From Streptomyces griseus (lineage in GTDB: Bacteria; Actinomycetota; Actinomycetes; Streptomycetales; Streptomycetaceae), in assembly GCF_900460065.1 (NCBI RefSeq), contig NZ_UAVD01000038.1, positions 62,001 through 126,000 of the forward strand: a stretch of 64,000 nt of DNA. Direction: 5' to 3'. Both the position numbers and the translations under genes were made by a program. Of this stretch, positions 1-64,000 are shown one piece after another. Within the stretch, counting starts at the first letter, position 1; every line of letters starts with the position of its first letter. The notes below the pieces were generated by a model. That model was not told where the DNA came from, ran no database searches, and worked only from the letters and a program-made list of their open reading frames with translations.

Positions 1-2085
1 ATGGACCTGGGCGGCGACGACATCACGTCCGTCCAGTACCAGAACGCCAACAACTCGGTCCGGGTGAACGACGAGTTCATGAAGGCCGTCGAGACGGGCG
101 GCAAGTTCGGGCTGCGCGCCCGGATGACCGGCGACGTCATCGAAGAGGTCGAGGCCAAGTCCCTCTTCCGCAAGATGGCCGAGGCCGCCTGGGCCTGCGC
201 CGACCCCGGCATCCAGTACGACGACACCATCAACGCCTGGCACACCTGCCCGGAGTCCGGCCGGATCAACGGCTCGAACCCGTGCAGCGAGTACATGCAC
301 CTGGACAACACCTCGTGCAACCTCGCCTCGCTGAACCTGATGAAGTTCCTCAAGGACGACGGCCTGGGCAACCAGTCCTTCGAGTCCGAGCGCTTCGCCA
401 AGGTCGTCGAGCTGGTCATCACCGCGATGGACATCTCGATCTGCTTCGCTGACTTCCCCACGCAGAAGATCGGCGAGAACACCCGCGCCTTCCGCCAGCT
501 GGGCATCGGCTACGCCAACCTCGGCGCCCTGCTGATGGCGACCGGTCACGCGTACGACAGCGACGGCGGCCGCGCGCTCGCCGGAGCCATCACCTCGCTG
601 ATGACCGGCACCTCCTACCGCCGCTCCGCGGAGCTGGCCGCGGTCGTCGGCCCGTACGACGGCTACGCCCGCAACGCCGAGCCGCACCAGCGCGTCATGA
701 AGCAGCACGCCGACGCCAACGCCAAGGCCGTCCACGTCGACGACCTCGACTCCCCGGTCTGGGCCGCCGCGACGGAGGCCTGGCAGGACGTGATCCGGCT
801 CGGCGCCAAGAACGGCTTCCGCAACGCGCAGGCCTCGGTCATCGCGCCCACCGGCACCATCGGTCTCGCGATGTCCTGCGACACCACCGGTCTGGAGCCC
901 GACCTCGCCCTGGTCAAGTTCAAGAAGCTGGTCGGCGGCGGCTCGATGCAGATCGTCAACGGCACCGTGCCGCAGGCGCTGCGCCGCCTCGGCTACCAGC
1001 CGGAGCAGATCGAGGCGATCGTCGCCCACATCGCCGAGAACGGCAACGTGGTCGACGCCCCCGCCCTGAAGACCGAGCACTACGAGGTCTTCGACTGCGC
1101 GATGGGCGAGCGCTCCATCTCGGCGATGGGCCACGTCCGGATGATGGCGGCCATCCAGCCGTGGATCTCCGGCGCGCTCTCCAAGACGGTGAACCTCCCC
1201 GAGAGCGCCACCGTCGAGGACGTCGAGGAGGTCTACTTCGAGGCGTGGAAGATGGGCGTCAAGGCGCTCGCGATCTACCGCGACAACTGCAAGGTCGGCC
1301 AGCCCCTCTCCGCCAAGTCCAAGGACAAGGAGAAGGAAGAGGTCACCGCGAAGGCCGAGGAGACCATCCGCACGGCGGTCGAGAAGGTCGTCGAGTACCG
1401 CCCGGTCCGCAAGCGCCTCCCCAAGGGCCGTCCCGGCATCACCACCTCCTTCACGGTGGGCGGCGCCGAGGGCTACATGACCGCCAACTCCTACCCGGAC
1501 GACGGTCTCGGCGAGGTCTTCCTGAAGATGTCCAAGCAGGGCTCCACCCTCGCGGGCATGATGGACGCCTTCTCCATCGCCGTCTCGGTGGGTCTGCAGT
1601 ACGGCGTCCCGCTGGAGACCTACGTCTCGAAGTTCACCAACATGCGCTTCGAGCCGGCCGGTATGACGGACGACCCGGACGTGCGGATGGCGCAGTCGAT
1701 CGTCGACTACATCTTCCGCCGCCTGGCGCTCGACTTCCTGCCCTTCGAGACCCGCTCGGCCCTCGGCATCCACTCCGCCGAGGAGCGCCAGCGCCACCTG
1801 GACACCGGAAGCTACGAGCCGACGTTCGAGGCGGACGGAGCGGACGCGGACAGCCTGGCCCAGTCGGCCCCGGTCCGCGCCGAGCCCCTGAAGGTGGTGG
1901 AGGCTCCCGAGGAGTCCGCCGTGAAGCCCGCGCCGAAGACGGCTCACACCTCGGCCGAACTGGTCGAGATGCAGCTCGGCATCAGCGCCGACGCCCCGCT
2001 CTGCTTCTCCTGCGGTACGAAGATGCAGCGCGCCGGCTCCTGCTACATCTGCGAGGGCTGCGGCTCGACGAGCGGTTGCAGCTGA
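1..2085 (+). CDS. nrdJ: Vitamin B12-dependent (class II) ribonucleotide reductase, 3' part
   Basis: This is the C-terminal 694 residues of the adenosylcobalamin-dependent enzyme that reduces ribonucleotides to deoxyribonucleotides in the cytoplasm. The frame is open at the left edge, and actinobacterial NrdJ is about 950-970 residues, so roughly 270 N-terminal residues lie outside the window. The first ATG is internal. Visible signatures are the N-x-C-x-E active-site motif (NPCSE, residues about 93-97 of this fragment), the IAPTGTIG loop near 281, and a C-terminal Cys-rich tail (CFSCGTKM ... CYICEGCG, about 668-690) expected for redox or zinc chemistry. A strong stem-loop follows the stop. 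In Streptomyces nrdJ is commonly preceded by nrdR and a cobalamin riboswitch, which would be outside this window. Confidence 0.97.
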   Translation: MDLGGDDITSVQYQNANNSVRVNDEFMKAVETGGKFGLRARMTGDVIEEVEAKSLFRKMAEAAWACADPGIQYDDTINAWHTCPESGRINGSNPCSEYMHLDNTSCNLASLNLMKFLKDDGLGNQSFESERFAKVVELVITAMDISICFADFPTQKIGENTRAFRQLGIGYANLGALLMATGHAYDSDGGRALAGAITSLMTGTSYRRSAELAAVVGPYDGYARNAEPHQRVMKQHADANAKAVHVDDLDSPVWAAATEAWQDVIRLGAKNGFRNAQASVIAPTGTIGLAMSCDTTGLEPDLALVKFKKLVGGGSMQIVNGTVPQALRRLGYQPEQIEAIVAHIAENGNVVDAPALKTEHYEVFDCAMGERSISAMGHVRMMAAIQPWISGALSKTVNLPESATVEDVEEVYFEAWKMGVKALAIYRDNCKVGQPLSAKSKDKEKEEVTAKAEETIRTAVEKVVEYRPVRKRLPKGRPGITTSFTVGGAEGYMTANSYPDDGLGEVFLKMSKQGSTLAGMMDAFSIAVSVGLQYGVPLETYVSKFTNMRFEPAGMTDDPDVRMAQSIVDYIFRRLALDFLPFETRSALGIHSAEERQRHLDTGSYEPTFEADGADADSLAQSAPVRAEPLKVVEAPEESAVKPAPKTAHTSAELVEMQLGISADAPLCFSCGTKMQRAGSCYICEGCGSTSGCS

Positions 2086-2127
2086 CCGGAAGCGGAACCG
2101 CGTAGGGACTGACCGACCCGCGGCTCA

Positions 2128-2160
2128 CGAAGGGGACCGGCCACCGGCCGGTCCCCTTCG
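2128..2160 (+). terminator. Stem-loop terminator after nrdJ
   Basis: A perfect 15-bp inverted repeat (arms 2128-2142 and 2146-2160, CGAAGGGGACCGGCC and complement) with a 3-nt loop. It lies between the convergent nrdJ and TerD-type genes. No U-tract follows, as is common for Streptomyces terminators. Confidence 0.8.
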
Positions 2161-2195
2161 GTGTGCCGTCCCGGGTTGTCCGGAACTGGCCGATG

Positions 2196-2732
2196 TCACC
2201 CCTGCGCGGTACGGCTCCCCATCGCCGCGGCGAACGCGTCGGGGTCGCCGTCGTAACCGCGTACGGCCGACCGGAAGCCCCAGAGCCCCGCACCGTCGCG
2301 GGTGAACTCCCCGACCACCGCGGCGCTCGCCCACGCCACGTCGGAGAAGTCGCTCTCGGCCAGCTTCGTGTAGCCCTCCACGATCTCCATCGCCGTGCTC
2401 CCTATGGCGCCGAACGTCTTGTGACCGTCGCGCTGCTGGATGGCGACACCGACCACCACCCGCCCGTACCGCTCCGCCAGCCGGTTCAGCTCGATGGTCA
2501 TCACCTCGTCGAAGCCGAAACCCTGGCCCGTCCGGCTGTCCCGGTTCAGGGTGATGGTGCCGTCCGGCGAGCGGCTGTCGAAGTGGACCAGGTAGGCGGG
2601 GGCGCCGTACGGCTCGTCGGCCGGGTAGGTCGCCGCGATGATGTCGAGGTCGTTCGCCGCCGCCCCGTGCGGGCTGGGGTCCCACTTGACCCGCACTTCG
2701 ACCTTCTCGATGTCCTTGTTCGGAGTGCTCAA
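2196..2732 (-). CDS. TerD family protein
   Basis: 178-residue protein of the TerD/CABP1 family, Ca2+-binding cytoplasmic proteins named after tellurium resistance but present in many copies in Streptomyces, where they are linked to stress and development. The fold signature is visible: ANDLDIIAAT near the N-terminus, YLVHFDSRSPDGTITLNRD, then GQGFGFDEVMTIELNRL, matching the SPDGxxxxxxDxxTGxGxGxDE pattern that carries the acidic calcium ligands. The frame remains open upstream, but the family start falls at the TTG at 2732, which has GGAGG eight nucleotides before it. It is a singleton here, not next to terA/B/C genes, so a role in tellurite resistance is not implied. It is transcribed toward nrdJ. 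Confidence 0.85.
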   Translation of the reverse strand: MSTPNKDIEKVEVRVKWDPSPHGAAANDLDIIAATYPADEPYGAPAYLVHFDSRSPDGTITLNRDSRTGQGFGFDEVMTIELNRLAERYGRVVVGVAIQQRDGHKTFGAIGSTAMEIVEGYTKLAESDFSDVAWASAAVVGEFTRDGAGLWGFRSAVRGYDGDPDAFAAAMGSRTAQG

Positions 2733-3001
2733 GGGACTTCCCTCCCCGCCGACGGCCCGCAGGCCGTTCCCATCACCTGATACACGATTCACCCGATCAT
2801 GTCCGGAACCGGCCGCGGAACCAACTGCTCCGGCCGCGGGCGGCGGATTCGGGCCACTGCCCGGCCCCGGCACGGGCGTTGCGGCGGCCACCGGCAACCA
2901 CGCCCCGGTGCGCGAGCGGAGGTGAAGCCCCTTGCTCGCTCCGCCACGGACCGAGGGGAACGCACTCCTCGGGACAGTGACGCGTGCCACGCTCCGCGCC
3001 G

Positions 3002-3007
3002 TACGAT
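3002..3007 (+). promoter_or_regulatory. -10 hexamer TACGAT, leaderless start of the YdbC-like gene
   Basis: TACGAT ends 6 nt before the GTG at 3014, and no Shine-Dalgarno sequence is present. The expected transcription start is at or next to the G of GTG. Confidence 0.55.
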
Positions 3008-3013
3008 GGCGCG

Positions 3014-3619
3014 GTGCTGGTGAAGTGGATTCGCTGCTCCGTGGTGGACCGTCATGGTTTCGAACGGGGACAGCGGAAGTGGGCGGGGCTGCTCGGCGAG
3101 CCGGGGTTCAGAGGACAGAGCGGCGGGTGGAGCCGAACGCGCCCCGACGTCGCCCACGTCTTCGCTTTCTGGGAGAACCGCGTCTTCTACGACTCCTTCA
3201 TGGCCCGCGGGCACGACCGGCTGGCGGCCGGACAGTCCGGAATGTTCCGCGACATGCAGGTCACGCTTTTCGAGCGCCGCTTCGACGTGAAGACGGGCTT
3301 CGAGCCGCACTTCGCGGAGGCGGACGTCGTCAGGGTCGCGCACAGCCGGGTGCACGAGGAGCGCGCCGAGCACTTCGTGCTGATGCAGCAGCAGGTGTGG
3401 AACCCCGCCATGGCCGGATCGCCGGGGATGCTGCGCGGCGTGTTCGGCGAGGCGCCCGGGAACGAGTTCCTGGCGCTGTCCCTGTGGAAGTCGAGCGCCG
3501 AGCGCGGCAAGTACCGCGCGGCGGGGGCCGAGCGGCTGGCGGCCCGGGCGGGGACCGAGACCGACGTGATCGCCCTGACGGGAGACGTCGTGGAGCTGGA
3601 ACCCTCCTGGACGGTGTGA
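3014..3619 (+). CDS. YdbC-like / DUF4937 domain protein
   Basis: 201-residue soluble protein. It begins VLVKWIRCSVVDRHGFERGQ and continues with tryptophan- and histidine-rich segments (HVFAFWENRVFYDSF, HEERAEHFVLMQQQVWNPAM) and a typical end (LALSLWKS...). This pattern is familiar to me from actinobacterial YdbC-family proteins, which look like dimeric alpha/beta-barrel (ABM-like) proteins of unknown substrate. The frame is open 30 nt further upstream, but GTG at 3014 fits the family start and sits just after a TACGAT -10 element. No catalytic residue can be assigned. It is divergent from the TerD-type gene and followed 57 bp later by a histidine phosphatase gene with its own promoter. Confidence 0.75.
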   Translation: MLVKWIRCSVVDRHGFERGQRKWAGLLGEPGFRGQSGGWSRTRPDVAHVFAFWENRVFYDSFMARGHDRLAAGQSGMFRDMQVTLFERRFDVKTGFEPHFAEADVVRVAHSRVHEERAEHFVLMQQQVWNPAMAGSPGMLRGVFGEAPGNEFLALSLWKSSAERGKYRAAGAERLAARAGTETDVIALTGDVVELEPSWTV

Positions 3620-3664
3620 CCCGGCCCCACGGGCCCCGACCACCCGTGCCGGCCCGACCCGATC

Positions 3665-3670
3665 TATGGT
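3665..3670 (+). promoter_or_regulatory. -10 hexamer TATGGT, leaderless start of the phosphatase gene
   Basis: TATGGT ends 6 nt before the ATG at 3677. No purine-rich ribosome binding site lies in the short gap (CGGGAC). Confidence 0.55.
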
Positions 3671-3676
3671 CGGGAC

Positions 3677-4336
3677 ATGGCACGACCGCAGCGCATTGTC
3701 CTCGTCCGGCACGGTGAGTCCGAGGGCAACGCCGACGACACGGTGTACGAGCGGGAGCCCGACCACGCGCTCCGGCTCACCCCCACGGGTCTGCGGCAGG
3801 CCCGGGAGACCGGACAGAGGCTGCGCGAGCTGTTCGGCGAGGAACGGGTGAGCGTCTACATCTCGCCGTACCGCCGCACCCATGAGACGTTCCGGGCCTT
3901 TGACCTCGACCCGGCGCGCGTACGCGTACGGGAGGAGCCCCGGCTGCGCGAGCAGGACTGGGGCAACTGGCAGGACCGCGACGACGTACGCCTGCAGAAG
4001 GCCTACCGGGACGCCTACGGGCACTTCTTCTACCGCTTCGCCCAGGGAGAGTCCGGGGCCGACGTATACGACCGGGTCGGAGCATTCCTGGAGAGCCTGC
4101 ACAGGAGCTTCGAGGAGCCGGACCACCCGGAGAACGTCCTGCTGGTCACCCACGGGCTGACGATGCGGCTGTTCTGCATGCGGTGGCTCCACTGGTCGGT
4201 CGCGGAGTTCGAGTCGCTGTCCAACCCGGGCAACGGCGAGACGCGGACCCTGCTGCTGGGCGAGAACGGCCGCTACACCCTCGACCGGCCGTTTCAGAGC
4301 TGGCGGACCCCTCAGCCGTACGGGCGTACCGGATAG
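3677..4336 (+). CDS. Histidine phosphatase family (phosphoglycerate mutase-like) protein
   Basis: 219-residue cytoplasmic enzyme of the branched histidine phosphatase clan. The phospho-accepting RHGES motif is at residues 11-15 (LVRHGESEGN), the second arginine cluster is in YISPYRRTHET, the proton donor region is in EEPRLREQDWGNW, and the second catalytic histidine lies in VLLVTHGLTMR. All core residues are present, so phosphatase activity is expected; the substrate cannot be read from sequence. Length fits a single-domain member. The ATG lies just after a TATGGT hexamer, implying a leaderless mRNA. The ADP-ribosylglycohydrolase gene starts 12 bp downstream and also has its own -10-like element, so the two may be co-transcribed but separately promoted. 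Confidence 0.9.
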   Translation: MARPQRIVLVRHGESEGNADDTVYEREPDHALRLTPTGLRQARETGQRLRELFGEERVSVYISPYRRTHETFRAFDLDPARVRVREEPRLREQDWGNWQDRDDVRLQKAYRDAYGHFFYRFAQGESGADVYDRVGAFLESLHRSFEEPDHPENVLLVTHGLTMRLFCMRWLHWSVAEFESLSNPGNGETRTLLLGENGRYTLDRPFQSWRTPQPYGRTG

Positions 4337-4348
4337 AGTGGCAGGGCG

Positions 4349-5257
4349 ATGACCGCTGATTCTGCTTCCGCGCGGCGCCTCGAACGCGCCCTGGCCAGCC
4401 TGCGTGGGCTGTCCGTGGGAGACGCCCTGGGCTCCCAGTTCTTCGTTCCGGCCAACTACCCCCTGCTGAAACAACGGGCGCTGCCGCCCGGGCCCTGGCA
4501 GTGGACCGACGACACCGAGATGGCCTGCTCGGTCCTGGCCGTGCTCAGCGCCCACGGCCGGGTCGACCAGGACGCGCTCGCCCGCTCCTTCGCCGAGCAC
4601 CACGACTTCGACCGGGGCTACGGCCCCGCCGTCAACCGGCTCCTCAGGCTCGTCCGCGAGGGCGGCGACTGGCGGGAGCTGTCCTCGGCGCTTTTCCAGG
4701 GCCAGGGCTCCTGGGGCAACGGGTCGGCGATGCGCATCGCCCCGCTCGGCGCCTGGTACGCGGACGATCCGGAACAGGCCACGCACCAGGCGGAGATCTC
4801 CTCGTACCCCACGCATCAGCACCGCGAGGCCGTCGTCGGCGCCATGGCCGTGGCCGCCGCGGCTTCCCTCGCCGCCGCCCCGGGCGGGCCGCCGAGCCCC
4901 GAGGACCTCCTCGACGGGGTCATCACGCTCGTGCCCCGCAGCGCGGTGGGCGCGGGGCTGCGCCGGGCCCGCGACATGCTGGACTACCAGGACGCCGGGA
5001 CGGTCGCCGCGGTGCTCGGCAACGGCCGCCGGACCAGCGCCCACGACACCGTGCCGTTCGCGCTCTGGTCGGCCGCCAGGAGCCTCGGGGACTACGAGCA
5101 GGCGTTCTGGGCCACGGCCCAGGCGGGCGGTGACGTCGACACGACCTGCGCCATCGTCGGCGGTGTCGTCGCGTCGGGCGGCGCCGGAGCGCCACCGGCC
5201 GACTGGCTGGCACGGACGGAGGAGCCCCCGGCGTGGCTGACGCCGTTCCTGCCCTGA
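4349..5257 (+). CDS. ADP-ribosylglycohydrolase family protein
   Basis: 302-residue protein of the DraG/ARH family, which removes ADP-ribose from proteins or small molecules using two Mg2+ ions. Metal-binding motifs are all visible: GDALG (residues 24-28), WTDDTEM (52-58), and GGDVDTTCAIVGG near 260-272. These carry the aspartates and threonines of the dinuclear site. It is predicted cytoplasmic and all-helical, with no signal peptide. The ATG at 4349 follows a TAGAGT hexamer (4334-4339) with a 9-nt gap. It lies 12 bp after the histidine phosphatase gene. The presence of an ADP-ribose hydrolase near a Nudix-type regulator (14.0 kb) is suggestive for ADP-ribose/NAD turnover, but they are separate transcription units. 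Confidence 0.9.
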   Translation: MTADSASARRLERALASLRGLSVGDALGSQFFVPANYPLLKQRALPPGPWQWTDDTEMACSVLAVLSAHGRVDQDALARSFAEHHDFDRGYGPAVNRLLRLVREGGDWRELSSALFQGQGSWGNGSAMRIAPLGAWYADDPEQATHQAEISSYPTHQHREAVVGAMAVAAAASLAAAPGGPPSPEDLLDGVITLVPRSAVGAGLRRARDMLDYQDAGTVAAVLGNGRRTSAHDTVPFALWSAARSLGDYEQAFWATAQAGGDVDTTCAIVGGVVASGGAGAPPADWLARTEEPPAWLTPFLP

Positions 5258-5473
5258 CCGTCCCGCTGCCGCCCCGGCTCTCCCCGGAAGGCGGCCGCGG
5301 CCCTCTGTCACGGTCCTGACACAGGAGCACTCCGCGTCTCTGCGAACGCGAGTTCGGGACTACTCTTTCGGCCACGCCGCCCCTCATTGATCTTGAGGGT
5401 CGTGCGCCGAATGAGACGCCGGGACAGGCAGAGGCCCAGGGCCGCGCGTGGACCCGGTGGGGGGAGGGGTCCC

Positions 5474-7297
5474 ATGTCCGATCAGCCGTCCGAGGCGTCC
5501 AGACCGCCCGAGAACCCGAAGGAAGCCGGCGCGTCCGGGCCACCGGAACCGTCGTCCTCCTCCGAGGCCGCCGGACCACCCGCGGCCGGCCGGCCGGACA
5601 CGACCCCGGCGCGGTCCGCCGGCGAGCCGGCCACCGATGCCCCGCCGCCCTCCGCGGTGCGGGATCCCGCCCCCGCCCGGGCCTCCGGCACCCCGCGCCA
5701 ACGCGCTCAGGGGGCTCCGAAGGCCGGCGTGCCGGGCAACCCCTGGCAGCACGGCGCCGGAGCGCCCGCCGCCCCGGGCGACGGTGCGACGGCCCGGCTC
5801 AGGCCGCCCCCACCGTCCCTGATCCGACCCGCCGTGCTGGGCTCCGTCCTGGCCACCGCCCTGCTGAGCGCGATCTTCCTGGGCGACGGACTCGGGGTGA
5901 ACCTCCTGATCGTGGCCGTGCCCGCCGCCCTGGCCGCGTTCTTCGCCGCCCGGGCGGCGGGCCGCCGGCTCCGGCCCTGGACCGCTGCCTGGGCGGTGGG
6001 AGGGCTCGCGCTGCTCGCGGTGCCGGCACTCCGCGACGCGGGCTGGCCCACCTTCCTCGCCGTGGTGTCCGCCTTCGCGCTCGGCTCGCTCGCGCTGCAC
6101 GGAAGCCGCACCTGGCCGGGGGTGCTGATCGGCTCGCTGGGACTGTTCGACTCGGTCGTCCCCGGCATCATCTGGGGTGTTCGGGGGGTCCGCGCACGGG
6201 CCGAGGGCTCCCGGGCGCGCTGGGGCGCCGCCCTGCGCACCACGCTGGTGGCCCTCGTGCTGCTGGTGGTGTTCGGAACCCTCTTCGCCGGCGCGGACGC
6301 CGCGTTCGCCGAACTGCTGGGCGGCCTCGTGCCCGACGCCTCGGTCGGCGAGGGGCCCTGGCGGATCTTCCTCTTCGCGCTCGGGCTGGCCGGCGCGCTG
6401 GCCGCCGCGCACGCCGCGGCCGCCCCGGTGCGCTGGGACGGGATCACGGTGCGGCCCGGAAAGCCCCGGGGGCGGGCCGAATGGGCCCTTCCGCTGATCG
6501 TCCTCGATCTCCTCTTCGCCGCGTTCGTCATTCTTCAGCTCGTCGTGCTCCTCGGCGGCTACGACAAGGTGCGGGACGTGACCGGGCTCAGCCACGCCGA
6601 GTACGCCCGCCAGGGCTTCTGGCAGCTCTTGTGGGCCACGCTGCTCACCCTTCTCGTGATCGCCCTGGCCCTGCGCTGGGCACCGCGCGGCGGCACCGGG
6701 GACCGCACCCTGGTGCGGGCGGTCCTGGGCCCCCTCTGCGTGCTCACCCTCGTCGTGGTCGCCTCCGCGCTGCGCCGCATGGACCTGTACGTCGACGAGT
6801 ACGGCCTGACCCGGCTCCGGATATCCGTGGCCGCGATGGAACTCTGGCTCGGGGTGGTGCTGATCCTGATCCTGGCGGCCGGGGTCTTCGGGGCCCGGTT
6901 CCTGCCCCGGGCCATCGCGGTGAGCGCGGCGGCCGGCGTCCTGGCCTTCGGGCTGCTCTCCCCGGACGGGCTGATCGCCGAGCAGAACGTCCAGCGCTTC
7001 GAGGACAGCCGGTCGACCGCCATCGACATCGACTACGTCAAGGACCTGTCCGCCGACGCCGTACCGGCTCTGGACCGACTGCCCGAACCGGAACGCTCCT
7101 GTGCGCTGCGGGTCATCCAGAACGACGTGCTCCGCGCCGACACTCCCTGGTACGCGACCAGCTGGGGGGAGGCGCGGGCGAGGGAGATCCTGGAGAAGCG
7201 CCCGGTGAAGGGCGACGCGCGTGACTGCTACGGCGCGGGCAGGGAAGGGACCCGGGACGGATACGAGCCGGACGACGACGGCTACGACCCGTACTGA
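5474..7297 (+). CDS. DUF4153/DUF4173 domain multi-pass membrane protein
   Basis: 607-residue protein. The first ~115 residues are a Pro/Ala/Gly-rich disordered cytoplasmic region. Then follow about 10-12 hydrophobic segments (for example VLGSVLATALLSAIFLGDG and PLIVLDLLFAAFVILQLVVL), with the conserved stretch YARQGFWQLLWATLLTLLVI and a later RRMDLYVDEYGLTRLRI, which is typical of DUF4173 proteins. The C-terminus is a cytoplasmic or external acidic tail ending in Asp/Tyr repeats (DGYEPDDDGYDPY). The start at 5474 follows GGGGAGGGG; the frame is open further upstream but without family support. Function is unknown; members are large integral membrane proteins in Actinobacteria. The preceding 216 bp holds a likely promoter but no clear motif I can name. 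Confidence 0.8.
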   Translation: MSDQPSEASRPPENPKEAGASGPPEPSSSSEAAGPPAAGRPDTTPARSAGEPATDAPPPSAVRDPAPARASGTPRQRAQGAPKAGVPGNPWQHGAGAPAAPGDGATARLRPPPPSLIRPAVLGSVLATALLSAIFLGDGLGVNLLIVAVPAALAAFFAARAAGRRLRPWTAAWAVGGLALLAVPALRDAGWPTFLAVVSAFALGSLALHGSRTWPGVLIGSLGLFDSVVPGIIWGVRGVRARAEGSRARWGAALRTTLVALVLLVVFGTLFAGADAAFAELLGGLVPDASVGEGPWRIFLFALGLAGALAAAHAAAAPVRWDGITVRPGKPRGRAEWALPLIVLDLLFAAFVILQLVVLLGGYDKVRDVTGLSHAEYARQGFWQLLWATLLTLLVIALALRWAPRGGTGDRTLVRAVLGPLCVLTLVVVASALRRMDLYVDEYGLTRLRISVAAMELWLGVVLILILAAGVFGARFLPRAIAVSAAAGVLAFGLLSPDGLIAEQNVQRFEDSRSTAIDIDYVKDLSADAVPALDRLPEPERSCALRVIQNDVLRADTPWYATSWGEARAREILEKRPVKGDARDCYGAGREGTRDGYEPDDDGYDPY

Positions 7298-7382
7298 GCC
7301 GACGGGCCCGTGAAGCGGACGGGTTCGTGAAGCCGACGGGCTCCCGGAGCCGACGGGCCCTCCGCGCCCACGGGTTCGGGGG
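7298..7382. repeat. Five tandem 17-bp repeats
   Basis: Units start at 7298, 7315, 7332, 7349 and 7366. The consensus is GCCGACGGGYYCGTGAA with the GACGGG core nearly constant. The repeat begins immediately after the stop codon of the membrane protein gene, ahead of the rnhB promoter, and looks like a short minisatellite in the 3' untranslated region. Confidence 0.75.
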
Positions 7383-7488
7383 CCCGGGCCCATGCGGCCG
7401 GGGGGCCGGCCAAGCTCCGGAGCCGCCTTCGCCGACCGTTTCGCGGGACGCACGGCGCCCCGGGGTGTTGCTGTCGTGGCTCTCGGCG

Positions 7489-7494
7489 TACGCT
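7489..7494 (+). promoter_or_regulatory. -10 hexamer TACGCT before rnhB
   Basis: TACGCT lies 10 nt before the ATG at 7505; no ribosome binding site is visible in between, so the mRNA would carry at most a few leader bases. Confidence 0.45.
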
Positions 7495-7504
7495 GGCTGG
7501 CGCC

Positions 7505-8215
7505 ATGCCGTACGAACCACCCACGCACACCGTCGAGCGCTCGCTTCGCGCTACCACCGGTGCCAGGACCGTCGCCGGTGTCGACGAGGTCGGACGCGGA
7601 GCGTGGGCCGGACCCGTCACCGTGTGCGCGGCGGTCACCGGACTGCGCCGACCGCCCGAAGGCCTCACCGATTCCAAGCTGTTGACCCCCCGGCGGCGCG
7701 CGGAGCTCGATCCCGTGCTGCGGAGCTGGGTCACCGCCTACGCGCTGGGCGACGCCTCCCCGCAGGAGATCGACGACCTCGGAATGACCGCCGCCCTCCG
7801 GCTCGCCGCCGTGCGCGCCCTGGAGGGGCTGCCGGTGCGCCCCGACGCGGTGATACTCGACGGCAAGCACGACTATCTGGGCGTTCCCTGGAAGGTCCGC
7901 ACCGTGATCAAGGGCGATCAGTCCTGTATCGCGGTCGCGGCCGCCTCGGTGATCGCCAAGGTGCACCGTGACCGGATGATGGCCGAGCTGGGCGCCGCGT
8001 CCGAGGACTGCGCCGACTTCGATTTCGGTGCCAACGCGGGGTATCCCTCGCCCGTGCACCGGGCCGCGCTGGAGGAGCGGGGGCCCACGGCCCATCACCG
8101 CCTCTCCTGGGCGTACCTGGACGCGCTGCCCCGGTGGCAGCACCTGAAAAAGGTCCGTTTTTCCGCCGAGGCGGCCGCACTCGAAAGCGGGGGCCAGCTC
8201 GGCTTCGAATTCTGA
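7505..8215 (+). CDS. rnhB: Ribonuclease HII
   Basis: 236-residue endonuclease that nicks RNA in RNA-DNA hybrids, removing misincorporated ribonucleotides and R-loops. The type-2 signature [14 protein letters not shown] starts at residue 25, giving catalytic D27 and E28; further acidic residues are in [11 protein letters not shown] and AKVHRDRMM, and the [11 protein letters not shown] motif is at about residue 180. The length is normal (about 200-240). The start follows a TACGCT -10 with no Shine-Dalgarno. A hypothetical gene starts 62 bp downstream on the same strand. The C-terminal ~35 residues beyond [11 protein letters not shown] are a lineage-specific tail. Confidence 0.96.
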
Positions 8216-8277
8216 TCGCGCGCACGCGCCCCTCCTACCGGCGCCGACGACATCGGCGTCCGCCACAGACCACCTTC

Positions 8278-8922
8278 ATGCCTCTGATCTCCGAGGAGCC
8301 TCAGATTCCCGAGAGCGCCCAGGGTCCCCGCGTCACTCCGGCCGCCGGCCGCACCGCGCCGACCCCCCGTCCCGTACCCGGTCCGCGTTCCGCGGCCACC
8401 CCGCGTCCCGGCCGTCCGGGTCCCGGCCCCGCGCGCCCCGCGCCTCCGGCGCAGCGCGCCCAGCCCACCCCCGCCGCACCGGCGCCGGTCCCCGCGGCTC
8501 CCGCCCGCCCGGCGCCGACGGAGAATCGTTCCGCGCCGCAGATCCAGCTGATCCCGGCCCCGGCGGCCGGAGCACTCGACGCGGCCGAGGAAGCCGTCGA
8601 CCTGCTGCTGGAGTCCGGTCGCGCACCGGGCGACATCCTGGTCCTGACCACCGGTGAGCAGCACCCGTGGGCCGCCCACGAGCTGTCCTTCGGCGAAGCC
8701 GCCTACTGGGCCCAGCACGACGCCGGCGACGACGTCTTCTTCGCCGGCGTCTCCGCGGTGGACCGGGCCGCGTCCCGGCCCGTGGTCGTCGTCGCCGTCA
8801 ACGACGACGCGGACCGGACCGTGGCCCGCACTCTGCCCGTCGCACGTGACCGCGCCGCCACGCTGCTGATCGTCTGCGGTGACCCGCAGACGATCAACTC
8901 CGCACTCGGCGCCGGGGTCTGA
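8278..8922 (+). CDS. Conserved hypothetical with Pro/Ala-rich N-terminus and UvrD-C-like domain
   Basis: 214-residue protein in two parts. Residues 1-90 are almost only Pro, Ala, Arg and Gly (disordered). Residues 95-214 form a folded domain: AEEAVDLLLESG, DILVLTTGEQHPW, EAAYWAQHDAGDDVFFAGVSAV, RPVVVVAVND, LLIVCGDPQ. That order resembles the 2A domain at the C-terminus of UvrD/RecB-type helicases (the strand after motif V and the ...VCGDPQ end), but there is no Walker A or motif II, so it cannot be a helicase by itself. I rate that resemblance as tentative. The ATG at 8278 is chosen because the upstream frame overlaps rnhB and lacks family-like sequence. It lies 62 bp after rnhB and ends at a hairpin shared with the next, convergent gene. 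Confidence 0.65.
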   Translation: MPLISEEPQIPESAQGPRVTPAAGRTAPTPRPVPGPRSAATPRPGRPGPGPARPAPPAQRAQPTPAAPAPVPAAPARPAPTENRSAPQIQLIPAPAAGALDAAEEAVDLLLESGRAPGDILVLTTGEQHPWAAHELSFGEAAYWAQHDAGDDVFFAGVSAVDRAASRPVVVVAVNDDADRTVARTLPVARDRAATLLIVCGDPQTINSALGAGV

Positions 8923-8934
8923 ACACACCCCACC

Positions 8935-8970
8935 GGTGTCCCGGGCGCCCGCAGGGGCGGCCGGGACACC
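8935..8970. terminator. Stem-loop between convergent genes
   Basis: Arms GGTGTCCCGG (8935-8944) and CCGGGACACC (8961-8970) pair perfectly across a GC-rich 16-nt loop. It can serve both the upstream + strand gene and the convergent - strand gene ending at 9052. Confidence 0.7.
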
Positions 8971-9051
8971 ACCGTCGCCCCGCCCCGCCAGGGCCGGGAC
9001 CGACCGGTGGCCGAGGGGCGACCGCCCGGCAGATCAGGCAGGCGGCCCCGG

Positions 9052-9690
9052 TCAGCGGGCCGCGGTGCGCCGCAGGGCCTCCGCGGCTCCGCCCCCCGAC
9101 CGCGTCGGCGTGGTCCGGTGCTCGACGGCGGCGTCGGCCAGCGGAGCCGGCTCGGACAGTGAGCTGGGCCGCCGCCCGCCCCGTCCCTCGCCGAGCACCT
9201 GCCAGCCCCCGCGGGTGAGGGTGATGTAGGCGCCGCAGCGCAGCCCGTGCAGGGTGCAGGCGTCCCGCAGGCCCCACATCCACGCGCCGTCCTCCTCGGT
9301 CCAGCGTTCGTCGCCCTCGCGGCAGTACAGAAGCACGGCCGTACGGACCGGCGTACGGCGGCGCAGATCGTGCGGGATGACCCGTCGCAGCTGGGCCAGC
9401 AGGGCGTTGCGGAACTCCCAGCCGTCCGCGGCCACCGCCGCCCGGCGGGTGAACGAGGCGCTCGCCGTGAGCCGTTCCTCGTGGTCGAGGACCGCGACCA
9501 CGGCGGTGGCCGGAATCGGCCGGTGCCGGGAGTGCAGTCCGCTGACGACCTCCCGGGGACTGCGGAGCAGGGGTATGCCCGCCGAGGCCCACTCCGCTGG
9601 TTCGAGCATCCGGGCAAGGCGGTTGTCGGAGTCTGCGGAAACCGAGGACGCCGTCGAAGTGGCTGTGGACGGGGCGAATCCGAAGGTCAC
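9052..9690 (-). CDS. Conserved hypothetical Streptomyces protein
   Basis: 212-residue soluble protein that I cannot assign to a characterised family. It begins VTFGFAPSTATSTASS, has a mainly alpha/beta core (ATAVVAVLDHEERLTASASF, LLAQLRRVIPHDLRRRTP, RTAVLLYCREGDERWTEEDGAWMWGLRDACTLHGLRCG) and ends with an unstructured Arg/Ala-rich tail. The GTG start at 9690 is chosen because GGGAGG lies just before it, and sequence upstream of it is low-complexity. Composition is ordinary for the region. It is convergent with the UvrD-C-like gene and divergent from recQ. Confidence 0.7.
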   Translation of the reverse strand: MTFGFAPSTATSTASSVSADSDNRLARMLEPAEWASAGIPLLRSPREVVSGLHSRHRPIPATAVVAVLDHEERLTASASFTRRAAVAADGWEFRNALLAQLRRVIPHDLRRRTPVRTAVLLYCREGDERWTEEDGAWMWGLRDACTLHGLRCGAYITLTRGGWQVLGEGRGGRRPSSLSEPAPLADAAVEHRTTPTRSGGGAAEALRRTAAR

Positions 9691-9994
9691 GGTCCTCCCT
9701 TCGCTACGCGCCCACGATGCGGGCAGGGTCGGGTGAGGGCGCGCCGCGGCACAGCCCTTCCGGGCCCGACCAGAACTGTGCGGGGGCGCTTCCAATTCTC
9801 CCTGGCCCACCGGCAGGCGGCAACGAGCAATTACGGCGGCTGACGGGAATCAGCCGGAATGACACTGATATCCCTGCCCAAACCCGCCCGGGATGACTCC
9901 CTCCGTCACCTCCGAATCGCGAGGACCAGCAGAAACACCGTCGTCGCCGCGGGCGGATTCGCTGATTGTCGGTGCCATCGGGTTGCATGGAGGC
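9691..9994. other. Intergenic region between the hypothetical gene and recQ
   Basis: 304 bp between divergent genes, somewhat poorer in GC than its neighbours. It contains a small hairpin, GGCTGA-cggga-TCAGCC-like (about 9838-9855). An upstream in-frame extension of recQ exists (ATG at 9893) but has no family support. I see no recognisable operator. Confidence 0.4.
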
Positions 9995-12154
9995 ATGGAC
10001 ACCCTGGAGCTCCGCACCGAAGCCGACGCCATCCTCGCCGAGCTGGTCGGTGCGCCCGGGGGGTCGGCGCGGCTGCGCGAGGACCAGTGGCAGGCGGTGG
10101 CGGCCCTGGTGGAGGAGCGCCGTCGGGCGCTGGTGGTCCAGCGCACCGGGTGGGGGAAGTCCGCGGTGTACTTCGTGGCCACCGCGCTGCTGCGTCGGCG
10201 CGGAGCGGGCCCGACGGTGATCATCTCGCCGCTGCTGGCCTTGATGCGCAACCAGGTCGAGTCGGCGGCGCGTGCGGGCATCCGGGCGCGCACCATCAAC
10301 TCCGCCAACCCCGAGGAATGGGAAACGATCTACGGGGAGGTGGAGCGGGGCGAGACCGACGTTCTCCTGGTGAGCCCCGAGCGCCTCAATTCCGTGGATT
10401 TCCGTGATCAGGTGCTGCCGAGACTCGCGGCCACGACCGGCCTGCTGGTGGTCGACGAGGCGCACTGCATTTCCGACTGGGGGCACGACTTCCGGCCGGA
10501 CTACCGTCGGCTGCGCACGATGCTCGCCGAGCTGCCCGCGGGAGTGCCGGTGCTCGCCACCACCGCCACGGCGAACGCGCGGGTGACCGCGGACGTGGCG
10601 GAGCAACTGGGCACCGGGGGCGGGGACGCGTTGGTGCTGCGCGGACCGCTGGACCGCGAGAGCCTGCGGCTCGGCGTGCTGGAACTGCCGAACGCCGCGC
10701 ACCGGCTCGCCTGGCTCGGGGAGCGGCTGGGGGACCTGCCGGGCTCGGGGATCATCTACACGCTGACGGTGGCGGCGGCGGAGGAGGTCGCCGCGTTCCT
10801 GCGGCAGCGCGGCTATCCGGTGGCCTCGTACACGGGGAAGACGGAGAACGCCGACCGGTTGCAGGCGGAGGAGGACCTGCTGGCGAACCGGGTGAAGGCC
10901 CTGGTGGCGACGTCCGCGCTCGGGATGGGTTTCGACAAGCCGGACCTCGGCTTCGTGGTGCACCTCGGATCACCCTCGTCGCCGATCGCCTACTACCAGC
11001 AGGTGGGGCGTGCGGGGCGCGGCGTGGACCATGCCGATGTCCTGCTGCTCCCGGGCAAGGAGGACGAGGCGATCTGGGCGTACTTCGCTTCGGTGGGCTT
11101 CCCGCCCGAGGAGCAGGTGCGGCGCACCCTGGACGTGCTGGGACAGGCGGGCCGCCCGCTGTCGCTGCCGGCGCTGGAGCCGTTGGTGGACCTGCGGCGC
11201 TCGCGTCTGGAGACGATGCTGAAGGTCCTGGACGTGGACGGCGCCGTCCAGCGCGTGAAGGGCGGCTGGACCGCGACGGGACAGCCCTGGGTGTACGACG
11301 CCGAGCGCTACGCGTGGGTCGCGAAGCAGCGGGCGGCGGAACAGCAGGCGATGCGGGACTACGTGGCGACCACCGGGTGCCGCATGGAGTTCCTGCAACG
11401 GCAGCTCGACGACGAGAAGGCGGTGCCGTGCGGTCGCTGCGACACCTGCGCCGGTCCGTGGCTGGACCCGGCCGTCTCCTCCTCGGCCCTGTCGGCGGCG
11501 ACGGGTGAGCTGGACCGGCCGGGCGTCGAGGTCGAGCCCCGCAAGATGTGGCCGACGGGCCTGGCCTCGGTCGGCATGGACCTCAAGGGCCGCATCCCCG
11601 CGGGGCAGCAGGCGATGACGGGACGTGCGCTGGGGAGGCTGTCCGACATCGGCTGGGGCAACCGCCTGCGCCCGCTCCTGTCGGACCGGGCCGCGGACGG
11701 GCCGGTCCCGGACGACGTGCTGAACGCCGTGGTGACGGTGCTGGCGGACTGGGCCCGCTCGCCGGGCGGCTGGGCCGACGGATCTCCCGACGCGGTGGCG
11801 CGCCCCGTGGGCGTGGTCGTCGTGCCCTCACGCAGCCGCCCCCAGCTGGTCACCTCCCTGGCCGAGGGGGTGGCCCGGGTCGGGAGGCTGCCGCTCCTGG
11901 GCAGCCTGGCCCTCACCCCGTACGCAGACGAGCACGCCGCACACCGCAGCAACTCCGCCCAGCGGCTGCGCGCCCTGGCCGACTCGTTCACGGTGCCCGA
12001 CGCACTCGCCGCCGCGCTGGCCGAGACCCCTGGCCCGGTCCTGCTCGTCGACGACTCCACGGACTCGGGCTGGACCCTCGCCGTGAGCGCGCGCCTGCTC
12101 CGCCAGGCCGGCGCCGAGCAGGTGCTCCCGCTGGTCCTGGCCGTGGCGGGATAG
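9995..12154 (+). CDS. recQ: RecQ-family DNA helicase fused to a phosphoribosyltransferase-like domain
   Basis: 719-residue protein with two parts. Residues ~25-350 are a superfamily 2 helicase: Walker A QRTGWGKSAVYF (K55), DEAH box (154-157) in VVDEAHCISDWGHDFRPDYR, motif TTATAN, and motif VI QQVGRAGRG (about 335-343). A zinc-binding cysteine set follows (C-x18-C-x2-C-x2-C style, about 462-485), as in RecQ. The last ~170 residues differ from classical RecQ: no HRDC domain, instead a segment ending VLLVDDSTDSGWTLAVSARL (about 680-699), a PRPP-loop signature of ComF-type phosphoribosyltransferases. It should unwind recombination or stalled-fork DNA in the cytoplasm. ATG 9995 is chosen because GAPGGSARLREDQWQ aligns to family starts. 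A DnaA-box palindrome lies 232 bp downstream. Confidence 0.9.
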   Translation: MDTLELRTEADAILAELVGAPGGSARLREDQWQAVAALVEERRRALVVQRTGWGKSAVYFVATALLRRRGAGPTVIISPLLALMRNQVESAARAGIRARTINSANPEEWETIYGEVERGETDVLLVSPERLNSVDFRDQVLPRLAATTGLLVVDEAHCISDWGHDFRPDYRRLRTMLAELPAGVPVLATTATANARVTADVAEQLGTGGGDALVLRGPLDRESLRLGVLELPNAAHRLAWLGERLGDLPGSGIIYTLTVAAAEEVAAFLRQRGYPVASYTGKTENADRLQAEEDLLANRVKALVATSALGMGFDKPDLGFVVHLGSPSSPIAYYQQVGRAGRGVDHADVLLLPGKEDEAIWAYFASVGFPPEEQVRRTLDVLGQAGRPLSLPALEPLVDLRRSRLETMLKVLDVDGAVQRVKGGWTATGQPWVYDAERYAWVAKQRAAEQQAMRDYVATTGCRMEFLQRQLDDEKAVPCGRCDTCAGPWLDPAVSSSALSAATGELDRPGVEVEPRKMWPTGLASVGMDLKGRIPAGQQAMTGRALGRLSDIGWGNRLRPLLSDRAADGPVPDDVLNAVVTVLADWARSPGGWADGSPDAVARPVGVVVVPSRSRPQLVTSLAEGVARVGRLPLLGSLALTPYADEHAAHRSNSAQRLRALADSFTVPDALAAALAETPGPVLLVDDSTDSGWTLAVSARLLRQAGAEQVLPLVLAVAG

Positions 12155-12385
12155 CCGGAGCCCCCTGGGAAGCGGACCCGTCAGCCGCCGCCGTAGGCGG
12201 GAGCGGAACAGGCCGATCACCCGGCGGTTCCCGCTCCGGCTCCGGGGGCGACCTCGAAGTTCCGGATCCGGAGGCGAGCTCGAAAGGCGGAGGCCCGGGG
12301 CACGCCGACCTCCAGCGGCGAGCACGTCCGGGCGAGCGGTGGAACGGGACCGCGCACAGCACGGTAGTGAACCCGGAACGACAGG

Positions 12386-12423
12386 CGCGACCCCTGTGGA
12401 TAACGTTATCCACAGGGGTCGCG
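12386..12423. promoter_or_regulatory. 38-bp perfect palindrome containing two head-to-head DnaA boxes
   Basis: Every base from 12386 to 12423 is complementary to its mirror position (19-bp arms, centre between 12404 and 12405). The core reads TGTGGATAA-CG-TTATCCACA, two consensus DnaA boxes in inverted orientation 2 bp apart. It lies in the 299-bp gap between recQ and the DUF4192 gene, its edge 30 bp before the latter's start codon. It could bind DnaA, act as an operator, or form a hairpin in the leader of the DUF4192 mRNA. No U-tract follows. The rest of the gap (12155-12385) holds an imperfect inverted repeat around 12204-12240 and nothing else I recognise. Confidence 0.85.
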
Positions 12424-12453
12424 GGGCCGGGCGGACTGAGGGACCGTCAAGGC

Positions 12454-13830
12454 ATGAACAAGCACCACGAATCCACCGGCCCGGCCGCGGAGCAGCAGAT
12501 CACCCTGCGCGGCCCCGCCGAGCTCGCCGACGCCCTCCCGTATCTGATGGGCTTCTATCCCAACGACAGCGTCGTGATGGTCGCCCTGCACGGCGGCCGC
12601 GGCCGGTTCGGCGGCCGGCTCCGCCTCGGAATTCCCCAGGCGCCCGGCGAATGGGGCCCGGTCGCCGACCAGTTGGCGGACTGCCTGGTATCGGGGAGCG
12701 AGCGGCGCGAAGGCCGGCCCGACGCGATCGTGATCTTCCTCTGCCAGGACTCTCCGGACGGGTCCGGCGGCAGGCTCACGATGGAGCGCCTCAGGCCGTT
12801 CGCGCAACGCCTGCGCACCGCGTGCGGAGCACGCGACGTTCCCGTCCTCGAAGCGCTCTGCATCTCCGACGGCCGCTACTGGTCCTACTGCTGCCCCGAC
12901 CCCCGGTGCTGCCCCGACCAGGGAAATCCCCTGGCCATGCCCGGCACCACGGTGATGGCCGCGGCCGCCGCCTACGCGGGCGTCCATGTGCGGGGCACGC
13001 TGCGCGACATGGAGGCGCGGCTCCGGCCCTGGAGCGACCCGGCAGCCGCGACCGCGCAGGAGGAGGCCCTGGACAGGGCGGCGCCGGCGCTGATCCCGAG
13101 GCTCCTCGACGAGCGGGCCCGGGGGAAGGTCGCGGCGGAGACGCTCCGGCTGGCGCGCACGCTCATGGACCGCATCGAGGGGACACAGCCCGCGCCGCCC
13201 GCGCTCGCGGACGCCGGGGACGACCAGCTGATCGGTTCCGACGAGGCCGCCGCCGTCATCCTCGGGCTCCAGGACCGGGAGACCCGGGACAAGGCCGCCG
13301 CCTGGATGGAGGGGGCGGAAGCGCAAGCGGCCCTGCGGCTCTGGCGGACGCTGGCACGGCGGTGCGTCGGACCGTACGGGGAGCACGCCGCCGCTCCGCT
13401 CACCCTGGCGGGCTGGGTCTCCTGGTCCACGGGCGACGAGCCGGGCGCGCGGGTCGCCCTGACGCTGGCGCTGCGCGCCGATCCCGACTACACGTTCGCC
13501 CAGCTGCTGCACCGGGCCTGCAATGAGGGGCTCGACCCGGAGGCCCTGCGCCGTTGCCTGCGCGAGGCCGCGAACGGGGCGAGCCCCGACGCCCGGGCCG
13601 TGGAGGCGGTGGCGGGCACCGCCGCCGACCGGGGCGGCACATCGCCGCACGTCCGCAGGGCCCGCCCGCTGCCCGGCGGGGGCCGTCCGCGGGGGCGCTC
13701 CCACCGGCGCCCGGGTGCGGGGCGGGTGAGGCCGTCACCCGCTTCGGCCGGTCCCTGGAGCTCGGTGGCCGGGCGGCGGTCGCGCGAGGCCCGGCGGTAC
13801 GGGCGACGCGGCAGCAGGGCGCGGAGGTGA
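12454..13830 (+). CDS. DUF4192 domain-containing protein
   Basis: 458-residue cytoplasmic protein. The DUF4192 core spans about residues 10-370 and opens with the family pattern ITLRGPAELADALPYLMGFYPNDSVVMVAL; a Cys-rich patch (YCCPDPRCCPDQGNPLAMPGT) sits near 150-165 and a GWVSWSTGDEPGARVAL segment near 320. Function is unknown; the family is common in Actinobacteria. The last ~85 residues are an Arg/Pro/Gly-rich tail without recognisable structure, possibly the product of a downstream frame drift relative to shorter homologues. The start follows GAGGGACC with a suitable gap. It lies just downstream of the DnaA-box palindrome, which may regulate it. Confidence 0.8.
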   Translation: MNKHHESTGPAAEQQITLRGPAELADALPYLMGFYPNDSVVMVALHGGRGRFGGRLRLGIPQAPGEWGPVADQLADCLVSGSERREGRPDAIVIFLCQDSPDGSGGRLTMERLRPFAQRLRTACGARDVPVLEALCISDGRYWSYCCPDPRCCPDQGNPLAMPGTTVMAAAAAYAGVHVRGTLRDMEARLRPWSDPAAATAQEEALDRAAPALIPRLLDERARGKVAAETLRLARTLMDRIEGTQPAPPALADAGDDQLIGSDEAAAVILGLQDRETRDKAAAWMEGAEAQAALRLWRTLARRCVGPYGEHAAAPLTLAGWVSWSTGDEPGARVALTLALRADPDYTFAQLLHRACNEGLDPEALRRCLREAANGASPDARAVEAVAGTAADRGGTSPHVRRARPLPGGGRPRGRSHRRPGAGRVRPSPASAGPWSSVAGRRSREARRYGRRGSRARR

Positions 13831-13974
13831 CCCGGGTGCGCGCCGCGCAGCGGCCGGAGCGCCTCCGCCCCGGCCCGCCGGCCGTCCGCGATCCGGGCCT
13901 CGGCCCGACCGATCACCGCGCACGGACGAGCGTGGCGCCCCGACTGATCACGAGCATGCCGAAGGGAGTGTTTA

Positions 13975-13989
13975 TCGTCAGGCAGACGA
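13975..13989. promoter_or_regulatory. Candidate operator overlapping the Nudix-regulator promoter
   Basis: Inverted repeat TCGTC-AGGCA-GACGA directly upstream of, and almost touching, the -10 hexamer TATGAT (13991-13996). Its position would let a repressor block its own promoter. NrtR-type regulators are known to be able to bind near their own genes, so autoregulation is plausible; this is inference. Confidence 0.4.
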
Positions 13990-13990
13990 C

Positions 13991-13996
13991 TATGAT
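13991..13996 (+). promoter_or_regulatory. -10 hexamer TATGAT, leaderless start of the Nudix regulator gene
   Basis: TATGAT ends 6 nt before the ATG at 14003 with no ribosome binding site between, the best -10 match among the leaderless promoters in this window. Confidence 0.6.
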
Positions 13997-14002
13997 CGCG
14001 GC

Positions 14003-14761
14003 ATGCCGCCCTACGACCCGTCGACCTTCCCGCCCTTCGCTGTCACCGTCGACCTGGTCGTGCTCACGGTGCGCCGTCACGCGCTCTGCGCGCTGGTCGT
14101 CCGCCGCGGAGAGACCCCGTTCCAGGGCAGATGGGCGCTGCCCGGTGGCTTCGTCAGGATGGACGAGGACCTGGGATCCGCGGCGGCGCGTGAACTCGTG
14201 GAGGAGACCGGCCTCAGCGCCCACGACCCGGCGAAGCCGGCCGTGGGCAACGGGGCGCATCTGGAGCAGTTGGCCACGTACGGAGATCCGGCGCGCGACC
14301 CCCGGATGCGGGTGGTCAGCGTCGCCCACCTCGCCCTCGCGCCGGACCTCCCCGCGCCCCGGGCGGGCGGCGACGCCAACAGCGCGCGCTGGGCTCCGGT
14401 GGAGGATCTGCTGCATCCCGGTGCCGGACGGGAGGGCGAGCAGGCGGCAGCACTGGCCTTCGACCACGCGCGCATTCTGGCCGACGGCGTGGAGCGGGCC
14501 CGCTCCAAGATCGAGTACTCCTCGTTGGCCACCGCGTTCTGCCCGCCGGAGTTCACGGTCGGCGAGCTGCGCCGGGTGTACGAAGCGGTGTGGGGCGTGG
14601 TCCTCGACCCCCGCAACTTCCACCGCAAGGTCACCGGAACGCCCGGATTCCTGGTGCCCTCCGGCGGGACGACCACGCGCCAGGGAGGCCGGCCCGCGCA
14701 GTTGTTCCGCGCCGGAGCGGCCACGGTGCTCAATCCGCCGATGCTGCGACCCGAGGTCTGA
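14003..14761 (+). CDS. Nudix hydrolase / NrtR-like transcriptional regulator
   Basis: 252-residue protein with an N-terminal Nudix domain and a C-terminal winged-helix-like region, the layout of NrtR regulators that sense ADP-ribose or related nucleotides and control NAD metabolism. The Nudix box is complete: G-x5-E-x7-REL-V-EE-T-G-L (GGFVRMDEDLG...ARELVEETGL, about 49-71), so hydrolase activity may be retained, unlike some pure regulators with broken boxes. The C-terminal FTVGELRRVYEAVWGVVLDPRNFHRKV (about 183-210) matches the NrtR winged helix. No NAD biosynthesis gene is adjacent; the target is not visible. An inverted repeat overlaps its promoter, suggesting autoregulation. Alternatively it may be an enzyme acting on ADP-ribose. 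Confidence 0.8.
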   Translation: MPPYDPSTFPPFAVTVDLVVLTVRRHALCALVVRRGETPFQGRWALPGGFVRMDEDLGSAAARELVEETGLSAHDPAKPAVGNGAHLEQLATYGDPARDPRMRVVSVAHLALAPDLPAPRAGGDANSARWAPVEDLLHPGAGREGEQAAALAFDHARILADGVERARSKIEYSSLATAFCPPEFTVGELRRVYEAVWGVVLDPRNFHRKVTGTPGFLVPSGGTTTRQGGRPAQLFRAGAATVLNPPMLRPEV

Positions 14762-14905
14762 GCCACCGGGCGTTCCGCTGCGACGGCCCCGCGGAACACC
14801 CGGTGACCCACCCCTGCGCAAAAAGTCTGAAATGTCGCGTTATGTTGCTGCGGTACCCCCTGCCGCCGAGCGGTCTCACCTTCCGCGAGAGACGCGAGAT
14901 AAGCG

Positions 14906-16642
14906 ATGCTCCAGGCCATCGGACTCACCAGCACCCCCCGTCGCGACGCTCCGCCCGCCGTGAACGATCTGACCTTCGAGGCTCCTTCCGGCCGGGTCAC
15001 GGCCCTGCTCGGCGCTCCCCGCTCGGGCCGGACCACGGCCCTGCGGCTGATGCTCGAACTGGACGCGGGGCGGGGCGTCGCCTACTTCCGGGGGCGGCCA
15101 CTGCACCGCATCGCCCACCCGGCACGGGAGGTGGGCGTCCTGCTCGGCGACGTACCGGGCCATCCCGCCCGGACCGCCCGGGGCCAGCTCCGGATGCTGT
15201 GCGCGGCCGCGGGCGCGCCCGCGACCAGGGCCGACGAGGTCCTCGAAGTCGTCGGTCTCGCCGGACTCGGGGACCAACGTCTGGGCACCCTCTCGGTGGG
15301 GATGGACCGGCGGCTCGGGCTCGCCTCCGCACTGCTCGGGGATCCCCACACCCTGATCCTGGACGAGCCGGCGGACGGGCTGTCCCCGCGGGAGAACAGC
15401 TGGCTGTACGGGCTGTTGCGCGCGCACGCGGCCCAGGGCGGCACGGTCCTCTACACCACCGGCGACCCCAAGGAGGCGGCCCGCACGGCCGACCGCGTCG
15501 TCACCATCGGCGGCGGGCGCCTCGTGGCCGACCAGGACGTCTCCGACTTCGCCCGCACCCGACTGCGGGCCCGGGTCGCCGTCCGCACCCCGCACGCGGC
15601 CCGGCTGGCGGCCGTGGTCAGCCGGGAGGCGCGAGCCGAGCGCCGCTCGGTGGAGGTGGTCGAGGAGGCGAGCGGCCGGCTGACGGTGTACGGCAGCAGC
15701 TGCGCGGAGATCGGCGACACGGCGTACCGGCACGGCGTCCCCGTGCACCGGCTCGCCGACGAGATCGGGGACACCGGGCCCGTCGCCCGGGCGGAGACCG
15801 GGAGCGAGGAGCGGGGCGAGCCCGCCCCCGAGCCGTCCGAGCTGCCGCCCCCGATCCGGGTGCGTCCCGCGCGCGGCCCCCTGCGCCCGCTCCGGTACGA
15901 ACTGCGACGCTCCCTGGGCGTCCGGACGACGACCGTGATCATGGCGGCCGTTCTGGTGGTGTCGGCCGCGATGTCCGTCCTGCTCGCCCGCACCGACGGC
16001 ACCGCGCTGCCCCGTGTGCTCGCCGCGTGGCCCGCCCTGCTGCCGCTGCCTCCCGCCGCGCTCGGCGCGGGCCTGCTCGGGGCGCTGTCCTTCGGGGACG
16101 AGTTCCGTTATCCGGCACTCGCCGCCGCGCGCGGCACCGTGCCCCGACGGCTCGGCCTGTTGCTGGCCAAGCTCACCGTGACCGCGGGCTTCGCCCTGCT
16201 GCTCGCGACCCTCGCCGTGGTGTGCGGGGCGCAGAGCCTCCGCCTCGTGTACGGGCCGGACTTGATCGAGATTCCCGCGAACGCCTTCGCGCTCGGTGCG
16301 AGTTGGGCCGGCCTGACGGTCGGCTGCGCCTGGGCGGGGCTGTTGGCCGCCGGTGTCTTCAGGGTGGCCGGGGCGGGGATCGCCGCGGTGCTGGCCGTTC
16401 CGGTGCTCGTCGTTCCACTGGTGCAGAAGATCTTCGCGGCGCCGTCCGCGCGTTCGGTCGCCGGGCTCCCGGGCCGGCTGCGCGAACTGGCCGGGTGGCA
16501 GCTGCCGCAGCAGGCGGACCACTGGGTCCTGGCCGTCGCGCGGGTGGTGGCGCAGCCCGTCGGCACCGCACTCGCCCTGTCGTTGTCGGCCCTGATCTGC
16601 GCGTATCTGTTCACCAGCCTTCGAGGTAAGGCGCGTTGGTGA
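14906..16642 (+). CDS. ABC transporter, ATPase fused to a permease-like membrane domain
   Basis: 578-residue fusion. Residues 1-210 are an ABC ATPase and ~330-578 hold about six transmembrane segments (TTTVIMAAVLVVSAAMSVLL, LPPAALGAGLLGALSFG, and others), so one chain carries both parts of an ABC-2-type exporter. The signature is LSVGMDRRLGLA (about 129-140) and Walker B is HTLILDEPADGL (about 148-159). The Walker A is unusual: GAPRSGRTT (36-44), with Arg in place of the invariant Lys. Signature and Walker B look intact, so ATP hydrolysis may be weak or altered. A charged linker (about 295-325) joins the halves. It stands alone between the Nudix regulator and whiH. Substrate unknown. Confidence 0.8.
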   Translation: MLQAIGLTSTPRRDAPPAVNDLTFEAPSGRVTALLGAPRSGRTTALRLMLELDAGRGVAYFRGRPLHRIAHPAREVGVLLGDVPGHPARTARGQLRMLCAAAGAPATRADEVLEVVGLAGLGDQRLGTLSVGMDRRLGLASALLGDPHTLILDEPADGLSPRENSWLYGLLRAHAAQGGTVLYTTGDPKEAARTADRVVTIGGGRLVADQDVSDFARTRLRARVAVRTPHAARLAAVVSREARAERRSVEVVEEASGRLTVYGSSCAEIGDTAYRHGVPVHRLADEIGDTGPVARAETGSEERGEPAPEPSELPPPIRVRPARGPLRPLRYELRRSLGVRTTTVIMAAVLVVSAAMSVLLARTDGTALPRVLAAWPALLPLPPAALGAGLLGALSFGDEFRYPALAAARGTVPRRLGLLLAKLTVTAGFALLLATLAVVCGAQSLRLVYGPDLIEIPANAFALGASWAGLTVGCAWAGLLAAGVFRVAGAGIAAVLAVPVLVVPLVQKIFAAPSARSVAGLPGRLRELAGWQLPQQADHWVLAVARVVAQPVGTALALSLSALICAYLFTSLRGKARW

Positions 16643-16714
16643 TCGACGCCGCCCCGAATCGAGAGCAGGGGATCGCAACTCCCTGAGAAATGACCGAATT
16701 GTAGGGATATGGCG

Positions 16715-16739
16715 TCAATTGCGGAGCGAGCGCCGATCA
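16715..16739 (+). promoter_or_regulatory. Weak candidate whiH promoter
   Basis: GCCGATCA (16732-16739) resembles the -10 of sigma-WhiG promoters (GCCGATAA), and whiH is an established sigma-WhiG target in S. coelicolor. The upstream TCAA (16715-16718) is a poor -35 and the gap of 13 is shorter than the usual 15-16, so I rate this low. Confidence 0.3.
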
Positions 16740-16802
16740 CCCTTTCGTGTGCTTTTCACCAAAGACCTCAAGGGGTGGGTGAGCCGCGCCGACAAAGGAT
16801 GC

Positions 16803-17690
16803 GTGAGTACCCTTGCGCACACCATGATGACCGCCGCCCGCTCCGCCGATTCCGGCCTGGCCGGCTCGGGCGAACTCGATCGCTACCCCTACGCGGAGGC
16901 GCCGGCCGGCGAGCGTGCCGCTTCCCGGGCCTGGGGCGGTTCCGATGCGGAGCTGGGACGGGCGAGCCGACGCGGGTCCGCCAGCCGGGGGCGCGGTCTC
17001 CACGGCCAACTCGTCCAGCAGCTCGGCCAGATGATCGTCTCCGGAGACCTCGGCGCGGACCGCCCCCTCGTCCCCGAGGAGATCGGCCAGCGGTTCGAGG
17101 TCTCCCGCACCGTCGTACGCGAATCCCTGCGCGTCCTCGAAGCCAAGGGGCTGGTCAGCGCGCGTCCCAACGTGGGGACGAGGGTCCGCCCGGTCACCGA
17201 CTGGAACCTGCTGGATCCCGACATCATCGAATGGCGGGCCTTCGGTCCGCAGCGCGACGACCAGCGCCGTGAGCTGGCCGAGCTCCGCTGGACCATCGAA
17301 CCGCTCGCGGCCCGCCTCGCGGCCGGGCACGGCCGGGAGGACATCCAGCAGCGGCTCGGCGACATGGTGGAGATCATGGGCCACGCGATGGGGCAGGGGG
17401 ACGCGATCACCTTCTCCCGTGCCGACGCGGAGTTCCACGCCCTGCTCATCCAGGCGGCGGGCAATCGGATGCTCGAACACCTTTCCGGCATCGTCTCGGC
17501 CGCCCTCCATGTCTCCGGCGGCCCGGTCACCGGCTGTGACCGTCCCGGCGAAACCTCGCTCGCGCACCACGCGCGCATCGCCGACGCTCTGGCCTCCGGT
17601 GACGCCGGGGCCGCCGAGGCGGCCATGCGTCAACTGCTCGTCGTCCACCCCGACGTCGAGCGGGTGGTACCCGCGCCGCGCGAGCACTGA
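16803..17690 (+). CDS. whiH: GntR/FadR-family sporulation regulator WhiH
   Basis: 295-residue DNA-binding protein. An N-terminal low-complexity stretch (~1-60) is followed by a GntR winged helix (GLHGQLVQQLGQMIVSGDLG ... QRFEVSRTVVRESLRVLEAKGLVSARP, about 65-140) and a C-terminal FCD effector domain, including the D-x3-H metal motif in ADAEFHALLIQAAGN and a further His in SLAHHARIADAL. In Streptomyces WhiH is needed for sporulation septation in aerial hyphae, and its gene sits directly upstream of hrdB, exactly as here, which is the main basis for the name. GTG 16803 is chosen because VSTLAHTMMTAARSA is the N-terminus I recall for WhiH; AAAGGA precedes it closely. FCD domains often bind small carboxylates with a divalent metal; the ligand of WhiH is not established. 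Confidence 0.85.
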   Translation: MSTLAHTMMTAARSADSGLAGSGELDRYPYAEAPAGERAASRAWGGSDAELGRASRRGSASRGRGLHGQLVQQLGQMIVSGDLGADRPLVPEEIGQRFEVSRTVVRESLRVLEAKGLVSARPNVGTRVRPVTDWNLLDPDIIEWRAFGPQRDDQRRELAELRWTIEPLAARLAAGHGREDIQQRLGDMVEIMGHAMGQGDAITFSRADAEFHALLIQAAGNRMLEHLSGIVSAALHVSGGPVTGCDRPGETSLAHHARIADALASGDAGAAEAAMRQLLVVHPDVERVVPAPREH

Positions 17691-17775
17691 CCGGGGCGCG
17701 GCCGGGTGCGTGGGCCCCGGTGCGTGCGTCCGGCGCCGCCGGGCCGCACGGGTCCGGCGGCATAATTGTGGGGGG

Positions 17776-17814
17776 ATGGCACCTTCGGCCCATTTCGTCA
17801 CGTATGAGGTGTGA
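17776..17814 (+). other. Possible 12-codon leader ORF upstream of hrdB
   Basis: ATG at 17776 preceded by a run GTGGGGGG and followed by 12 sense codons and TGA (MAPSAHFVTYEV). It lies upstream of the most likely hrdB promoter and could be chance; there is no homology evidence. Confidence 0.2.
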
Positions 17815-17815
17815 C
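17797..17815. promoter_or_regulatory. Inverted repeat GTCAC-N9-GTGAC upstream of hrdB
   Basis: GTCAC (17797-17801) and GTGAC (17811-17815) form a two-fold symmetric site about 20-40 bp before the candidate hrdB promoter. The spacing suits a dimeric regulator. No specific protein can be named from sequence. Confidence 0.35.
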
Positions 17816-17835
17816 TCGGGCCACGCGGATTGGCC

Positions 17836-17860
17836 GTAACACTCCTCGAAGCAGCGCGAT
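17836..17860 (+). promoter_or_regulatory. Candidate ECF-type promoter of hrdB
   Basis: GTAAC (17836-17840) and CGAT (17857-17860, followed by GA) are separated by 16 bp, the architecture of ECF sigma promoters rather than TTGACN/TANNNT. In S. griseus and relatives the main hrdB promoter is read by the ECF sigma ShbA, which fits. The predicted start near 17868 gives a leader of about 160 nt. The intergenic region as a whole runs 17691-18027; a CATAAT hexamer at 17761-17766 is a second, weaker candidate. Confidence 0.45.
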
Positions 17861-18027
17861 GACTTAAGAGGTGAGCGTCGCGGAAGGAATACAGCAGCCC
17901 TCGGGTGTGCTGTCCAGTTCCGAGGCCAAACCCGCGCCGTCGGCGACATCCCCAGTCGACGGTCGTCGGTTCCAGCCCTCTCCAGGGCGGGGCCGGAAGC
18001 CGTTTCCATCGTTCCGAGAGGTTGTTC

Positions 18028-19572
18028 GTGTCGGCCAGCACATCCCGTACGCTCCCGCCGGAGATCGCCGAGTCCGAGTCTGTGATGGCGCTCATCGAGC
18101 GGGGAAAGGCTGATGGGCAGATCGCCGGCGATGACGTGCGTCGGGCCTTCGAGGCTGACCAGATTCCGCCAACCCAGTGGAAGAACGTTCTGCGCAGCCT
18201 CAACCAGATCCTCGAGGAAGAGGGTGTGACGCTGATGGTCAGTGCCGCGGAGTCGCCGAAGCGCGCCCGCAAGAGCGTCGCAGCGAAGAGCCCGGTCAAG
18301 CGCACCGCCACCAAGACCGTCGCGGCGAAGACGACCGTGACCAGGACCGTCGCGGCCACCGCCGCCCCGGCGGTCGAGAGCGCGGACGCGGCCGACGACG
18401 CCGTCGCCGCCGCCCCCGCCAAGAAGACGGCAGCCAAGAAGGCCACGGCCAAGAAGGCAGCCGCCAAGAAGACGACGGCCAAGAAGACCGCCGCCAAGAA
18501 GTCCGGCAAGCAGGACGACGAGATCCTCGACGGCGACGAGGCGGCCGAGGAAGTCAAGGCCGGCAAGGGTGAGGAAGAGGAGGGCGAGGGCGAGAACAAG
18601 GGCTTCGTCCTCTCCGACGACGACGAGGACGACGCGCCCGCGCAGCAGGTCGCCGTCGCCGGCGCCACCGCCGACCCGGTCAAGGACTACCTGAAGCAGA
18701 TCGGCAAGGTTCCCCTCCTCAACGCCGAGCAGGAGGTCGAGCTCGCCAAGCGCATCGAGGCCGGTCTCTTCGCCGAGGACAAGCTGGCGAACGCCGACAA
18801 GCTCGCGCCGAAGCTCAAGCGCGAGCTGGAGATCATCGCCGAGGACGGCCGCCGGGCCAAGAACCACCTCCTGGAGGCCAACCTCCGTCTGGTGGTCTCC
18901 CTGGCCAAGCGCTACACGGGTCGCGGCATGCTCTTCCTGGACCTGATCCAGGAGGGCAACCTCGGTCTGATCCGCGCGGTCGAGAAGTTCGACTACACCA
19001 AGGGCTACAAGTTCTCCACGTACGCCACCTGGTGGATCCGTCAGGCGATCACCCGCGCGATGGCCGACCAGGCCCGCACCATCCGTATCCCGGTGCACAT
19101 GGTCGAGGTCATCAACAAGCTCGCGCGCGTGCAGCGCCAGATGCTCCAGGACCTGGGCCGCGAGCCCACCCCGGAGGAGCTGGCCAAGGAACTCGACATG
19201 ACCCCCGAGAAGGTCATCGAGGTCCAGAAGTACGGTCGCGAGCCGATCTCGCTGCACACCCCGCTCGGTGAGGACGGCGACAGCGAGTTCGGTGACCTGA
19301 TCGAGGACTCCGAGGCCGTCGTCCCGGCGGACGCGGTCAGCTTCACGCTCCTCCAGGAGCAGCTCCACTCCGTGCTCGACACGCTCTCCGAGCGTGAGGC
19401 GGGCGTGGTCTCGATGCGCTTCGGTCTCACCGACGGCCAGCCGAAGACGCTCGACGAGATCGGCAAGGTCTACGGCGTGACGCGTGAGCGCATCCGTCAG
19501 ATCGAGTCGAAGACGATGTCGAAGCTCCGCCACCCGTCCCGCTCGCAGGTGCTGCGCGACTACCTCGACTAG
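18028..19572 (+). CDS. hrdB: Principal RNA polymerase sigma factor HrdB
   Basis: 514-residue sigma-70 group 1 factor directing housekeeping transcription. Region 1.1-like sequence occupies residues 1-70. Then comes a long Streptomyces-type insert: a basic stretch with repeated AKK(T/A)(A/T) units (about 129-158) followed by an acidic stretch ([28 protein letters not shown]; 163-203). Region 1.2 begins at [16 protein letters not shown] (about 217). Regions 2.1-2.4 include [20 protein letters not shown] and [15 protein letters not shown]; region 4.2 has [23 protein letters not shown] 18028 follows GAGAGG at 6 nt and starts the familiar [19 protein letters not shown]; length agrees with the ~511-residue S. 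coelicolor HrdB. Neighbours whiH upstream and parE downstream match the genus. A terminator follows the stop. Confidence 0.98.
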
Positions 19573-19592
19573 ATCGAGGAGATCCACCGGCC

Positions 19593-19626
19593 GAGGGCCC
19601 GGAACCCCGAGGGGATCCGGGCCCTC
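19593..19626 (+). terminator. Terminator of hrdB
   Basis: Perfect 11-bp stem GAGGGCCCGGA / TCCGGGCCCTC (19593-19603, 19616-19626) with a 12-nt loop that can itself pair CCC with GGG, 20 nt after the hrdB stop codon. Confidence 0.8.
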
Positions 19627-19705
19627 CGGCGTGTCCTCGGGGGCGGACGGTGACCGGCTGGATCACGCTGGGTGGACCGTTACCGCCTCAGCGTCAGGAG
19701 CCTCC

Positions 19706-20536
19706 ATGCCCCGTTCCCTCGTCCGCGCCCTGACCGGGGTGCTCGCCCTGACCGCCGCCGCGACCGCGGCGCCCCTCGCCGCGCCCTCCGCGGCGGTCGC
19801 GGACAGCGTCATCGTCGGCGGGCAGCCCGCCCCGGTGGCGGACAGTCCCTGGGCGGTGGCGCTGTCGAGCCGGGACCGGTTCGGAGGGGCGCGCTCGGGA
19901 CAGTTCTGCGGAGGCGTCGCCGTGGCGCCCACGAAGATCCTGACGGCCGCCCACTGTCTGAGTGACGAGGCGCTCGGTGGACCGGCGGAGCGGGTGAGGG
20001 ACCTGCTGGTGATCGCCGGCCGGGAGCGGCTGAGCGACTCCGACGGCCAGGAGATCCCGGTCCGGGACATCTGGGTGAACCCGGCGTACGACCCCGCCTC
20101 CAACGCCGGCGACCTCGCGGTGCTGACGCTGGCGCGCGCGATGCCGGAGGGCGGGGTCGTCCCGACGGCCAGGAGCGGGGACACCGCCTACCGGGCCGGC
20201 ACCGCGGCGGCCGTCTACGGGTGGGGCGACACGACGGGGAGCGGCACCTACGCCTCCGTGCTGCGCTCCGCGCCGGTCCAGGTCCTCCCCGACAGCGACT
20301 GCGCGCGGGCCTACCCGGGCGGCCGGGAGGGCACCTACAAGGCCTCGGCGATGCTCTGCGCGGGCGATCCTGCGGGCGGCAGGGACGCGTGCCAGGGCGA
20401 CAGCGGCGGGCCGCTGGTGGCCCGTGGGCGGCTCATCGGCCTGGTGTCCTGGGGCAGCGGCTGCGGGCGCGCGGGCAGCCCGGGGGTGTACACCCGGGTC
20501 TCCGCCGCACTGGAGTGGGCCGAGGGCCGCATCTGA
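19706..20536 (+). CDS. Secreted trypsin-like serine protease
   Basis: 276-residue S1A-family protease with a Sec-type signal peptide (MPRSLVRALTGVLALTAAATAAPLAA, cleavage near residues 25-33) and a very short propeptide. The mature N-terminus IVGG is at 36-39. The catalytic triad is complete: H83 in TAAHC, D136 in NAGDLAVL, S233 in GDSGGP. D227, six residues before the Ser, corresponds to the S1-pocket aspartate, so cleavage after Arg/Lys is expected. Cysteines (C68/C84, C199, C218, C229 and one in GSGCG) allow three disulfides. The length is typical of Streptomyces trypsin (SGT). GGAG lies 5 nt before the ATG. It stands alone between hrdB and a convergent small zinc-protein gene. Confidence 0.95.
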   Translation: MPRSLVRALTGVLALTAAATAAPLAAPSAAVADSVIVGGQPAPVADSPWAVALSSRDRFGGARSGQFCGGVAVAPTKILTAAHCLSDEALGGPAERVRDLLVIAGRERLSDSDGQEIPVRDIWVNPAYDPASNAGDLAVLTLARAMPEGGVVPTARSGDTAYRAGTAAAVYGWGDTTGSGTYASVLRSAPVQVLPDSDCARAYPGGREGTYKASAMLCAGDPAGGRDACQGDSGGPLVARGRLIGLVSWGSGCGRAGSPGVYTRVSAALEWAEGRI

Positions 20537-20558
20537 TCCGCGTCAGGGGCCGCGTGCG

Positions 20559-20616
20559 GGCGGTGACGCCCGCACGGCGTCCGTGGCGGCGGTGATGGCC
20601 GCACGGCGTCCGTGGC
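20559..20616. repeat. Two tandem 29-bp repeats
   Basis: Units 20559-20587 and 20588-20616 differ at only two or three positions and share GCACGGCGTCCGTGGC. They lie between the protease stop and the terminator. Confidence 0.7.
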
Positions 20617-20630
20617 CTCGCGACGAGAAC

Positions 20631-20660
20631 GGGCGGCTCCCCCCGGTGGGGGAGCCGCCC
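20631..20660. terminator. Bidirectional stem-loop terminator
   Basis: 13-bp perfect stem GGGCGGCTCCCCC / GGGGGAGCCGCCC (20631-20643, 20648-20660) with loop CGGT, placed between the convergent protease and DUF7455 genes. Confidence 0.85.
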
Positions 20661-20707
20661 GTCGGCCGGTCCTGGACCGGCCCCTGGCTCGTCGTGGATG
20701 CGAGGTA

Positions 20708-20941
20708 TCAGTGTTGTTCCTCGTCGGCGGTAGCCGTCTGCACGGCGGTGAGCCGATCCGTCTCATCCTGTATTTCCGCGGCGATCTTCTTGAGTTCCGG
20801 CTCGAACTTGCGCCCGTGGTGGGCGCAGAAGAGCAGTTCACCGCCGCTGATCAGGACGACGCGCAGATATGCCTGGGCGCCGCAACGGTCACAGCGGTCT
20901 GCTGCGGTCAGCGGGCTCGCGGGGGTCAGAACAGTAGTCAC
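20708..20941 (-). CDS. Small DUF7455-type zinc-ribbon protein
   Basis: 77-residue acidic protein. Residues C17-x2-C20 (CDRCGAQAYLRVVL) and C39-x-H41-H42 (LLFCAHHG) form a probable zinc site; a helical tail (KFEPELKKIAAEIQDETDRL) follows. This matches the DUF7455 family found next to hrdB and parE in many Actinobacteria; function is unknown. The GTG start at 20941 has AGAAGAGG 4 nt before it. It is divergent from parE across a 447-bp region and convergent with the protease gene. Confidence 0.85.
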   Translation of the reverse strand: MTTVLTPASPLTAADRCDRCGAQAYLRVVLISGGELLFCAHHGRKFEPELKKIAAEIQDETDRLTAVQTATADEEQH

Positions 20942-21388
20942 GTCGCCTCTTCTCTAGCTCGACGAGCTGTCGTACCAGGGTCAACATCCAACCAGGCCGA
21001 AAACGTTCCCGCTCGTGGCTTTTCTTCGAAACTTCTTCTCGGTGTGGCTGTCTGTTGCCGGTTGGCGGCGAATGTGCCGTATGCGGAGCGCTACGGTTTC
21101 GCATTGCTTGTCTAGGGGGTCGGTCCCGCCGGCCGGCTTGCCGGTTTGTTCATGAGGACGTGCCCGGAGCCTAAATGGTTCATGCGTCGAAGGGAACGTG
21201 ATGTGCACGTCACTCCAACGAATGATCGAACATCCATGCGAGCCCGGAAGAAGCTCGACTAGCATGAGGATTCCCCGAGGGTGGCGTTACAACCGCTCTA
21301 CCAGGCCTCTGTAGGCTCTCAGCGGCAACCGAAGGCCAGCCCTCCACCCGCGGGGGCCCCCGATGAAATTCAGCGAGGAGCGAACCGC
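20942..21388. other. Divergent control region between the DUF7455 gene and parE
   Basis: 447 bp without a supported gene. It is AT-richer than its surroundings. It contains a 16-bp near-palindrome at 21198-21213 (GTGATGTGCACGTCAC), a GCCGGCCGG repeat near 21129, and promoter-like hexamers TAGCAT (about 21262) and TAGGCT (about 21312) reading toward parE. The long leader suggests separate control of each gene. Confidence 0.5.
21198..21213. promoter_or_regulatory. Palindrome GTGATGTGCACGTCAC
   Basis: Two-fold symmetric except for one pair; located mid-way in the divergent region. A candidate operator for a dimeric repressor; no known regulator assigned. Confidence 0.35.
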
Positions 21389-23515
21389 GTGACCGCCGAA
21401 ACGTCCGTGCCGTCCACCGCGATGCTGACCGGAGCAGGCGGCGACCGGGACAGCTCCAACTACACCGCGCGGCACCTTCTCGTCCTCGAAGGGCTCGAGG
21501 CGGTCCGCAAGCGGCCCGGCATGTACATCGGGTCCACCGACAGCCGTGGCCTGATGCACTGCCTCTGGGAGATCATCGACAACTCCGTCGACGAAGCCCT
21601 CGGCGGCTACTGCGACCAGATCGAGGTCATCCTCCACGACGACGCCTCCGTCGAGGTCCGGGACAACGGCCGGGGCATCCCGGTCGACGTCGAGCCCAAG
21701 ACGGGGCTCTCCGGCGTCGAGGTCGTGATGACCAAGCTGCACGCCGGAGGCAAGTTCGGCGGCGGCTCCTACGCCGCCTCGGGCGGTCTCCACGGCGTCG
21801 GCGCCTCCGTGGTCAACGCCCTCTCCGCCCGCCTGGACGTCGAGGTCGACCGCAACAGCGCGACCCACTCCATCAGCTTCCGGCGCGGTGTCCCCGGCAT
21901 GTTCACCGAGCAGGGGCCGGACAGCCCGTTCGACCCGGCCAACGGCCTGCGCAAGGGCAAGCGCGTCCCCAAGACCCGTACCGGTACCCGGGTGCGGTAC
22001 TGGGCGGACCGCCAGATCTTCCTCAAGGACGCCAGGCTCAACCTGGACACCCTCCACCAGCGCGCCCGCCAGACGGCCTTCCTGGTCCCCGGCCTCACGA
22101 TCATCGTCCGCGACGAGCGGGGGCTGGACGGCGAGGGCAAGACCGAGGAGACGTTCCGCTTCGACGGCGGCATCAGCGAGTTCTGCGAGTACCTGGCGCA
22201 GGACAAGGCCGTCTGCGACGTCCAGCGCCTCAGCGGCACCGGCACGTTCAAGGAGACCGTGCCCGTCCTCGACGACCGCGGCCACATGACCGCCACCGAG
22301 GTCACCCGCGAGCTGGCCGTCGACATCGCCCTGCGCTGGGGCACCGGCTACGACACGACCGTACGGTCGTTCGTGAACATCATCGCCACCCCCAAGGGCG
22401 GCACCCACGTCACCGGGTTCGAGCGCTCCCTGACCAAGACGGTGAACGAGGCGCTGCGCTCCGCCAAGATGCTGCGGGTCGCCGAGGACGACATCGTCAA
22501 GGACGACGCCCTCGAAGGACTCACCGCCGTCGTCACCGTACGGCTCGCCGAGCCGCAGTTCGAGGGGCAGACCAAGGAGGTGCTCGGCACCTCCGCGGCC
22601 AACCGGATCGTCGCCGGTGTGGTCGCCAAGGAGCTCAAGGCGTTCCTGACCTCCACGAAGCGGGACGCCAAGGCCCAGGCCAGGGCGGTGCTGGAGAAGG
22701 CCGTCGCCGCCGCCCGCACCCGGATCGCCGCCCGGCAGCACAAGGACGCCCAGCGCCGCAAGACCGCCCTGGAGTCCTCCTCGCTGCCCGCCAAGCTCGC
22801 CGACTGCCGCAGCGACGACGTCGAGCGCAGCGAGCTGTTCATCGTCGAGGGGGACTCGGCGCTCGGCACCGCCAAGCTGGCCCGGAACAGCGAGTTCCAG
22901 GCGCTGCTGCCGATCCGCGGGAAGATCCTCAACGTACAGAAGTCGTCCGTCTCGGACATGCTGAAGAACGCCGAGTGCGGCGCGATCATCCAGGTCATAG
23001 GAGCCGGGTCCGGGCGGACCTTCGACATCGACGCCGCGCGCTACGGGAAGATCGTCCTGCTGGTGGACGCCGATGTCGACGGCGCTCACATCCGCTGCCT
23101 GCTGCTGACCCTCTTCCAGCGCTACATGCGCCCGATGGTCGAGGCGGGCAGGGTCTTCGCCGCCGTCCCGCCGCTGCACCGGATCGAGCTGGTCCAGCCC
23201 AAGAAGGGCCAGGACAAGTACGTCTACACCTACTCCGACAACGAACTGCGCCAGACCCTCCTGGAGTTCCAGCGCAAGAACGTCCGGATCAAGGAATCGA
23301 TCCAGCGCTACAAGGGTCTCGGCGAGATGGACGCCGACCAGCTGGCGGAGACGACGATGGACCCGCGCCACCGCACGCTGCGGCGGATCAACATCGGCGA
23401 CCTGGAATCCTCCGAGCAGGTCTTCGACCTGCTGATGGGCAACGAGGTCGCGCCCCGCAAGGAGTTCATCACCAGCTCCGCCGCCACCCTGGACCGCTCG
23501 CGCATCGACGCCTGA
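21389..23515 (+). CDS. parE: DNA topoisomerase IV subunit B (ParE, GyrB-type ATPase)
   Basis: 708-residue ATPase subunit of a type IIA topoisomerase that unlinks daughter chromosomes. The GHKL ATPase shows IIDNSVDEALGG (N65 binds Mg-ATP), DNGRGIP and GGLHGVGASVVNALS. The TOPRIM domain shows EGDSA (about 487-491), PIRGKILNVQK and DADVDGAHI (about 560). The end KEFITSSAATLDRSRIDA is typical. GTG 21389 has GAGGAG 8 nt upstream; the 22 residues before the ATPase core are poorly conserved. Length is in the ParE range and shorter than GyrB with insertions. The partner gene parC lies about 10 kb downstream on the opposite strand, as in other Streptomyces; the true gyrB/gyrA are expected near oriC, outside the window. 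Confidence 0.94.
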   Translation: MTAETSVPSTAMLTGAGGDRDSSNYTARHLLVLEGLEAVRKRPGMYIGSTDSRGLMHCLWEIIDNSVDEALGGYCDQIEVILHDDASVEVRDNGRGIPVDVEPKTGLSGVEVVMTKLHAGGKFGGGSYAASGGLHGVGASVVNALSARLDVEVDRNSATHSISFRRGVPGMFTEQGPDSPFDPANGLRKGKRVPKTRTGTRVRYWADRQIFLKDARLNLDTLHQRARQTAFLVPGLTIIVRDERGLDGEGKTEETFRFDGGISEFCEYLAQDKAVCDVQRLSGTGTFKETVPVLDDRGHMTATEVTRELAVDIALRWGTGYDTTVRSFVNIIATPKGGTHVTGFERSLTKTVNEALRSAKMLRVAEDDIVKDDALEGLTAVVTVRLAEPQFEGQTKEVLGTSAANRIVAGVVAKELKAFLTSTKRDAKAQARAVLEKAVAAARTRIAARQHKDAQRRKTALESSSLPAKLADCRSDDVERSELFIVEGDSALGTAKLARNSEFQALLPIRGKILNVQKSSVSDMLKNAECGAIIQVIGAGSGRTFDIDAARYGKIVLLVDADVDGAHIRCLLLTLFQRYMRPMVEAGRVFAAVPPLHRIELVQPKKGQDKYVYTYSDNELRQTLLEFQRKNVRIKESIQRYKGLGEMDADQLAETTMDPRHRTLRRINIGDLESSEQVFDLLMGNEVAPRKEFITSSAATLDRSRIDA

Positions 23516-23734
23516 CCCCGCCCGCCTCGCGGCGCCGCGCCGGCCCCCGCTCCCGTACCGCCGGAGCGGGGGCCGCGTACGTTCCCGGGCCGAGGACTCG
23601 CGGTCCGCGCAGCCGTACGGGACTTCTGTCACCTGAAGGGGTGAAGCCGGGCGAATGGCGCGCCCGGGATCCTCCCGAACCGCCCATGGTTGGCCATGCG
23701 GCCGAAAAGGTTCGTGGATCAGGGGAGTCGTGGG

Positions 23735-24238
23735 GTGGAGAAGGAAGCAGGGCCGGAGGCCGCGGGGGTGCGGCTCGACGACCCGTGGGACGACGTACCG
23801 GTCCCCGACGGGTGCGGCCGGGACGGCACGGCCGCACCCGTCGGGGACCTCGACGCGCCCGCCGTCGCGGGGCCGGGCCCCGAGCCCAGCGCGGCCGACA
23901 TCTACCTGGAGGTGCACCGCAGCGCGGCCTTCCGCGAGGTGCGCCGCCGCTACCGCCGCTTCGTGGCTCCCGCCGCCCTCGCCTTCCTCCTCTGGTATCT
24001 CGCCTACGTCGTCGCCGCCACCACCGCGCCCGAGTTGATGGCCCGCCCGGTCGCCGGAGCCGTCAACGTCGCGATGGTGGCGGGTCTCGGCCAGTTCCTC
24101 ACCACCTTCCTGCTCACCTGGGCGTACGCACGCCACGCGCGGTTGCGCAGGGACCGGGCCGCACTCGATCTGCGCTGGGACACCCAGGAGATGACCCGGG
24201 GCCTCGGCCCGGAGACGACGAGAGGGCCCGGACGTTGA
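23735..24238 (+). CDS. DUF485 family inner-membrane protein
   Basis: 167-residue protein. Residues 1-55 are a polar, Pro/Gly/Asp-rich cytoplasmic segment; the DUF485 core begins at DIYLEVHRSAAFREVRRRYRRFVAPAA and has two transmembrane helices (PAALAFLLWYLAYVVAATT and AMVAGLGQFLTTFLLTWAYA). DUF485 proteins are regularly encoded just before acetate/cation symporters and may assist their assembly. Here the stop overlaps the TTG start of the symporter gene (TTGA), which shows translational coupling. GTG 23735 follows AGGGGAG. Confidence 0.88.
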   Translation: MEKEAGPEAAGVRLDDPWDDVPVPDGCGRDGTAAPVGDLDAPAVAGPGPEPSAADIYLEVHRSAAFREVRRRYRRFVAPAALAFLLWYLAYVVAATTAPELMARPVAGAVNVAMVAGLGQFLTTFLLTWAYARHARLRRDRAALDLRWDTQEMTRGLGPETTRGPGR

Positions 24239-25827
24239 GAGGCGACCACCAGACACTCGCCCTGCTGCTGTTCAGCGCGTTCATCGCGGTGACGCTGTTC
24301 ATCACCACCCGGGTCGGCCGCGGCCGGAAGGGCTCCGCCGAGGAGTTCTACGCCGGCGGGCGGCTGTTCTCGCCGATGGAGAACGGATTCGCCCTCGCCG
24401 GCGACTACATGTCGGCGGCCTCCTTCCTCGGGATCTCCGGGCTGATCGCCCTCTTCGGCTACGACGGCATGCTCTACTCGGTCGGCTTCCTCGTCGCCTG
24501 GCTGGTCGTCCTGCTGTTCGTCGCCGAACTCGTCCGCAACTGCGGCCGGTTCACCCTGGCCGACGTGGTCGCGGCGCGGATGGCGGAGCGACCGGTGCGT
24601 ACCGCCGTCGGTATCTCGTCCGTCACCGTCTCCGTGCTCTACCTGGTCGCCCAGATGGTCGGCGCGGGCAGCCTGGTGGCCCTGCTGCTCGGCGGCACGA
24701 GCGACGCGGCCCGGTCCTGGACGGTCGTCGGGGTCGGCGCGCTCATGGTGGTCTACGTGTCCTTCGGCGGCATGCGCGCCACCACCTGGATCCAGATCGT
24801 CAAGGCCGTCCTGCTGATGGCGGGAGCCGTCGCGCTGACCGTGCTCGTCCTGGTCCACTTCCACGGGAACATCAACACCCTGCTCGGCACGGCGGCCGAA
24901 CGCAGCGGCCACGGCGAGGACTTCCTCGCGCCCGGCCTGCGCTACGGCGGGGACCTGACCTCGCGCCTCGACTTCATCAGCCTGGGCGTCGCCCTCGTCC
25001 TCGGCACGGCGGGGCTGCCGCACATCCTGTCGCGCTTCTACACCGTGCCCACCGCCCGCGCCGCGCGCCGCTCCGTCGTCTGGTCCATCGGGCTGATCGG
25101 CGGCTTCTACCTGATGACGATCGTGCTCGGATTCGGCGCCGCCGCCCTCGTCGGCTCGGCCGAGGTCCGCGCCTCGAACGCGGCGGGCAACACCGCGGTC
25201 CCGCTGCTGGCGCTCCGTCTGGGCGGCGGTGAGGGCTCCACCGGCGGAACGATTCTCTTCGCCCTGGTCGCCGCCATCGCCTTCGCCACCATCCTGGCCG
25301 TCGTCGCGGGCATCACGCTGGCCTCGTCCGCGTCCGTCGCCCACGACCTGTACGCCACGCTCCGCCGCCCCGGGCGCCGGAAGCGCGGCGAGGTCGCCGT
25401 GGCGCGTATCGCCGCCGCGGGAACCGGCGCGGTCGCGATCGGACTCGGACTGCTCGCCCAGGACCTCAATGTGGCCTTCCTGGTGGGCCTGGCCTTCGCC
25501 GTGGCTGCCTCGGCGAACCTCCCCGCGCTGCTCTACTCCCTGTTCTGGCGCGGCTTCACCACCCGGGGAGCGGTCTGGGCCGTGTACGGCGGCCTCCTCC
25601 CGGCGGTCGTCCTGGTGCTGCTCTCACCCGTGGTCTCGGGCAGCCCCACGTCCCTGTTCCCCGGCGTCGACTTCCAGGTCTTCCCCCTGGAGAACCCGGG
25701 GCTGGTCTCCATTCCGCTGGGCTTCCTGGCCGGCTGGCTCGGTACGGTCACCTCGCCCGAGCCGCCCGACGAGGCCAAGCACGCCGAGGCCGAGGTCCGG
25801 GCGCTGACGGGGGCCGGGGCGGCCTGA
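24235..25827 (+). CDS. Cation/acetate-type symporter (sodium:solute symporter family)
   Basis: 530-residue transporter with about 13 transmembrane helices. SSS-family marks are visible: GRGRKGSAEEFYAGGRLFSP at the N-terminus, GFALAGDYMSAASFLGI, LGTAGLPHILSRFYTVPTAR, and a later AGITLASSASVAHDLYATL. These match ActP-like proteins that import acetate, pyruvate or related monocarboxylates with Na+ or H+. TTG 24235 overlaps the DUF485 stop codon. A CitA/DcuS-type sensor kinase and regulator converge on it from the other side, suggesting that the system senses the carboxylate and controls uptake. The exact substrate cannot be read from sequence. Confidence 0.9.
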   Translation: MRGDHQTLALLLFSAFIAVTLFITTRVGRGRKGSAEEFYAGGRLFSPMENGFALAGDYMSAASFLGISGLIALFGYDGMLYSVGFLVAWLVVLLFVAELVRNCGRFTLADVVAARMAERPVRTAVGISSVTVSVLYLVAQMVGAGSLVALLLGGTSDAARSWTVVGVGALMVVYVSFGGMRATTWIQIVKAVLLMAGAVALTVLVLVHFHGNINTLLGTAAERSGHGEDFLAPGLRYGGDLTSRLDFISLGVALVLGTAGLPHILSRFYTVPTARAARRSVVWSIGLIGGFYLMTIVLGFGAAALVGSAEVRASNAAGNTAVPLLALRLGGGEGSTGGTILFALVAAIAFATILAVVAGITLASSASVAHDLYATLRRPGRRKRGEVAVARIAAAGTGAVAIGLGLLAQDLNVAFLVGLAFAVAASANLPALLYSLFWRGFTTRGAVWAVYGGLLPAVVLVLLSPVVSGSPTSLFPGVDFQVFPLENPGLVSIPLGFLAGWLGTVTSPEPPDEAKHAEAEVRALTGAGAA

Positions 25828-25834
25828 GGGGAGC

Positions 25835-25926
25835 GGGCGCCCGGGCAGGGCGCGTACGGGGCCGGCGGGCGCCCGGGCAGGCTCGTACGGGCCGACGGGC
25901 GCCAGGACAGAGCGCGTACGGGCTTG
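25835..25926. repeat. Three degenerate ~31-bp tandem repeats between convergent genes
   Basis: Units start at 25835, 25867 and 25897; each reads GGGCGCCCGGGCAGG...GCGTACGGG with small changes. They fill the 106-bp gap between the symporter and the response regulator gene and contain self-complementary GGGCGCCC, so may take the place of a terminator. Confidence 0.7.
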
Positions 25927-25933
25927 AGGCGGC

Positions 25934-26608
25934 TCAGCCGGCCGCCCAGGCGTACCGGTGTTCCGGGCGCCCGGTCTCCCCGTAGCGCAGCGTCAGCCGG
26001 ACCTTGCCGGTGCGTTCCAGCAGCTTCAGATAGCGCTGGGCCGTCTGGCGGCTCATCCCCGCGCTGTCCGCGATCTCCTGGGCGGAGAGCGGGCCGTCGG
26101 CTCCGCGCAGGGCCCCTCGGACGAGCTCGGCCGTGGTGGGGGAGTGGCCCTTGGGGAGGGCCGGCTCGTCCGCCGCCCACAGCGCGCCGAAGAGTCGGTC
26201 CACCTGTGCCTGCTCGGCCTCCCCGCCCCCGTCGAGCGCCTGCCGCAGCGCCGCGTACGCCTCCAGCTTCGAGCGCAGGCCCGCGTACGTGAACGGCTTC
26301 ACCAGGTACTGGAGCGCGCCGTGCCGCATCGCGTCCTGCACGGTCGCGACGTCCCGGGCCGCCGTCACCATGATCACGTCGACCTGATGACCCAGACGGC
26401 GCAGTTCCCGTACGACGGCGAGGCCGTTGCGGTCGGGCAGGTAGTGGTCCAGCAGGACCAGGTCCACCGGGACCCGTTCGACCGTCTCCAGCGCCGCGGC
26501 CGCCGAGTGGGCCTGCGCGACCACCCGGAAGCCGGGGACCTTGGCGACGTACGCCGCGTTGATCTGCGCCACCCGGACGTCGTCGTCCACGACCAGGACC
26601 TGGATCAC
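25934..26608 (-). CDS. CitB/DcuR-type response regulator
   Basis: 224-residue regulator. The receiver domain (1-120) starts VIQVLVVDDDVRVAQIN with acidic pocket D8-D10, phospho-acceptor D54 in LVLLDHYLPD, and K in QYLVKPF. The C-terminal domain carries a helix-turn-helix (LSAQEIADSAGMSRQTAQRYLKLLERTGKV, about 175-204), the usual layout for the CitB class that controls C4-dicarboxylate or citrate genes. The GTG start overlaps the stop of the kinase gene by 4 bp (GTGA), so the two are translated together. It converges on the symporter gene, a likely target. Confidence 0.9.
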   Translation of the reverse strand: MIQVLVVDDDVRVAQINAAYVAKVPGFRVVAQAHSAAAALETVERVPVDLVLLDHYLPDRNGLAVVRELRRLGHQVDVIMVTAARDVATVQDAMRHGALQYLVKPFTYAGLRSKLEAYAALRQALDGGGEAEQAQVDRLFGALWAADEPALPKGHSPTTAELVRGALRGADGPLSAQEIADSAGMSRQTAQRYLKLLERTGKVRLTLRYGETGRPEHRYAWAAG

Positions 26609-28296
26609 GGCCGCTCTCCCGTCGTGGCCGGACAGGCGGCGGACGGCGGGGCGTCGGGTCCGGCCTGCGCCCGCGGCCCGGGCTCCCTCAGCGCCTCCGG
26701 CAGCACGACCGTGAACACCGCACCGCCTCCGTCCGCTCCGGACACCGTCACTCTGCCTCCCTGACGCTCCGCGAGCCTCCGGACGAGGGCGAGCCCCAAA
26801 CCGCGCTTGCCGTGCGCCGGGACCTCCTTGGTGGACCACCCCTCCGTGAAGATGGACGCGTGCTGCTCCGGGGGAACGCCGGGGCCGCTGTCGCGCACCT
26901 CCAGGATCACCGTACGTCCCTCCGCGCACAGCCCGACCTCGATCCGCGCCCGCTCCGATCCGGCCGCCGCGTCCGTGGCGTTGTCGACGAGGTTGCCCAT
27001 GACGGTGACCAGGCCCCGGGGATCGACCACCCGGTCCGGGAGCAGGGTGCCGGGAGCCAGTCGCAGCGCCACGCCGCGCTCGGCGGCGACCGTCGCCTTG
27101 CCCACCAGGAGGGCGGCCAGCAGCGGGTCCTGGACCTTCTCGGTGACCTGCTCGGCCGTCGCCCGGTGTACGCCCACCACCTCCGTGACGAACTCCATCG
27201 CGTCCTCGTGCATCTCCAGCTCCAGCAGCCCGAGCAGGGTGTGCAGCCGGTTGGCGTGCTCGTGGTCCTGGGCGCGCAGGGCGTCGATCAGCCCGGTGGT
27301 GGAGTCGAGCTCGCGGCCCAGGTTCTCCAGCTCCGTCCGGTCGCGCAGGGTCACCACGGCCCCGCCGTCGTCCGTGGGCATCCGGTTGGCCAGCAGCACC
27401 CGGTTGCCCCGTACCGCCAGCAGGTCGTCGCCGACCACCCGCCCGGCCAGCACGTCCGCGGTCCGGCCCTCGCCCAGCACCTCCTCCAGCGTCCGGCCCG
27501 CGGCCTCCGGGCCCACGCCCAGCAGCCGCTGCGCCTCGTCGTTCAGCAGTCGGACGCGGCCGGTCCCGTCCAGGGCGACGACCCCTTCGCGGATGCCGTG
27601 CAGCATGGCCTCGCGCTCCGTCAGCAGCGCGGAGATGTCGGAGAACGCCAGGTCGTGGGTCTGCCGTTGCAGGCGGCGGGAGATCAGGTACGCGGCGAGC
27701 GCCCCGACGGCCAGGGCTCCGCCCGCGTACGCGAGCAGCCCCGGGATCGCCCCGAGGAGCCGGGCGCGGACGCTGTCGTAGGAGATGCCCACCGACACCG
27801 CGCCGATCACGTCGCCGGACGGGCCGAACAACGGCACCTTGCCCCGTGCCGAGCGGCCGAGGGTGCCGCTGTCGATCTCCATCACCTCGCGGCCGCCCAG
27901 CGCCTCGCCGGGGTCGGTGGAGACGATCGCGCCGATCCGGTGGGTGTCGGGGTGCGACCAGCGCACCCCGCGCTGGTTCATGACGACGACGTACTCCGCT
28001 CCGGTCGCCCGCCTGATCCGTTCGGCGGCCGACTGGACCGGGCCCCGCGCCGACGGGTCCGTGCTGCTCAGGTCCTTCACGATCCCCGGCTGGGCGGCGG
28101 TGCTCTGGGCGATGGCGAGGGCGCGGCGCATCGCCTGGTCGTCCAGCTGGTCGCTGAGGGGGGCCAGGAACAGGCCGGTCACCAGGACCGTCACACCGGT
28201 GATGATGGCCAGCTGCATCAGCAGGACCTGGGAGAAGACCCGCTGGGGCCAGCCGAACCGGCGAGGTCCCCTGCCGGGGGTCGGTGGGGCGTTCAT
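26605..28296 (-). CDS. CitA/DcuS-type sensor histidine kinase
   Basis: 563-residue membrane kinase. TM1 is at about 22-46 (VLLMQLAIITGVTVLVTGLFL), followed by an extracytoplasmic single-Cache/PAS domain (about 47-180) with the family features IVKDLSSTDPSA and SHPDTHRIGAIVSTDPGEAL. TM2 is at about 183-208. A cytoplasmic PAS domain (about 225-320) is followed by the H-box QDHEHANRLHTLLGL with probable phospho-His H345, and an ATPase domain with NLVDNATDAA, DSGPGVP and GLGLALVRRL. These kinases sense citrate or C4-dicarboxylates outside the cell. ATG 28296 is the first start giving a normal N-terminus. It is divergent from the LacI gene. Confidence 0.92.
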   Translation of the reverse strand: MNAPPTPGRGPRRFGWPQRVFSQVLLMQLAIITGVTVLVTGLFLAPLSDQLDDQAMRRALAIAQSTAAQPGIVKDLSSTDPSARGPVQSAAERIRRATGAEYVVVMNQRGVRWSHPDTHRIGAIVSTDPGEALGGREVMEIDSGTLGRSARGKVPLFGPSGDVIGAVSVGISYDSVRARLLGAIPGLLAYAGGALAVGALAAYLISRRLQRQTHDLAFSDISALLTEREAMLHGIREGVVALDGTGRVRLLNDEAQRLLGVGPEAAGRTLEEVLGEGRTADVLAGRVVGDDLLAVRGNRVLLANRMPTDDGGAVVTLRDRTELENLGRELDSTTGLIDALRAQDHEHANRLHTLLGLLELEMHEDAMEFVTEVVGVHRATAEQVTEKVQDPLLAALLVGKATVAAERGVALRLAPGTLLPDRVVDPRGLVTVMGNLVDNATDAAAGSERARIEVGLCAEGRTVILEVRDSGPGVPPEQHASIFTEGWSTKEVPAHGKRGLGLALVRRLAERQGGRVTVSGADGGGAVFTVVLPEALREPGPRAQAGPDAPPSAACPATTGERP

Positions 28297-28452
28297 CGTA
28301 GAGACGGTAAGCGCCGGGCGGCCGGGGCGGAAATTCCGACGGGTTCCGGACGGACTCCGCGGGCCTTTGCCGTCCGCGCCCCTTGCTTCGCGGCGCTGTC
28401 TCTGTGAGCGTTCCTGGAGCGTCTCCGAGGAGTTCTCCCTCAACGCAATCTT

Positions 28453-28480
28453 CTTGCACTTCTTGCGCTAATCTTGCGCT
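28453..28480. promoter_or_regulatory. Three direct repeats CTTGCRCT covering the lacI-type gene promoter
   Basis: CTTGCACT (28453-28460), CTTGCGCT (28462-28469) and CTTGCGCT (28473-28480) surround and overlap the -10 TAATCT (28469-28474), which lies 7 nt before the ATG. Direct CTTGC-type repeats are used by some Streptomyces LacI regulators such as MalR. Autorepression is the natural reading. A further TTTGCGCT lies just after the gene near 29513. Confidence 0.55.
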
Positions 28481-28481
28481 C

Positions 28482-29501
28482 ATGACGCGACGACTTGCTC
28501 AGGTGGCCCAGAAAGTGGGAGTCAGCGAGGCGACGGTCAGCCGGGTGCTGAACGGCAAGCCGGGCGTTTCCGACGCCACCCGGCAGGCCGTCCTCTCCGC
28601 GCTGGACGTCCTCGGGTACGAGCGCCCGACCCAGCTGCGCGGTGAACGGGCCCGGCTGGTCGGTCTCGTCCTGCCCGAGCTGCAGAACCCGATCTTCCCG
28701 GCGTTCGCCGAGGTGGTCGGCGGCGCGCTCGCCCAGCAGGGGCTGACCCCGGTGCTCTGCACCCAGACCAAGGGCGGCGTCTCCGAGGCCGACTACGTCG
28801 AACTGCTCCTCCAGCAGCAGGTCTCCGGCGTGGTCTTCGCGGGCGGGCTCTACCACCAGGCCGACGCCCCGCACGACCACTACCAGGTGCTCGCCGACCG
28901 CAAGATCCCCGTCGTGCTCATCAACGCGGCCATCGCCCACCTCGGCTTCCCGGGCGTCTCCTGCGACGACTCCGTCGCCGTCGAGCAGGCCTGGCGGCAC
29001 CTCGTCTCGCTCGGCCACGAGCGCATCGGTCTGGTCCTCGGCCCCTCCGACCACGTGCCCTCGCAGCGCAAGCTGGCCGCCGCCCGGGTGCTCGCCGAGG
29101 AAGCGGGCACGACCGTGCCCGACGAGTGGGTGGCCCGTGCGATGTTCTCGCTGGAGGGCGGGCAGGCCGCCGCGATGCGGCTGTTGGACCGGGGCGTCAC
29201 CGGCATCATCTGCGCGAGCGACCCGCTCGCGCTGGGCGCGGTGCGCGCCGCCCGCCGGCGCGGTCTCTCGGTGCCCGCCGACGTGTCGGTCGTCGGCTAC
29301 GACGACTCGGCCTTCATGAACTGCACCGAGCCGCCCCTGACCACCGTCCGCCAGCCCATCGAGGCCATGGGGCGGGCGGCCGTGGAACTGCTCTCGGTGC
29401 AGATCGGCGGGCGGACCGTCCCCTCGGACGAGCTGCTGTTCGAGCCGGAGCTGGTGGTGCGCGGGTCCACCGCGCAGCCGCCGCGCGAGAATTCCCTGTG
29501 A
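28482..29501 (+). CDS. LacI-family transcriptional regulator
   Basis: 339-residue repressor. The HTH is at residues 5-25 (AQVAQKVGVSEATVSRVLNGKPGVSDATRQAV), with the hinge helix and a periplasmic-binding-protein-like effector domain (VGLVLPELQNPIFPAFAEVV ... GVSCDDSVAVEQAWRHLVSLGHERIGLVLG ... GVTGIICASDPLALGAVRAARRRG ... DVSVVGYDDSAFMNCTEPPLTTVRQP). Such proteins usually bind sugars and repress carbon-use genes. The mRNA is probably leaderless (TAATCT then 7 nt then ATG), and the operator-like repeats over the promoter imply self-control. It ends 8 bp from the convergent helix-turn-helix/citrate synthase gene. No sugar transporter is adjacent, so targets are elsewhere. Confidence 0.93.
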   Translation: MTRRLAQVAQKVGVSEATVSRVLNGKPGVSDATRQAVLSALDVLGYERPTQLRGERARLVGLVLPELQNPIFPAFAEVVGGALAQQGLTPVLCTQTKGGVSEADYVELLLQQQVSGVVFAGGLYHQADAPHDHYQVLADRKIPVVLINAAIAHLGFPGVSCDDSVAVEQAWRHLVSLGHERIGLVLGPSDHVPSQRKLAAARVLAEEAGTTVPDEWVARAMFSLEGGQAAAMRLLDRGVTGIICASDPLALGAVRAARRRGLSVPADVSVVGYDDSAFMNCTEPPLTTVRQPIEAMGRAAVELLSVQIGGRTVPSDELLFEPELVVRGSTAQPPRENSL

Positions 29502-29508
29502 TCCGTAG

Positions 29509-30807
29509 CTAATTTGCGCTGCCCGAGCCTCTGGTCCGGACCTGGGAGCCCGTTTCGGGGCCGGGCAGCGGCTGGGGCGGCCGGGGGCCCGTGTACTGCC
29601 CGGTGGGGCGGATGCGCAGGGGGCGCTCCCCGTACTCCTCCAGCGCGTGGGCGATCCAGCCCGCCGTGCGGGACACCGCGAACACCGTCTCGCCCGCGTC
29701 CGCCGGCATCCCCCGGGAGACGGACAGGACGGCCAGGGCCAGGTCGATGTTGGCGTGCAGCGGAGCGTGCCGCGCCGTCGTCCCGACCACCTCGCGGGCC
29801 GCCGACAGCGCCCCGGCGGCCTGCGGCACGTCCTCCAGCAGGGCGAACAGGGCCGTGGCCCGCGGGTCCTCGCCCCGGTAGAGCCGATGGCCCAGGCCCG
29901 GCACCCGCCGCCCGGTCCGCAGGTGATCGGCGACCACGGGGACCGCGCTGCCCCGGTCCACCGCCTCCCGGAGCATCCGGTGCGCGAGCCCGCTGGCCGC
30001 CCCGTGGAGCGGCCCCTCCAGCACGCCGAGACCCGCCGAGACCACGGCGTACGGGTGGGCCCGAGCGGAGGCGGCGACCCGAGCGGCCAGGGTGGAGGCG
30101 GCCAGGTCGTGGTCGATCAGGAGGGTCAGGGCGGCGTCCAGCACGGCCAGGGACGGGGCGTCGGCCGGCTCCGCGGTGAGCCGTGACCAGAGTCCACGCG
30201 CCAGGGAGCCGTCGCCGTCCGCCGGGTCGCCCACTGCCGGCAGGGCGCCCACCAGCGTCGGGATCAGGCTCCGGGCACTGCCGAGCACCGCCTCGGGCGA
30301 CAGGTCGAACCGCAGCGGATCCGTCGCCGCAGCGGCGGTCACCGCCACCCGCAGCCGGTCCGTCGACCCGCTGTGCGCGGGCAGCGCGCCGACCGTCCGA
30401 CGAGCCGCCGCGAGGGTCGCGGCGGTCGCGGTGAACCGGGCGCCGGGGCTCGGCTCCCCCGTCCACAGCCACTCGGCGACCTCCTCGTAGCTGTGGGTCC
30501 CGGCCAGCTCCGTCGCGTCGACCCCGCGGAAGAAGCAGCGGTCGTCCTCGATGAGGGTGATGCCGGTACGGAAGGACAGGTCGCCCCCGGCCGGGGAGGC
30601 GTCCCTGCGCCCCGAGCGCCGGGCCAGCGCTGCGACCTCGTCGGCGTCGAACGTGCTGCCCCGCCCCCCGGGCGCCCGGGCGCTGCTCAGCTGGCCCCGG
30701 CTGACGTAGGCGTACACCGTCGCCGGCTTCACGCCCAGCAGCTCGGCGGCCTCCCGGGTGGTGAGCCGGGGCGGCCCCTGCTCGTCGGGTGCTGATCGAT
30801 CCGTCAT
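29509..30807 (-). CDS. Citrate synthase-like protein with N-terminal helix-turn-helix
   Basis: 432-residue fusion. Residues 10-65 (LTTREAAELLGVKPATVYAYVSRGQLSSARAPGGRGSTF...) form an excisionase/MerR-type DNA-binding HTH. Residues ~75-432 are a citrate synthase fold with the catalytic residues present: His in EGPLHGAAS, His in GLGHRLYRGEDPRA, and Asp in HANIDLALA; SRTAGWIAHALEE and a C-terminal RP-x-Q-Y-T-G motif follow. The fusion suggests either a citrate synthase that is tethered to DNA or a regulator that senses acetyl-CoA/oxaloacetate. Divergent to a second citrate synthase, with a palindrome array between them, so it is a good candidate to control that promoter. The ATG follows a TACGGT -10 (leaderless); the frame is open further upstream. 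Confidence 0.88.
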   Translation of the reverse strand: MTDRSAPDEQGPPRLTTREAAELLGVKPATVYAYVSRGQLSSARAPGGRGSTFDADEVAALARRSGRRDASPAGGDLSFRTGITLIEDDRCFFRGVDATELAGTHSYEEVAEWLWTGEPSPGARFTATAATLAAARRTVGALPAHSGSTDRLRVAVTAAAATDPLRFDLSPEAVLGSARSLIPTLVGALPAVGDPADGDGSLARGLWSRLTAEPADAPSLAVLDAALTLLIDHDLAASTLAARVAASARAHPYAVVSAGLGVLEGPLHGAASGLAHRMLREAVDRGSAVPVVADHLRTGRRVPGLGHRLYRGEDPRATALFALLEDVPQAAGALSAAREVVGTTARHAPLHANIDLALAVLSVSRGMPADAGETVFAVSRTAGWIAHALEEYGERPLRIRPTGQYTGPRPPQPLPGPETGSQVRTRGSGSAN

Positions 30808-30814
30808 GCCGACC

Positions 30815-30820
30815 ACCGTA
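30815..30820 (-). promoter_or_regulatory. -10 hexamer TACGGT, leaderless start of the HTH-citrate synthase gene
   Basis: On the minus strand TACGGT ends 7 nt before the ATG (30807). Confidence 0.5.
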
Positions 30821-30864
30821 TCCATCCTGAATCCATGAGAAGAGGCAAGAGGCCCACTCATGTA

Positions 30865-30917
30865 TTGATTCAATCAACATTGACAGAATTCGAGTCAAGC
30901 ATAGACAGTCGAATCAA
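30865..30917. promoter_or_regulatory. Operator array and promoter of the second citrate synthase gene
   Basis: An unusually AT-rich stretch. TTGATTCAATCAA (30865-30877) is a perfect palindrome; related TTCGAGTCAA (30889-30898) and GTCGAATCAA (30908-30917) repeat at 19-21-bp steps, i.e. two helical turns. A -35 TTGACA (30880-30885) and -10 TAGACA (30902-30907), 16 bp apart, read toward the + strand citrate synthase, so the repeats straddle and overlap this promoter. A good candidate binding array for the HTH-citrate synthase protein encoded on the other side. Confidence 0.6.
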
Positions 30918-30952
30918 TGTTCCGTGGGTCGGAAAGAGAGAAGAGACCAGCC

Positions 30953-32098
30953 ATGACCACCACCCCTGCCGTCCCCCGCGGTCTCGCCGGCGTCGTCGTC
31001 ACCGACACCGCCCTCGGCGATGTGCGCGGCCGTGAGGGCTTCTACCACTATCGCCAGTACTCGGCGATCGAGCTCGCGCGGACGCGCGGCTTCGAGGACG
31101 TCTGGTACCTGATGGTCCACGGCGAACTGCCGGACCGGGCGGCCGCCGCCGACTTCGCCGCCCGCACGGCCGCGCTGCGCACCCTGCCCGCCGAGGTGCG
31201 CGACGCGCTGCCCGCCATCGCCCGGGCCGGCGCCGTCTCCGGCCCCCTCGCCGGACTGCGCACCGCGCTGTCCCTGCTGGGCGCCTCGGCCGGATTCCGC
31301 CCGGTGTACGACATCGGAACCGAGCGGCGGCGCCAGGACGCGCTCACGGTCTGCGCGGCCGTCCCCACGATCCTCACCGCCCTCCACCGCCTGGGCCAGG
31401 GGCTCCAGCCGGTCGAGCCCCGGGAGGACCTGCCGCACGCCGCGAACTACCTGTACATGCTGACCGGGGCGGAGCCGGAGCCCGAGCACGCCAGGGCCGT
31501 CGAGCAGTACCTCGTCTCCACCGTCGACCACGGCTTCAACGCCTCCACCTTCACCGCCCGGGTCGTCGCCTCCACCGGAGCCGATCTGGCCGCCTGCCTG
31601 GTCGCGGCGGTCGGCGCGCTCTCCGGACCGCTGCACGGCGGGGCCCCCAGCCGCGCCCTGGACACCCTGGACGCCATCGGCACCCCGGACCGCATCGACG
31701 GCTGGATCCGCGAACAGGTCCTCTCGGGCCGCCGCATCATGGGCTTCGGCCACCCCGTCTACCGCACCGAGGACCCGCGCTCCCGCATGCTCAAGTCCCT
31801 CGCACAGGGCTTCGGCGGACCGCTCGTCGACTTCGCCGTCGAGGTGGAACGGCAGGTCGAGTCCATCCTGGCCGAGCTCAAGCCGGGCCGGGAACTGCAC
31901 ACCAACGTGGAGTTCTACGCCGGGGTGGTCATGGAGCTGTGCGGGCTGCCGCGCGCGATGTTCACCCCCACGTTCTGTGCGGCACGGGTGATCGGCTGGA
32001 GCGCCAATATCCTGGAACAGGCGGAGGACTCGAAGATCATCCGCCCGGCGGCCCGCTACGTCGGCGCACCCCCGCCGCAGCCGGTCCCGGCACCCTGA
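30953..32098 (+). CDS. Citrate synthase / 2-methylcitrate synthase family protein
   Basis: 381-residue citrate synthase homologue. It opens TPAVPRGLAGVVVTDTALGDVRGREGFYHYRQYSAIELA, the typical lid region; catalytic His positions are in GPLHGGAPSR and GFGHPVYRTEDPR. The third catalytic position, normally Asp in N-(V/A)-D-F/Y, is Glu here (HTNVEFYAG). It should condense acetyl- or propionyl-CoA with oxaloacetate, or a related reaction; activity is uncertain given the Glu. ATG 30953 follows GAGAGAAGAG. A GTPase gene follows by 22 bp, so they are probably co-transcribed. The promoter carries the operator array described above. Confidence 0.85.
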   Translation: MTTTPAVPRGLAGVVVTDTALGDVRGREGFYHYRQYSAIELARTRGFEDVWYLMVHGELPDRAAAADFAARTAALRTLPAEVRDALPAIARAGAVSGPLAGLRTALSLLGASAGFRPVYDIGTERRRQDALTVCAAVPTILTALHRLGQGLQPVEPREDLPHAANYLYMLTGAEPEPEHARAVEQYLVSTVDHGFNASTFTARVVASTGADLAACLVAAVGALSGPLHGGAPSRALDTLDAIGTPDRIDGWIREQVLSGRRIMGFGHPVYRTEDPRSRMLKSLAQGFGGPLVDFAVEVERQVESILAELKPGRELHTNVEFYAGVVMELCGLPRAMFTPTFCAARVIGWSANILEQAEDSKIIRPAARYVGAPPPQPVPAP

Positions 32099-32120
32099 CG
32101 ACGCCCCAGGAAGGCCCCCG

Positions 32121-33287
32121 TTGACCCTGCCCCGCACCCCGCAGATCCCGGTCGTCGTCCTGGCGGGCTTCCTCGGCTCCGGCAAGACCACGCTCCTGAA
32201 CCATCTGCTCCGCAACCGCGCGGGCACCCGGATCGGCGTGATCGTCAACGACTTCGGGGCCATCGAGATCGACGCCATGACCGTCTCGGGGCAGGTCGGC
32301 TCGACCGTCTCGCTGGGCAACGGCTGCCTGTGCTGCGCCGTCGACGCGAGCGAACTCGACACCTTCCTGGAGACGCTGACCCGGCCGTCCGCCCGACTGG
32401 ACGTGATCGTCATCGAGGCGAGCGGACTTGCCGAACCCCAGGAACTCGTCCGCATGCTGCTGGCCAGCGACAACCCGCACATCCTGTACGGGGGCCTCGT
32501 CGAGGTCGTCGACGCGGCGGAGTTCGACAGCACCCGCCGACGCCATCCGGAGCTCGACCGCCATCTCGCCGTCGCCGACCTCGTCGTGCTGAACAAGACC
32601 GACCGGGTGGGGGAGGCGGAGCGGGAGCGGCTGCGGGCGATGGTCGCGGAGCTGAGCGGCCCGGCCGCCGTGATCTCCGCCGTCCACGGCCGGATCGACC
32701 CCGAGCTCCTCTTCGACCCGGCCCTGCGGCCGGACCACGAGGACAAGGTCCGCCAGCTCACCTTCGAGGACCTGCTGCGGGAGGAGACGGCCGACGGGCA
32801 CGAGAGGCACGACGACCACCTCCACGCCGCGTACGAGAGCGTCGACTTCACCTCGGACGTGCCACTGGACCCGCGCCGCTTCATGGAGTTCCTCGACTCC
32901 CGGCCCGAGGGGCTCTACCGGATCAAGGGGTTCGCGGACTTCGGCGCGGGGGACCGGGACAACGCCTACGCGCTGCACGCCGTGGGCCGCTTCCTGCGCT
33001 TCGTGCCCCGCCCGTGGGCACGCGGCGACGAGCGGCTCACCCAGCTCGTCATGATCGGCGCGGGCATCGACGCCGGGGCGCTGCTGGCCGGACTCGCCGC
33101 CTGCCGCACGGATGATCCCGCTCCCGGGACGCCCGCCGACCCCGTCGACAGCTCGGTCACCGAACGCGCGATGTGGGGCGTGCTCCGGTACGTACACCAG
33201 GAGCCGGACCCCGCGGACGGACCGGAGGGCCTCGCGGACGGACTGGAGGACCCCGGGGACGTACGGGAAGCCGCCGCGGAGGCGTGA
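32121..33287 (+). CDS. CobW/COG0523-family GTPase (metal chaperone-like)
   Basis: 388-residue P-loop GTPase. Walker A GFLGSGKTT is at 16-24, the metal-binding CxCC motif at 69-72 (NGCLCCAVD), EASGLAEPQE at about 96-105, and the specificity motif LNKTD at about 156-160; a CobW C-terminal domain (YRIKGFADF ... LVMIGAG) follows. The family delivers zinc, iron or cobalt to client enzymes. A histidine/aspartate-rich loop (GHERHDDHLHAA, about 230-241) is a probable extra metal site. The TTG start follows GGAAGG. It lies 22 bp after the citrate synthase gene and converges with parC, stopping 40 bp from it. No zur-type box was found. Confidence 0.88.
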   Translation: MTLPRTPQIPVVVLAGFLGSGKTTLLNHLLRNRAGTRIGVIVNDFGAIEIDAMTVSGQVGSTVSLGNGCLCCAVDASELDTFLETLTRPSARLDVIVIEASGLAEPQELVRMLLASDNPHILYGGLVEVVDAAEFDSTRRRHPELDRHLAVADLVVLNKTDRVGEAERERLRAMVAELSGPAAVISAVHGRIDPELLFDPALRPDHEDKVRQLTFEDLLREETADGHERHDDHLHAAYESVDFTSDVPLDPRRFMEFLDSRPEGLYRIKGFADFGAGDRDNAYALHAVGRFLRFVPRPWARGDERLTQLVMIGAGIDAGALLAGLAACRTDDPAPGTPADPVDSSVTERAMWGVLRYVHQEPDPADGPEGLADGLEDPGDVREAAAEA

Positions 33288-33327
33288 CACCTTCCGCGAC
33301 CGCTCCCCGCCGTGCGGCCGGGGCCGC

Positions 33328-35784
<2,457 letters not shown>

Positions 35785-36052
35785 CGCGGCTGCGACTCCT
35801 TCACGGATTCTGTTCGGACAACCTGGGCTTGTTCGGTACGACACGAGCTACTGACGCGGTCCATTGTGGACCGCCGGACTGACAACGCCGACCTCGACCC
35901 GGCAGAAGCGGGCCGCGCCGGTCCACCCGGGCAGCGCCCGGGACACCATCGACGGAAACATCCGAGGATCGGGAACTTCGCCAGGTGCCGGTGCGCTTGC
36001 TTAGAGTGGCAGGTCTGGCAGGAAGTCCAGTATCGCGATCGAAGGGACGTAC

Positions 36053-37426
36053 ATGCCCATGGGTCACACGGCCACCGCACAGGCCGGTTCCGGCGGCTTG
36101 ACAGCGACCGAGCACCGCCTGGCCAACGGCCTGCGTGTGGTGCTCTCCGAGGACCATCTGACCCCGGTCGCCGCGGTCTGCCTCTGGTACGACGTCGGCT
36201 CGCGCCACGAGGTCAAGGGACGCACCGGTCTGGCTCACCTCTTCGAGCACCTGATGTTCCAGGGCTCGGGCCAGGTCAAGGGGAACGGTCACTTCGAGCT
36301 CGTCCAGGGGGCCGGCGGCTCCCTCAACGGGACCACCAGCTTCGAGCGGACCAATTACTTCGAGACCATGCCCACCCACCAGGTGGAGCTGGCGCTCTGG
36401 CTGGAGGCCGACCGGATGGGCTCCCTCCTCGCCGCGCTCGACGAGGAGTCCATGGAGAACCAGCGCGACGTCGTCAAGAACGAACGCCGCCAGCGCTACG
36501 ACAACGTGCCCTACGGCACCGCGTTCGAGAAGCTGACCGCCCTCTCGTACCCCGAGGGCCACCCGTACCACCACACCCCGATCGGCTCCATGGCCGACCT
36601 GGACGCGGCCACGCTGGAGGACGCCCGCGCGTTCTTCCGTACGTACTACGCGCCGAACAACGCGGTGCTCTCGGTGGTCGGCGACATCGACCCCGAGCAG
36701 ACCCTCGCCTGGATCGAGAAGTACTTCGGCTCCATCCCCTCCCACGACGGCAAGCAGCCGCCGCGCGACGGGACGCTGCCCGCGATCATCGGCGAGCAGC
36801 TGCGCGAGGTGGTCCACGAGGAGGTTCCGGCGCGCGCCCTGATGGCCGCCTACCGCCTCCCCCACGACGGCACCCGTGCCTGTGACGCGGCCGACCTGGC
36901 GCTCACCGTGCTGGGCGGCGGCGAGTCCTCCCGGCTGCACAACCGCCTGGTCCGCCGCGACCGTACGGCGGTGGCGGCGGGCTTCGGCCTGCTGCGGCTC
37001 GCCGGGGCGCCCTCGCTGGGCTGGCTGGACGTGAAGACGTCCGGCGGCGTCGAGGTGGAGACGATCGAGGCCGCGGTCGACGAGGAGCTCGCCCGGTTCG
37101 CCGCCGAGGGGCCGACGCCCGAGGAAATGGAGCGGGCCCAGGCGCAGTTGGAGCGCGAGTGGCTCGACCGCCTGGGCACGGTCGCCGGCCGCGCCGACGA
37201 ACTGTGCCGGTACGCGGTCCTGTTCGGTGACCCCCAGCTCGCCCTGACGGCGGTGGGCCGGGTCCTGGAGGTCACCGCGGAGGAGGTGCGCGCAGCGGCC
37301 GAGGCGAGCCTGCGCCCCGACAACCGGGCGGTGCTGGTGTACGAGCCCATCGAGCCGGCCGACGAGGCCGACGAGGGCACGGCAGGCACCGAGGGCACCG
37401 ACGCGCACGAGGGGGCGGACAAGTGA
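36053..37426 (+). CDS. M16 family zinc metallopeptidase (catalytic subunit)
   Basis: 457-residue M16B peptidase. The inverted zinc motif HLFEH (H62, E65, H66; GLAHLFEHLMFQ) and the downstream Glu in KNERRQRYDN (about 142-144) are present, so it should be active. No signal peptide is visible, so it is predicted cytoplasmic. M16B enzymes often work as heterodimers with an inactive partner; the next gene, which overlaps by 4 bp, is exactly that. ATG 36053 follows AAGGGA; a second in-frame ATG lies two codons on. It is divergent from parC with a 268-bp gap. Confidence 0.93.
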   Translation: MPMGHTATAQAGSGGLTATEHRLANGLRVVLSEDHLTPVAAVCLWYDVGSRHEVKGRTGLAHLFEHLMFQGSGQVKGNGHFELVQGAGGSLNGTTSFERTNYFETMPTHQVELALWLEADRMGSLLAALDEESMENQRDVVKNERRQRYDNVPYGTAFEKLTALSYPEGHPYHHTPIGSMADLDAATLEDARAFFRTYYAPNNAVLSVVGDIDPEQTLAWIEKYFGSIPSHDGKQPPRDGTLPAIIGEQLREVVHEEVPARALMAAYRLPHDGTRACDAADLALTVLGGGESSRLHNRLVRRDRTAVAAGFGLLRLAGAPSLGWLDVKTSGGVEVETIEAAVDEELARFAAEGPTPEEMERAQAQLEREWLDRLGTVAGRADELCRYAVLFGDPQLALTAVGRVLEVTAEEVRAAAEASLRPDNRAVLVYEPIEPADEADEGTAGTEGTDAHEGADK

Positions 37427-38823
37427 GCGACGCCGCCGTGACTGGAGTAGCCATGGAGTACCACCCGCAGCCCACGCCCGGCACGGCCCGCCCCTGGGCC
37501 TTCCCGGCGCCCGAGCGAGGCGCCCTTCCCAACGGGCTGACCGTGCTGCGCTGCCACCGCCCCGGCCAGCAGGTCGTCGCGGTGGAGATCTTCCTGGACG
37601 CGCCGCTGGAGGCCGAGCCCGAGGGCCTGGACGGCGTGGCCACGATCATGTCGCGGGCGCTCTCCGAGGGCACCGACAAGCACAGCGCCGAGGAGTTCGC
37701 CGCCGAGCTCGAGCGCTGCGGCGCCACGCTCGACGCGCACGCCGACCACCCCGGCGTCCGGGTCTCCCTGGAGGTCCCGGTCTCCCGGCTGGCCAAGGCC
37801 CTCGGGCTGGTCGCCGAGGCGCTGCGGGCCCCGGCCTTCGACGCGAGCGAGATCGAGCGCCTCGTCGGCAACCGCCTCGACGAGATCCCGCACGAGCACG
37901 CCAACCCGTCCCGGCGGGCCGCCAAGCAGCTCTCCAAGGAGCTGTTCCCGGCCACCGCCCGGATGTCCCGCCCGCGGCTGGGCACCGAGGAGACGGTCCG
38001 GCGGATCGACGAGAGCGCCGTGCGCGCCTTCTTCGACGCCCATGTCCGGCCGTCCACCGCGACGGCCGTGATCGTCGGCGACCTGACCGGCGTCGACCTG
38101 GACGCGCTGCTGGCGGAGACCCTCGGCGACTGGTCGGGCAACGCCGGCCAGGCCCGTCCGGTGCCGCCCATCACCGCGGACGACACCGGCCGCGTGGTGA
38201 TCGTGGACCGGCCCGGCGCGGTCCAGACGCAGCTGCTGATCGGCCGCATCGGCGCCGACCGGCACGAGCGCGTGTGGCCCGCCCAGGTGCTCGGCACCTA
38301 CTGCCTGGGCGGCACCCTCACCTCCCGGCTGGACCGGGTGCTGCGCGAGGAGAAGGGCTACACCTACGGAGTGCGGGCCTTCGCCCAGGTGCTGCGCTCC
38401 AGCGGCCCCGACTCGGGCGGCGCGGCCATGCTCGCGATCAGCGGCTCGGTGGACACGGAGTCCACCGGACCGGCGCTGGACGACCTCTGGAAGGTCCTGC
38501 GCACGCTGGCCGCCGAGGGGCTGACCGATGCCGAGCGGGAGACGGCCGTGCAGAACCTGGTGGGTGTCGCCCCGCTGAAGTTCGAGACCGCCGCTTCCGT
38601 CGCGAGCACGCTGGCCGACCAGGTCGAGCAGCACCTCCCCGACGACTACCAGGCCCAGCTCTACGCCCGGCTCGCCGAGACGGGCACCGTGGAGGCGACC
38701 GCCGCCGTGGTCAGCGCCTTCCCGGTCGACCGGCTGGTCACGGTCGTCGTGGGGGACGCCGCGCGGATCGAGGAGCCCGTGAAGGCCCTCGGCATCGGAG
38801 AGGTGTCCGTCGTCACCGGCTGA
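37423..38823 (+). CDS. M16 family peptidase, non-catalytic partner
   Basis: 466-residue M16B homologue that has lost the zinc-binding motif: the position equivalent to HxxEH reads GVATIMSRALSEGT. The rest of the fold is preserved (RVSLEVPVSRLAKAL..., KAYTYGVRAF-like KGYTYGVRAFAQ near the C-terminal half, SARGY-type substrate-binding region). Such inactive chains pair with the active subunit, as in mitochondrial processing peptidase and B. halodurans-type M16B heterodimers. Its GTG start overlaps the stop of the upstream gene (GTGA), ensuring equal expression. A strong terminator with a U-tract follows. Confidence 0.9.
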   Translation: MSDAAVTGVAMEYHPQPTPGTARPWAFPAPERGALPNGLTVLRCHRPGQQVVAVEIFLDAPLEAEPEGLDGVATIMSRALSEGTDKHSAEEFAAELERCGATLDAHADHPGVRVSLEVPVSRLAKALGLVAEALRAPAFDASEIERLVGNRLDEIPHEHANPSRRAAKQLSKELFPATARMSRPRLGTEETVRRIDESAVRAFFDAHVRPSTATAVIVGDLTGVDLDALLAETLGDWSGNAGQARPVPPITADDTGRVVIVDRPGAVQTQLLIGRIGADRHERVWPAQVLGTYCLGGTLTSRLDRVLREEKGYTYGVRAFAQVLRSSGPDSGGAAMLAISGSVDTESTGPALDDLWKVLRTLAAEGLTDAERETAVQNLVGVAPLKFETAASVASTLADQVEQHLPDDYQAQLYARLAETGTVEATAAVVSAFPVDRLVTVVVGDAARIEEPVKALGIGEVSVVTG

Positions 38824-38852
38824 CGCGCCACCCGCGGCGCACCGCCGCGAAG

Positions 38853-38894
38853 AGAACCCCGACGAAGGGATGTTCGTCGGGGTTCTTCCCTTTT
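38853..38894 (+). terminator. Intrinsic terminator of the M16 operon
   Basis: 13-bp perfect stem GAACCCCGACGAA / TTCGTCGGGGTTC (38854-38866, 38873-38885), loop GGGATG, extended by A-T on each side and followed by TTCCCTTTTTG, the only classical U-tract terminator in this window. Confidence 0.93.
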
Positions 38895-38977
38895 TGGGCG
38901 CTTGCTTCCGATTGCCCCTTTTGTTGGAGAGGTTGCCTGTCTGCCCTGTGGGATGTGCGACAAATCCCCTGGTCCGT

Positions 38978-39007
38978 TTGGTGATGGGAAGTCGCCCCGC
39001 CTAGCGT
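38978..39007 (+). promoter_or_regulatory. Candidate promoter of the riboswitch/M23 peptidase transcript
   Basis: TTGGTG (38978-38983) and TAGCGT (39002-39007), 18 bp apart, would start RNA near 39014, just before the riboswitch. Confidence 0.4.
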
Positions 39008-39057
39008 CGGCTCGGCTGTCCGCCACCCGTATGCCGCAGCCGCGGCGCCGGGCAGTC

Positions 39058-39202
39058 ATCGCCGAGTCCCCGTCAGGCGCGAGCCTGGGGAGCCGGGGAC
39101 CCACGCAGTCCCTGGGGTGAATCGGAGGCCCGTGCCGCGAACCGGCGCGGGGATCCGTAGGAGACCTTCCTGCTCCGAACCCGTCAGCTAACCCGGTAGG
39201 CG
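39058..39202 (+). promoter_or_regulatory. ydaO-type (cyclic di-AMP) riboswitch
   Basis: The leader of the M23 gene carries the conserved ydaO-yuaA elements: ATCGCCGAGTCCCCGTC near the 5' end, GAGCCGGGGACCCA then TGGGGTGAATC in the middle, and the strongly conserved 3' part GCTCCGAACCCGTCAGCTA-ACCCGGTAGGCG (39172-39202). In Streptomyces this element precedes resuscitation factor and M23 peptidase genes, and binding c-di-AMP turns the transcript off. Limits are approximate. Confidence 0.9.
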
Positions 39203-39229
39203 AGAAGGAAGGAAAGGATCAGCACCTCC

Positions 39230-40045
39230 ATGGCGTTCACCCGTGCCACCGGGAAGCACCGTGCCCCGAGCCGTCTCACGCGCCGCAGCGCCCGGGCCGC
39301 CGGCATCGCGGCTCTGGCCACCACCGGAGTCCTCGGCTCGCTCGCCTCCCCGGCCCTCGCCGCGGACGCCGAGGCCGCCCAGGTCGCCGACACCGGCCTC
39401 ACCCAGGCCGTCGCCCTCGACGCCACCCTCGCCGAGCAGATAGACGCGCAGGCCCACGCCCAGAAGCAGCAGGCCGACGCGATCGCCAAGGCGAAGGCCA
39501 AGGCCGCCGCGGAGGCCCGGGAGAAGGCCGCGAAGGCGAAGGCGAAGGCGGAAGCGGAGCGCAAGGCCGAGGCCCGCGCCAAGGAGGTCCGCGAGGAGAA
39601 GGCGCGCGCCGCCCGCGCCGCCGAGCGCGCCCGCCTGAACGCCTTCCACCTCCCGGTCGCCGGCTCCCACGTCACCACCGGCTACAACACCGGCGGTGCG
39701 CTCTGGTCCTCCGGCAGCCACTCCGGCGTGGACTTCCAGGCAGCCTCCGGCAGCTCCGTCGTCGCCGTCGGCGCCGGCACGGTCGTCGAGGCCGGCTGGG
39801 GCGGCGCGTACGGCAACAACATCGTGCTGCGGATGACGGACGGCACGTACACCCAGTACGGTCACCTCTCCTCGATCGGTGTCTCCGTCGGCCAGAGCGT
39901 CTCCTCCGGCCAGCAGATCGGCCTCTCCGGATCCACCGGCAACTCCACCGGCCCGCACCTGCACTTCGAGGCCCGCACCACCCCCGACTACGGCTCCGAC
40001 ATGGACCCCGTCGGCTACCTGCGCTCCCACGGCCTGAACGTCTGA
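39230..40045 (+). CDS. Secreted M23 (LytM-type) endopeptidase under a c-di-AMP riboswitch
   Basis: 271-residue exported protein. A Sec signal sequence ends at SPALA-AD (about residue 44). A highly Ala/Lys/Glu-rich coiled-coil (about 65-140, KAKAEAERKAEARAKEVREEKARAARAAERAR) leads to a LytM domain (about 145-265). Zinc ligands are in place: H164-x3-D168 (SHSGVDF) and H243-x-H245 (GPHLHFE), with the further TQYGHL His. It should cut peptide cross-links of the cell wall, and wall remodelling during germination or growth is the usual role. Control by the riboswitch directly upstream ties it to cyclic di-AMP. A terminator follows. The ATG has GGAAAGGATC upstream. Confidence 0.94.
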   Translation: MAFTRATGKHRAPSRLTRRSARAAGIAALATTGVLGSLASPALAADAEAAQVADTGLTQAVALDATLAEQIDAQAHAQKQQADAIAKAKAKAAAEAREKAAKAKAKAEAERKAEARAKEVREEKARAARAAERARLNAFHLPVAGSHVTTGYNTGGALWSSGSHSGVDFQAASGSSVVAVGAGTVVEAGWGGAYGNNIVLRMTDGTYTQYGHLSSIGVSVGQSVSSGQQIGLSGSTGNSTGPHLHFEARTTPDYGSDMDPVGYLRSHGLNV

Positions 40046-40065
40046 GCCGTCCCGCGCCACCCCGT

Positions 40066-40097
40066 CCGAAGGCCCCGGCACCCGCCGGGGCCTTCGG
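40066..40097 (+). terminator. Terminator of the M23 gene
   Basis: 14-bp perfect stem CCGAAGGCCCCGGC / GCCGGGGCCTTCGG (40066-40079, 40084-40097), loop ACCC, followed by TAATTCC. Confidence 0.9.
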
Positions 40098-40222
40098 TAA
40101 TTCCGGCCCGAAGATATCCAGGGATTCCGGCCTGCCATCGGAAATTCCGGCAGATTGCCATAGAGTCGCGGAACAGGCATCGGGCGGCCGCGTTTCGCGG
40201 GGATCAAGGCGGAGGTTCGGAT

Positions 40223-40930
40223 ATGCGCATTCCCGCGCATTCGGTATGCACGGCAATCCGTGACGACATCGTCTCCGGTGTCTACGAGCGGGGCAGCCGC
40301 CTCACCGAGGAGTTGCTGGCCCGTCGCTACGGGGTCTCCCGCGTCCCGGTCCGCGAGGCCCTGCGCACACTGGAGTCCGAGGGCTTCGTGGTCACCCGCA
40401 GACATGCGGGCGCCTGCGTCGCCGAGCCCACCGCGCAAGAGGCGGCCGATCTCCTGGAGGTGCGGATGCTCCTGGAGCCGCTGGGCGCGGCCCGCGCCGC
40501 GCACCGCCGCACGGAAGCCCACCTGAAGGTGCTCCGGGGCCTGGTCAGGCTGGGGCAGGAGCGGGCCCGCCGCGGCGAGAGCGACGATCTGCGCTCACTG
40601 GCCGGCTGGTTCCACGAGACCCTCGCCCAGGCCTCCGGCAGCCCCGGGCTCATCGCCCTGCTCACCCAGCTCCGCCACAAGATCGCCTGGATGTACGCGG
40701 TCGAGCAGCCGGCCCGCCCGGTCGACTCCTGGGCCGAGCGCGGCGCGATCGTGGACGCCGTCGCCCGCGGCGACGCGGAGCGGGCCAGGGCGCTGACCGC
40801 CCAGTACGCGGAACGCGCCACCGGGACCCATCGGCTGCGCCGCCCGCATCCGCCGGGGCGGCGTATCGCGCCCGCTCCACGTGTGAGCACTTCGCAACAT
40901 GACGTAAACATTGCGGGCGTCCGCTATTAA
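40223..40930 (+). CDS. GntR/FadR-family transcriptional regulator
   Basis: 235-residue regulator. The winged helix occupies about residues 7-72 (AIRDDIVSGVYERGSRLTEELLARRYGVSRVPVREALRTLESEGFVV), followed by a helical FCD effector domain (about 75-205). The metal ligands of FCD domains are eroded: the usual D-x3-H reads GWFHETL with D missing, the mid His is replaced (RGAIVDAVARGD) and the last His is Tyr (TAQYAE), so a metal-bound ligand is unlikely. The C-terminal ~30 residues are a basic, Pro-rich tail. GGAGG lies 8 nt before the ATG. It stands between the M23 and ptsH genes, without an obvious target. Confidence 0.88.
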   Translation: MRIPAHSVCTAIRDDIVSGVYERGSRLTEELLARRYGVSRVPVREALRTLESEGFVVTRRHAGACVAEPTAQEAADLLEVRMLLEPLGAARAAHRRTEAHLKVLRGLVRLGQERARRGESDDLRSLAGWFHETLAQASGSPGLIALLTQLRHKIAWMYAVEQPARPVDSWAERGAIVDAVARGDAERARALTAQYAERATGTHRLRRPHPPGRRIAPAPRVSTSQHDVNIAGVRY

Positions 40931-41019
40931 CAGAAGAGGCGTAAACAAAGAGAAGTAATTATGGGCCCCGGGGCGCGCTGCCCGAATTTCGATGCGCGGT
41001 GCTTTCCCGAGAACACGAA

Positions 41020-41052
41020 AGAGCCGTGATCCCTCCGAGGGGTCACGGCTCT
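41020..41052 (-). terminator. ptsH: Terminator of ptsH
   Basis: 10-bp stem AGAGCCGTGA / TCACGGCTCT (41020-41029, 41043-41052) with an inner CCCT/GGGG pairing; on the minus strand it is followed by TTTCGTG. Confidence 0.8.
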
Positions 41053-41089
41053 CGCACCCGGCGCCCCCGGCAGGGCCGGGGCGCGCGGG

Positions 41090-41371
41090 TCAGACGGTCT
41101 CGGGGAGTTCTTCCAGGCCCTCGGCGACCAGCTTCGCGAGGCGGTCCAGCGCGGCCTCGGCGTCGTCGGCCTCGGACGCGAGCACGATCTCCTCGCCGCC
41201 CTGCGCGCCCAGACCGAGCACGGCCAGCATGGAGGCGGCGTTCACCGGGTTGCCGTCGGCCTTGGCGATCGTCACGGGGACGCCGGAAGCCGTGGCGGCA
41301 CGGACGAAGATGGAAGCGGGGCGGGCGTGCAGGCCCTCGGCCCAACCGACGTTTACGCGGCGCTCAGCCAT
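41090..41371 (-). CDS. ptsH: HPr phosphocarrier protein of the sugar phosphotransferase system
   Basis: 93-residue HPr. H15 in GLHARPAS is the residue phosphorylated by enzyme I and passed to IIA proteins; the region around the regulatory serine is NAASMLAVLGL. Length and motifs match Streptomyces HPr (S. coelicolor ptsH product, 93 aa). Here it is a lone gene, not next to ptsI or crr, which is usual in Streptomyces. The ATG follows GAAGGG at a good distance. A stem-loop terminator lies 38 bp after the stop. The neighbouring gene is divergent with leaderless start. Confidence 0.96.
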   Translation of the reverse strand: MAERRVNVGWAEGLHARPASIFVRAATASGVPVTIAKADGNPVNAASMLAVLGLGAQGGEEIVLASEADDAEAALDRLAKLVAEGLEELPETV

Positions 41372-41554
41372 GGTTCTGCCCTTCACATATCAACGGTTGT
41401 CTAGACCAGTCTCTCATGCAGTGCGTGGTGCTGTGCCCGGCCTCCTGTCCGGTCCTGTGCCCGGCCTCCTGTCCGCTCCCGTGCTCCGACGGCCCCGGTC
41501 CGGGCCCCCAAGACTGCCCGGACGCCGACCTGTCCGCTACCGGGCTCCCCGCCG

Positions 41555-41560
41555 TAGGCT
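41555..41560 (+). promoter_or_regulatory. -10 hexamer TAGGCT, leaderless start of the GNAT fusion gene
   Basis: TAGGCT ends 6 nt before the ATG at 41567; no ribosome binding site. It also argues against the in-frame TTG at 41561 as start. Confidence 0.6.
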
Positions 41561-41566
41561 TTGCCC

Positions 41567-44485
41567 ATGGAGCCCACCCCGGAGCAGAGTCCGCATCACG
41601 CGTACCCCGACCACTGGGAAGCGGACGTGGTACTCCGCGACGGTGGCACCGCACGCATCAGGCCGATCACCACGGACGACGCCGAGCGACTGGTCAGCTT
41701 CTACGAGCAGGTGTCCGACGAGTCGAAGTACTACCGGTTCTTCGCCCCGTATCCGCGCCTATCCGACCGGGACGTGCACCGCTTCACCCATCACGACTAC
41801 GTCGACCGGGTGGGACTGGCCGTCACGATCGGCGGCGAGTTCATCGGAACCGTCCGCTACGACCGCATCAACGACCAGGGCCGCCCCGCCTCCGCCCCCG
41901 CCGACGAGGCCGAGGTCGCCTTCCTCGTCCAGGACGCCCACCAGGGACGCGGTGTCGCCTCCGCCCTGCTCGAACACATCGCCGCGGTCGCCCGGGAGCG
42001 CGGCATCCGGCGCTTCGCCGCCGAGGTGCTCCCTGCCAACACCAAGATGATCAAGGTGTTCCGGGACGGCGGCTACACCCAGCGCCGCAGCTTCGAGGAC
42101 GGCTCCGTCCACCTCACCCTCGACCTCGAACCCACCGAGAAGTCCCTCGCCGTCCAGCGCGGCCGCGAACAGCGCGCCGAGGCCCGCTCGGTGCAGCGCC
42201 TGCTCGCCCCCGGCTCCGTCGCGGTCATCGGCACCGGCCGCACCCCCGGCGGAGTGGGCCGCACGGTCCTGCGCAACCTCCTCGCCTCCGGCTACAGGGG
42301 CCGTACGTACGCGGTGAACCGCGCCTTCGACGAGGGCCTCGCGACCCTCGACGGGGTACCCGCCCACCGCTCCCTCGGCGAGATCGACGAGCAGGTCGAC
42401 CTCGCGGTCATCGCCGTCCCCGCCCACCGGGTCCCCGAGGCCGTCGCCGACTGCGGCGAACACGGCGTCCAGGGCCTGGTCGTCCTCTCCGCCGGTTACG
42501 CCGAGCGGGGCGCCGAGGGCCGCGAGCTCCAGCGCGAACTGGTCCGCCAGGCCCGCTCGTACGGCATGCGGATCATCGGCCCCAACGCCTTCGGCATCAT
42601 CAACACCGCCGAGTCCGTCCGGCTGAACGCCTCCCTCGCCCCCGAGTCGCCCGCCCGCGGCCGGATCGGCCTGTTCACCCAGTCCGGCGCGATCGGCATC
42701 GCCCTGCTCTCCGGCCTCCACCGGCGCGGCGCGGGCCTGTCCTCCTTCATCTCGGCCGGAAACCGGGCCGACGTCTCCGGCAACGACTTCCTCCAGTACT
42801 CCTTCGAGGACCCGGACACCGATGTCGCCCTGCTCTACCTCGAATCGCTCGGCAACCCCCGGAAGTTCACCCGCCTCGCCCGCCGCACCGCCGCCGTGAA
42901 GCCCGTCGTCGTGGTCAAGGGGGCCCGGCACAGCGGCTCCACCCCGCCCGGCCACGCCGTCCCGGTCAGCCGCATCCCCGACGCCACGGTCTCCGCGCTG
43001 ATGCGCCAGGCGGGCGTCATCCGGGTCGACACGGTGACGGAGATGGTCGACGCCGGGATCCTGCTGGCGGGCCAGCCGCTCCCGGCCGGCCCCCGGGTCG
43101 CCATCCTCGGCAACTCCGAGTCCCTCGGCCTGCTGACGTACGACGCCTGCCTGGCCGAGGGGCTGCGCCCACGCCCGCCGATCGACCTCACCACCGCGGC
43201 CTCCCCGCAGGACTTCCGGGACGCGCTGGCCGAGGCGCTGGCGGACGGGACCTGCGACGCCGTGATCGTCACCGCCATCCCGTGGGTGGGGGAGAACGGA
43301 GAGGCCGAGACCGGTGACGGACAAGTGCTGGCCACCGCCCTGCACAAGGCCGTCGCCGCAGGCGCGGCCAAGCCGGTGGCCGTCGTCCACGTCGAGATCG
43401 GCGGCCTCGCCGAGGCACTGGCCGCCGCCTCCAGCACCGCCGCCCCGCGCCCCCGCACGGTGACGCCCGCCACCGACCGGACCCGGGCGGCCACCCCTCC
43501 CGAGACCACCCGGGCCCCGAGCGCCGACCCGGCCACCCGGGCGGCCACCCCCTCCGAGACCACCCCGGCGGCGAGCCCCACCCCGGACACCGCCAGGGAC
43601 CACGCCCCCGGCCGCATCCCCGCCTACCCCGCCGCCGAACGCGCCGTACGGGCCCTCGCCGAGGCCGTGAAGTACGCCCAGTGGCGGCGCCAGGCGGCCG
43701 TGCCCGGCAAGATCCCCGAGTTCCTCGACGACACCATCGACGAGCCCGGGGCCGCCGCCCTGATCGAGGAACAGCTCGCCACCGCCCCCGACCCGCGCGG
43801 CCGCCCGCTCACCCACGACGAGGCCCGCGAACTGCTCGGCCGCTACGGCATCGACGTACGCCCCACCCTCCCCGCCCCGGACCCCGAGGCGGCCGTCGCC
43901 GCGGCGGCCCGGCTCGGCTACCCGGTCGCCCTCAAGACCACCGCGCCCCACCTGCGCCACCGCGCCGACCTCGGCGGGGTCCGCCTCGACGTCGCCGACG
44001 AGGAGGCGCTGCGCCGGGCGTACGGGGAGCTGACCGACCTCCTCGGCAAGCCCGCCGAACTGCTCCCCGTCGTCCAGGCGATGGCCCCGCGCGGAGTGGA
44101 CACCGTCGTCCGCGCCTCCATCGACGCCGCCGCCGGGGCCGTCCTCTCCTTCGGCCTCGCGGGCGCGCCCTCCGAACTGCTCGGCGACACCGCGCACCGG
44201 CTGGTCCCCGCCACCGACCGGGACGCCGCCGAGCTCATCCGGTCCATCAGGGCGGCCCCGGTCCTGTTCGGCTGGCGGGGTTCCGCCCCGGTCGACACGG
44301 CAGCGCTCGAAGAACTGCTGCTGCGGCTGTCCCGGCTGGTCGACGACCACCCCGAGGTGGTCTCCGTCGCCCTCGAACCGGTCGTCGTCGCCCCGCACGG
44401 GCTGACAGTGCTCGGCGCGAGCGTCCGGCTGGCCCCGCCACCCGCCCGGAACGACCTCGGCCCCCGCCGCCTTCCGAACTACTGA
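41567..44485 (+). CDS. GNAT acetyltransferase fused to an ADP-forming acyl-CoA synthetase-like protein
   Basis: 972-residue fusion. Residues ~18-190 are a GNAT domain (acetyl-CoA loop in VQDAHQGRGVASALLEHI). From ~205 the chain is an NDP-forming acyl-CoA synthetase: CoA-binding SVAVIGTGRTPGGVGRTVLRN, a succinyl-CoA-synthetase-like domain (GRIGLFTQSGAIGIALL), and a C-terminal ATP-grasp domain (about 770-965). The SHTG signature around the catalytic His of true synthetases is replaced by GHAVPVSRIPD, so the domain may act only as an acyl-CoA or ligand sensor. This is the Pat/PatZ-type protein lysine acetyltransferase plan with the GNAT at the N-terminus, as described for S. lividans PatA. A Thr/Pro/Ala linker (about 627-690) with repeats TRAATPxETT separates the parts. 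Confidence 0.9.
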   Translation: MEPTPEQSPHHAYPDHWEADVVLRDGGTARIRPITTDDAERLVSFYEQVSDESKYYRFFAPYPRLSDRDVHRFTHHDYVDRVGLAVTIGGEFIGTVRYDRINDQGRPASAPADEAEVAFLVQDAHQGRGVASALLEHIAAVARERGIRRFAAEVLPANTKMIKVFRDGGYTQRRSFEDGSVHLTLDLEPTEKSLAVQRGREQRAEARSVQRLLAPGSVAVIGTGRTPGGVGRTVLRNLLASGYRGRTYAVNRAFDEGLATLDGVPAHRSLGEIDEQVDLAVIAVPAHRVPEAVADCGEHGVQGLVVLSAGYAERGAEGRELQRELVRQARSYGMRIIGPNAFGIINTAESVRLNASLAPESPARGRIGLFTQSGAIGIALLSGLHRRGAGLSSFISAGNRADVSGNDFLQYSFEDPDTDVALLYLESLGNPRKFTRLARRTAAVKPVVVVKGARHSGSTPPGHAVPVSRIPDATVSALMRQAGVIRVDTVTEMVDAGILLAGQPLPAGPRVAILGNSESLGLLTYDACLAEGLRPRPPIDLTTAASPQDFRDALAEALADGTCDAVIVTAIPWVGENGEAETGDGQVLATALHKAVAAGAAKPVAVVHVEIGGLAEALAAASSTAAPRPRTVTPATDRTRAATPPETTRAPSADPATRAATPSETTPAASPTPDTARDHAPGRIPAYPAAERAVRALAEAVKYAQWRRQAAVPGKIPEFLDDTIDEPGAAALIEEQLATAPDPRGRPLTHDEARELLGRYGIDVRPTLPAPDPEAAVAAAARLGYPVALKTTAPHLRHRADLGGVRLDVADEEALRRAYGELTDLLGKPAELLPVVQAMAPRGVDTVVRASIDAAAGAVLSFGLAGAPSELLGDTAHRLVPATDRDAAELIRSIRAAPVLFGWRGSAPVDTAALEELLLRLSRLVDDHPEVVSVALEPVVVAPHGLTVLGASVRLAPPPARNDLGPRRLPNY

Positions 44486-44533
44486 GAGCCGCCGGTGCCC
44501 GCCGGGGCGTCCCCGGCAGCCACCGGTCCGCCG

Positions 44534-44539
44534 TAGGAT
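44534..44539 (+). promoter_or_regulatory. -10 hexamer TAGGAT, leaderless start of the DUF5998 gene
   Basis: TAGGAT ends 7 nt before the ATG at 44547, with no purine-rich site between. Confidence 0.6.
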
Positions 44540-44546
44540 GGTGCTC

Positions 44547-45143
44547 ATGGCAAAGACCGGTACGACGACCCAGGGGCTGCGCGCGGCGATCGAGCGCAGC
44601 GGCTACTACCCGGCCCTCGTGGCCGAGGCGGTGGAGGCCGCCGTCGGCGGGGAACCGGTCGCTTCGTACCTGGTGCACCAGGAGACCACGTTCGACTCCA
44701 ACGAGGTGCGCCGTCATGTCACGGTCCTCGTGCTGACCGAGCACCGGTTCATCGTCAGCCACACCGACGAGCAGGCCGCCGACACCAGCTCCCCGACGCC
44801 GTACGCCACCACCTCCACCGAGTCGGTGAAGCTCGGGCGGATCTCCTCCGTCGTGGTCAGCCGCGTCGTGGCCAACCCGGAGAAGTACGTCCCGGGCACC
44901 CTGCCTCGCGAGGTCGTCCTCACCATCGGCTGGGGCGCCGTCTCCCGGATCGATCTGGAGCCCGCCGCCTGCGGCGACTCCAACTGCGAGGCCGACCACG
45001 GCTACACCGGCAGCTCCACCGCCGACGACCTGAGCCTGCGGGTCAGCGAGGCCGGCGACGGCCCCGACGCCGTGCGCCAGACCCTCGCCTTCGCCCAGTC
45101 GCTCTCCGAGGCCACGGCCGCCACCGCGGCGAGTGGCCGCTGA
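44547..45143 (+). CDS. DUF5998 family protein
   Basis: 198-residue cytoplasmic protein of unknown function, conserved in Actinobacteria. It begins MAKTGTTTQGLRAAIERSGYYPALVAEAVEAAVGGEPVASYLVHQETTFD and has a beta-rich middle (VRRHVTVLVLTEHRFIVSHTDE, SVKLGRISSVVVSRVV) that looks like a PH-type or Sm-like fold, followed by a Cys-containing loop (PAACGDSNCEADHGY). No catalytic motif is recognisable. Its stop overlaps the next gene's ATG by one base (TGATG), so a shared operon with the phosphodiesterase is clear. The start is leaderless. Confidence 0.85.
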   Translation: MAKTGTTTQGLRAAIERSGYYPALVAEAVEAAVGGEPVASYLVHQETTFDSNEVRRHVTVLVLTEHRFIVSHTDEQAADTSSPTPYATTSTESVKLGRISSVVVSRVVANPEKYVPGTLPREVVLTIGWGAVSRIDLEPAACGDSNCEADHGYTGSSTADDLSLRVSEAGDGPDAVRQTLAFAQSLSEATAATAASGR

Positions 45144-46330
45144 TGGCCCAGCCCGTCTGGCAGGACCCCGTCCCGCTGTCCCTCGACACCGCGCCCGTCC
45201 CCGAGTACGGCAGCGGTTCGCTCGCCGACCTGCTGCCGACGCTCGTCGCCGGACAGGAGGTCCCCGGCTTCACGGCCGCGATCCCCGAGCTGACCCCGGC
45301 CGACCGCAACTGCGTCTTCCTGATCGACGGCCTCGGCTGGGAGCAGATCAAGGCGCACCCGGACGAGGCGCCCTTCCTGCACTCGCTCCTCCCCACCTCG
45401 CGCGGCGGTACCGGCCGCCCGCTCACCGCGGGCTTCCCCTCCACCACCGCCACCTCGCTCGCCTCCGTCGGCACGGGGCTGCCGCCCGGCGAGCACGGCC
45501 TGCCCGGCTACACCGCGCGCAACCCGGAGACCGGCGAGCTGATGAACCAGCTCCGCTGGAAGCCGTGGACCGCCCCGAAGGTCTGGCAGCCGTACCCCAC
45601 GGTCTTCCAGCTCGCCGACGCGGCGGGCGTGCACACGGCGCAGGTCTCCGCGCCGACGTTCGAGCAGACCCCGCTCACCAAGGTCGCGCTCAGCGGCGGC
45701 TCCTTCCTCGGCCGGCTCTCCGGCGAGGACCGGATGGACGTCGCCGCCCAGCGCCTGGCCGCCGGCGACCGCTCGCTCGTCTACACGTACTACAGCGAGG
45801 TCGACGGCAAGGGCCACCGCTTCGGCACCGACTCGGACGCCTGGCGCGGCCAGCTGATGTACGTCGACGGGCTCGCCCGGCGCCTCGCCGAGCAGCTCCC
45901 GCCGCGCTCGGCGCTCTACATCACCGCCGACCACGGCATGATCGACATCCCCTTCGACGAGCAGTCCCGGATCGACTTCGACGAGGACTGGGAGCTGAGC
46001 GCCGGCGTCGCCCTCCTCGGCGGCGAGGGGCGCGCCCGGCACGTCTACGCGGTGCCGGGCGCCCGGGCCGACGTCCTGGCCGTCTGGCGCGAAGTGCTCG
46101 GCGAGCAGTTCTGGGTGGCGAGCCGCGACGAGGCCATCGCGGCCGGCTGGTTCGGGCCGACGGTCGACGAACGGGTGTACGGCCGGATCGGCGACGTCGT
46201 CGCCGCCGCCCACGACGACGTGATCATCACGGCCTCCGTCAACGAGCCGCACGAGTCGGCGATGGCGGGCGTGCACGGCTCCCTGACCCCCGTGGAACAG
46301 CTCGTCCCCCTCCTCGAAGTACGCTCGTAA
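45143..46330 (+). CDS. Alkaline phosphatase-superfamily nucleotide pyrophosphatase/phosphodiesterase
   Basis: 395-residue enzyme of the NPP/AP superfamily. The first metal Asp lies in NCVFLIDGLGWEQ, the nucleophile Thr in GFPSTTATSLASVG (about residue 100), SEVDGKGHRFGTDS carries later ligands, and the final DH pair is in ITADHGMIDI. No signal peptide or transmembrane segment is evident, so cytoplasmic activity on nucleotide or phosphonate esters is more likely than an extracellular role. The ATG overlaps the upstream DUF5998 stop codon. A thymidine kinase gene follows 47 bp later, and both may handle nucleotides. Confidence 0.88.
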   Translation: MAQPVWQDPVPLSLDTAPVPEYGSGSLADLLPTLVAGQEVPGFTAAIPELTPADRNCVFLIDGLGWEQIKAHPDEAPFLHSLLPTSRGGTGRPLTAGFPSTTATSLASVGTGLPPGEHGLPGYTARNPETGELMNQLRWKPWTAPKVWQPYPTVFQLADAAGVHTAQVSAPTFEQTPLTKVALSGGSFLGRLSGEDRMDVAAQRLAAGDRSLVYTYYSEVDGKGHRFGTDSDAWRGQLMYVDGLARRLAEQLPPRSALYITADHGMIDIPFDEQSRIDFDEDWELSAGVALLGGEGRARHVYAVPGARADVLAVWREVLGEQFWVASRDEAIAAGWFGPTVDERVYGRIGDVVAAAHDDVIITASVNEPHESAMAGVHGSLTPVEQLVPLLEVRS

Positions 46331-46376
46331 CCCTTCCCGCCGTGCCCACCCCCCTCCGAAAGGTGCTCGACCCCTC

Positions 46377-47030
46377 ATGCCCGAGCTGGTGTTCTTCTCC
46401 GGAACCATGGACTGCGGAAAGAGCACGCTGGCCCTGCAGATCGGTCACAACCGCTCGGCACGCGGGCTCCAGGGCGTGATCTTCACCCGGGACGACCGCG
46501 CGGGGGAGGGCAAGCTCTCCTCCCGGCTCGGCCTGGTGACGGACGCCGTCGAGGCCGAGGAGGGCATGGACCTGTACGCGCACATCGTCGGCCGGGTCAG
46601 CCGTGGCGGCCGGGTCGACTACGTGATCGTGGACGAGGCGCAGTTCCTCGCCCCGGACCAGATCGACCAACTGGCCCGCGTCGTCGACGACCTGGGGCTC
46701 GACGTCTTCGCTTTCGGCATCACCACGGACTTCCGCACCAAGCTGTTCCCGGGCTCCCAGCGGCTGATCGAGCTGGCCGACCGGATAGAGGCCCTCCAGG
46801 TCGAGGCGCTCTGCTGGTGCGGAGCCCGCGCCACGCACAACGCGCGCACCGTGGACGGGGAGATGGTCGTCGAGGGCGCCCAGGTCGTCGTCGGCGATGT
46901 CAACCGGCAGGCGGGCGAGGTCGGTTACGAGGTGCTGTGCCGCCGGCACCACCGCCGTCGCACGACCGCGACCGCGGCCCGCGCGAGCAGCCTCTCCCCG
47001 GACGTCCTGCCGGTCGCCTCCGACGCCTGA
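46377..47030 (+). CDS. tdk: Thymidine kinase
   Basis: 217-residue type II thymidine kinase, which makes dTMP in the salvage pathway. The P-loop GTMDCGKST is at residues 9-17, the VDEAQFL segment at about 83-89 supplies the catalytic Glu, and the lasso/zinc domain has LCWCGARATHNARTVDGE plus a later CRRHH. This is the TK1-like family with a zinc-bound lasso loop. It lies downstream of the phosphodiesterase gene and converges with a VOC gene. The ATG has only a weak AAAGG sequence upstream; the alternative of translation through the operon is possible. Confidence 0.94.
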   Translation: MPELVFFSGTMDCGKSTLALQIGHNRSARGLQGVIFTRDDRAGEGKLSSRLGLVTDAVEAEEGMDLYAHIVGRVSRGGRVDYVIVDEAQFLAPDQIDQLARVVDDLGLDVFAFGITTDFRTKLFPGSQRLIELADRIEALQVEALCWCGARATHNARTVDGEMVVEGAQVVVGDVNRQAGEVGYEVLCRRHHRRRTTATAARASSLSPDVLPVASDA

Positions 47031-47060
47031 GCGCCCGGCGGCGATACGGGGCGGCAGCCC

Positions 47061-47861
47061 TCAGGCCGACCCCTCCGCCGGTCCGCCCCCGGGGGCGGAC
47101 CGGATGACCGTGAACACGGCGCCCTCCGGGTCCGCGACCGTGGCCAGCCGGCCGCTCGACCCCTCGCGCGGCGGTTGCAGGACGCGCCCGCCCAGCTCCA
47201 CCACCCGGGCCGCCGCCCGGTCGGTGTCGGCGACCTCGAAGTACGTCATCCAGTGCGGCCCCCGGTCGCGCGGCAGCGCGTGGCCGACCCCGTGCAGCGC
47301 CGCCACCGCGACGCCGTCCAGGTGGAGTGTCTGGTAGTCGAAGTCGGCCGAGACGACCGCCTCCGTCTCATAGCCGAAGACGGTCTGGTAGAACTTCGCG
47401 ACCATCGACGTCTCCCGGGTCACCAGCTCGTTCCAGACCGGGGTGCCGGGCACCCCCGCCTTCATCGTGCCGATGTGCTCCGAGCCCTGCCAGATCCCGA
47501 ACACCGCACCGCCCGGGTCCGAGGCGATGGCGAGCCGCCCCGCCTCGCCGGCGTCCAGCGGCCCGACCGCCACCGTGCCGCCGCAGGAACGGACGGCCTC
47601 CGCGGTGGCGTCGGCGTCGTCCGTGGCGAGGTAGGTGGTCCAGGCGATCGGGAGATGGCGGTCGGGCGGCAGCTGGCCGATCCCCGCGACCTCCTCCCCG
47701 TGCAGCAGCCCGCGGACGTAGGGGCCCAGTTGGTCGGGGCCCGGCCGGAACTCCCAGTCGAACAGGGCTCCGTAGAACTCCTGGGTCGTGGTCAGGCCGT
47801 GCACGATCAGACTTACCCAGCAAGGTGTTCCGGGCGTGCGCCGGGCGTGGGCCTCGGTCAT
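47061..47861 (-). CDS. VOC family protein with two glyoxalase-type domains
   Basis: 266-residue protein made of two vicinal-oxygen-chelate domains (about 12-130 and 138-255). The first starts GTPCWVSLIVHGLTTTQEFYGALFDWEF and the second GTPVWNELVTRETSMVAKFYQTVFGYETE; metal-ligand candidates include His and Glu residues in WTTYLATDD, HWMTYFEVAD and GAVFTVIRS. Members include glyoxalases, bleomycin-resistance proteins and dioxygenases; the substrate cannot be inferred. The start has AGGAGAG 6 nt upstream. It is divergent from the rhodanese gene with a 233-bp promoter region. Confidence 0.88.
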   Translation of the reverse strand: MTEAHARRTPGTPCWVSLIVHGLTTTQEFYGALFDWEFRPGPDQLGPYVRGLLHGEEVAGIGQLPPDRHLPIAWTTYLATDDADATAEAVRSCGGTVAVGPLDAGEAGRLAIASDPGGAVFGIWQGSEHIGTMKAGVPGTPVWNELVTRETSMVAKFYQTVFGYETEAVVSADFDYQTLHLDGVAVAALHGVGHALPRDRGPHWMTYFEVADTDRAAARVVELGGRVLQPPREGSSGRLATVADPEGAVFTVIRSAPGGGPAEGSA

Positions 47862-48094
47862 CGTCTTCTCTCCTCGGACCGTATGGGTGGCCGTGCGGGG
47901 GACGGGGCGGGGACGCCGTCCCGGATCGGGACGCTGTCCGTGTGCCCCGTGCAGATGCTTGCACCCCCCGGCGCGGGAGGCGCACCGGCCGCGCCGCGTC
48001 GTCCTCGTTCTCGACGAAGGACGGCCGGATTCCCGCCGGCCGTCCCTTCCGATGCTGTTACGGGCGCCGGCGCCGCTGCGCGAAGATGGCACCC

Positions 48095-48925
48095 ATGAAG
48101 CCCATCATCACCGCATCCGCATACGCGAGCGAGTCGGCCGGGTCGCGACCGCCGGTGCTCCTGGACGTCCGCTGGCAGCTCGGCGGCCCGAACGGCCGTT
48201 CCGACTACGAGGCCGGTCACCTGCCCGGCGCGGTCTACGTCGACCTCGACACGGAACTGGCGGGACCGGCGGGTGACGGCGGTCGCCACCCCCTCCCGGA
48301 CCCGGAGGACTTCGGGGCCGTGATGCGCCGGGCCGGGGTCGGCCAGGACACCCCGGTCGTGGTGTACGACGGCGGCCAGGGCTGGGCCGCGGCGCGCGCC
48401 TGGTGGCTGCTGCGCTGGACGGGGCACGGCGACGTACGGGTCCTGGACGGCGGTCTCGCCGCCTGGACGGGCGGCCTCTCCACCGAGATCCCGGACCCCG
48501 CCGAGGGCGATTTCCGGCCGAAGCCGGGGGCCCTGCCCACACTGGACGCGGAAAGCGCGGCGGCCTTCGCCCGCTCGGGTCTGCTGCTGGACGCGCGCGC
48601 GGCGGAGCGCTACCGGGGCGACGTGGAGCCGATCGACCGCGTCGGCGGCCACATCCCCGGGGCGGTCTCGGCGCCGACCACGCAGAACGTCGACGAGGAC
48701 GGGCGCTATCTGCCGGCCGAGCGGCTCGCCGCCCGCTTCGCCGGGCTGGGGGCGGCGGAGAGCCCCGGAGGCGTGGGCGTCTACTGCGGATCCGGGGTCT
48801 CCGGCGCGCACGAGGTGCTGGCCCTGGAGATCGCGGGCTTCACGGGCGTCCTGTATCCCGGCTCCTGGTCCGAGTGGTCCTCGGACCCCTCCCGGCCGGT
48901 GGCCACGGGGCCCGAGCCCCGGTAG
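48095..48925 (+). CDS. Two-domain rhodanese-type sulfurtransferase
   Basis: 276-residue sulfurtransferase with a non-catalytic N-terminal rhodanese domain (VLLDVRWQLGG, VVYDGGQGWAAARAWW) and an active C-terminal one carrying the loop CGSGVSG (nucleophile C231). The CG-S-G-V pattern is that of 3-mercaptopyruvate sulfurtransferases rather than thiosulfate:cyanide enzymes (CRKGVT), so 3-mercaptopyruvate is the likelier donor. It is predicted cytoplasmic. Two in-frame starts are close: ATG 48086 (MAPMKP) and ATG 48095 (MKPIITASAYA); I favour the second. A large hairpin terminator follows between this and sepH. Confidence 0.92.
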   Translation: MKPIITASAYASESAGSRPPVLLDVRWQLGGPNGRSDYEAGHLPGAVYVDLDTELAGPAGDGGRHPLPDPEDFGAVMRRAGVGQDTPVVVYDGGQGWAAARAWWLLRWTGHGDVRVLDGGLAAWTGGLSTEIPDPAEGDFRPKPGALPTLDAESAAAFARSGLLLDARAAERYRGDVEPIDRVGGHIPGAVSAPTTQNVDEDGRYLPAERLAARFAGLGAAESPGGVGVYCGSGVSGAHEVLALEIAGFTGVLYPGSWSEWSSDPSRPVATGPEPR

Positions 48926-48975
48926 TCCCGCGGCCCCCACCGCGCCCTGGGGCCGGTGCGGGGCCGACGGTAAGA

Positions 48976-49013
48976 CAGCGGGGTCCGTACGCGCTCGCGT
49001 ACGGACCCCGCTG
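48976..49013. terminator. Bidirectional terminator between rhodanese and sepH
   Basis: 18-bp perfect stem CAGCGGGGTCCGTACGCG (48976-48993) with complement 48996-49013 and a 2-nt loop, sitting between the two convergent stop codons. Confidence 0.9.
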
Positions 49014-49033
49014 CCACCGGTGGTCATTCCCGG

Positions 49034-50131
49034 TCAGTCCTGCTTCTTGCGCCGGGTGCCGAAGACGATCTCGTCCCAGCTCGGCACGGCGGCCCGGCGG
49101 CCCGGCCGGACGCCGTCCGCCTCCGCCTGACGGTCCGTCGTTCCGGTCAGCCGGTCGCGGTGACCGGCCACCGCCCGGGGCATCAGCACATCCGCGTACG
49201 CGGACCCCGCCCCGGCCGAGGCGGCGGCCGGGGGCTCGTCCGCCTCCGCCTCCTCCGCCGGTTCGAGCGCGGGCGGCTCGGGCTGGGAGGGCCGCTCGGG
49301 GACGACCATGTCCCCGCGGAAGCTCGGCACCGCCTCCAACAGGCTGGTCAGCGAGTCGCGCTCACCGGCCGAGGCACTGCTGACGTACTCCTCGGGTTCG
49401 GCGGCGGCCGGGGCGGGCCGCTCGATCTGCCGGTCCAGGGCCCGGTCCAGCGGCCGGTCGCGGTCGATCTGCCGGTCGAGGCTCCGGTCCAGCGGCCGGT
49501 CGCGGGGCAGCCGGGCGATCCGGGGCACGAAGGGGAAGCTGGGCTCGGGCGCGGCGACGTCGTCGGTCTCGCCGATCAGGGAACGCGCCTCGTCGTCCAC
49601 GGCCTGGACGAGCCGTCGGGGCGGGTCGTACGTCCAGCTCGCCGAGTGCGGCTCACCCGCGACCCGGTAGACGAGCAGGACCTCCCAGGTGCCGTCGTCG
49701 CGGCGCCAGGAGTCCCACTGGACGGTCTCCTTGTCGGCGCCGCGCATCAGGAGGCGCTCCTGCACCGCCTCGCCGAGTTGGGGGCCGGTGTTCTCGCCGG
49801 GACGGCGCACAGGAGTCTTCCGGGCCCGTTCGGCCATGAAGGCGCGCTCCGCGAGCACGGGGCCCTCGAAGCGGCGTACACGGTCGACGGGGATGCCCGC
49901 GAACTGGGCGACCTCCTCAGCGGAGGCACCGGCCCGTATGCGGGCCTGGATGTCGCGGGGCCGGAGGTGGCTCTCCACCTCGATCTCGATCTGGCCGAGC
50001 CGGGCGCGGTCGTTGCGCACGGCGGCGCGCAGCCGCTCATCGATCGGAAGCGTGTACTCCGTGCTGTCCGCAGCCTTGAGCACCAGTCGTGTGCCGTCGT
50101 TGGAGACGGCCACGACACGCAGTTCGGGCAT
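49034..50131 (-). CDS. sepH: Cell division protein SepH (DUF3071)
   Basis: 365-residue regulator of FtsZ assembly at Streptomyces division sites. The DUF3071 core has an N-terminal beta part (MPELRVVAVSNDGTRLVLKAADSTEYTLPID) and a DNA-binding-like helix-turn-helix (DIQARIRAGASAEEVAQFAGIPVDRVRRFEG, about 58-90) that promotes FtsZ assembly. A conserved C-terminus ends PSWDEIVFGTRRKKQD. The middle is disordered and here contains a 14-residue tandem repeat (DRPLDRSLDRQIDR / DRPLDRALDRQIER, about 211-238), which is not expected in all homologues. GGGAGG lies 5 nt before the ATG. Its divergent partner is a large membrane protein of unknown function. Confidence 0.93.
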   Translation of the reverse strand: MPELRVVAVSNDGTRLVLKAADSTEYTLPIDERLRAAVRNDRARLGQIEIEVESHLRPRDIQARIRAGASAEEVAQFAGIPVDRVRRFEGPVLAERAFMAERARKTPVRRPGENTGPQLGEAVQERLLMRGADKETVQWDSWRRDDGTWEVLLVYRVAGEPHSASWTYDPPRRLVQAVDDEARSLIGETDDVAAPEPSFPFVPRIARLPRDRPLDRSLDRQIDRDRPLDRALDRQIERPAPAAAEPEEYVSSASAGERDSLTSLLEAVPSFRGDMVVPERPSQPEPPALEPAEEAEADEPPAAASAGAGSAYADVLMPRAVAGHRDRLTGTTDRQAEADGVRPGRRAAVPSWDEIVFGTRRKKQD

Positions 50132-50625
50132 GGGGACCTCCCGGGTGGTGCCTGCCGACGTCACGTGCGTCGCTGCTTCCGCTAGTCGAGTGTGACCTGC
50201 CCGGGTGCAGCCTGCCACAACCTTGCCAAGTTGCCCGGCGTGTCGGGCGCTGGTCCTGGTGCACCACCATGACACGGTTACCCATTGCGACCCAAAGTGA
50301 CCGATTTGGCCGCTCTGTGCAGTGGGCATCCGTGTGATGCCTTGACTCCGCCGGTTCGAGTGCCGCCGCCGGACCCTCCGGTGGCCGCGGATTCCCACGT
50401 CGGAGTCCGCCCCAGGGCTCGTCACAGTACTCCATTCGGGCCACCGGGGTGGACCGGCGCGCCGCCGAAGTTCTCGCGCGGTGCGGGAGTTGAGGTACCC
50501 AGTTCTCCGCGAAATGCCCCTGATGCGTGTTGTGCTTCACACAATCTCCGGAAATGGAACTATCCACTTCGCTCATTTGTCCCTTCCTGTTGCATGGTGG
50601 GAGAGATGTCAAGCAGGGGCTGGTA
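50132..50625. other. Divergent 494-bp region between sepH and a membrane-protein gene
   Basis: No supported gene. It has lower GC than its surroundings near 50200-50320 and near 50510-50620, probably promoters. An inverted repeat TTGTG-CTTCA-CACAA lies at 50530-50544, about 80 bp before the membrane-protein gene. The CACCACCATGACACGGTTACCC block (about 50262-50283) probably belongs to the sepH promoter. No named operator is recognised. Confidence 0.4.
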
Positions 50626-51810
50626 ATGGTTCAGAAGCCGGAAAGTGACACAGAACCCAAGGAAAGGCGCATAGATCTGAGTCTCCCGCAGGTCGCCGGG
50701 AGTGCCGTGGCGGCCGTCGCGGCGGCCGTGCTGGCCTCGCAGTTGGGCGTGTACGGCACGATCGCGGGAGCGGGGGTGATGAGCGTCGTCGCCACCTGCG
50801 GCGGCTCGGTCTTCCAGCACTTCTTCCGCCGCACCGGCGAGCAGATCCGCGAGGTGACGGTCCAGGTGACCCACCCGGAGGGCCGCCAGGTGACGGTGCG
50901 CACCAAGGAGACGACACCCGCCGGGCACCGGGGCGCCGCCAGGCGGTCCGAGCCGGAGCCGGCCGAGGACGCCACCACGGTGCTGCCCACGGTCGACCCG
51001 GGCACGGTCCCGGAGGTGATCCCGGACGCGGAGAGCACGCAGCTGCTGAAGCCGGTCGACACCGACCGGACGCAGATGCTGGACCTCGGCGACGCGCGGA
51101 CCCGGATGCTCCGCGTCCCGCCGCCCGGACCCCCCGGAGGTCCGGGGACCGACGACCGCACGCGGCCGCTGCGGCAGATCGGCGACCGCACGGAGACGCC
51201 CTCGGGGGCCGACGACCGTACGCGCGTCCTCCCGGCGGCCGGGGCGGCGGACCGGGTCGTTCCCGACGACGCGTTCAGCGACGGCGTCACCCACGGCACC
51301 CGGATGCGCGGCTGGAAGCGCCCCGCGCTCGCGGCCGCCGCGGTCTTCGCCGTCTCCATGGCCGGGATCACCGCCTTCGAGATGATCTCGGGCAACGACC
51401 TCAGCGGCGGCCAGGGCACCACCCTCAGCTCCGTGGTCCGCGGCGGCGACGACGGCGACCGGGACTCCGGCCCCGCCGACCCCACGCCCTCCGGGGACAC
51501 CGGCCGGGACGGGGAGGACGGCGAACGGCGCCCCGACCCCGACGGCGGCACCGGCTCCGCCCCCGCCACGGTCCCGGGCGACGGCGACGGCGGGAGCGCC
51601 GACCCCGGTACGGGCACGGGCGGCGAGAACCCGGGCACCGGATCCACCCCCACGCCGACGCCGTCGGCGACCGGCGGCCCGACCGCGCCCGACCCGGCGC
51701 AGCCCACCCCGTCGCCCTCCGGCGACGCGGGAACCGGCACCCCCTCGACCGGCACGGGTGTCGCCCCGGGGCAGGGCGAGCAGGCCCCGCCCGGCACCGG
51801 CGCCGAGTGA
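50626..51810 (+). CDS. Hypothetical membrane protein with long acidic extracellular-type tail
   Basis: 394-residue protein. N-terminal residues ~20-55 are hydrophobic (GSAVAAVAAAVLASQLGVYGTIAGAGVMSVVATCGG) and likely contain one or two helices; a polar middle (about 65-225) is rich in D-x-R-T and T-D-R motifs (DTDRTQML, DDRTRPL, DDRTRVL); a second helix (RPALAAAAVFAVSMAGITAFEMI) is near 228-250, followed by ~145 residues of Gly/Pro/Thr/Asp-rich disordered tail. Topology suggests the tail is outside. No family or catalytic motif is recognised. ATG 50626 is chosen (AGCAGGGG upstream); an extension of the frame begins at 50527. Divergent from sepH; a link to division is only suggested by position. 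Confidence 0.65.
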   Translation: MVQKPESDTEPKERRIDLSLPQVAGSAVAAVAAAVLASQLGVYGTIAGAGVMSVVATCGGSVFQHFFRRTGEQIREVTVQVTHPEGRQVTVRTKETTPAGHRGAARRSEPEPAEDATTVLPTVDPGTVPEVIPDAESTQLLKPVDTDRTQMLDLGDARTRMLRVPPPGPPGGPGTDDRTRPLRQIGDRTETPSGADDRTRVLPAAGAADRVVPDDAFSDGVTHGTRMRGWKRPALAAAAVFAVSMAGITAFEMISGNDLSGGQGTTLSSVVRGGDDGDRDSGPADPTPSGDTGRDGEDGERRPDPDGGTGSAPATVPGDGDGGSADPGTGTGGENPGTGSTPTPTPSATGGPTAPDPAQPTPSPSGDAGTGTPSTGTGVAPGQGEQAPPGTGAE

Positions 51811-51836
51811 CCCACCGGCTCTCCGCGCACAGCACA

Positions 51837-51876
51837 TCGGCCCCGGCCTCCTCCGCACGGGAGAGGCCGGGGCCGA
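51837..51876. terminator. Stem-loop between convergent genes
   Basis: 14-bp stem around GGCCCCGGCCTC / GAGGCCGGGGCC (51839-51850, 51863-51874), extended two base pairs, between the membrane-protein and the oxidase genes. Confidence 0.85.
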
Positions 51877-51907
51877 CGGCGTACCGGGGACCGGGGACCG
51901 GGCGGAC

Positions 51908-53230
51908 TCAGTCGCCGAGCACGCGCCGCAGGTAGTCGTTGCCGAAGAGGCGGTCCGGGTCCAGCCGGTCGCGCAGCGCGGTGAACTCGCCGAAGCGCGG
52001 GTAGACCTCCGCCAGGTAGGCCGCGTCACGGGTGTGGATCTTGCCCCAGTGCGGCCGGCCGGCGTGCGCGGTCATGATCCGCTCGACCGCCGTGAAGTAC
52101 GACCGGTGGGGCGTGCCCTTGTAGAGGTGCACGGCGATGTAGGCGCTGTCCCGGCCCGAGGCGGTCGACAGGGCCATGTCGTCGGCCGGAGCGGTGCGCA
52201 CCTCCACCGGGAAGCTGATCTTCAGCGGTGACCGCTCGACCATGGCCTTCAGCTCCCGAAGCACCGTCACCGCCTGCTCGCGCGGAACGGCGTACTCCAT
52301 CTCCACGAACCGCACCCGGCGCGGGCTGGTGAACACCTTGTACGGGATGTCGGTGTAGGTCCGGGCCGACAGCGCCCGGCTGGAGAGCCTGGCGATCGAG
52401 GGGATCGTCGCCGGGACCGCGCGGCCGAGCGAACAGGCGACCTGGAAGACCCCGTTGGACAGCAGCTCGTCCTCGATCCAGCCGCTCACCCTGCCGGGCG
52501 GGGCGGCCGGTCCGGCGCTGCGGTTGTTGCGCTTGGTGTTGCAGTTCCCGGTGTGCGGGAACCAGTAGAACTCGAAGTGCTCGTTCTCGGCGACCAGGGA
52601 GTCGAAGTCCGCCGTGACCCGGTCGAAGGTCATCGGCTCCTCACGGGCCGTCAGCAGGAAGATCGGCTCCACGGCCAGGGTGACGGCGGTGATCACCCCG
52701 AGGGCGCCGAGGCCGATCCGGGCCGCCGCGAAGATCTCCGGGTTCTCCTCGGCCGAGCAGACCAGGACCGTGCCGTCTGCGGTGACCAGCTCCAGCGCGC
52801 GGATCTGCGCCGCTATGGACGCCGAGTCCCGGCCCGTGCCGTGCGTGCCGGTGGAGGTCGCCCCGGCGATCGTCTGCTCCATGATGTCGCCCATGTTGGT
52901 GAGCGAGAGGCCCTCGCGGGCGAGCGCGGTGTTGAGCCGCTTGAGCGGAGTGCCCGCCTCCACCGTCACGGTCATCGCCCCGCGGTCGATGTCCCGGATC
53001 CCGGTCAGCAGGTCCGGGCGTATCAGCACCCCGTCCGTGGCGGCCGCCGCGGTGAAGGAGTGGCCCGCGCCGACCGGCTTGACCCGCAGGCCCTCCGCGG
53101 CCGCCCGGCGCAGCACGTCCGCGAGCTCGTCCACGGACGCGGGGGACTCGGCGCGGGCGGGCCGGGCGGTGACGGTGCCCGCCCAGTTACGCCACGCGCT
53201 CGTCCTCGTCCGTGCGTAGGTGTCGGTCAT
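51908..53230 (-). CDS. FAD-linked D-arabinono-1,4-lactone oxidase family protein
   Basis: 440-residue FAD-binding oxidase. The FAD domain has VKPVGAGHSFTAAAATDGVLI, NMGDIMEQTIAGATSTGTHGTG (the usual flavin-binding region) and ALGVITAVTL; the cap domain ends in GRPHWGKIH and WGK-type residues of the ALO family, which oxidises sugar-1,4-lactones such as gulono- or arabinono-lactone. Substrate unknown. The ATG at 53230 overlaps the upstream MFS gene by 44 bp, so the two form an operon, oxidase second. No signal peptide is visible. The partner transporter may move the substrate or product. Confidence 0.9.
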   Translation of the reverse strand: MTDTYARTRTSAWRNWAGTVTARPARAESPASVDELADVLRRAAAEGLRVKPVGAGHSFTAAAATDGVLIRPDLLTGIRDIDRGAMTVTVEAGTPLKRLNTALAREGLSLTNMGDIMEQTIAGATSTGTHGTGRDSASIAAQIRALELVTADGTVLVCSAEENPEIFAAARIGLGALGVITAVTLAVEPIFLLTAREEPMTFDRVTADFDSLVAENEHFEFYWFPHTGNCNTKRNNRSAGPAAPPGRVSGWIEDELLSNGVFQVACSLGRAVPATIPSIARLSSRALSARTYTDIPYKVFTSPRRVRFVEMEYAVPREQAVTVLRELKAMVERSPLKISFPVEVRTAPADDMALSTASGRDSAYIAVHLYKGTPHRSYFTAVERIMTAHAGRPHWGKIHTRDAAYLAEVYPRFGEFTALRDRLDPDRLFGNDYLRRVLGD

Positions 53231-54434
53231 CTTCCCCGCGCCCTCCCGTCGCAGCCGGCCCGGCCAGCCGGCGATATCCCAGGACCGCCACCGCCGCCGC
53301 GAGCGCTCCCGCCACGACGGGCACCGCGTACCCCGCCTTCGCCCCGGCGGCGTCGACCACCCAGCCGGCGGCCGAGGAGCCGAGCGCCACTCCGACCGCG
53401 AGCCCGGTACTGGTCCAGGTCATGCCCTCGGTCAGCTTGGTGCGCGGTACGTGCGCTTCGACGAGGGCCATGGTGGTGACCATCGTCGGTGCGATGGCGA
53501 GGCCCGCGACAAAGAGCGCCACGGCCAGCAACGGAAGGTTCCCGGCCAGTAGGAGGGGGATCATACTCACGGCCATCGCGCAGACACCCACCAGCCACCT
53601 GGTCGAGGGGTTCCCCTTGAGGTGCAGCAGCCCGAACACGGCCCCCGCGAGGCACGAGCCGAGCGCGTAGACGGCCAGCACCAGGGAGGCCGCGGCCTTG
53701 TGACCGCGCTCCTCGGCGAAGGCCACGGTCACCACGTCCACGCCCCCGAAGATCGCGCCCGTCGCCACGAAGGTGGCCACCAGGACCTGGAGCCCGCGCG
53801 AGCGCAGCGCCGAGCCCCCGGTCTGCTGCGACTTCGGGTGCGGCACCGGCTCGGTGGCCCGCTGCGAGGTCAGCCAGAAGACGCCGACCAGCAGGAAGCC
53901 GCCGGCGATCAGCGGCCCCGCCTCCGGGAACCAGGCGGTGGACAGACCGATGGAGATGATCGGGCCGAAGATGAAGCACACCTCGTCGACGATCGACTCC
54001 CACGCGTACGCGGTGTGCAGATCCCGGCTGGAGCCCCGGTAGATCTCCGCCCAGCGGGACCGGATCATCGACCCCACACTCGGCACACAGCCCGCGCCCA
54101 CCGAGAAGACGAACAGCGTCCACTCGGGAGCCCCCTGCTGGGCGCAGATCAGCAGACCCGCCACCGCCGCCACCGCGACCAGCGTGACGGGGCGGAGCAC
54201 CCGGCGCTGCCCGTAGCGGTCGACCAGCCGGGAGACCTGGGGGCCGCAGACCGCCGCCGACATCGCCAGGGTCGCGGAGAGCGCCCCGGCCAGCCCGTAG
54301 CGGCCGGTGAGCTGGGAGATCATCGTGACGACGCCGATGCCCATCATGGACAACGGCATCCGGCCCAAGAAGCCTGCGGCGGAGAATTCCCTCGAACCGG
54401 GGGCGGAGAAGATGGCGCGGTAGGGGCTGGGCAA
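53187..54434 (-). CDS. Major facilitator superfamily transporter
   Basis: 415-residue 12-helix MFS protein. The N-terminal half has ISQLTGRYGLAGALSATLAMSAAVCGPQVSRLVDRYGQRRVLRP, with the DRYGQRR loop between TM2 and TM3, which is the MFS motif A equivalent; the C-terminal half repeats the pattern. The substrate is unknown; the fusion-like overlap with the sugar-lactone oxidase gene suggests a sugar or sugar acid. A TTG start at 54434 is chosen because GGAG lies 6-7 nt before it. It is divergent from hemH. Confidence 0.88.
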   Translation of the reverse strand: MPSPYRAIFSAPGSREFSAAGFLGRMPLSMMGIGVVTMISQLTGRYGLAGALSATLAMSAAVCGPQVSRLVDRYGQRRVLRPVTLVAVAAVAGLLICAQQGAPEWTLFVFSVGAGCVPSVGSMIRSRWAEIYRGSSRDLHTAYAWESIVDEVCFIFGPIISIGLSTAWFPEAGPLIAGGFLLVGVFWLTSQRATEPVPHPKSQQTGGSALRSRGLQVLVATFVATGAIFGGVDVVTVAFAEERGHKAAASLVLAVYALGSCLAGAVFGLLHLKGNPSTRWLVGVCAMAVSMIPLLLAGNLPLLAVALFVAGLAIAPTMVTTMALVEAHVPRTKLTEGMTWTSTGLAVGVALGSSAAGWVVDAAGAKAGYAVPVVAGALAAAVAVLGYRRLAGPAATGGRGEDDRHLRTDEDERVA

Positions 54435-54628
54435 GGGGTACTCCGGTCATGCCTGTCATGCGTGTAGCTGGCCGATACAGCTTACGGCCGGGCCGGCCGT
54501 CCCGGACACCGGATCACGGGCGGCGGCCCGGGGGAGCGGCGCGGCCGCCCGGCCGCCGATGCCCCGGCCCTCCCGGTCTTTCCGACGGGGCGTCGGATGT
54601 CGGGTGCCGCCCTGCCGGAGGCGGGTGG

Positions 54629-54634
54629 CAGGAT
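54629..54634 (+). promoter_or_regulatory. hemH: -10-like CAGGAT before hemH
   Basis: CAGGAT lies 7 nt before the ATG at 54642, the same geometry as the TAGGAT of the DUF5998 gene; the first base deviates from the TANNNT consensus. Confidence 0.4.
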
Positions 54635-54641
54635 CGATGTC

Positions 54642-55769
54642 ATGTCCGATCTGCGCGATCCCGCTCCCTACGACGCCCTGCTGCTGCTCTCCTTCGGCGG
54701 CCCCGAGGGCCCGGACGACGTGGTCCCGTTCCTGGCGAACGTGACCCGCGGCCGCGGCATCCCCGAGGAACGCCTCAAGGAGGTCGGCCAGCACTACTTC
54801 CTGTTCGGCGGGGTCAGCCCGATCAACGAGCAGAACCGGGCCCTGCTCGGCGCCCTGCGCAAGGACTTCGCCGACCACGGCCTGGACCTCCCGGTCTACT
54901 GGGGCAACCGCAACTGGGCCCCGTACCTGACCGACGTCCTGCGCGAGATGACCACCGACGGACACCGCCGGATCGCCGTCCTCGCCACCAGCGCCTACGC
55001 CTCCTACTCCGGCTGCCGCCAGTACCGCGAGAACCTCGCCGAGTCGCTGGCCGCCCTGGAGGCCGAGGGGCTGGAGGTCCCCCGGGTCGACAAGCTGCGG
55101 CACTACTTCAACCACCCGGGCTTCGTCGCGCCCATGGTGGACGGCGTGCTCGCCTCCCTCGCCGACCTCCCCGAGGACGTCCGCGCGGGCGCGCACCTCG
55201 CGTTCACCACCCACTCCATCCCCACCTCCGCCGCCGACGCCTCCGGCCCGGTGGAGGCGCACGGCGAGGGCGGGGCGTACGTCGCCGAGCACCTCGACGT
55301 GGCCCGGCTGATCGTGGACGCGGTGCGCGCGGAGACCGGCATCGAGTACCCCTGGCGGCTCGTCTACCAGTCCCGCAGCGGCGCCCCGCACATCCCGTGG
55401 CTGGAGCCCGACATCTGCGACCACCTGGAGACCCTGGGCGCCGAGGGCGTCCCCGCGGTCGTGATGGCGCCGATCGGCTTCGTCTCCGACCACATGGAGG
55501 TGCTGTACGACCTCGACACCGAGGCCACCGCGAAGGCGGCCGAGATCGGTCTGCCGGTCCGCCGGTCCGCCACGGTGGGCGACGACCCGCGGTTCGCCGC
55601 CGCCGTGCGCGACCTGCTCCTGGAGCGCGCCGCGACCGAGCGCGGCCGGGCGGTGGAGCGCTGCGCTCTGGGCTCCCTGGGGCCCTCCCACGACCTCTGC
55701 CCGGTCGGCTGCTGTCCGGCCAGGGCCCCGAAGCCGGCCGCCGCGGGCGCGGACAGCCCGTACGTGTAA
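54642..55769 (+). CDS. hemH: Ferrochelatase (coproporphyrin ferrochelatase type)
   Basis: 375-residue enzyme inserting Fe2+ into a porphyrin, in actinobacteria mostly coproporphyrin III in the haem pathway. Key features are [14 protein letters not shown] (12-25), the invariant His in FTTHSIPTS (about 190), and the conserved [16 protein letters not shown]-terminal cysteines in [10 protein letters not shown] and a Cys in YSGCRQY match the [2Fe-2S] cluster ligands known in actinobacterial ferrochelatases. No signal peptide; cytoplasmic, probably membrane-associated. Start is leaderless-like (CAGGAT then 7 nt). A phosphatase-family gene follows 30 bp downstream. Confidence 0.95.
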
Positions 55770-55798
55770 CCCGACGCACCGACACCCTTGGGAGCACC

Positions 55799-56602
55799 GT
55801 GACCGACCCCGCCCTGTCCGAACTGCTCGACCTCGCCCTGGAGGCGGCCCGCCGTGCGGGAGCCCTGCTGCGCGACGGCCGCCCGGCCGACCTGGGGGTG
55901 GCCGCGACGAAGTCCAGCCCCATCGACGTGGTCACCGAGATGGACATCGCCGCCGAGAAGCTGATCATCGGCTACCTCTCCGACTTCCGCCCCGACGACG
56001 GTTTCCTCGGTGAGGAGGGAGCCGGCTCCCCGGGCTCCACCGGCATCCGCTGGGTCATCGACCCGCTCGACGGCACGGTGAACTACCTCTACGGTCTGCC
56101 CACCTGGGCGGTGTCCATCGCCGCGGAGCGCGACGGGGAGCGGGTCGTGGGCGTCGTGGAGGCCCCGATGCGCCGGGAGACGTATCAGGCGGTGCTCGGC
56201 GGCGGTGCGTTCGCGAACGGCGAGGCCCTGCGCTGCCGCCGACCCGCCCCGCCGCTGGACCAGGCCCTCGTCTCGACCGGTTTCAACTACGTCGGCCACG
56301 TCCGCGCCCACCAGGCGGACGTGGCCCAGCAGCTCATCCCGAGGCTCCGGGACATCCGGCGCGGCGGTTCGGCGGCCGTCGACCTCTGCGATGTGGCGGC
56401 GGGGCGGCTGGACGGCTACTACGAGCGCGGGCTGCACCCCTGGGACCTGGCGGCGGGCGACCTCATCGCCCGGGAGGCGGGCGCGCTGACCGGCGGACGC
56501 CCGGGACTGCCCGCCGACGGCGACCTGACGGTGGCCGCCACCCCGGGCGTCTTCGAGCCGTTGCAGGCCGCGCTCGACGAGCTGGGCGCCTGGCACGACT
56601 GA
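55799..56602 (+). CDS. Inositol monophosphatase family protein
   Basis: 267-residue Mg2+-dependent phosphatase of the IMPase/FIG family. Metal-binding motifs are complete: E-E-G (GEEGAG), DPLDGTVNYLYGLPTW and WDLAAGDLIAREAG. Substrates of the family include inositol, histidinol, fructose-1,6-bisphosphate or nucleotide phosphates; the sequence does not separate them, although Streptomyces homologues are commonly called inositol monophosphatases. GTG 55799 follows GGGAGC at 5 nt. It is 30 bp downstream of hemH and ends at a long hairpin. Confidence 0.9.
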   Translation: MTDPALSELLDLALEAARRAGALLRDGRPADLGVAATKSSPIDVVTEMDIAAEKLIIGYLSDFRPDDGFLGEEGAGSPGSTGIRWVIDPLDGTVNYLYGLPTWAVSIAAERDGERVVGVVEAPMRRETYQAVLGGGAFANGEALRCRRPAPPLDQALVSTGFNYVGHVRAHQADVAQQLIPRLRDIRRGGSAAVDLCDVAAGRLDGYYERGLHPWDLAAGDLIAREAGALTGGRPGLPADGDLTVAATPGVFEPLQAALDELGAWHD

Positions 56603-56655
56603 CGGGGCCCGCCGGGAAGGCCCTGACGAGGGGCCTGAGGCCGCCGCACACGCCA

Positions 56656-56692
56656 GGGGCCCCGGAACACCGTGACGGTGTTCCGGGGCCCC
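56656..56692. terminator. Bidirectional terminator
   Basis: 17-bp perfect stem GGGGCCCCGGAACACCG (56656-56672) with complement 56676-56692 and a 3-nt loop, between the phosphatase gene and the convergent small gene. Confidence 0.9.
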
Positions 56693-56704
56693 GTGGCGTA
56701 CGGC

Positions 56705-56878
56705 TCAGACGCTGGTGGCGCCGATCTCCACGCCGTGCTCGGCGGCGAGACGGCGCAGGTCGTCCAGCTCGCCCTGCTCGACGTCCGCGAGGAAGTCGTC
56801 GCCGTCCTCGCGTGCCCGGGTGAGGACGGTCTCGGTCGTCCTGATGCGTTGCAGCAGACCTGCGGTGAAAGCGTCCAT
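56705..56878 (-). CDS. Small conserved hypothetical protein
   Basis: 57-residue acidic helical protein (MDAFTAGLLQRIRTTETVLTRAREDGDDFLADVEQGELDDLRRLAAEHGVEIGATSV), with no cysteine or membrane segment. ATG 56878 is preceded by GAGGGGGCG, a good ribosome binding site; an in-frame ATG five codons upstream is also possible. I recall a similarly placed small gene between the phosphatase gene and cutR in Streptomyces; function unknown. Its position as a divergent gene to cutRS makes a link to that system possible but not shown. Confidence 0.7.
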   Translation of the reverse strand: MDAFTAGLLQRIRTTETVLTRAREDGDDFLADVEQGELDDLRRLAAEHGVEIGATSV

Positions 56879-57261
56879 GATGCGCCCCCTCATCGTGGGT
56901 CGGTGGCACGGGGGTGTGCCCGGGATCTCCCCGGCCGGAGGACCGGAGGAGCGGGTGATCGCGCCGCCGCTCCGGGGAAACGGAACGAGCAGTGGCATGC
57001 CACGTGACAGGCGTGATCGCGGGTGTGAAGCCCTCTTCCCCCTACCGTGGTTCGGAGAAACCTCAACTGGCCCGGAAATCCGCCGGTTTCCCGGCGGGCG
57101 GCCGTTTGCCGGTCCGGCCCACCGCCGCCTTACCGCCGGTTTATGCGTGTTGCGGGCAGGATGGAGGCGCAGAGTCAGCCCTCGCTGCCCGCTTCCGGGC
57201 GGGCCCCGCGTGGGTCGCCGGCTCTGTGAACCCATCGAAGGACCGAAGGAAGGACTGCGCC
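56879..57261. other. Divergent region between the small gene and cutR
   Basis: 383 bp. It includes a low-GC patch at about 57040-57080 and TACCGT (about 57043) and TTTATG (about 57139) hexamers that could be cutRS promoters, plus GGAAA/TTTCC repeats near 57080. I see no operator I can assign. Confidence 0.4.
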
Positions 57262-57915
57262 GTGCGCGTACTCGTCGTCGAGGACGAGCAGCTGCTCGCC
57301 GATGCGGTGGCCACCGGACTGCGCCGGGAGGCCATGGCCGTCGACGTCGTCTACGACGGTGCCGCGGCCCTGGAGCGCATCGGGGTCAACGACTACGACG
57401 TCGTCGTGCTGGACCGGGACCTCCCGGTGGTGCACGGGGACGACGTCTGCCGCAGGATCGTCGAGCTCGGCATGCCCACCCGGGTGCTCATGCTCACCGC
57501 GTCCGGCGACGTCAGCGACCGGGTCGAGGGCCTGGAGCTGGGCGCCGACGACTATCTGCCCAAGCCCTTCGCCTTCAGCGAGCTGACCGCCCGGGTGCGC
57601 GCGCTGGGCCGCCGTACGACGGTGGCGCTGCCGCCCGTCCTGGAGCGCGCCGGCATCAAGCTCGACCCGAACCGCCGCGAGGTCTTCCGTGACGAGGTGG
57701 AGATCCAGCTCGCCCCGAAGGAGTTCGCGGTGCTGGAGGTCCTCATGCGCAGCGAGGGCGCGGTCGTCTCGGCGGAGCAACTGCTGGAGAAGGCCTGGGA
57801 CGAGAACACCGACCCCTTCACCAACGTGGTGCGGGTCACGGTCATGACGCTCCGCCGCAAGCTCGGCGAACCGCCGGTCATCGTCACCGTGCCGGGCTCC
57901 GGATACCGGATCTGA
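57262..57915 (+). CDS. cutR: Response regulator CutR
   Basis: 217-residue OmpR-type regulator (same length as S. coelicolor CutR). Receiver with E7-D8 pocket, phospho-acceptor D51 (VVVLDRDLP) and Lys in YLPKPF; C-terminal winged helix with ELTARVRALGRRT linker, NRREVFRDEVEIQLAPKEFAVLEVLMRSEG and VVRVTVMTLRRKLGEPPVI. CutRS was found as a repressor of actinorhodin production in S. lividans and, as I recall, more recent work ties it to extracellular protein quality control and HtrA proteases. GTG 57262 follows AAGGAAGGA. The kinase gene starts 5 bp after the stop. Confidence 0.93.
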   Translation: MRVLVVEDEQLLADAVATGLRREAMAVDVVYDGAAALERIGVNDYDVVVLDRDLPVVHGDDVCRRIVELGMPTRVLMLTASGDVSDRVEGLELGADDYLPKPFAFSELTARVRALGRRTTVALPPVLERAGIKLDPNRREVFRDEVEIQLAPKEFAVLEVLMRSEGAVVSAEQLLEKAWDENTDPFTNVVRVTVMTLRRKLGEPPVIVTVPGSGYRI

Positions 57916-57920
57916 GAGTC

Positions 57921-59153
57921 ATGGCCACCACTCAGGGGCCCCCCGCGGCGCCTCCGAAGCCCACCTGGGAGCCCAAGCAGCAGGAGCCCCCGTACCCCTG
58001 GCTGCGCCCGACCATCCGGATACGGCTCACGCTGCTGTACGGCGGGATGTTCCTGATCGCGGGCATCGTGCTGCTGTCGATCATCTACATGCTGGCCGCC
58101 CAGGCGCTGAGCGTCGGCACGGACCTGCCGTTCGAGATCGTCAGCGGCAAGGTCACCAGCGAGATCTGCGACCTGCCCGCGAACGCCAGCCCGAACGACT
58201 TCAACGCGGCGATGAACGCCTGCGTCAACCACCAGCGCAAGGCGGCGCTCGAAACCCTGCTCAACCGTTCGCTGCTCGCCCTGGTCGGCCTCAGCGTGAT
58301 CGCCTTCGCCTTCGGCTACGCGATGGCCGGACGCGTGCTGTCCCCGCTCGGCCGGATCACCAGGACCGCGCGCCGGGTGGCCGGGACGGACCTCACCCGG
58401 CGGATCGAGCTGGACGGCCCGGACGACGAGCTGAAGGAGCTCGCGGACACCTTCGACGACATGCTGGACCGGCTGGAGCGGGCCTTCACCGCGCAGCAGC
58501 GGTTCGTCGGCAACGCCTCGCACGAGCTGCGCACGCCGCTGGCGATCAACCGCACCCTGCTGGAGGTCCACCTCTCCGACCCGGAGGCCCCGCCGGAGCT
58601 CCAGCAGCTCGGCAAGACCCTCCTGGCCACCAACGAGCGCAGCGAGCAACTGGTCGAGGGCTTGTTGCTGCTGGCCCGCAGCGACAACCAGATCGTCGAG
58701 CGCAAGCCGGTCGACCTCGCGGAGGTCGCGGAGCGCGCCATCGACCAGGCCCGGTCGGAGGCGGTGGCCAAGAAGGTCGAGATCCGCGGCGAGCGCTCCA
58801 CGGCGGTGGTCCAGGGCAACGGCGTCCTGCTGGAGCGGATCGCGCTGAACCTGGTGCAGAACGCCGTGCGCTACAACGTGCCGGAGGACGGCTGGGTGGA
58901 GGTCACCACCGAGGCCCGTGACGGGCAGGCCCTGCTCGTCGTCTCGAACACCGGCCCGGTGGTCCCGGCGTACGAGATCGACAACCTCTTCGAGCCCTTC
59001 AGGAGGCTGCGTACGGAGCGCACGGGCAGCGACAAGGGGGTCGGGCTCGGCCTGTCGATCGCCCGGTCCGTCGCGCGGGCCCACGGAGGCCGTATCATCG
59101 CGGAGCCCCGCGAGGGCGGTGGTCTCGTGATGCGCGTCACCCTGCCGGTCTGA
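57921..59153 (+). CDS. cutS: Sensor histidine kinase CutS
   Basis: 410-residue membrane kinase, partner of CutR. TM1 (about 32-62), extracytoplasmic loop (63-115), TM2 (about 117-140), HAMP (about 140-192), phospho-His H201 in NASHELRTPLAINRTLLEV, ATPase domain with NLVQNAVRYN and GVGLGLSIARSVARAHGG. The short outer loop contains two cysteines, C83 and C101 (SEICDLP ... NACVN). Paired outer cysteines are described as conserved in CutS and may form a redox-sensed disulfide. Length fits CutS (about 414). Operon with cutR. Confidence 0.93.
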   Translation: MATTQGPPAAPPKPTWEPKQQEPPYPWLRPTIRIRLTLLYGGMFLIAGIVLLSIIYMLAAQALSVGTDLPFEIVSGKVTSEICDLPANASPNDFNAAMNACVNHQRKAALETLLNRSLLALVGLSVIAFAFGYAMAGRVLSPLGRITRTARRVAGTDLTRRIELDGPDDELKELADTFDDMLDRLERAFTAQQRFVGNASHELRTPLAINRTLLEVHLSDPEAPPELQQLGKTLLATNERSEQLVEGLLLLARSDNQIVERKPVDLAEVAERAIDQARSEAVAKKVEIRGERSTAVVQGNGVLLERIALNLVQNAVRYNVPEDGWVEVTTEARDGQALLVVSNTGPVVPAYEIDNLFEPFRRLRTERTGSDKGVGLGLSIARSVARAHGGRIIAEPREGGGLVMRVTLPV

Positions 59154-59236
59154 GAGGCTGCGCGGTGTGACTCCGCACCGAATTTTCATGTTCGCTTTGG
59201 GCGGAATTTTCAGGACCCGTTCCCGGGCGGGTCGTG

Positions 59237-59250
59237 TGTGATCGATCACA
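59237..59250. promoter_or_regulatory. Perfect palindrome TGTGATCGATCACA
   Basis: Fourteen-base two-fold palindrome between cutS and the DUF4193 gene. It contains CRP-type half-sites TGTGA and TCACA but with a 4-bp instead of a 6-bp gap, so it is not a standard CRP site; a candidate operator of another dimeric regulator. Confidence 0.4.
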
Positions 59251-59342
59251 GAGGCGATTTTCCGACCATCTACCCTCCGTGACCGCAACTCCATCGGAAA
59301 GCCGGTAATCGTCCGGGTTTTCGGGGATCATTATCACGGGAA

Positions 59343-59558
59343 GTACACGGGGTAGCGCCTGTGAACTGCGCGGTCGGGACCGTGTACGGTCCCCATCGCC
59401 ACCCAAGCCGAGCCTCGCCGAGGTGCCCGGTTGGGTGTCGATTGAGTAACAGACCTTGATGTGAGGCAAAATCTCCGCCTCAGGTCGGGCACAAGTCCGG
59501 CCTCTCACGCGTTACGTGCGCTGAGACACCCGTAGACACCCAAGAGGGGGAGAGCGAC
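59343..59558 (+). promoter_or_regulatory. Structured leader of the DUF4193 gene with candidate promoter
   Basis: GTACACGG (59343-59350) and CCGTGTAC (59380-59387) form an inverted repeat; TACGGT (about 59385-59390) is a possible -10. Downstream, ACCCAAGCCG / CCGGTTGGGT (59401-59436) enclose a second stem CCTC-GCC-GAGG, and TGAGGC/GCCTCA (59462-59467, 59477-59482) form a third hairpin, then the Shine-Dalgarno AGAGGGGGAG at about 59544. The nested hairpins in about 160 nt suggest a cis-acting RNA. Confidence 0.45.
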
Positions 59559-59849
59559 ATGGCAACGGATTACGACACCCCACGCAAGACCGACGACGAC
59601 GTGGACCAGGACAGCCTCGAAGAGCTCAAGGCGCGTCGGAGCGACAAGACGGCGTCCGCCGTCGACGAGTTCGACGCGGCCGAGGGACTCGAGCTGCCCG
59701 GCGCGGACCTCTCCAACGAGGAGCTGGCCGTCCGGGTGCTGCCCAAGCAGGCCGACGAGTTCACCTGCATGAGCTGCTTCCTGGTGCATCACCGCAGCCA
59801 GCTGGCCCGCGAGAAGAACGGTCAGCCCATCTGCCGCGACTGCGACTGA
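59559..59849 (+). CDS. DUF4193 zinc-ribbon protein
   Basis: 96-residue acidic protein. C70-x2-C73 (FTCMSCFLVHHRSQLA) and C92-x2-C95 (ICRDCD) form a rubredoxin/RNA-polymerase-binding-like zinc ribbon; the first 65 residues are acidic and probably disordered. The family is highly conserved in Actinobacteria next to dut and cutRS, with unknown function; a small zinc ribbon with an acidic arm would suit binding to RNA polymerase or nucleic acid (inference). A strong AGAGGGGGAG site precedes the ATG. The long structured leader upstream suggests regulated expression. An EcsC-like gene follows 13 bp on. Confidence 0.9.
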   Translation: MATDYDTPRKTDDDVDQDSLEELKARRSDKTASAVDEFDAAEGLELPGADLSNEELAVRVLPKQADEFTCMSCFLVHHRSQLAREKNGQPICRDCD

Positions 59850-59862
59850 GGTCGAGTCGGCC

Positions 59863-60819
59863 GTGGCAGGCGAGACACCGTTCCGGAAGCGGCGCCCCTG
59901 GCGTCGGCGCGGCCCGGAGACGAGCCAGGACGGTACAGGCGGCACAGGCCCGGCAGAAGGCGGAGACGCGTCTGCCGAGCGGTCCGCCGCCCCGCCGGAC
60001 CACTCCGGCGGTTTCGACGACGAGCGGGGCCGTTCGGCCTCGCTCGAAGTGGCCGGGGCGGCGTCGCCGGACCGGCCCGCAGAGCAGGAGCAGGGTCAGG
60101 CGGAGCCCACGACCGGGGGCCGCCTGCACGCGGTGAAACGGGGTGCGCGCAAGGGCCGGGAGAGCGCGAAGGCACTGGCCGCACAGCTGGCCGACCGCAT
60201 CATCGACACGGCCCCGCGTGTGCCGGTGCGCGACCTCGCGACCCTGCGGAAGCAGTTCCCCGGGCTGGGGCCCGAGGAGCTGGCCGACAAGCTGGTCACG
60301 GGAGCCTGCCGGGCCACCGCGACCGTCGGCGCGGGTATCGGCGCCGCCGCCATGATGCCCGTACCGCCCGCCATGATCGCCGAGCTGGCGGCGGAGGTGA
60401 CCGGGGTCGCCGCGATCGAGATGAAGCTCGTCGCCGAGCTCCACGAGGTCTACGGCCGCCGGCCTCCCGGCAATCTCGGCCAGCGCAGCACCGCGTATCT
60501 GACGTCGTGGACGGAGGAGCGCGGCATCGACATCACCCGCCCCACCACGCTCAACGCGGCGCTGGGCGGTCAGATGAAGCGCGAGCTGCGCCAGCAGATC
60601 ATGAAGCGCATGGCGCGCAATCTGCCCAACCTGATCCCGTTCATGATCGGCGCCGCCGTCGGCGCCACGATGAACCGCCGCGACACCCGCAAGCTCGCCG
60701 ACCGGGTCAGGAGCGATTTGCGCAAGGACCGCATCGCCTGGGACCGGCTCCCCGAGCTGCCTCCGCTGGAGCAGCCCGCGAACCCGGCCGAGCTGCCCAA
60801 GGAGATCGAGGGCCCCTGA
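59863..60819 (+). CDS. EcsC-like conserved hypothetical protein
   Basis: 318-residue protein. Residues 1-90 are Arg/Gly/Ser-rich and disordered; the core from ~100 starts KALAAQLADRIIDTAPRVPVRDLATLRKQFPGLGPEELADKLV and contains two hydrophobic segments (GAGIGAAAMMPVPPAMIAELAAEV and NLIPFMIGAAVGATMNRRDTRKLADRV). The ...G..VG...N...T....A.R pattern of the second resembles EcsC-family C-termini; the assignment is tentative. It may be an amphitropic membrane protein. GTG 59863 lies 13 bp after the DUF4193 gene, so an operon is likely. Confidence 0.65.
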   Translation: MAGETPFRKRRPWRRRGPETSQDGTGGTGPAEGGDASAERSAAPPDHSGGFDDERGRSASLEVAGAASPDRPAEQEQGQAEPTTGGRLHAVKRGARKGRESAKALAAQLADRIIDTAPRVPVRDLATLRKQFPGLGPEELADKLVTGACRATATVGAGIGAAAMMPVPPAMIAELAAEVTGVAAIEMKLVAELHEVYGRRPPGNLGQRSTAYLTSWTEERGIDITRPTTLNAALGGQMKRELRQQIMKRMARNLPNLIPFMIGAAVGATMNRRDTRKLADRVRSDLRKDRIAWDRLPELPPLEQPANPAELPKEIEGP

Positions 60820-60934
60820 GCGACGAGGGCTCCTGAGCGTCCAAGGGTCCTGCACGAGGAGACGAGGGGGCCCGCGCGACGACCAGGGGCCCCTGAACCC
60901 GCACCGGGTCCGGAGCCCCGCCCGCGACGCCCGC

Positions 60935-61393
60935 TCAGGCGGTCGGGACGGTGCTCAGCGCCGCCGCCAGGCCCTGCGGGTTCCGGGTCGAGAGGTAGAC
61001 GTACGGAGTGGGGTCGTCCGGGTCCGTGACCTCCACCCGCACCGCCGTCTCCACATAGCCGCGCAGCAGCATGAACGCACGGGCGTCGGCCTTGTGCGTG
61101 CGCCAGGCCCGGGCCTCCTCGGCGTCCAGCACCTCGGGCTCGCCGAGCGCCGACAGCGGAATCCGGGCGTCGCCGGCGACGAGCGCCCCCGCCACCACCC
61201 GGATCCGGGCGGAGCCGTAGGCGCTCACCACGAGCGCGGCCGCGACCGTGCCGCCGGCCAGCCCGGCGAGCAGCGGCAGGGTGCCCAGGGGCAGCAGCAT
61301 CAGAGCGCAGGCGATACCGACCCCGAAGGCGATGAACCACCAGGAGCGGGGCGCGGTGAGACGTTCGTCGAAGGGCGGTGCGGAAGGCTGCAT
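60935..61393 (-). CDS. DUF3093 family membrane protein
   Basis: 152-residue protein with two closely spaced transmembrane helices (WWFIAFGVGIACALMLLPLG and LPLLAGLAGGTVAAALVVSA) followed by a soluble domain with the family pattern IPLSALGEPEVLDAEEARAWRTHKADARAFMLLRGYVETAVRVEVTDPDDPTPYVYLSTRNP. The ~85-residue C-terminal part is probably cytoplasmic. DUF3093 is widespread in Actinobacteria next to dut; function unknown. ATG 61393 is used (upstream frame extension of 11 residues has no support); a CAAGCT hexamer lies 7 nt before the start. It is divergent from the thioesterase gene. Confidence 0.88.
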   Translation of the reverse strand: MQPSAPPFDERLTAPRSWWFIAFGVGIACALMLLPLGTLPLLAGLAGGTVAAALVVSAYGSARIRVVAGALVAGDARIPLSALGEPEVLDAEEARAWRTHKADARAFMLLRGYVETAVRVEVTDPDDPTPYVYLSTRNPQGLAAALSTVPTA

Positions 61394-61437
61394 GGCACCA
61401 AGCTTGGCACGGCGCGACCGCCGCACCGCCGCGCGGG

Positions 61438-61443
61438 TAAGGT
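61438..61443 (+). promoter_or_regulatory. -10 hexamer TAAGGT, leaderless start of the thioesterase gene
   Basis: TAAGGT ends 8 nt before the GTG at 61452; no ribosome binding site is present. Confidence 0.55.
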
Positions 61444-61451
61444 CTGCGCCT

Positions 61452-62036
61452 GTGAGTGGAACATCAGCAGCTCTGAAACCCCCGGCCGACGCCGTCGCGC
61501 CGGTCCGGCACCCCGACGCGCCCGCCCCCGGCGAACTCCTCGGAGCGCACTACGAACACTGTTTCGGCTGCGGCGGGGGACAGCCGCACGGACTGCACCT
61601 GATGGCGCGGGCCGGTGAAGGCGTGAGCGTCACCGCCGAGTTCACCGTGCAGCCCGCCCACCAGGGCGCCCCCGGCCTCGCCCACGGCGGGGTGCTCGCC
61701 ACGGCGCTCGACGAGACCCTCGGCTCGCTGAACTGGCTGCTGCGCACGATCGCGGTGACCGGACGGCTGGAGACCGACTTCGTCCGCCCCGTCCCCGTGG
61801 ACACCGTGCTGCACCTCGACGCCCGGATCACCGCCGTGCACGGCCGGAAGATCTACTCCACCGCCACCGGCCGCATCGGCGGCCCCGACGGGCCCGTCGC
61901 GGTCCGGGCCGACGCCCTCTTCATCGAGGTCAAGGTCGACCACTTCATCGACAACGGCAGGCCCGCCGAGATCCAGGCCGCCATGTCCGACCCCGACCAG
62001 GTCAGGCGTGCCCGTGCCTTCGAGGTGAACCCGTGA
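61452..62036 (+). CDS. PaaI-type hotdog-fold thioesterase
   Basis: 194-residue acyl-CoA thioesterase-like protein. The signature FGCGGGQPHGLHL at the beginning, HQGAPGLAHGGVLATALDETLG (with the catalytic Asp/Glu region of PaaI enzymes) and the final beta-strands VRPVPVDTVLHLDARITAV are visible. It probably hydrolyses short or aromatic acyl-CoAs in the cytoplasm; substrate unassigned. Leaderless GTG start. Its stop overlaps the dut start by 4 bp (GTGA), so the two are translated together. Confidence 0.88.
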   Translation: MSGTSAALKPPADAVAPVRHPDAPAPGELLGAHYEHCFGCGGGQPHGLHLMARAGEGVSVTAEFTVQPAHQGAPGLAHGGVLATALDETLGSLNWLLRTIAVTGRLETDFVRPVPVDTVLHLDARITAVHGRKIYSTATGRIGGPDGPVAVRADALFIEVKVDHFIDNGRPAEIQAAMSDPDQVRRARAFEVNP

Positions 62037-62563
62037 CCCGAGGTCCCGTCGACGTACTGATCCGCCTGCTCGACCCGGACGTGCCGATTCCGTCCTACGG
62101 GCACCCGGGAGACGCCGGAGCCGACCTGGTGACCACCGAGGCCGCGGAACTCGCCCCCGGCGAGCGCGCGGTCCTCCCCACCGGGGTCTCCATCGCCCTG
62201 CCCGACGGGTACGCCGCCTTCGTCCACCCGCGCTCCGGCCTCGCGGCCCGCTGCGGAGTGGCCCTCGTGAATGCCCCAGGGACGGTTGATGCCGGGTACC
62301 GTGGGGAGATCAAGGTGATCGTGGTCAACCTCGATCCGCGCGAGAGCGTGCGATTCGAACGGTTCGACCGGATTGCCCAATTGGTTGTCCAGCAGGTCGA
62401 GAAGGTGCGCTTCCACGAGGTGGCGGAACTTCCCGGCTCGGCGCGGGCCGAAGGGGGCTTCGGGTCCACCGGCGGCCACGCGTCGGTGGACGGCGCCGAG
62501 GGCGGGATCACCCACGGTGGGAACAGCTACGCTTCGGTCGTATCCGACCGGGAAGGACAGTGA
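62033..62563 (+). CDS. dut: dUTP diphosphatase
   Basis: 176-residue trimeric dUTPase that splits dUTP to dUMP, keeping uracil out of DNA. All five motifs are present: DAGADL (27-32), PRSGLA (about 66-71), GTVDAGYRGEIKVIVVN (about 83-99, with the catalytic Asp and Tyr), RIAQLVV (about 112-118), and the C-terminal EGGFGSTG (about 140-147). The tail after motif V (28 residues) is longer than usual and probably flexible. It overlaps the thioesterase gene by 4 bp and ends 1 bp before the DUF3710 gene, so the trio is one operon. Confidence 0.96.
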   Translation: MTRGPVDVLIRLLDPDVPIPSYGHPGDAGADLVTTEAAELAPGERAVLPTGVSIALPDGYAAFVHPRSGLAARCGVALVNAPGTVDAGYRGEIKVIVVNLDPRESVRFERFDRIAQLVVQQVEKVRFHEVAELPGSARAEGGFGSTGGHASVDGAEGGITHGGNSYASVVSDREGQ

Positions 62564-62564
62564 C

Positions 62565-63338
62565 GTGTTCGGACGTCGCAAGAAGAGTGGTTCCGCCGAG
62601 GACGCGGCGGACGAGGTGCGCGAGGCCGAGCAGGTCGCCGACGAGCCCGAGGGCAGTGACGGAGCCGCCACGGGCGCCCGTCGGATGAACCTTCCGCCGG
62701 CCCCCCGGCCGGACGGCCCCTGGGACAGCACCGAGGTCACCCAGCCCGGCGAGGGCCGGGTCGACCTGGGCGGCATCTTCGTGCCCGGGGTCGAGGGCAT
62801 GGAGCTGCGCGTCGAGGTGGCCGGGGACGCGATCGTCGCCGCCACCGTGGTGCTGCGCGACAGCGCCATCCAGTTGCAGGCCTTCGCCGCCCCCAAGAAG
62901 GAGGGCATCTGGGGCGAGGTCCGCGACGAGATCGCCTCGGGCATCACCCAGCAGGGCGGCATCATCGACGAGGTCGAGGGCCCGCTGGGCTGGGAGCTGC
63001 GCGCGCAGGTCCCCGTACAGCTCCCGGACGGCACGGGCGGTGTGCAGCTCGTGCGCTTCGTCGGCGTCGACGGGCCCCGCTGGTTCCTGCGCGGAGTGAT
63101 CTCCGGCCAGGGCGCCGTCCAGCCGGAGGCCGCCGGGCTGCTGGAGACGATCTTCCGGGACACCGTGGTCGTCCGCGGCGACGGCCCGATGGCCCCCCGC
63201 GACCCGATCGTCCTCAAGCTCCCCAACGACGCCCAGATGGTGCCCGAGGGCGTGCAGCAGGAGGACCAGGAGAGCTCGAAGTTCTCCGGCGGCATGGGCC
63301 AGCTCCAGCGCGGCCCCGAGATCACCGAGGTCCGCTAG
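62565..63338 (+). CDS. DUF3710 family protein
   Basis: 257-residue protein. Residues 1-50 are acidic and disordered; the core (about 55-240) starts PPAPRPDGPWDSTEVTQPGEGRVDLGGIFVPGVEGMELRVEV and includes LRDSAIQLQAFAAPKKEGIWGEVRDEIA and VRFVGVDGPRWFLRGVISG, the DUF3710 pattern. Its function is unknown; it is regularly found after dut in Actinobacteria. GTG 62565 follows GGAAGGA at 8 nt. Two hairpins lie after the stop. Confidence 0.88.
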   Translation: MFGRRKKSGSAEDAADEVREAEQVADEPEGSDGAATGARRMNLPPAPRPDGPWDSTEVTQPGEGRVDLGGIFVPGVEGMELRVEVAGDAIVAATVVLRDSAIQLQAFAAPKKEGIWGEVRDEIASGITQQGGIIDEVEGPLGWELRAQVPVQLPDGTGGVQLVRFVGVDGPRWFLRGVISGQGAVQPEAAGLLETIFRDTVVVRGDGPMAPRDPIVLKLPNDAQMVPEGVQQEDQESSKFSGGMGQLQRGPEITEVR

Positions 63339-63341
63339 GAA

Positions 63342-63395
63342 GTGTCCGCAACGTCTCGTCGGCCGTCCGTCGGCCGGACGAGACGCTGAGGACAC
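63342..63395 (+). terminator. Complex stem-loop after the dut operon
   Basis: CGTCTCGTC/GACGAGACG (63352-63360, 63377-63385) with an outer GTGTCC/GGACAC (63342-63347, 63390-63395) and an inner GGCC pairing; the operon probably ends here. Confidence 0.8.
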
Positions 63396-63423
63396 GCCCC
63401 GGCGCCGGCCGCACCCCAGCACA

Positions 63424-63466
63424 GGCCGATGGGCCGCACCCTTTCCACGGGTGCGGCCCATCGGCC
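63424..63466. terminator. 18-bp perfect stem-loop
   Basis: GGCCGATGGGCCGCACCC (63424-63441) pairs fully with 63449-63466 around loop TTTCCAC. It is the second terminator-like hairpin after the dut operon, 76 bp before the ABC transporter gene. Confidence 0.85.
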
Positions 63467-63542
63467 ATTGCCCGGCCGCGTGCCGTACGCACATACTTGG
63501 CGGGCGACGACGCAGGCCACGTACGTACGACGGGGGAGCAGC

Positions 63543-64000
63543 ATGACCGAGAGCACCAGCGGGCAGTCCGGCACGGCCCTGGCCGAGGACCCGGCCCGCA
63601 CGGTCATGGTCACGGTCGAGGACCTGCACCGCTCGTACGGCAGCGGTGCGGCGGCCGTGCACGCCCTGCGCGGGGTCTCGTTCGAGATCCCCCGCGGCGA
63701 GCTGGTCGCGCTCAAGGGCCGCTCCGGCTCCGGCAAGACCACCCTGCTCAACCTGGTCGGCGGCCTGGACACCCCGGACGGCGGCCGGATCACCGTCGAC
63801 GGCACCGAGCTGTCGGGCCTCGGCGAGAAGGGGCTCCTGGAGCTGCGCCGGGACCGGGTCGGCTTCATCTTCCAGTCCTTCGGCCTCATCCCGATCCTGA
63901 CCGCCGCCGAGAACGTCGGCGTACCCCTGCGGCTGCGCAAGGCCGACCCGGCCGAGCGCGACGAGCGCGTCGCCCTGCTGCTCTCCCTCGTCGGCCTCGC
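63543..64000 (+). CDS. ABC transporter ATP-binding protein, 5' part
   Basis: First 152 residues of an ABC ATPase cut by the right edge. After a 22-residue polar tail, VTVEDLHRSYGSGAAAVHALRGVSFEIPRGELVALKGRSGSGKTTLLN carries Walker A GRSGSGKTT, followed by GGLDTPDGGRITVDG and the Q-loop FIFQSFGLIPILTAAENV. The layout is of MacB/LolD-type exporters that pair with FtsX-like permeases, here expected just beyond the window. GGGGGAG lies 4 nt before the ATG. The signature and Walker B motifs are outside the window. Confidence 0.9.
   Translation, partial: MTESTSGQSGTALAEDPARTVMVTVEDLHRSYGSGAAAVHALRGVSFEIPRGELVALKGRSGSGKTTLLNLVGGLDTPDGGRITVDGTELSGLGEKGLLELRRDRVGFIFQSFGLIPILTAAENVGVPLRLRKADPAERDERVALLLSLVGL

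Follow-up and report, generated by a model that had tools for sequence, protein, structure and literature searches.

A perfect palindrome just ahead of a DUF4192 gene in Streptomyces griseus is, in our assessment, likely to be a DnaA operator at the promoter of that gene, which it would control directly and probably activate. The window, by which we mean the whole 64,000-nucleotide stretch that was analysed, carries at positions 12386-12423 an unbroken 38-bp palindrome (19+19 bp, no strand assigned) that emerged both from direct reading and from an arm search. It consists of a pair of exact TTATCCACA boxes, head-to-head with CG (2 bp) in between, and of 9-bp outer arms. The distal box lies on the minus strand at 12395..12403 (-59 to -51 from the ATG) and varies among other species, and the proximal box, the conserved element, lies on the plus strand at 12406..12414 (-48 to -40). 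The DUF4192 gene (12454..13830, plus strand, 458 aa, PF13830 E 1.4e-88) starts with an ATG at 12454, 30 bp past the palindrome end, and a RecQ-type helicase gene precedes the palindrome. A first-pass annotation had described the site in these terms, as a 38-bp perfect palindrome of two facing consensus boxes with a 2-bp gap, beside recQ and about 30 bp before a DUF4192 gene, and the letters bear out each point.

The pair, rather than the single box, makes the site exceptional. An arm of 19 is the longest of any perfect palindrome in the window (64 kb, 72.6% GC), with runners-up of 13 and 9, and across 20 dinucleotide shuffles of the window the longest arm per shuffle was 8-10 against the 19 observed. 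With up to 3 mismatches allowed, the 20-bp double box has a single occurrence in the 8.53-Mb genome and its control pattern has none. TTRTCCACA is found 40 times per 8.53 Mb of the same genome (17 TTATCCACA and 23 TTGTCCACA, counted by hand from the rows) and its reversed control pattern 22 times, so lone boxes are rare, as the first-pass annotation had said of consensus boxes, yet not far above chance. Because of this ratio and the uniqueness of the double box, a lone box is little proof whereas the pair is proof. A table in the review PMC4285127 bears out the earlier statement that most Streptomyces boxes are TTGTCCACA. A further long perfect palindrome, GC-rich, 26 bp long and with an arm of 13, lies at 47078-47103 of the window, beyond the shuffle maximum of 10 (n=20).

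Conservation within Streptomyces was assessed on 76 loci, 68 from 119 matching genomes (30 by best E-value and 38 hand-picked down the list, the window's own included) and 8 from a class-wide search; 8 of the 76 were left out before counting for want of an assignable DUF4192 start, and 11 of the 76 in the box-anchored profile. A DnaA-type box stands 48-50 bp before the DUF4192 start in all 68 Streptomyces loci whose start could be set. These proximal boxes are exact TTRTCCACA on either strand in 66 cases and carry one mismatch in 2, and four of the 68 are reversed in place. Together with the two exact TTATCCACA of the window, they give the site the consensus 9-mer match and the promoter-region box of conserved position by which DnaA-controlled promoters are recognized. 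The second box is 1-3 bp off in the compact form and tens of bp off elsewhere, sometimes in tandem; in some Streptomyces loci it was not found within the 130 bp searched.

Searching for the pair itself led back to the same gene. The double box (up to 2 mismatches) is present in 46 of 199 genomes and its reversed control in 2 of 199, and 25 of the 30 double-box loci fetched (L001-L030, the window's own included) are at DUF4192; the loci away from it (L009, L011, L013, L014 and L016) all carry 1-2 mismatches. An exact-pattern scan of the named genome collection gave at least 119 stretches, and among the 80 listed, 28 are from Streptomyces and 26 of these, by hand count, stand directly before DUF4192, all of which are lower bounds. 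In two Streptomyces stretches with the exact pattern (L169 and L171) the sequence ends about 80-110 bp beyond the site. The comparison with other Streptomyces that had been suggested in the first-pass annotation thus finds the boxes kept in relatives rather than lost.

DUF4192 (PF13830) is present in 251 of 296 genomes of the class and in 97 of 114 genera, and the box extends well beyond Streptomyces. For 40 outgroup loci, hand-picked for genus diversity among the rows listed of the class-wide PF13830 search, a box with at most one mismatch lies within 300 bp in 30, where shuffles expect 1.38, and an exact box in 9, where 0.04 are expected; the same upstream measurement at the control gene rnhB gave a box in 1 of 30. 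Without any prior motif, TCCACA was the most enriched 6-mer in these upstream stretches (36 of 40 outgroup loci vs 4.5 expected; it was not found within 300 bp in the other 4), and its extensions CTGTGGA and CTGTGGAC were the most enriched 7- and 8-mer. Within the same family, 21 loci from genera other than Streptomyces include 18 whose 300 bp upstream contain a box of no more than one mismatch, L380 having it only at -295, and 3 with none by this measure. A further 20 loci of the class, of which one family contributes 14, carry TCCACA on either strand within 300 bp in 16 cases. In 12 of these it is in forward orientation between -175 and -85 from the HMM start; in L116 it precedes an upstream ATG, in L103, L110 and L112 it occurs only at -222, and in 4 of the 20 it was not found within 300 bp. 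TCCCCA replaces TCCACA in six class loci (L103, L109, L110, L112, L113 and L117), and L122 has neither. Taken together, the comparisons indicate that a DnaA-type operator at this gene is old in the class.

The association is unlikely to extend to every DUF4192 gene, because the paralogues L099 and L100 and the plasmid-borne L392 have TCCACA on neither strand in the 300 bp upstream, a stretch that for L099 and L100 ends at the HMM match rather than at the start codon. A linear-replicon orthologue (L393) has one TCCACA 259 bp ahead of an assumed, unsure start, and DUF4192 was not found in the phage collection searched. In outgroup loci such as L153, L159, L164, L114, L378 and L381, where a second tandem box exists, the distance from it to the first, downstream one is often about 18 or 27-31 bp.

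We next placed the boxes relative to the promoter. Starts in 81 non-Streptomyces loci were set to the in-frame ATG nearest -51 from the HMM start, a rule that does not use the box and was chosen after the loci had been seen; 13 of the 81 had no start in range and were dropped, leaving 68. Box starts in these 68 loci cluster at -59 to -61 (35 occurrences) and at -49 (5). In the other genera the box spans -61 to -53, clear of the core promoter. An A-11/T-7 pair is present in 40 of the 68 and is shifted one base outward in 17, other spacings accounting for 5 or fewer each, and in Streptomyces A-11 and T-7 each occur in 59 of 65 box-anchored loci. In the window this conserved pair marks a putative -10 element of the form NAnnnT: GACCGT at 12442..12447 on the plus strand, its A being at -11 and its T at -7. 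It is visible only through locus comparison: a sigma-70 promoter scan of 12150-12560 returned 0 sites and no TTGACA-type promoter. Such spacing is that of the -10 signature of leaderless mRNAs, TANNNT about 12 bp ahead of the start (in a passage of PMC3160421), and leaderless mRNAs arise from about 21% of primary starts in S. coelicolor (in a passage of PMC4895711). SD-like cores are present in 12 of the 68 non-Streptomyces loci. We infer that the DUF4192 mRNA is leaderless and starts at the ATG at 12454; with the predicted start at the ATG, the boxes would lie outside the message, upstream of a weak core promoter.

The neighbouring recQ gene is not what holds the site in place. In 54 of the 68 Streptomyces loci the two genes diverge, in 8, the window's among them, they share a strand, and in 6 recQ was not seen. 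Since the boxes stay beside DUF4192 whichever way recQ points, the site belongs with DUF4192. The same-strand arrangement in the window (9893-12454), unlike that in 54 of the 68 loci, reflects a local recQ inversion or rearrangement. Within 9966-9997, recQ is preceded by TTGTCGGTG-N8-TTGCAT, which stops 6 bp short of an ATG at 9995, and for this reason the recQ ORF start listed at 9893 is probably too early. The element resembles the PafBC/RecA-NDp promoter motif, and it also stands ahead of divergent recQ in several further Streptomyces loci. That promoter motif is mentioned by name only in a passage of PMC6789036.

Perfect symmetry, on which the first-pass annotation had laid stress, turned out not to be the property that is conserved. 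Among 42 compact Streptomyces loci of distinct sequence, 35 have a 2-bp gap between the boxes, 6 a gap of 1 bp and the remaining one a gap of 3 bp; the distal box reads TGTGGATAA in 32 and TGTGGACAA in 10, never with a matching change opposite. A contiguous 8-9 bp mirror outside the boxes is found in 5 of the 42 (L024, L035, L040, L042 and L047), four of which are close together in the locus tree (74 loci, 110 columns), L024 being absent from it. With up to 2 mismatches allowed, 35 of the 42 retain the right arm GGGGTCGCG and 7 the left arm CGCGACCCC. Because the right arm is kept and the left arm and the symmetry are not, the selected units are the boxes and the promoter side, with the perfect mirror a local elaboration; the full 38-bp symmetry appears to be a derived and dispensable form, the palindrome occurring in part of Streptomyces. 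In the tree, the 6 reversed-box loci form one weakly supported group (56/76), and 5 changes are needed for the compact form. The tree's labels 'none' and 'single' cannot be trusted, since too little upstream sequence was searched where alignments began late, so our box counts for Streptomyces come from the per-locus, start-based survey and not from these labels. The variable gap and orientation among Streptomyces loci also led us to reject a single dimer operator.

The same comparisons bear on the proposal, made as one option in the first-pass annotation, that the palindrome is a hairpin in the 5' leader of the DUF4192 mRNA. The stretch does fold very well as RNA (-47.7 kcal/mol, z -6.3), a strength that follows from the mirror symmetry of the DNA. 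However, gaps vary, the second box flips or is not found, the distal-box changes in 10 of the 42 compact loci are uncompensated on the opposite side, and the predicted leaderless start is downstream of the site. We found no terminator-like site and no Rfam match at the palindrome, and on these grounds a hairpin, terminator or known RNA element was rejected; a leader hairpin has next to no chance of being correct. Of the three roles put forward in the first-pass annotation, control of the DUF4192 gene fares best, with DnaA-type boxes at a promoter and conserved there. DnaA would bind the two facing 9-mers just upstream of the -35 position, on roughly the same helix face given that their centres are 11 bp apart, and would activate the DUF4192 promoter, whose -10 element at 12442-12447 is predicted to start the mRNA at the DUF4192 ATG itself. 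Transcription of DUF4192 may thereby follow the level or nucleotide state of DnaA through the replication cycle, which suggests that the gene is tied to that cycle. If DnaA is the binder, we lean modestly towards activation over repression, judging by box position, as the site is upstream of the core promoter and not over it. The opposite sign at the same site is possible though rather unlikely: DnaA would repress DUF4192, and perhaps a divergent recQ, by bending the DNA or hindering RNA polymerase, and DUF4192 would be expressed once DnaA is titrated away. The Streptomyces proximal box ends at -40, adjoining the -35 region, and DnaA represses several promoters elsewhere, its own in S. lividans included (passages of PMC8203912 and PMC11317965), but the outgroup box is clear of the core promoter and no good -35 was found, a situation better suited to an activator.

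Whether DnaA is the protein that reads the box was approached through the box and its flanks. The box core is the DnaA 9-mer, TTGTCCACA is the high-affinity box of S. coelicolor and M. tuberculosis (per a passage of PMC4285127), and variation is concentrated in bases 1-3. YYV precedes TCCACA in 42 of 52 promoter boxes, 144 of 272 sites at dnaA loci and 33 of 67 at control loci, and mean flank log-odds are 0.34 for DUF4192 boxes, 0.43 for dnaA loci and -0.42 for the control, the latter two being the training sets. Exact TTRTCCACA is found in 8 of 52 outgroup promoter boxes vs 8 of 67 control TCCACA sites, and because the exact TTR is no commoner in the promoter boxes, the flank comparison gives moderate help and is not decisive for DnaA. 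The stretch after dnaA on contig C53 (a contig other than the window's), presumably oriC, also holds an inverted box pair, 5 bp apart (345130 and 345144). Many outgroup boxes deviate from TTRTCCACA, so a different TCCACA-reading protein is possible, and the site could be the operator of another, dedicated regulator reading (T/C)(T/C)NTCCACAG. In favour of such a regulator, 39 of 52 promoter boxes carry a trailing G at +1 and the first bases are loose, both more than the strict TTRTCCACA accounts for. We nevertheless consider it improbable, since the core is identical to the DnaA 9-mer, TCCACA sites at dnaA loci have a similar profile, trailing G included, and a box that can be reversed and variously paired does not look like a typical dimer operator. 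Quite improbable, too, is a site for handling DnaA in place of a promoter switch, either a titration site or a DARS-like element at which facing DnaA molecules exchange nucleotide. Two exact boxes stand together in a genome with so few TTRTCCACA, facing boxes are a DARS feature (per a passage of PMC5742627), and in S. coelicolor an off-origin DnaA-box cluster represses untimely initiation (Smulczyk-Krawczyszyn 2006, as cited in passages of PMC5742627 and PMC4585315, which place it close to oriC). The facing arrangement is not conserved, however, there are two boxes and not three, and timing or titration leaves unexplained why the distance to one gene is fixed.

A DnaA-controlled promoter, our preferred reading, is of a kind already known, here with an unusual inverted pair and a nearly unstudied target. 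The DnaA-controlled promoters of E. coli (nrdA, polA, purH and others, in a passage of PMC11317965) likewise lie off-origin and carry consensus boxes upstream of the gene, mostly as a close pair. Theirs are tandem and 2-3 bp apart, the form E. coli DnaA binds best according to the same passage, whereas the pair in the window shares the 2-bp gap but is facing, and its gap and orientation vary between species. The target here is moreover an uncharacterised actinomycete gene with a predicted leaderless mRNA. The E. coli elements DARS1 and DARS2 (in a passage of PMC5742627) are also off-origin and include two facing boxes, but a DARS core comprises three boxes with fixed spacing and with box I in the opposite orientation to boxes II and III, as against two boxes without conserved spacing at DUF4192. 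Thus, neither the tandem-pair nor the DARS model fits exactly. On C53, at 262-365 kb (L349-L352; dnaA domain 343.7 kb), several groups of two or three TTRTCCACA lie within about 80 kb of dnaA and may correspond to the known titration cluster near oriC.

Coupling of gene expression to replication initiation is poorly known in actinobacteria, and a limited literature search found no genome-wide DnaA-binding map of a Streptomyces announced in titles. With a DnaA-type site at a set distance in many genera, DUF4192 is a candidate for the core of the actinomycete DnaA regulon. The protein is nearly unstudied in the literature searched, where it is named as an Arthrobacter plasmid marker with DprA and ParB. 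Judging by gene order, its S. coelicolor counterpart is probably SCO5816, and we take Rv2712c to be the DUF4192 gene of M. tuberculosis. According to a passage of PMC6435705, a lineage-1 variant in the promoter, 103 bp ahead of Rv2712c, is associated with higher expression in that species.

In the full DUF4192 model (mean pLDDT 80.9) an alpha/beta domain at the N terminus is followed by a helical domain at the C terminus. When modelled alone (mean pLDDT 80.7), the N-domain aligned with RadC 2qlc at Z 10.4 (rmsd 2.8, 122 residues, next row Z 6.0) and by Foldseek at E 5.1e-5, so that its predicted fold resembles RadC/MPN. The JAMM metal motif consists of HxH and further residues. Of 36 aligned N-domains, one shows HxH within the first 150 residues and none has the form H[NS]H[PT], as judged from sequence only, and C147 and C153 are invariant in the same 36. 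The modelled C-domain resembles TPR proteins, a common arrangement that says nothing on function. Regulators such as Hda are not known from actinobacteria. DUF4192 might conceivably act in their place, as a replication-control factor that DnaA activates via the old promoter site and that feeds back on DnaA or the fork, a speculation to which we attach little probability.

Facing boxes also occur outside the actinomycetes' DUF4192 loci. In the cyanobacteria Microcoleus, Nostoc and Kamptonema (L186, L218 and L231) an ORF with a ParB HTH-like match, below the curated cut-off in L218, lies no more than about 110 bp from the same facing-box palindrome. Ten ORFs beside non-Streptomyces palindromes, from nine loci (L179, L198, L204, L202, L218, L186, L231, L192 and L196), gave Pfam matches for 3 of 10 proteins. 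Five Azospirillum genomes (L192, L196, L202, L227 and L232) carry an isolated facing pair of exact TTATCCACA, with no other TTRTCCACA found within 1 kb.
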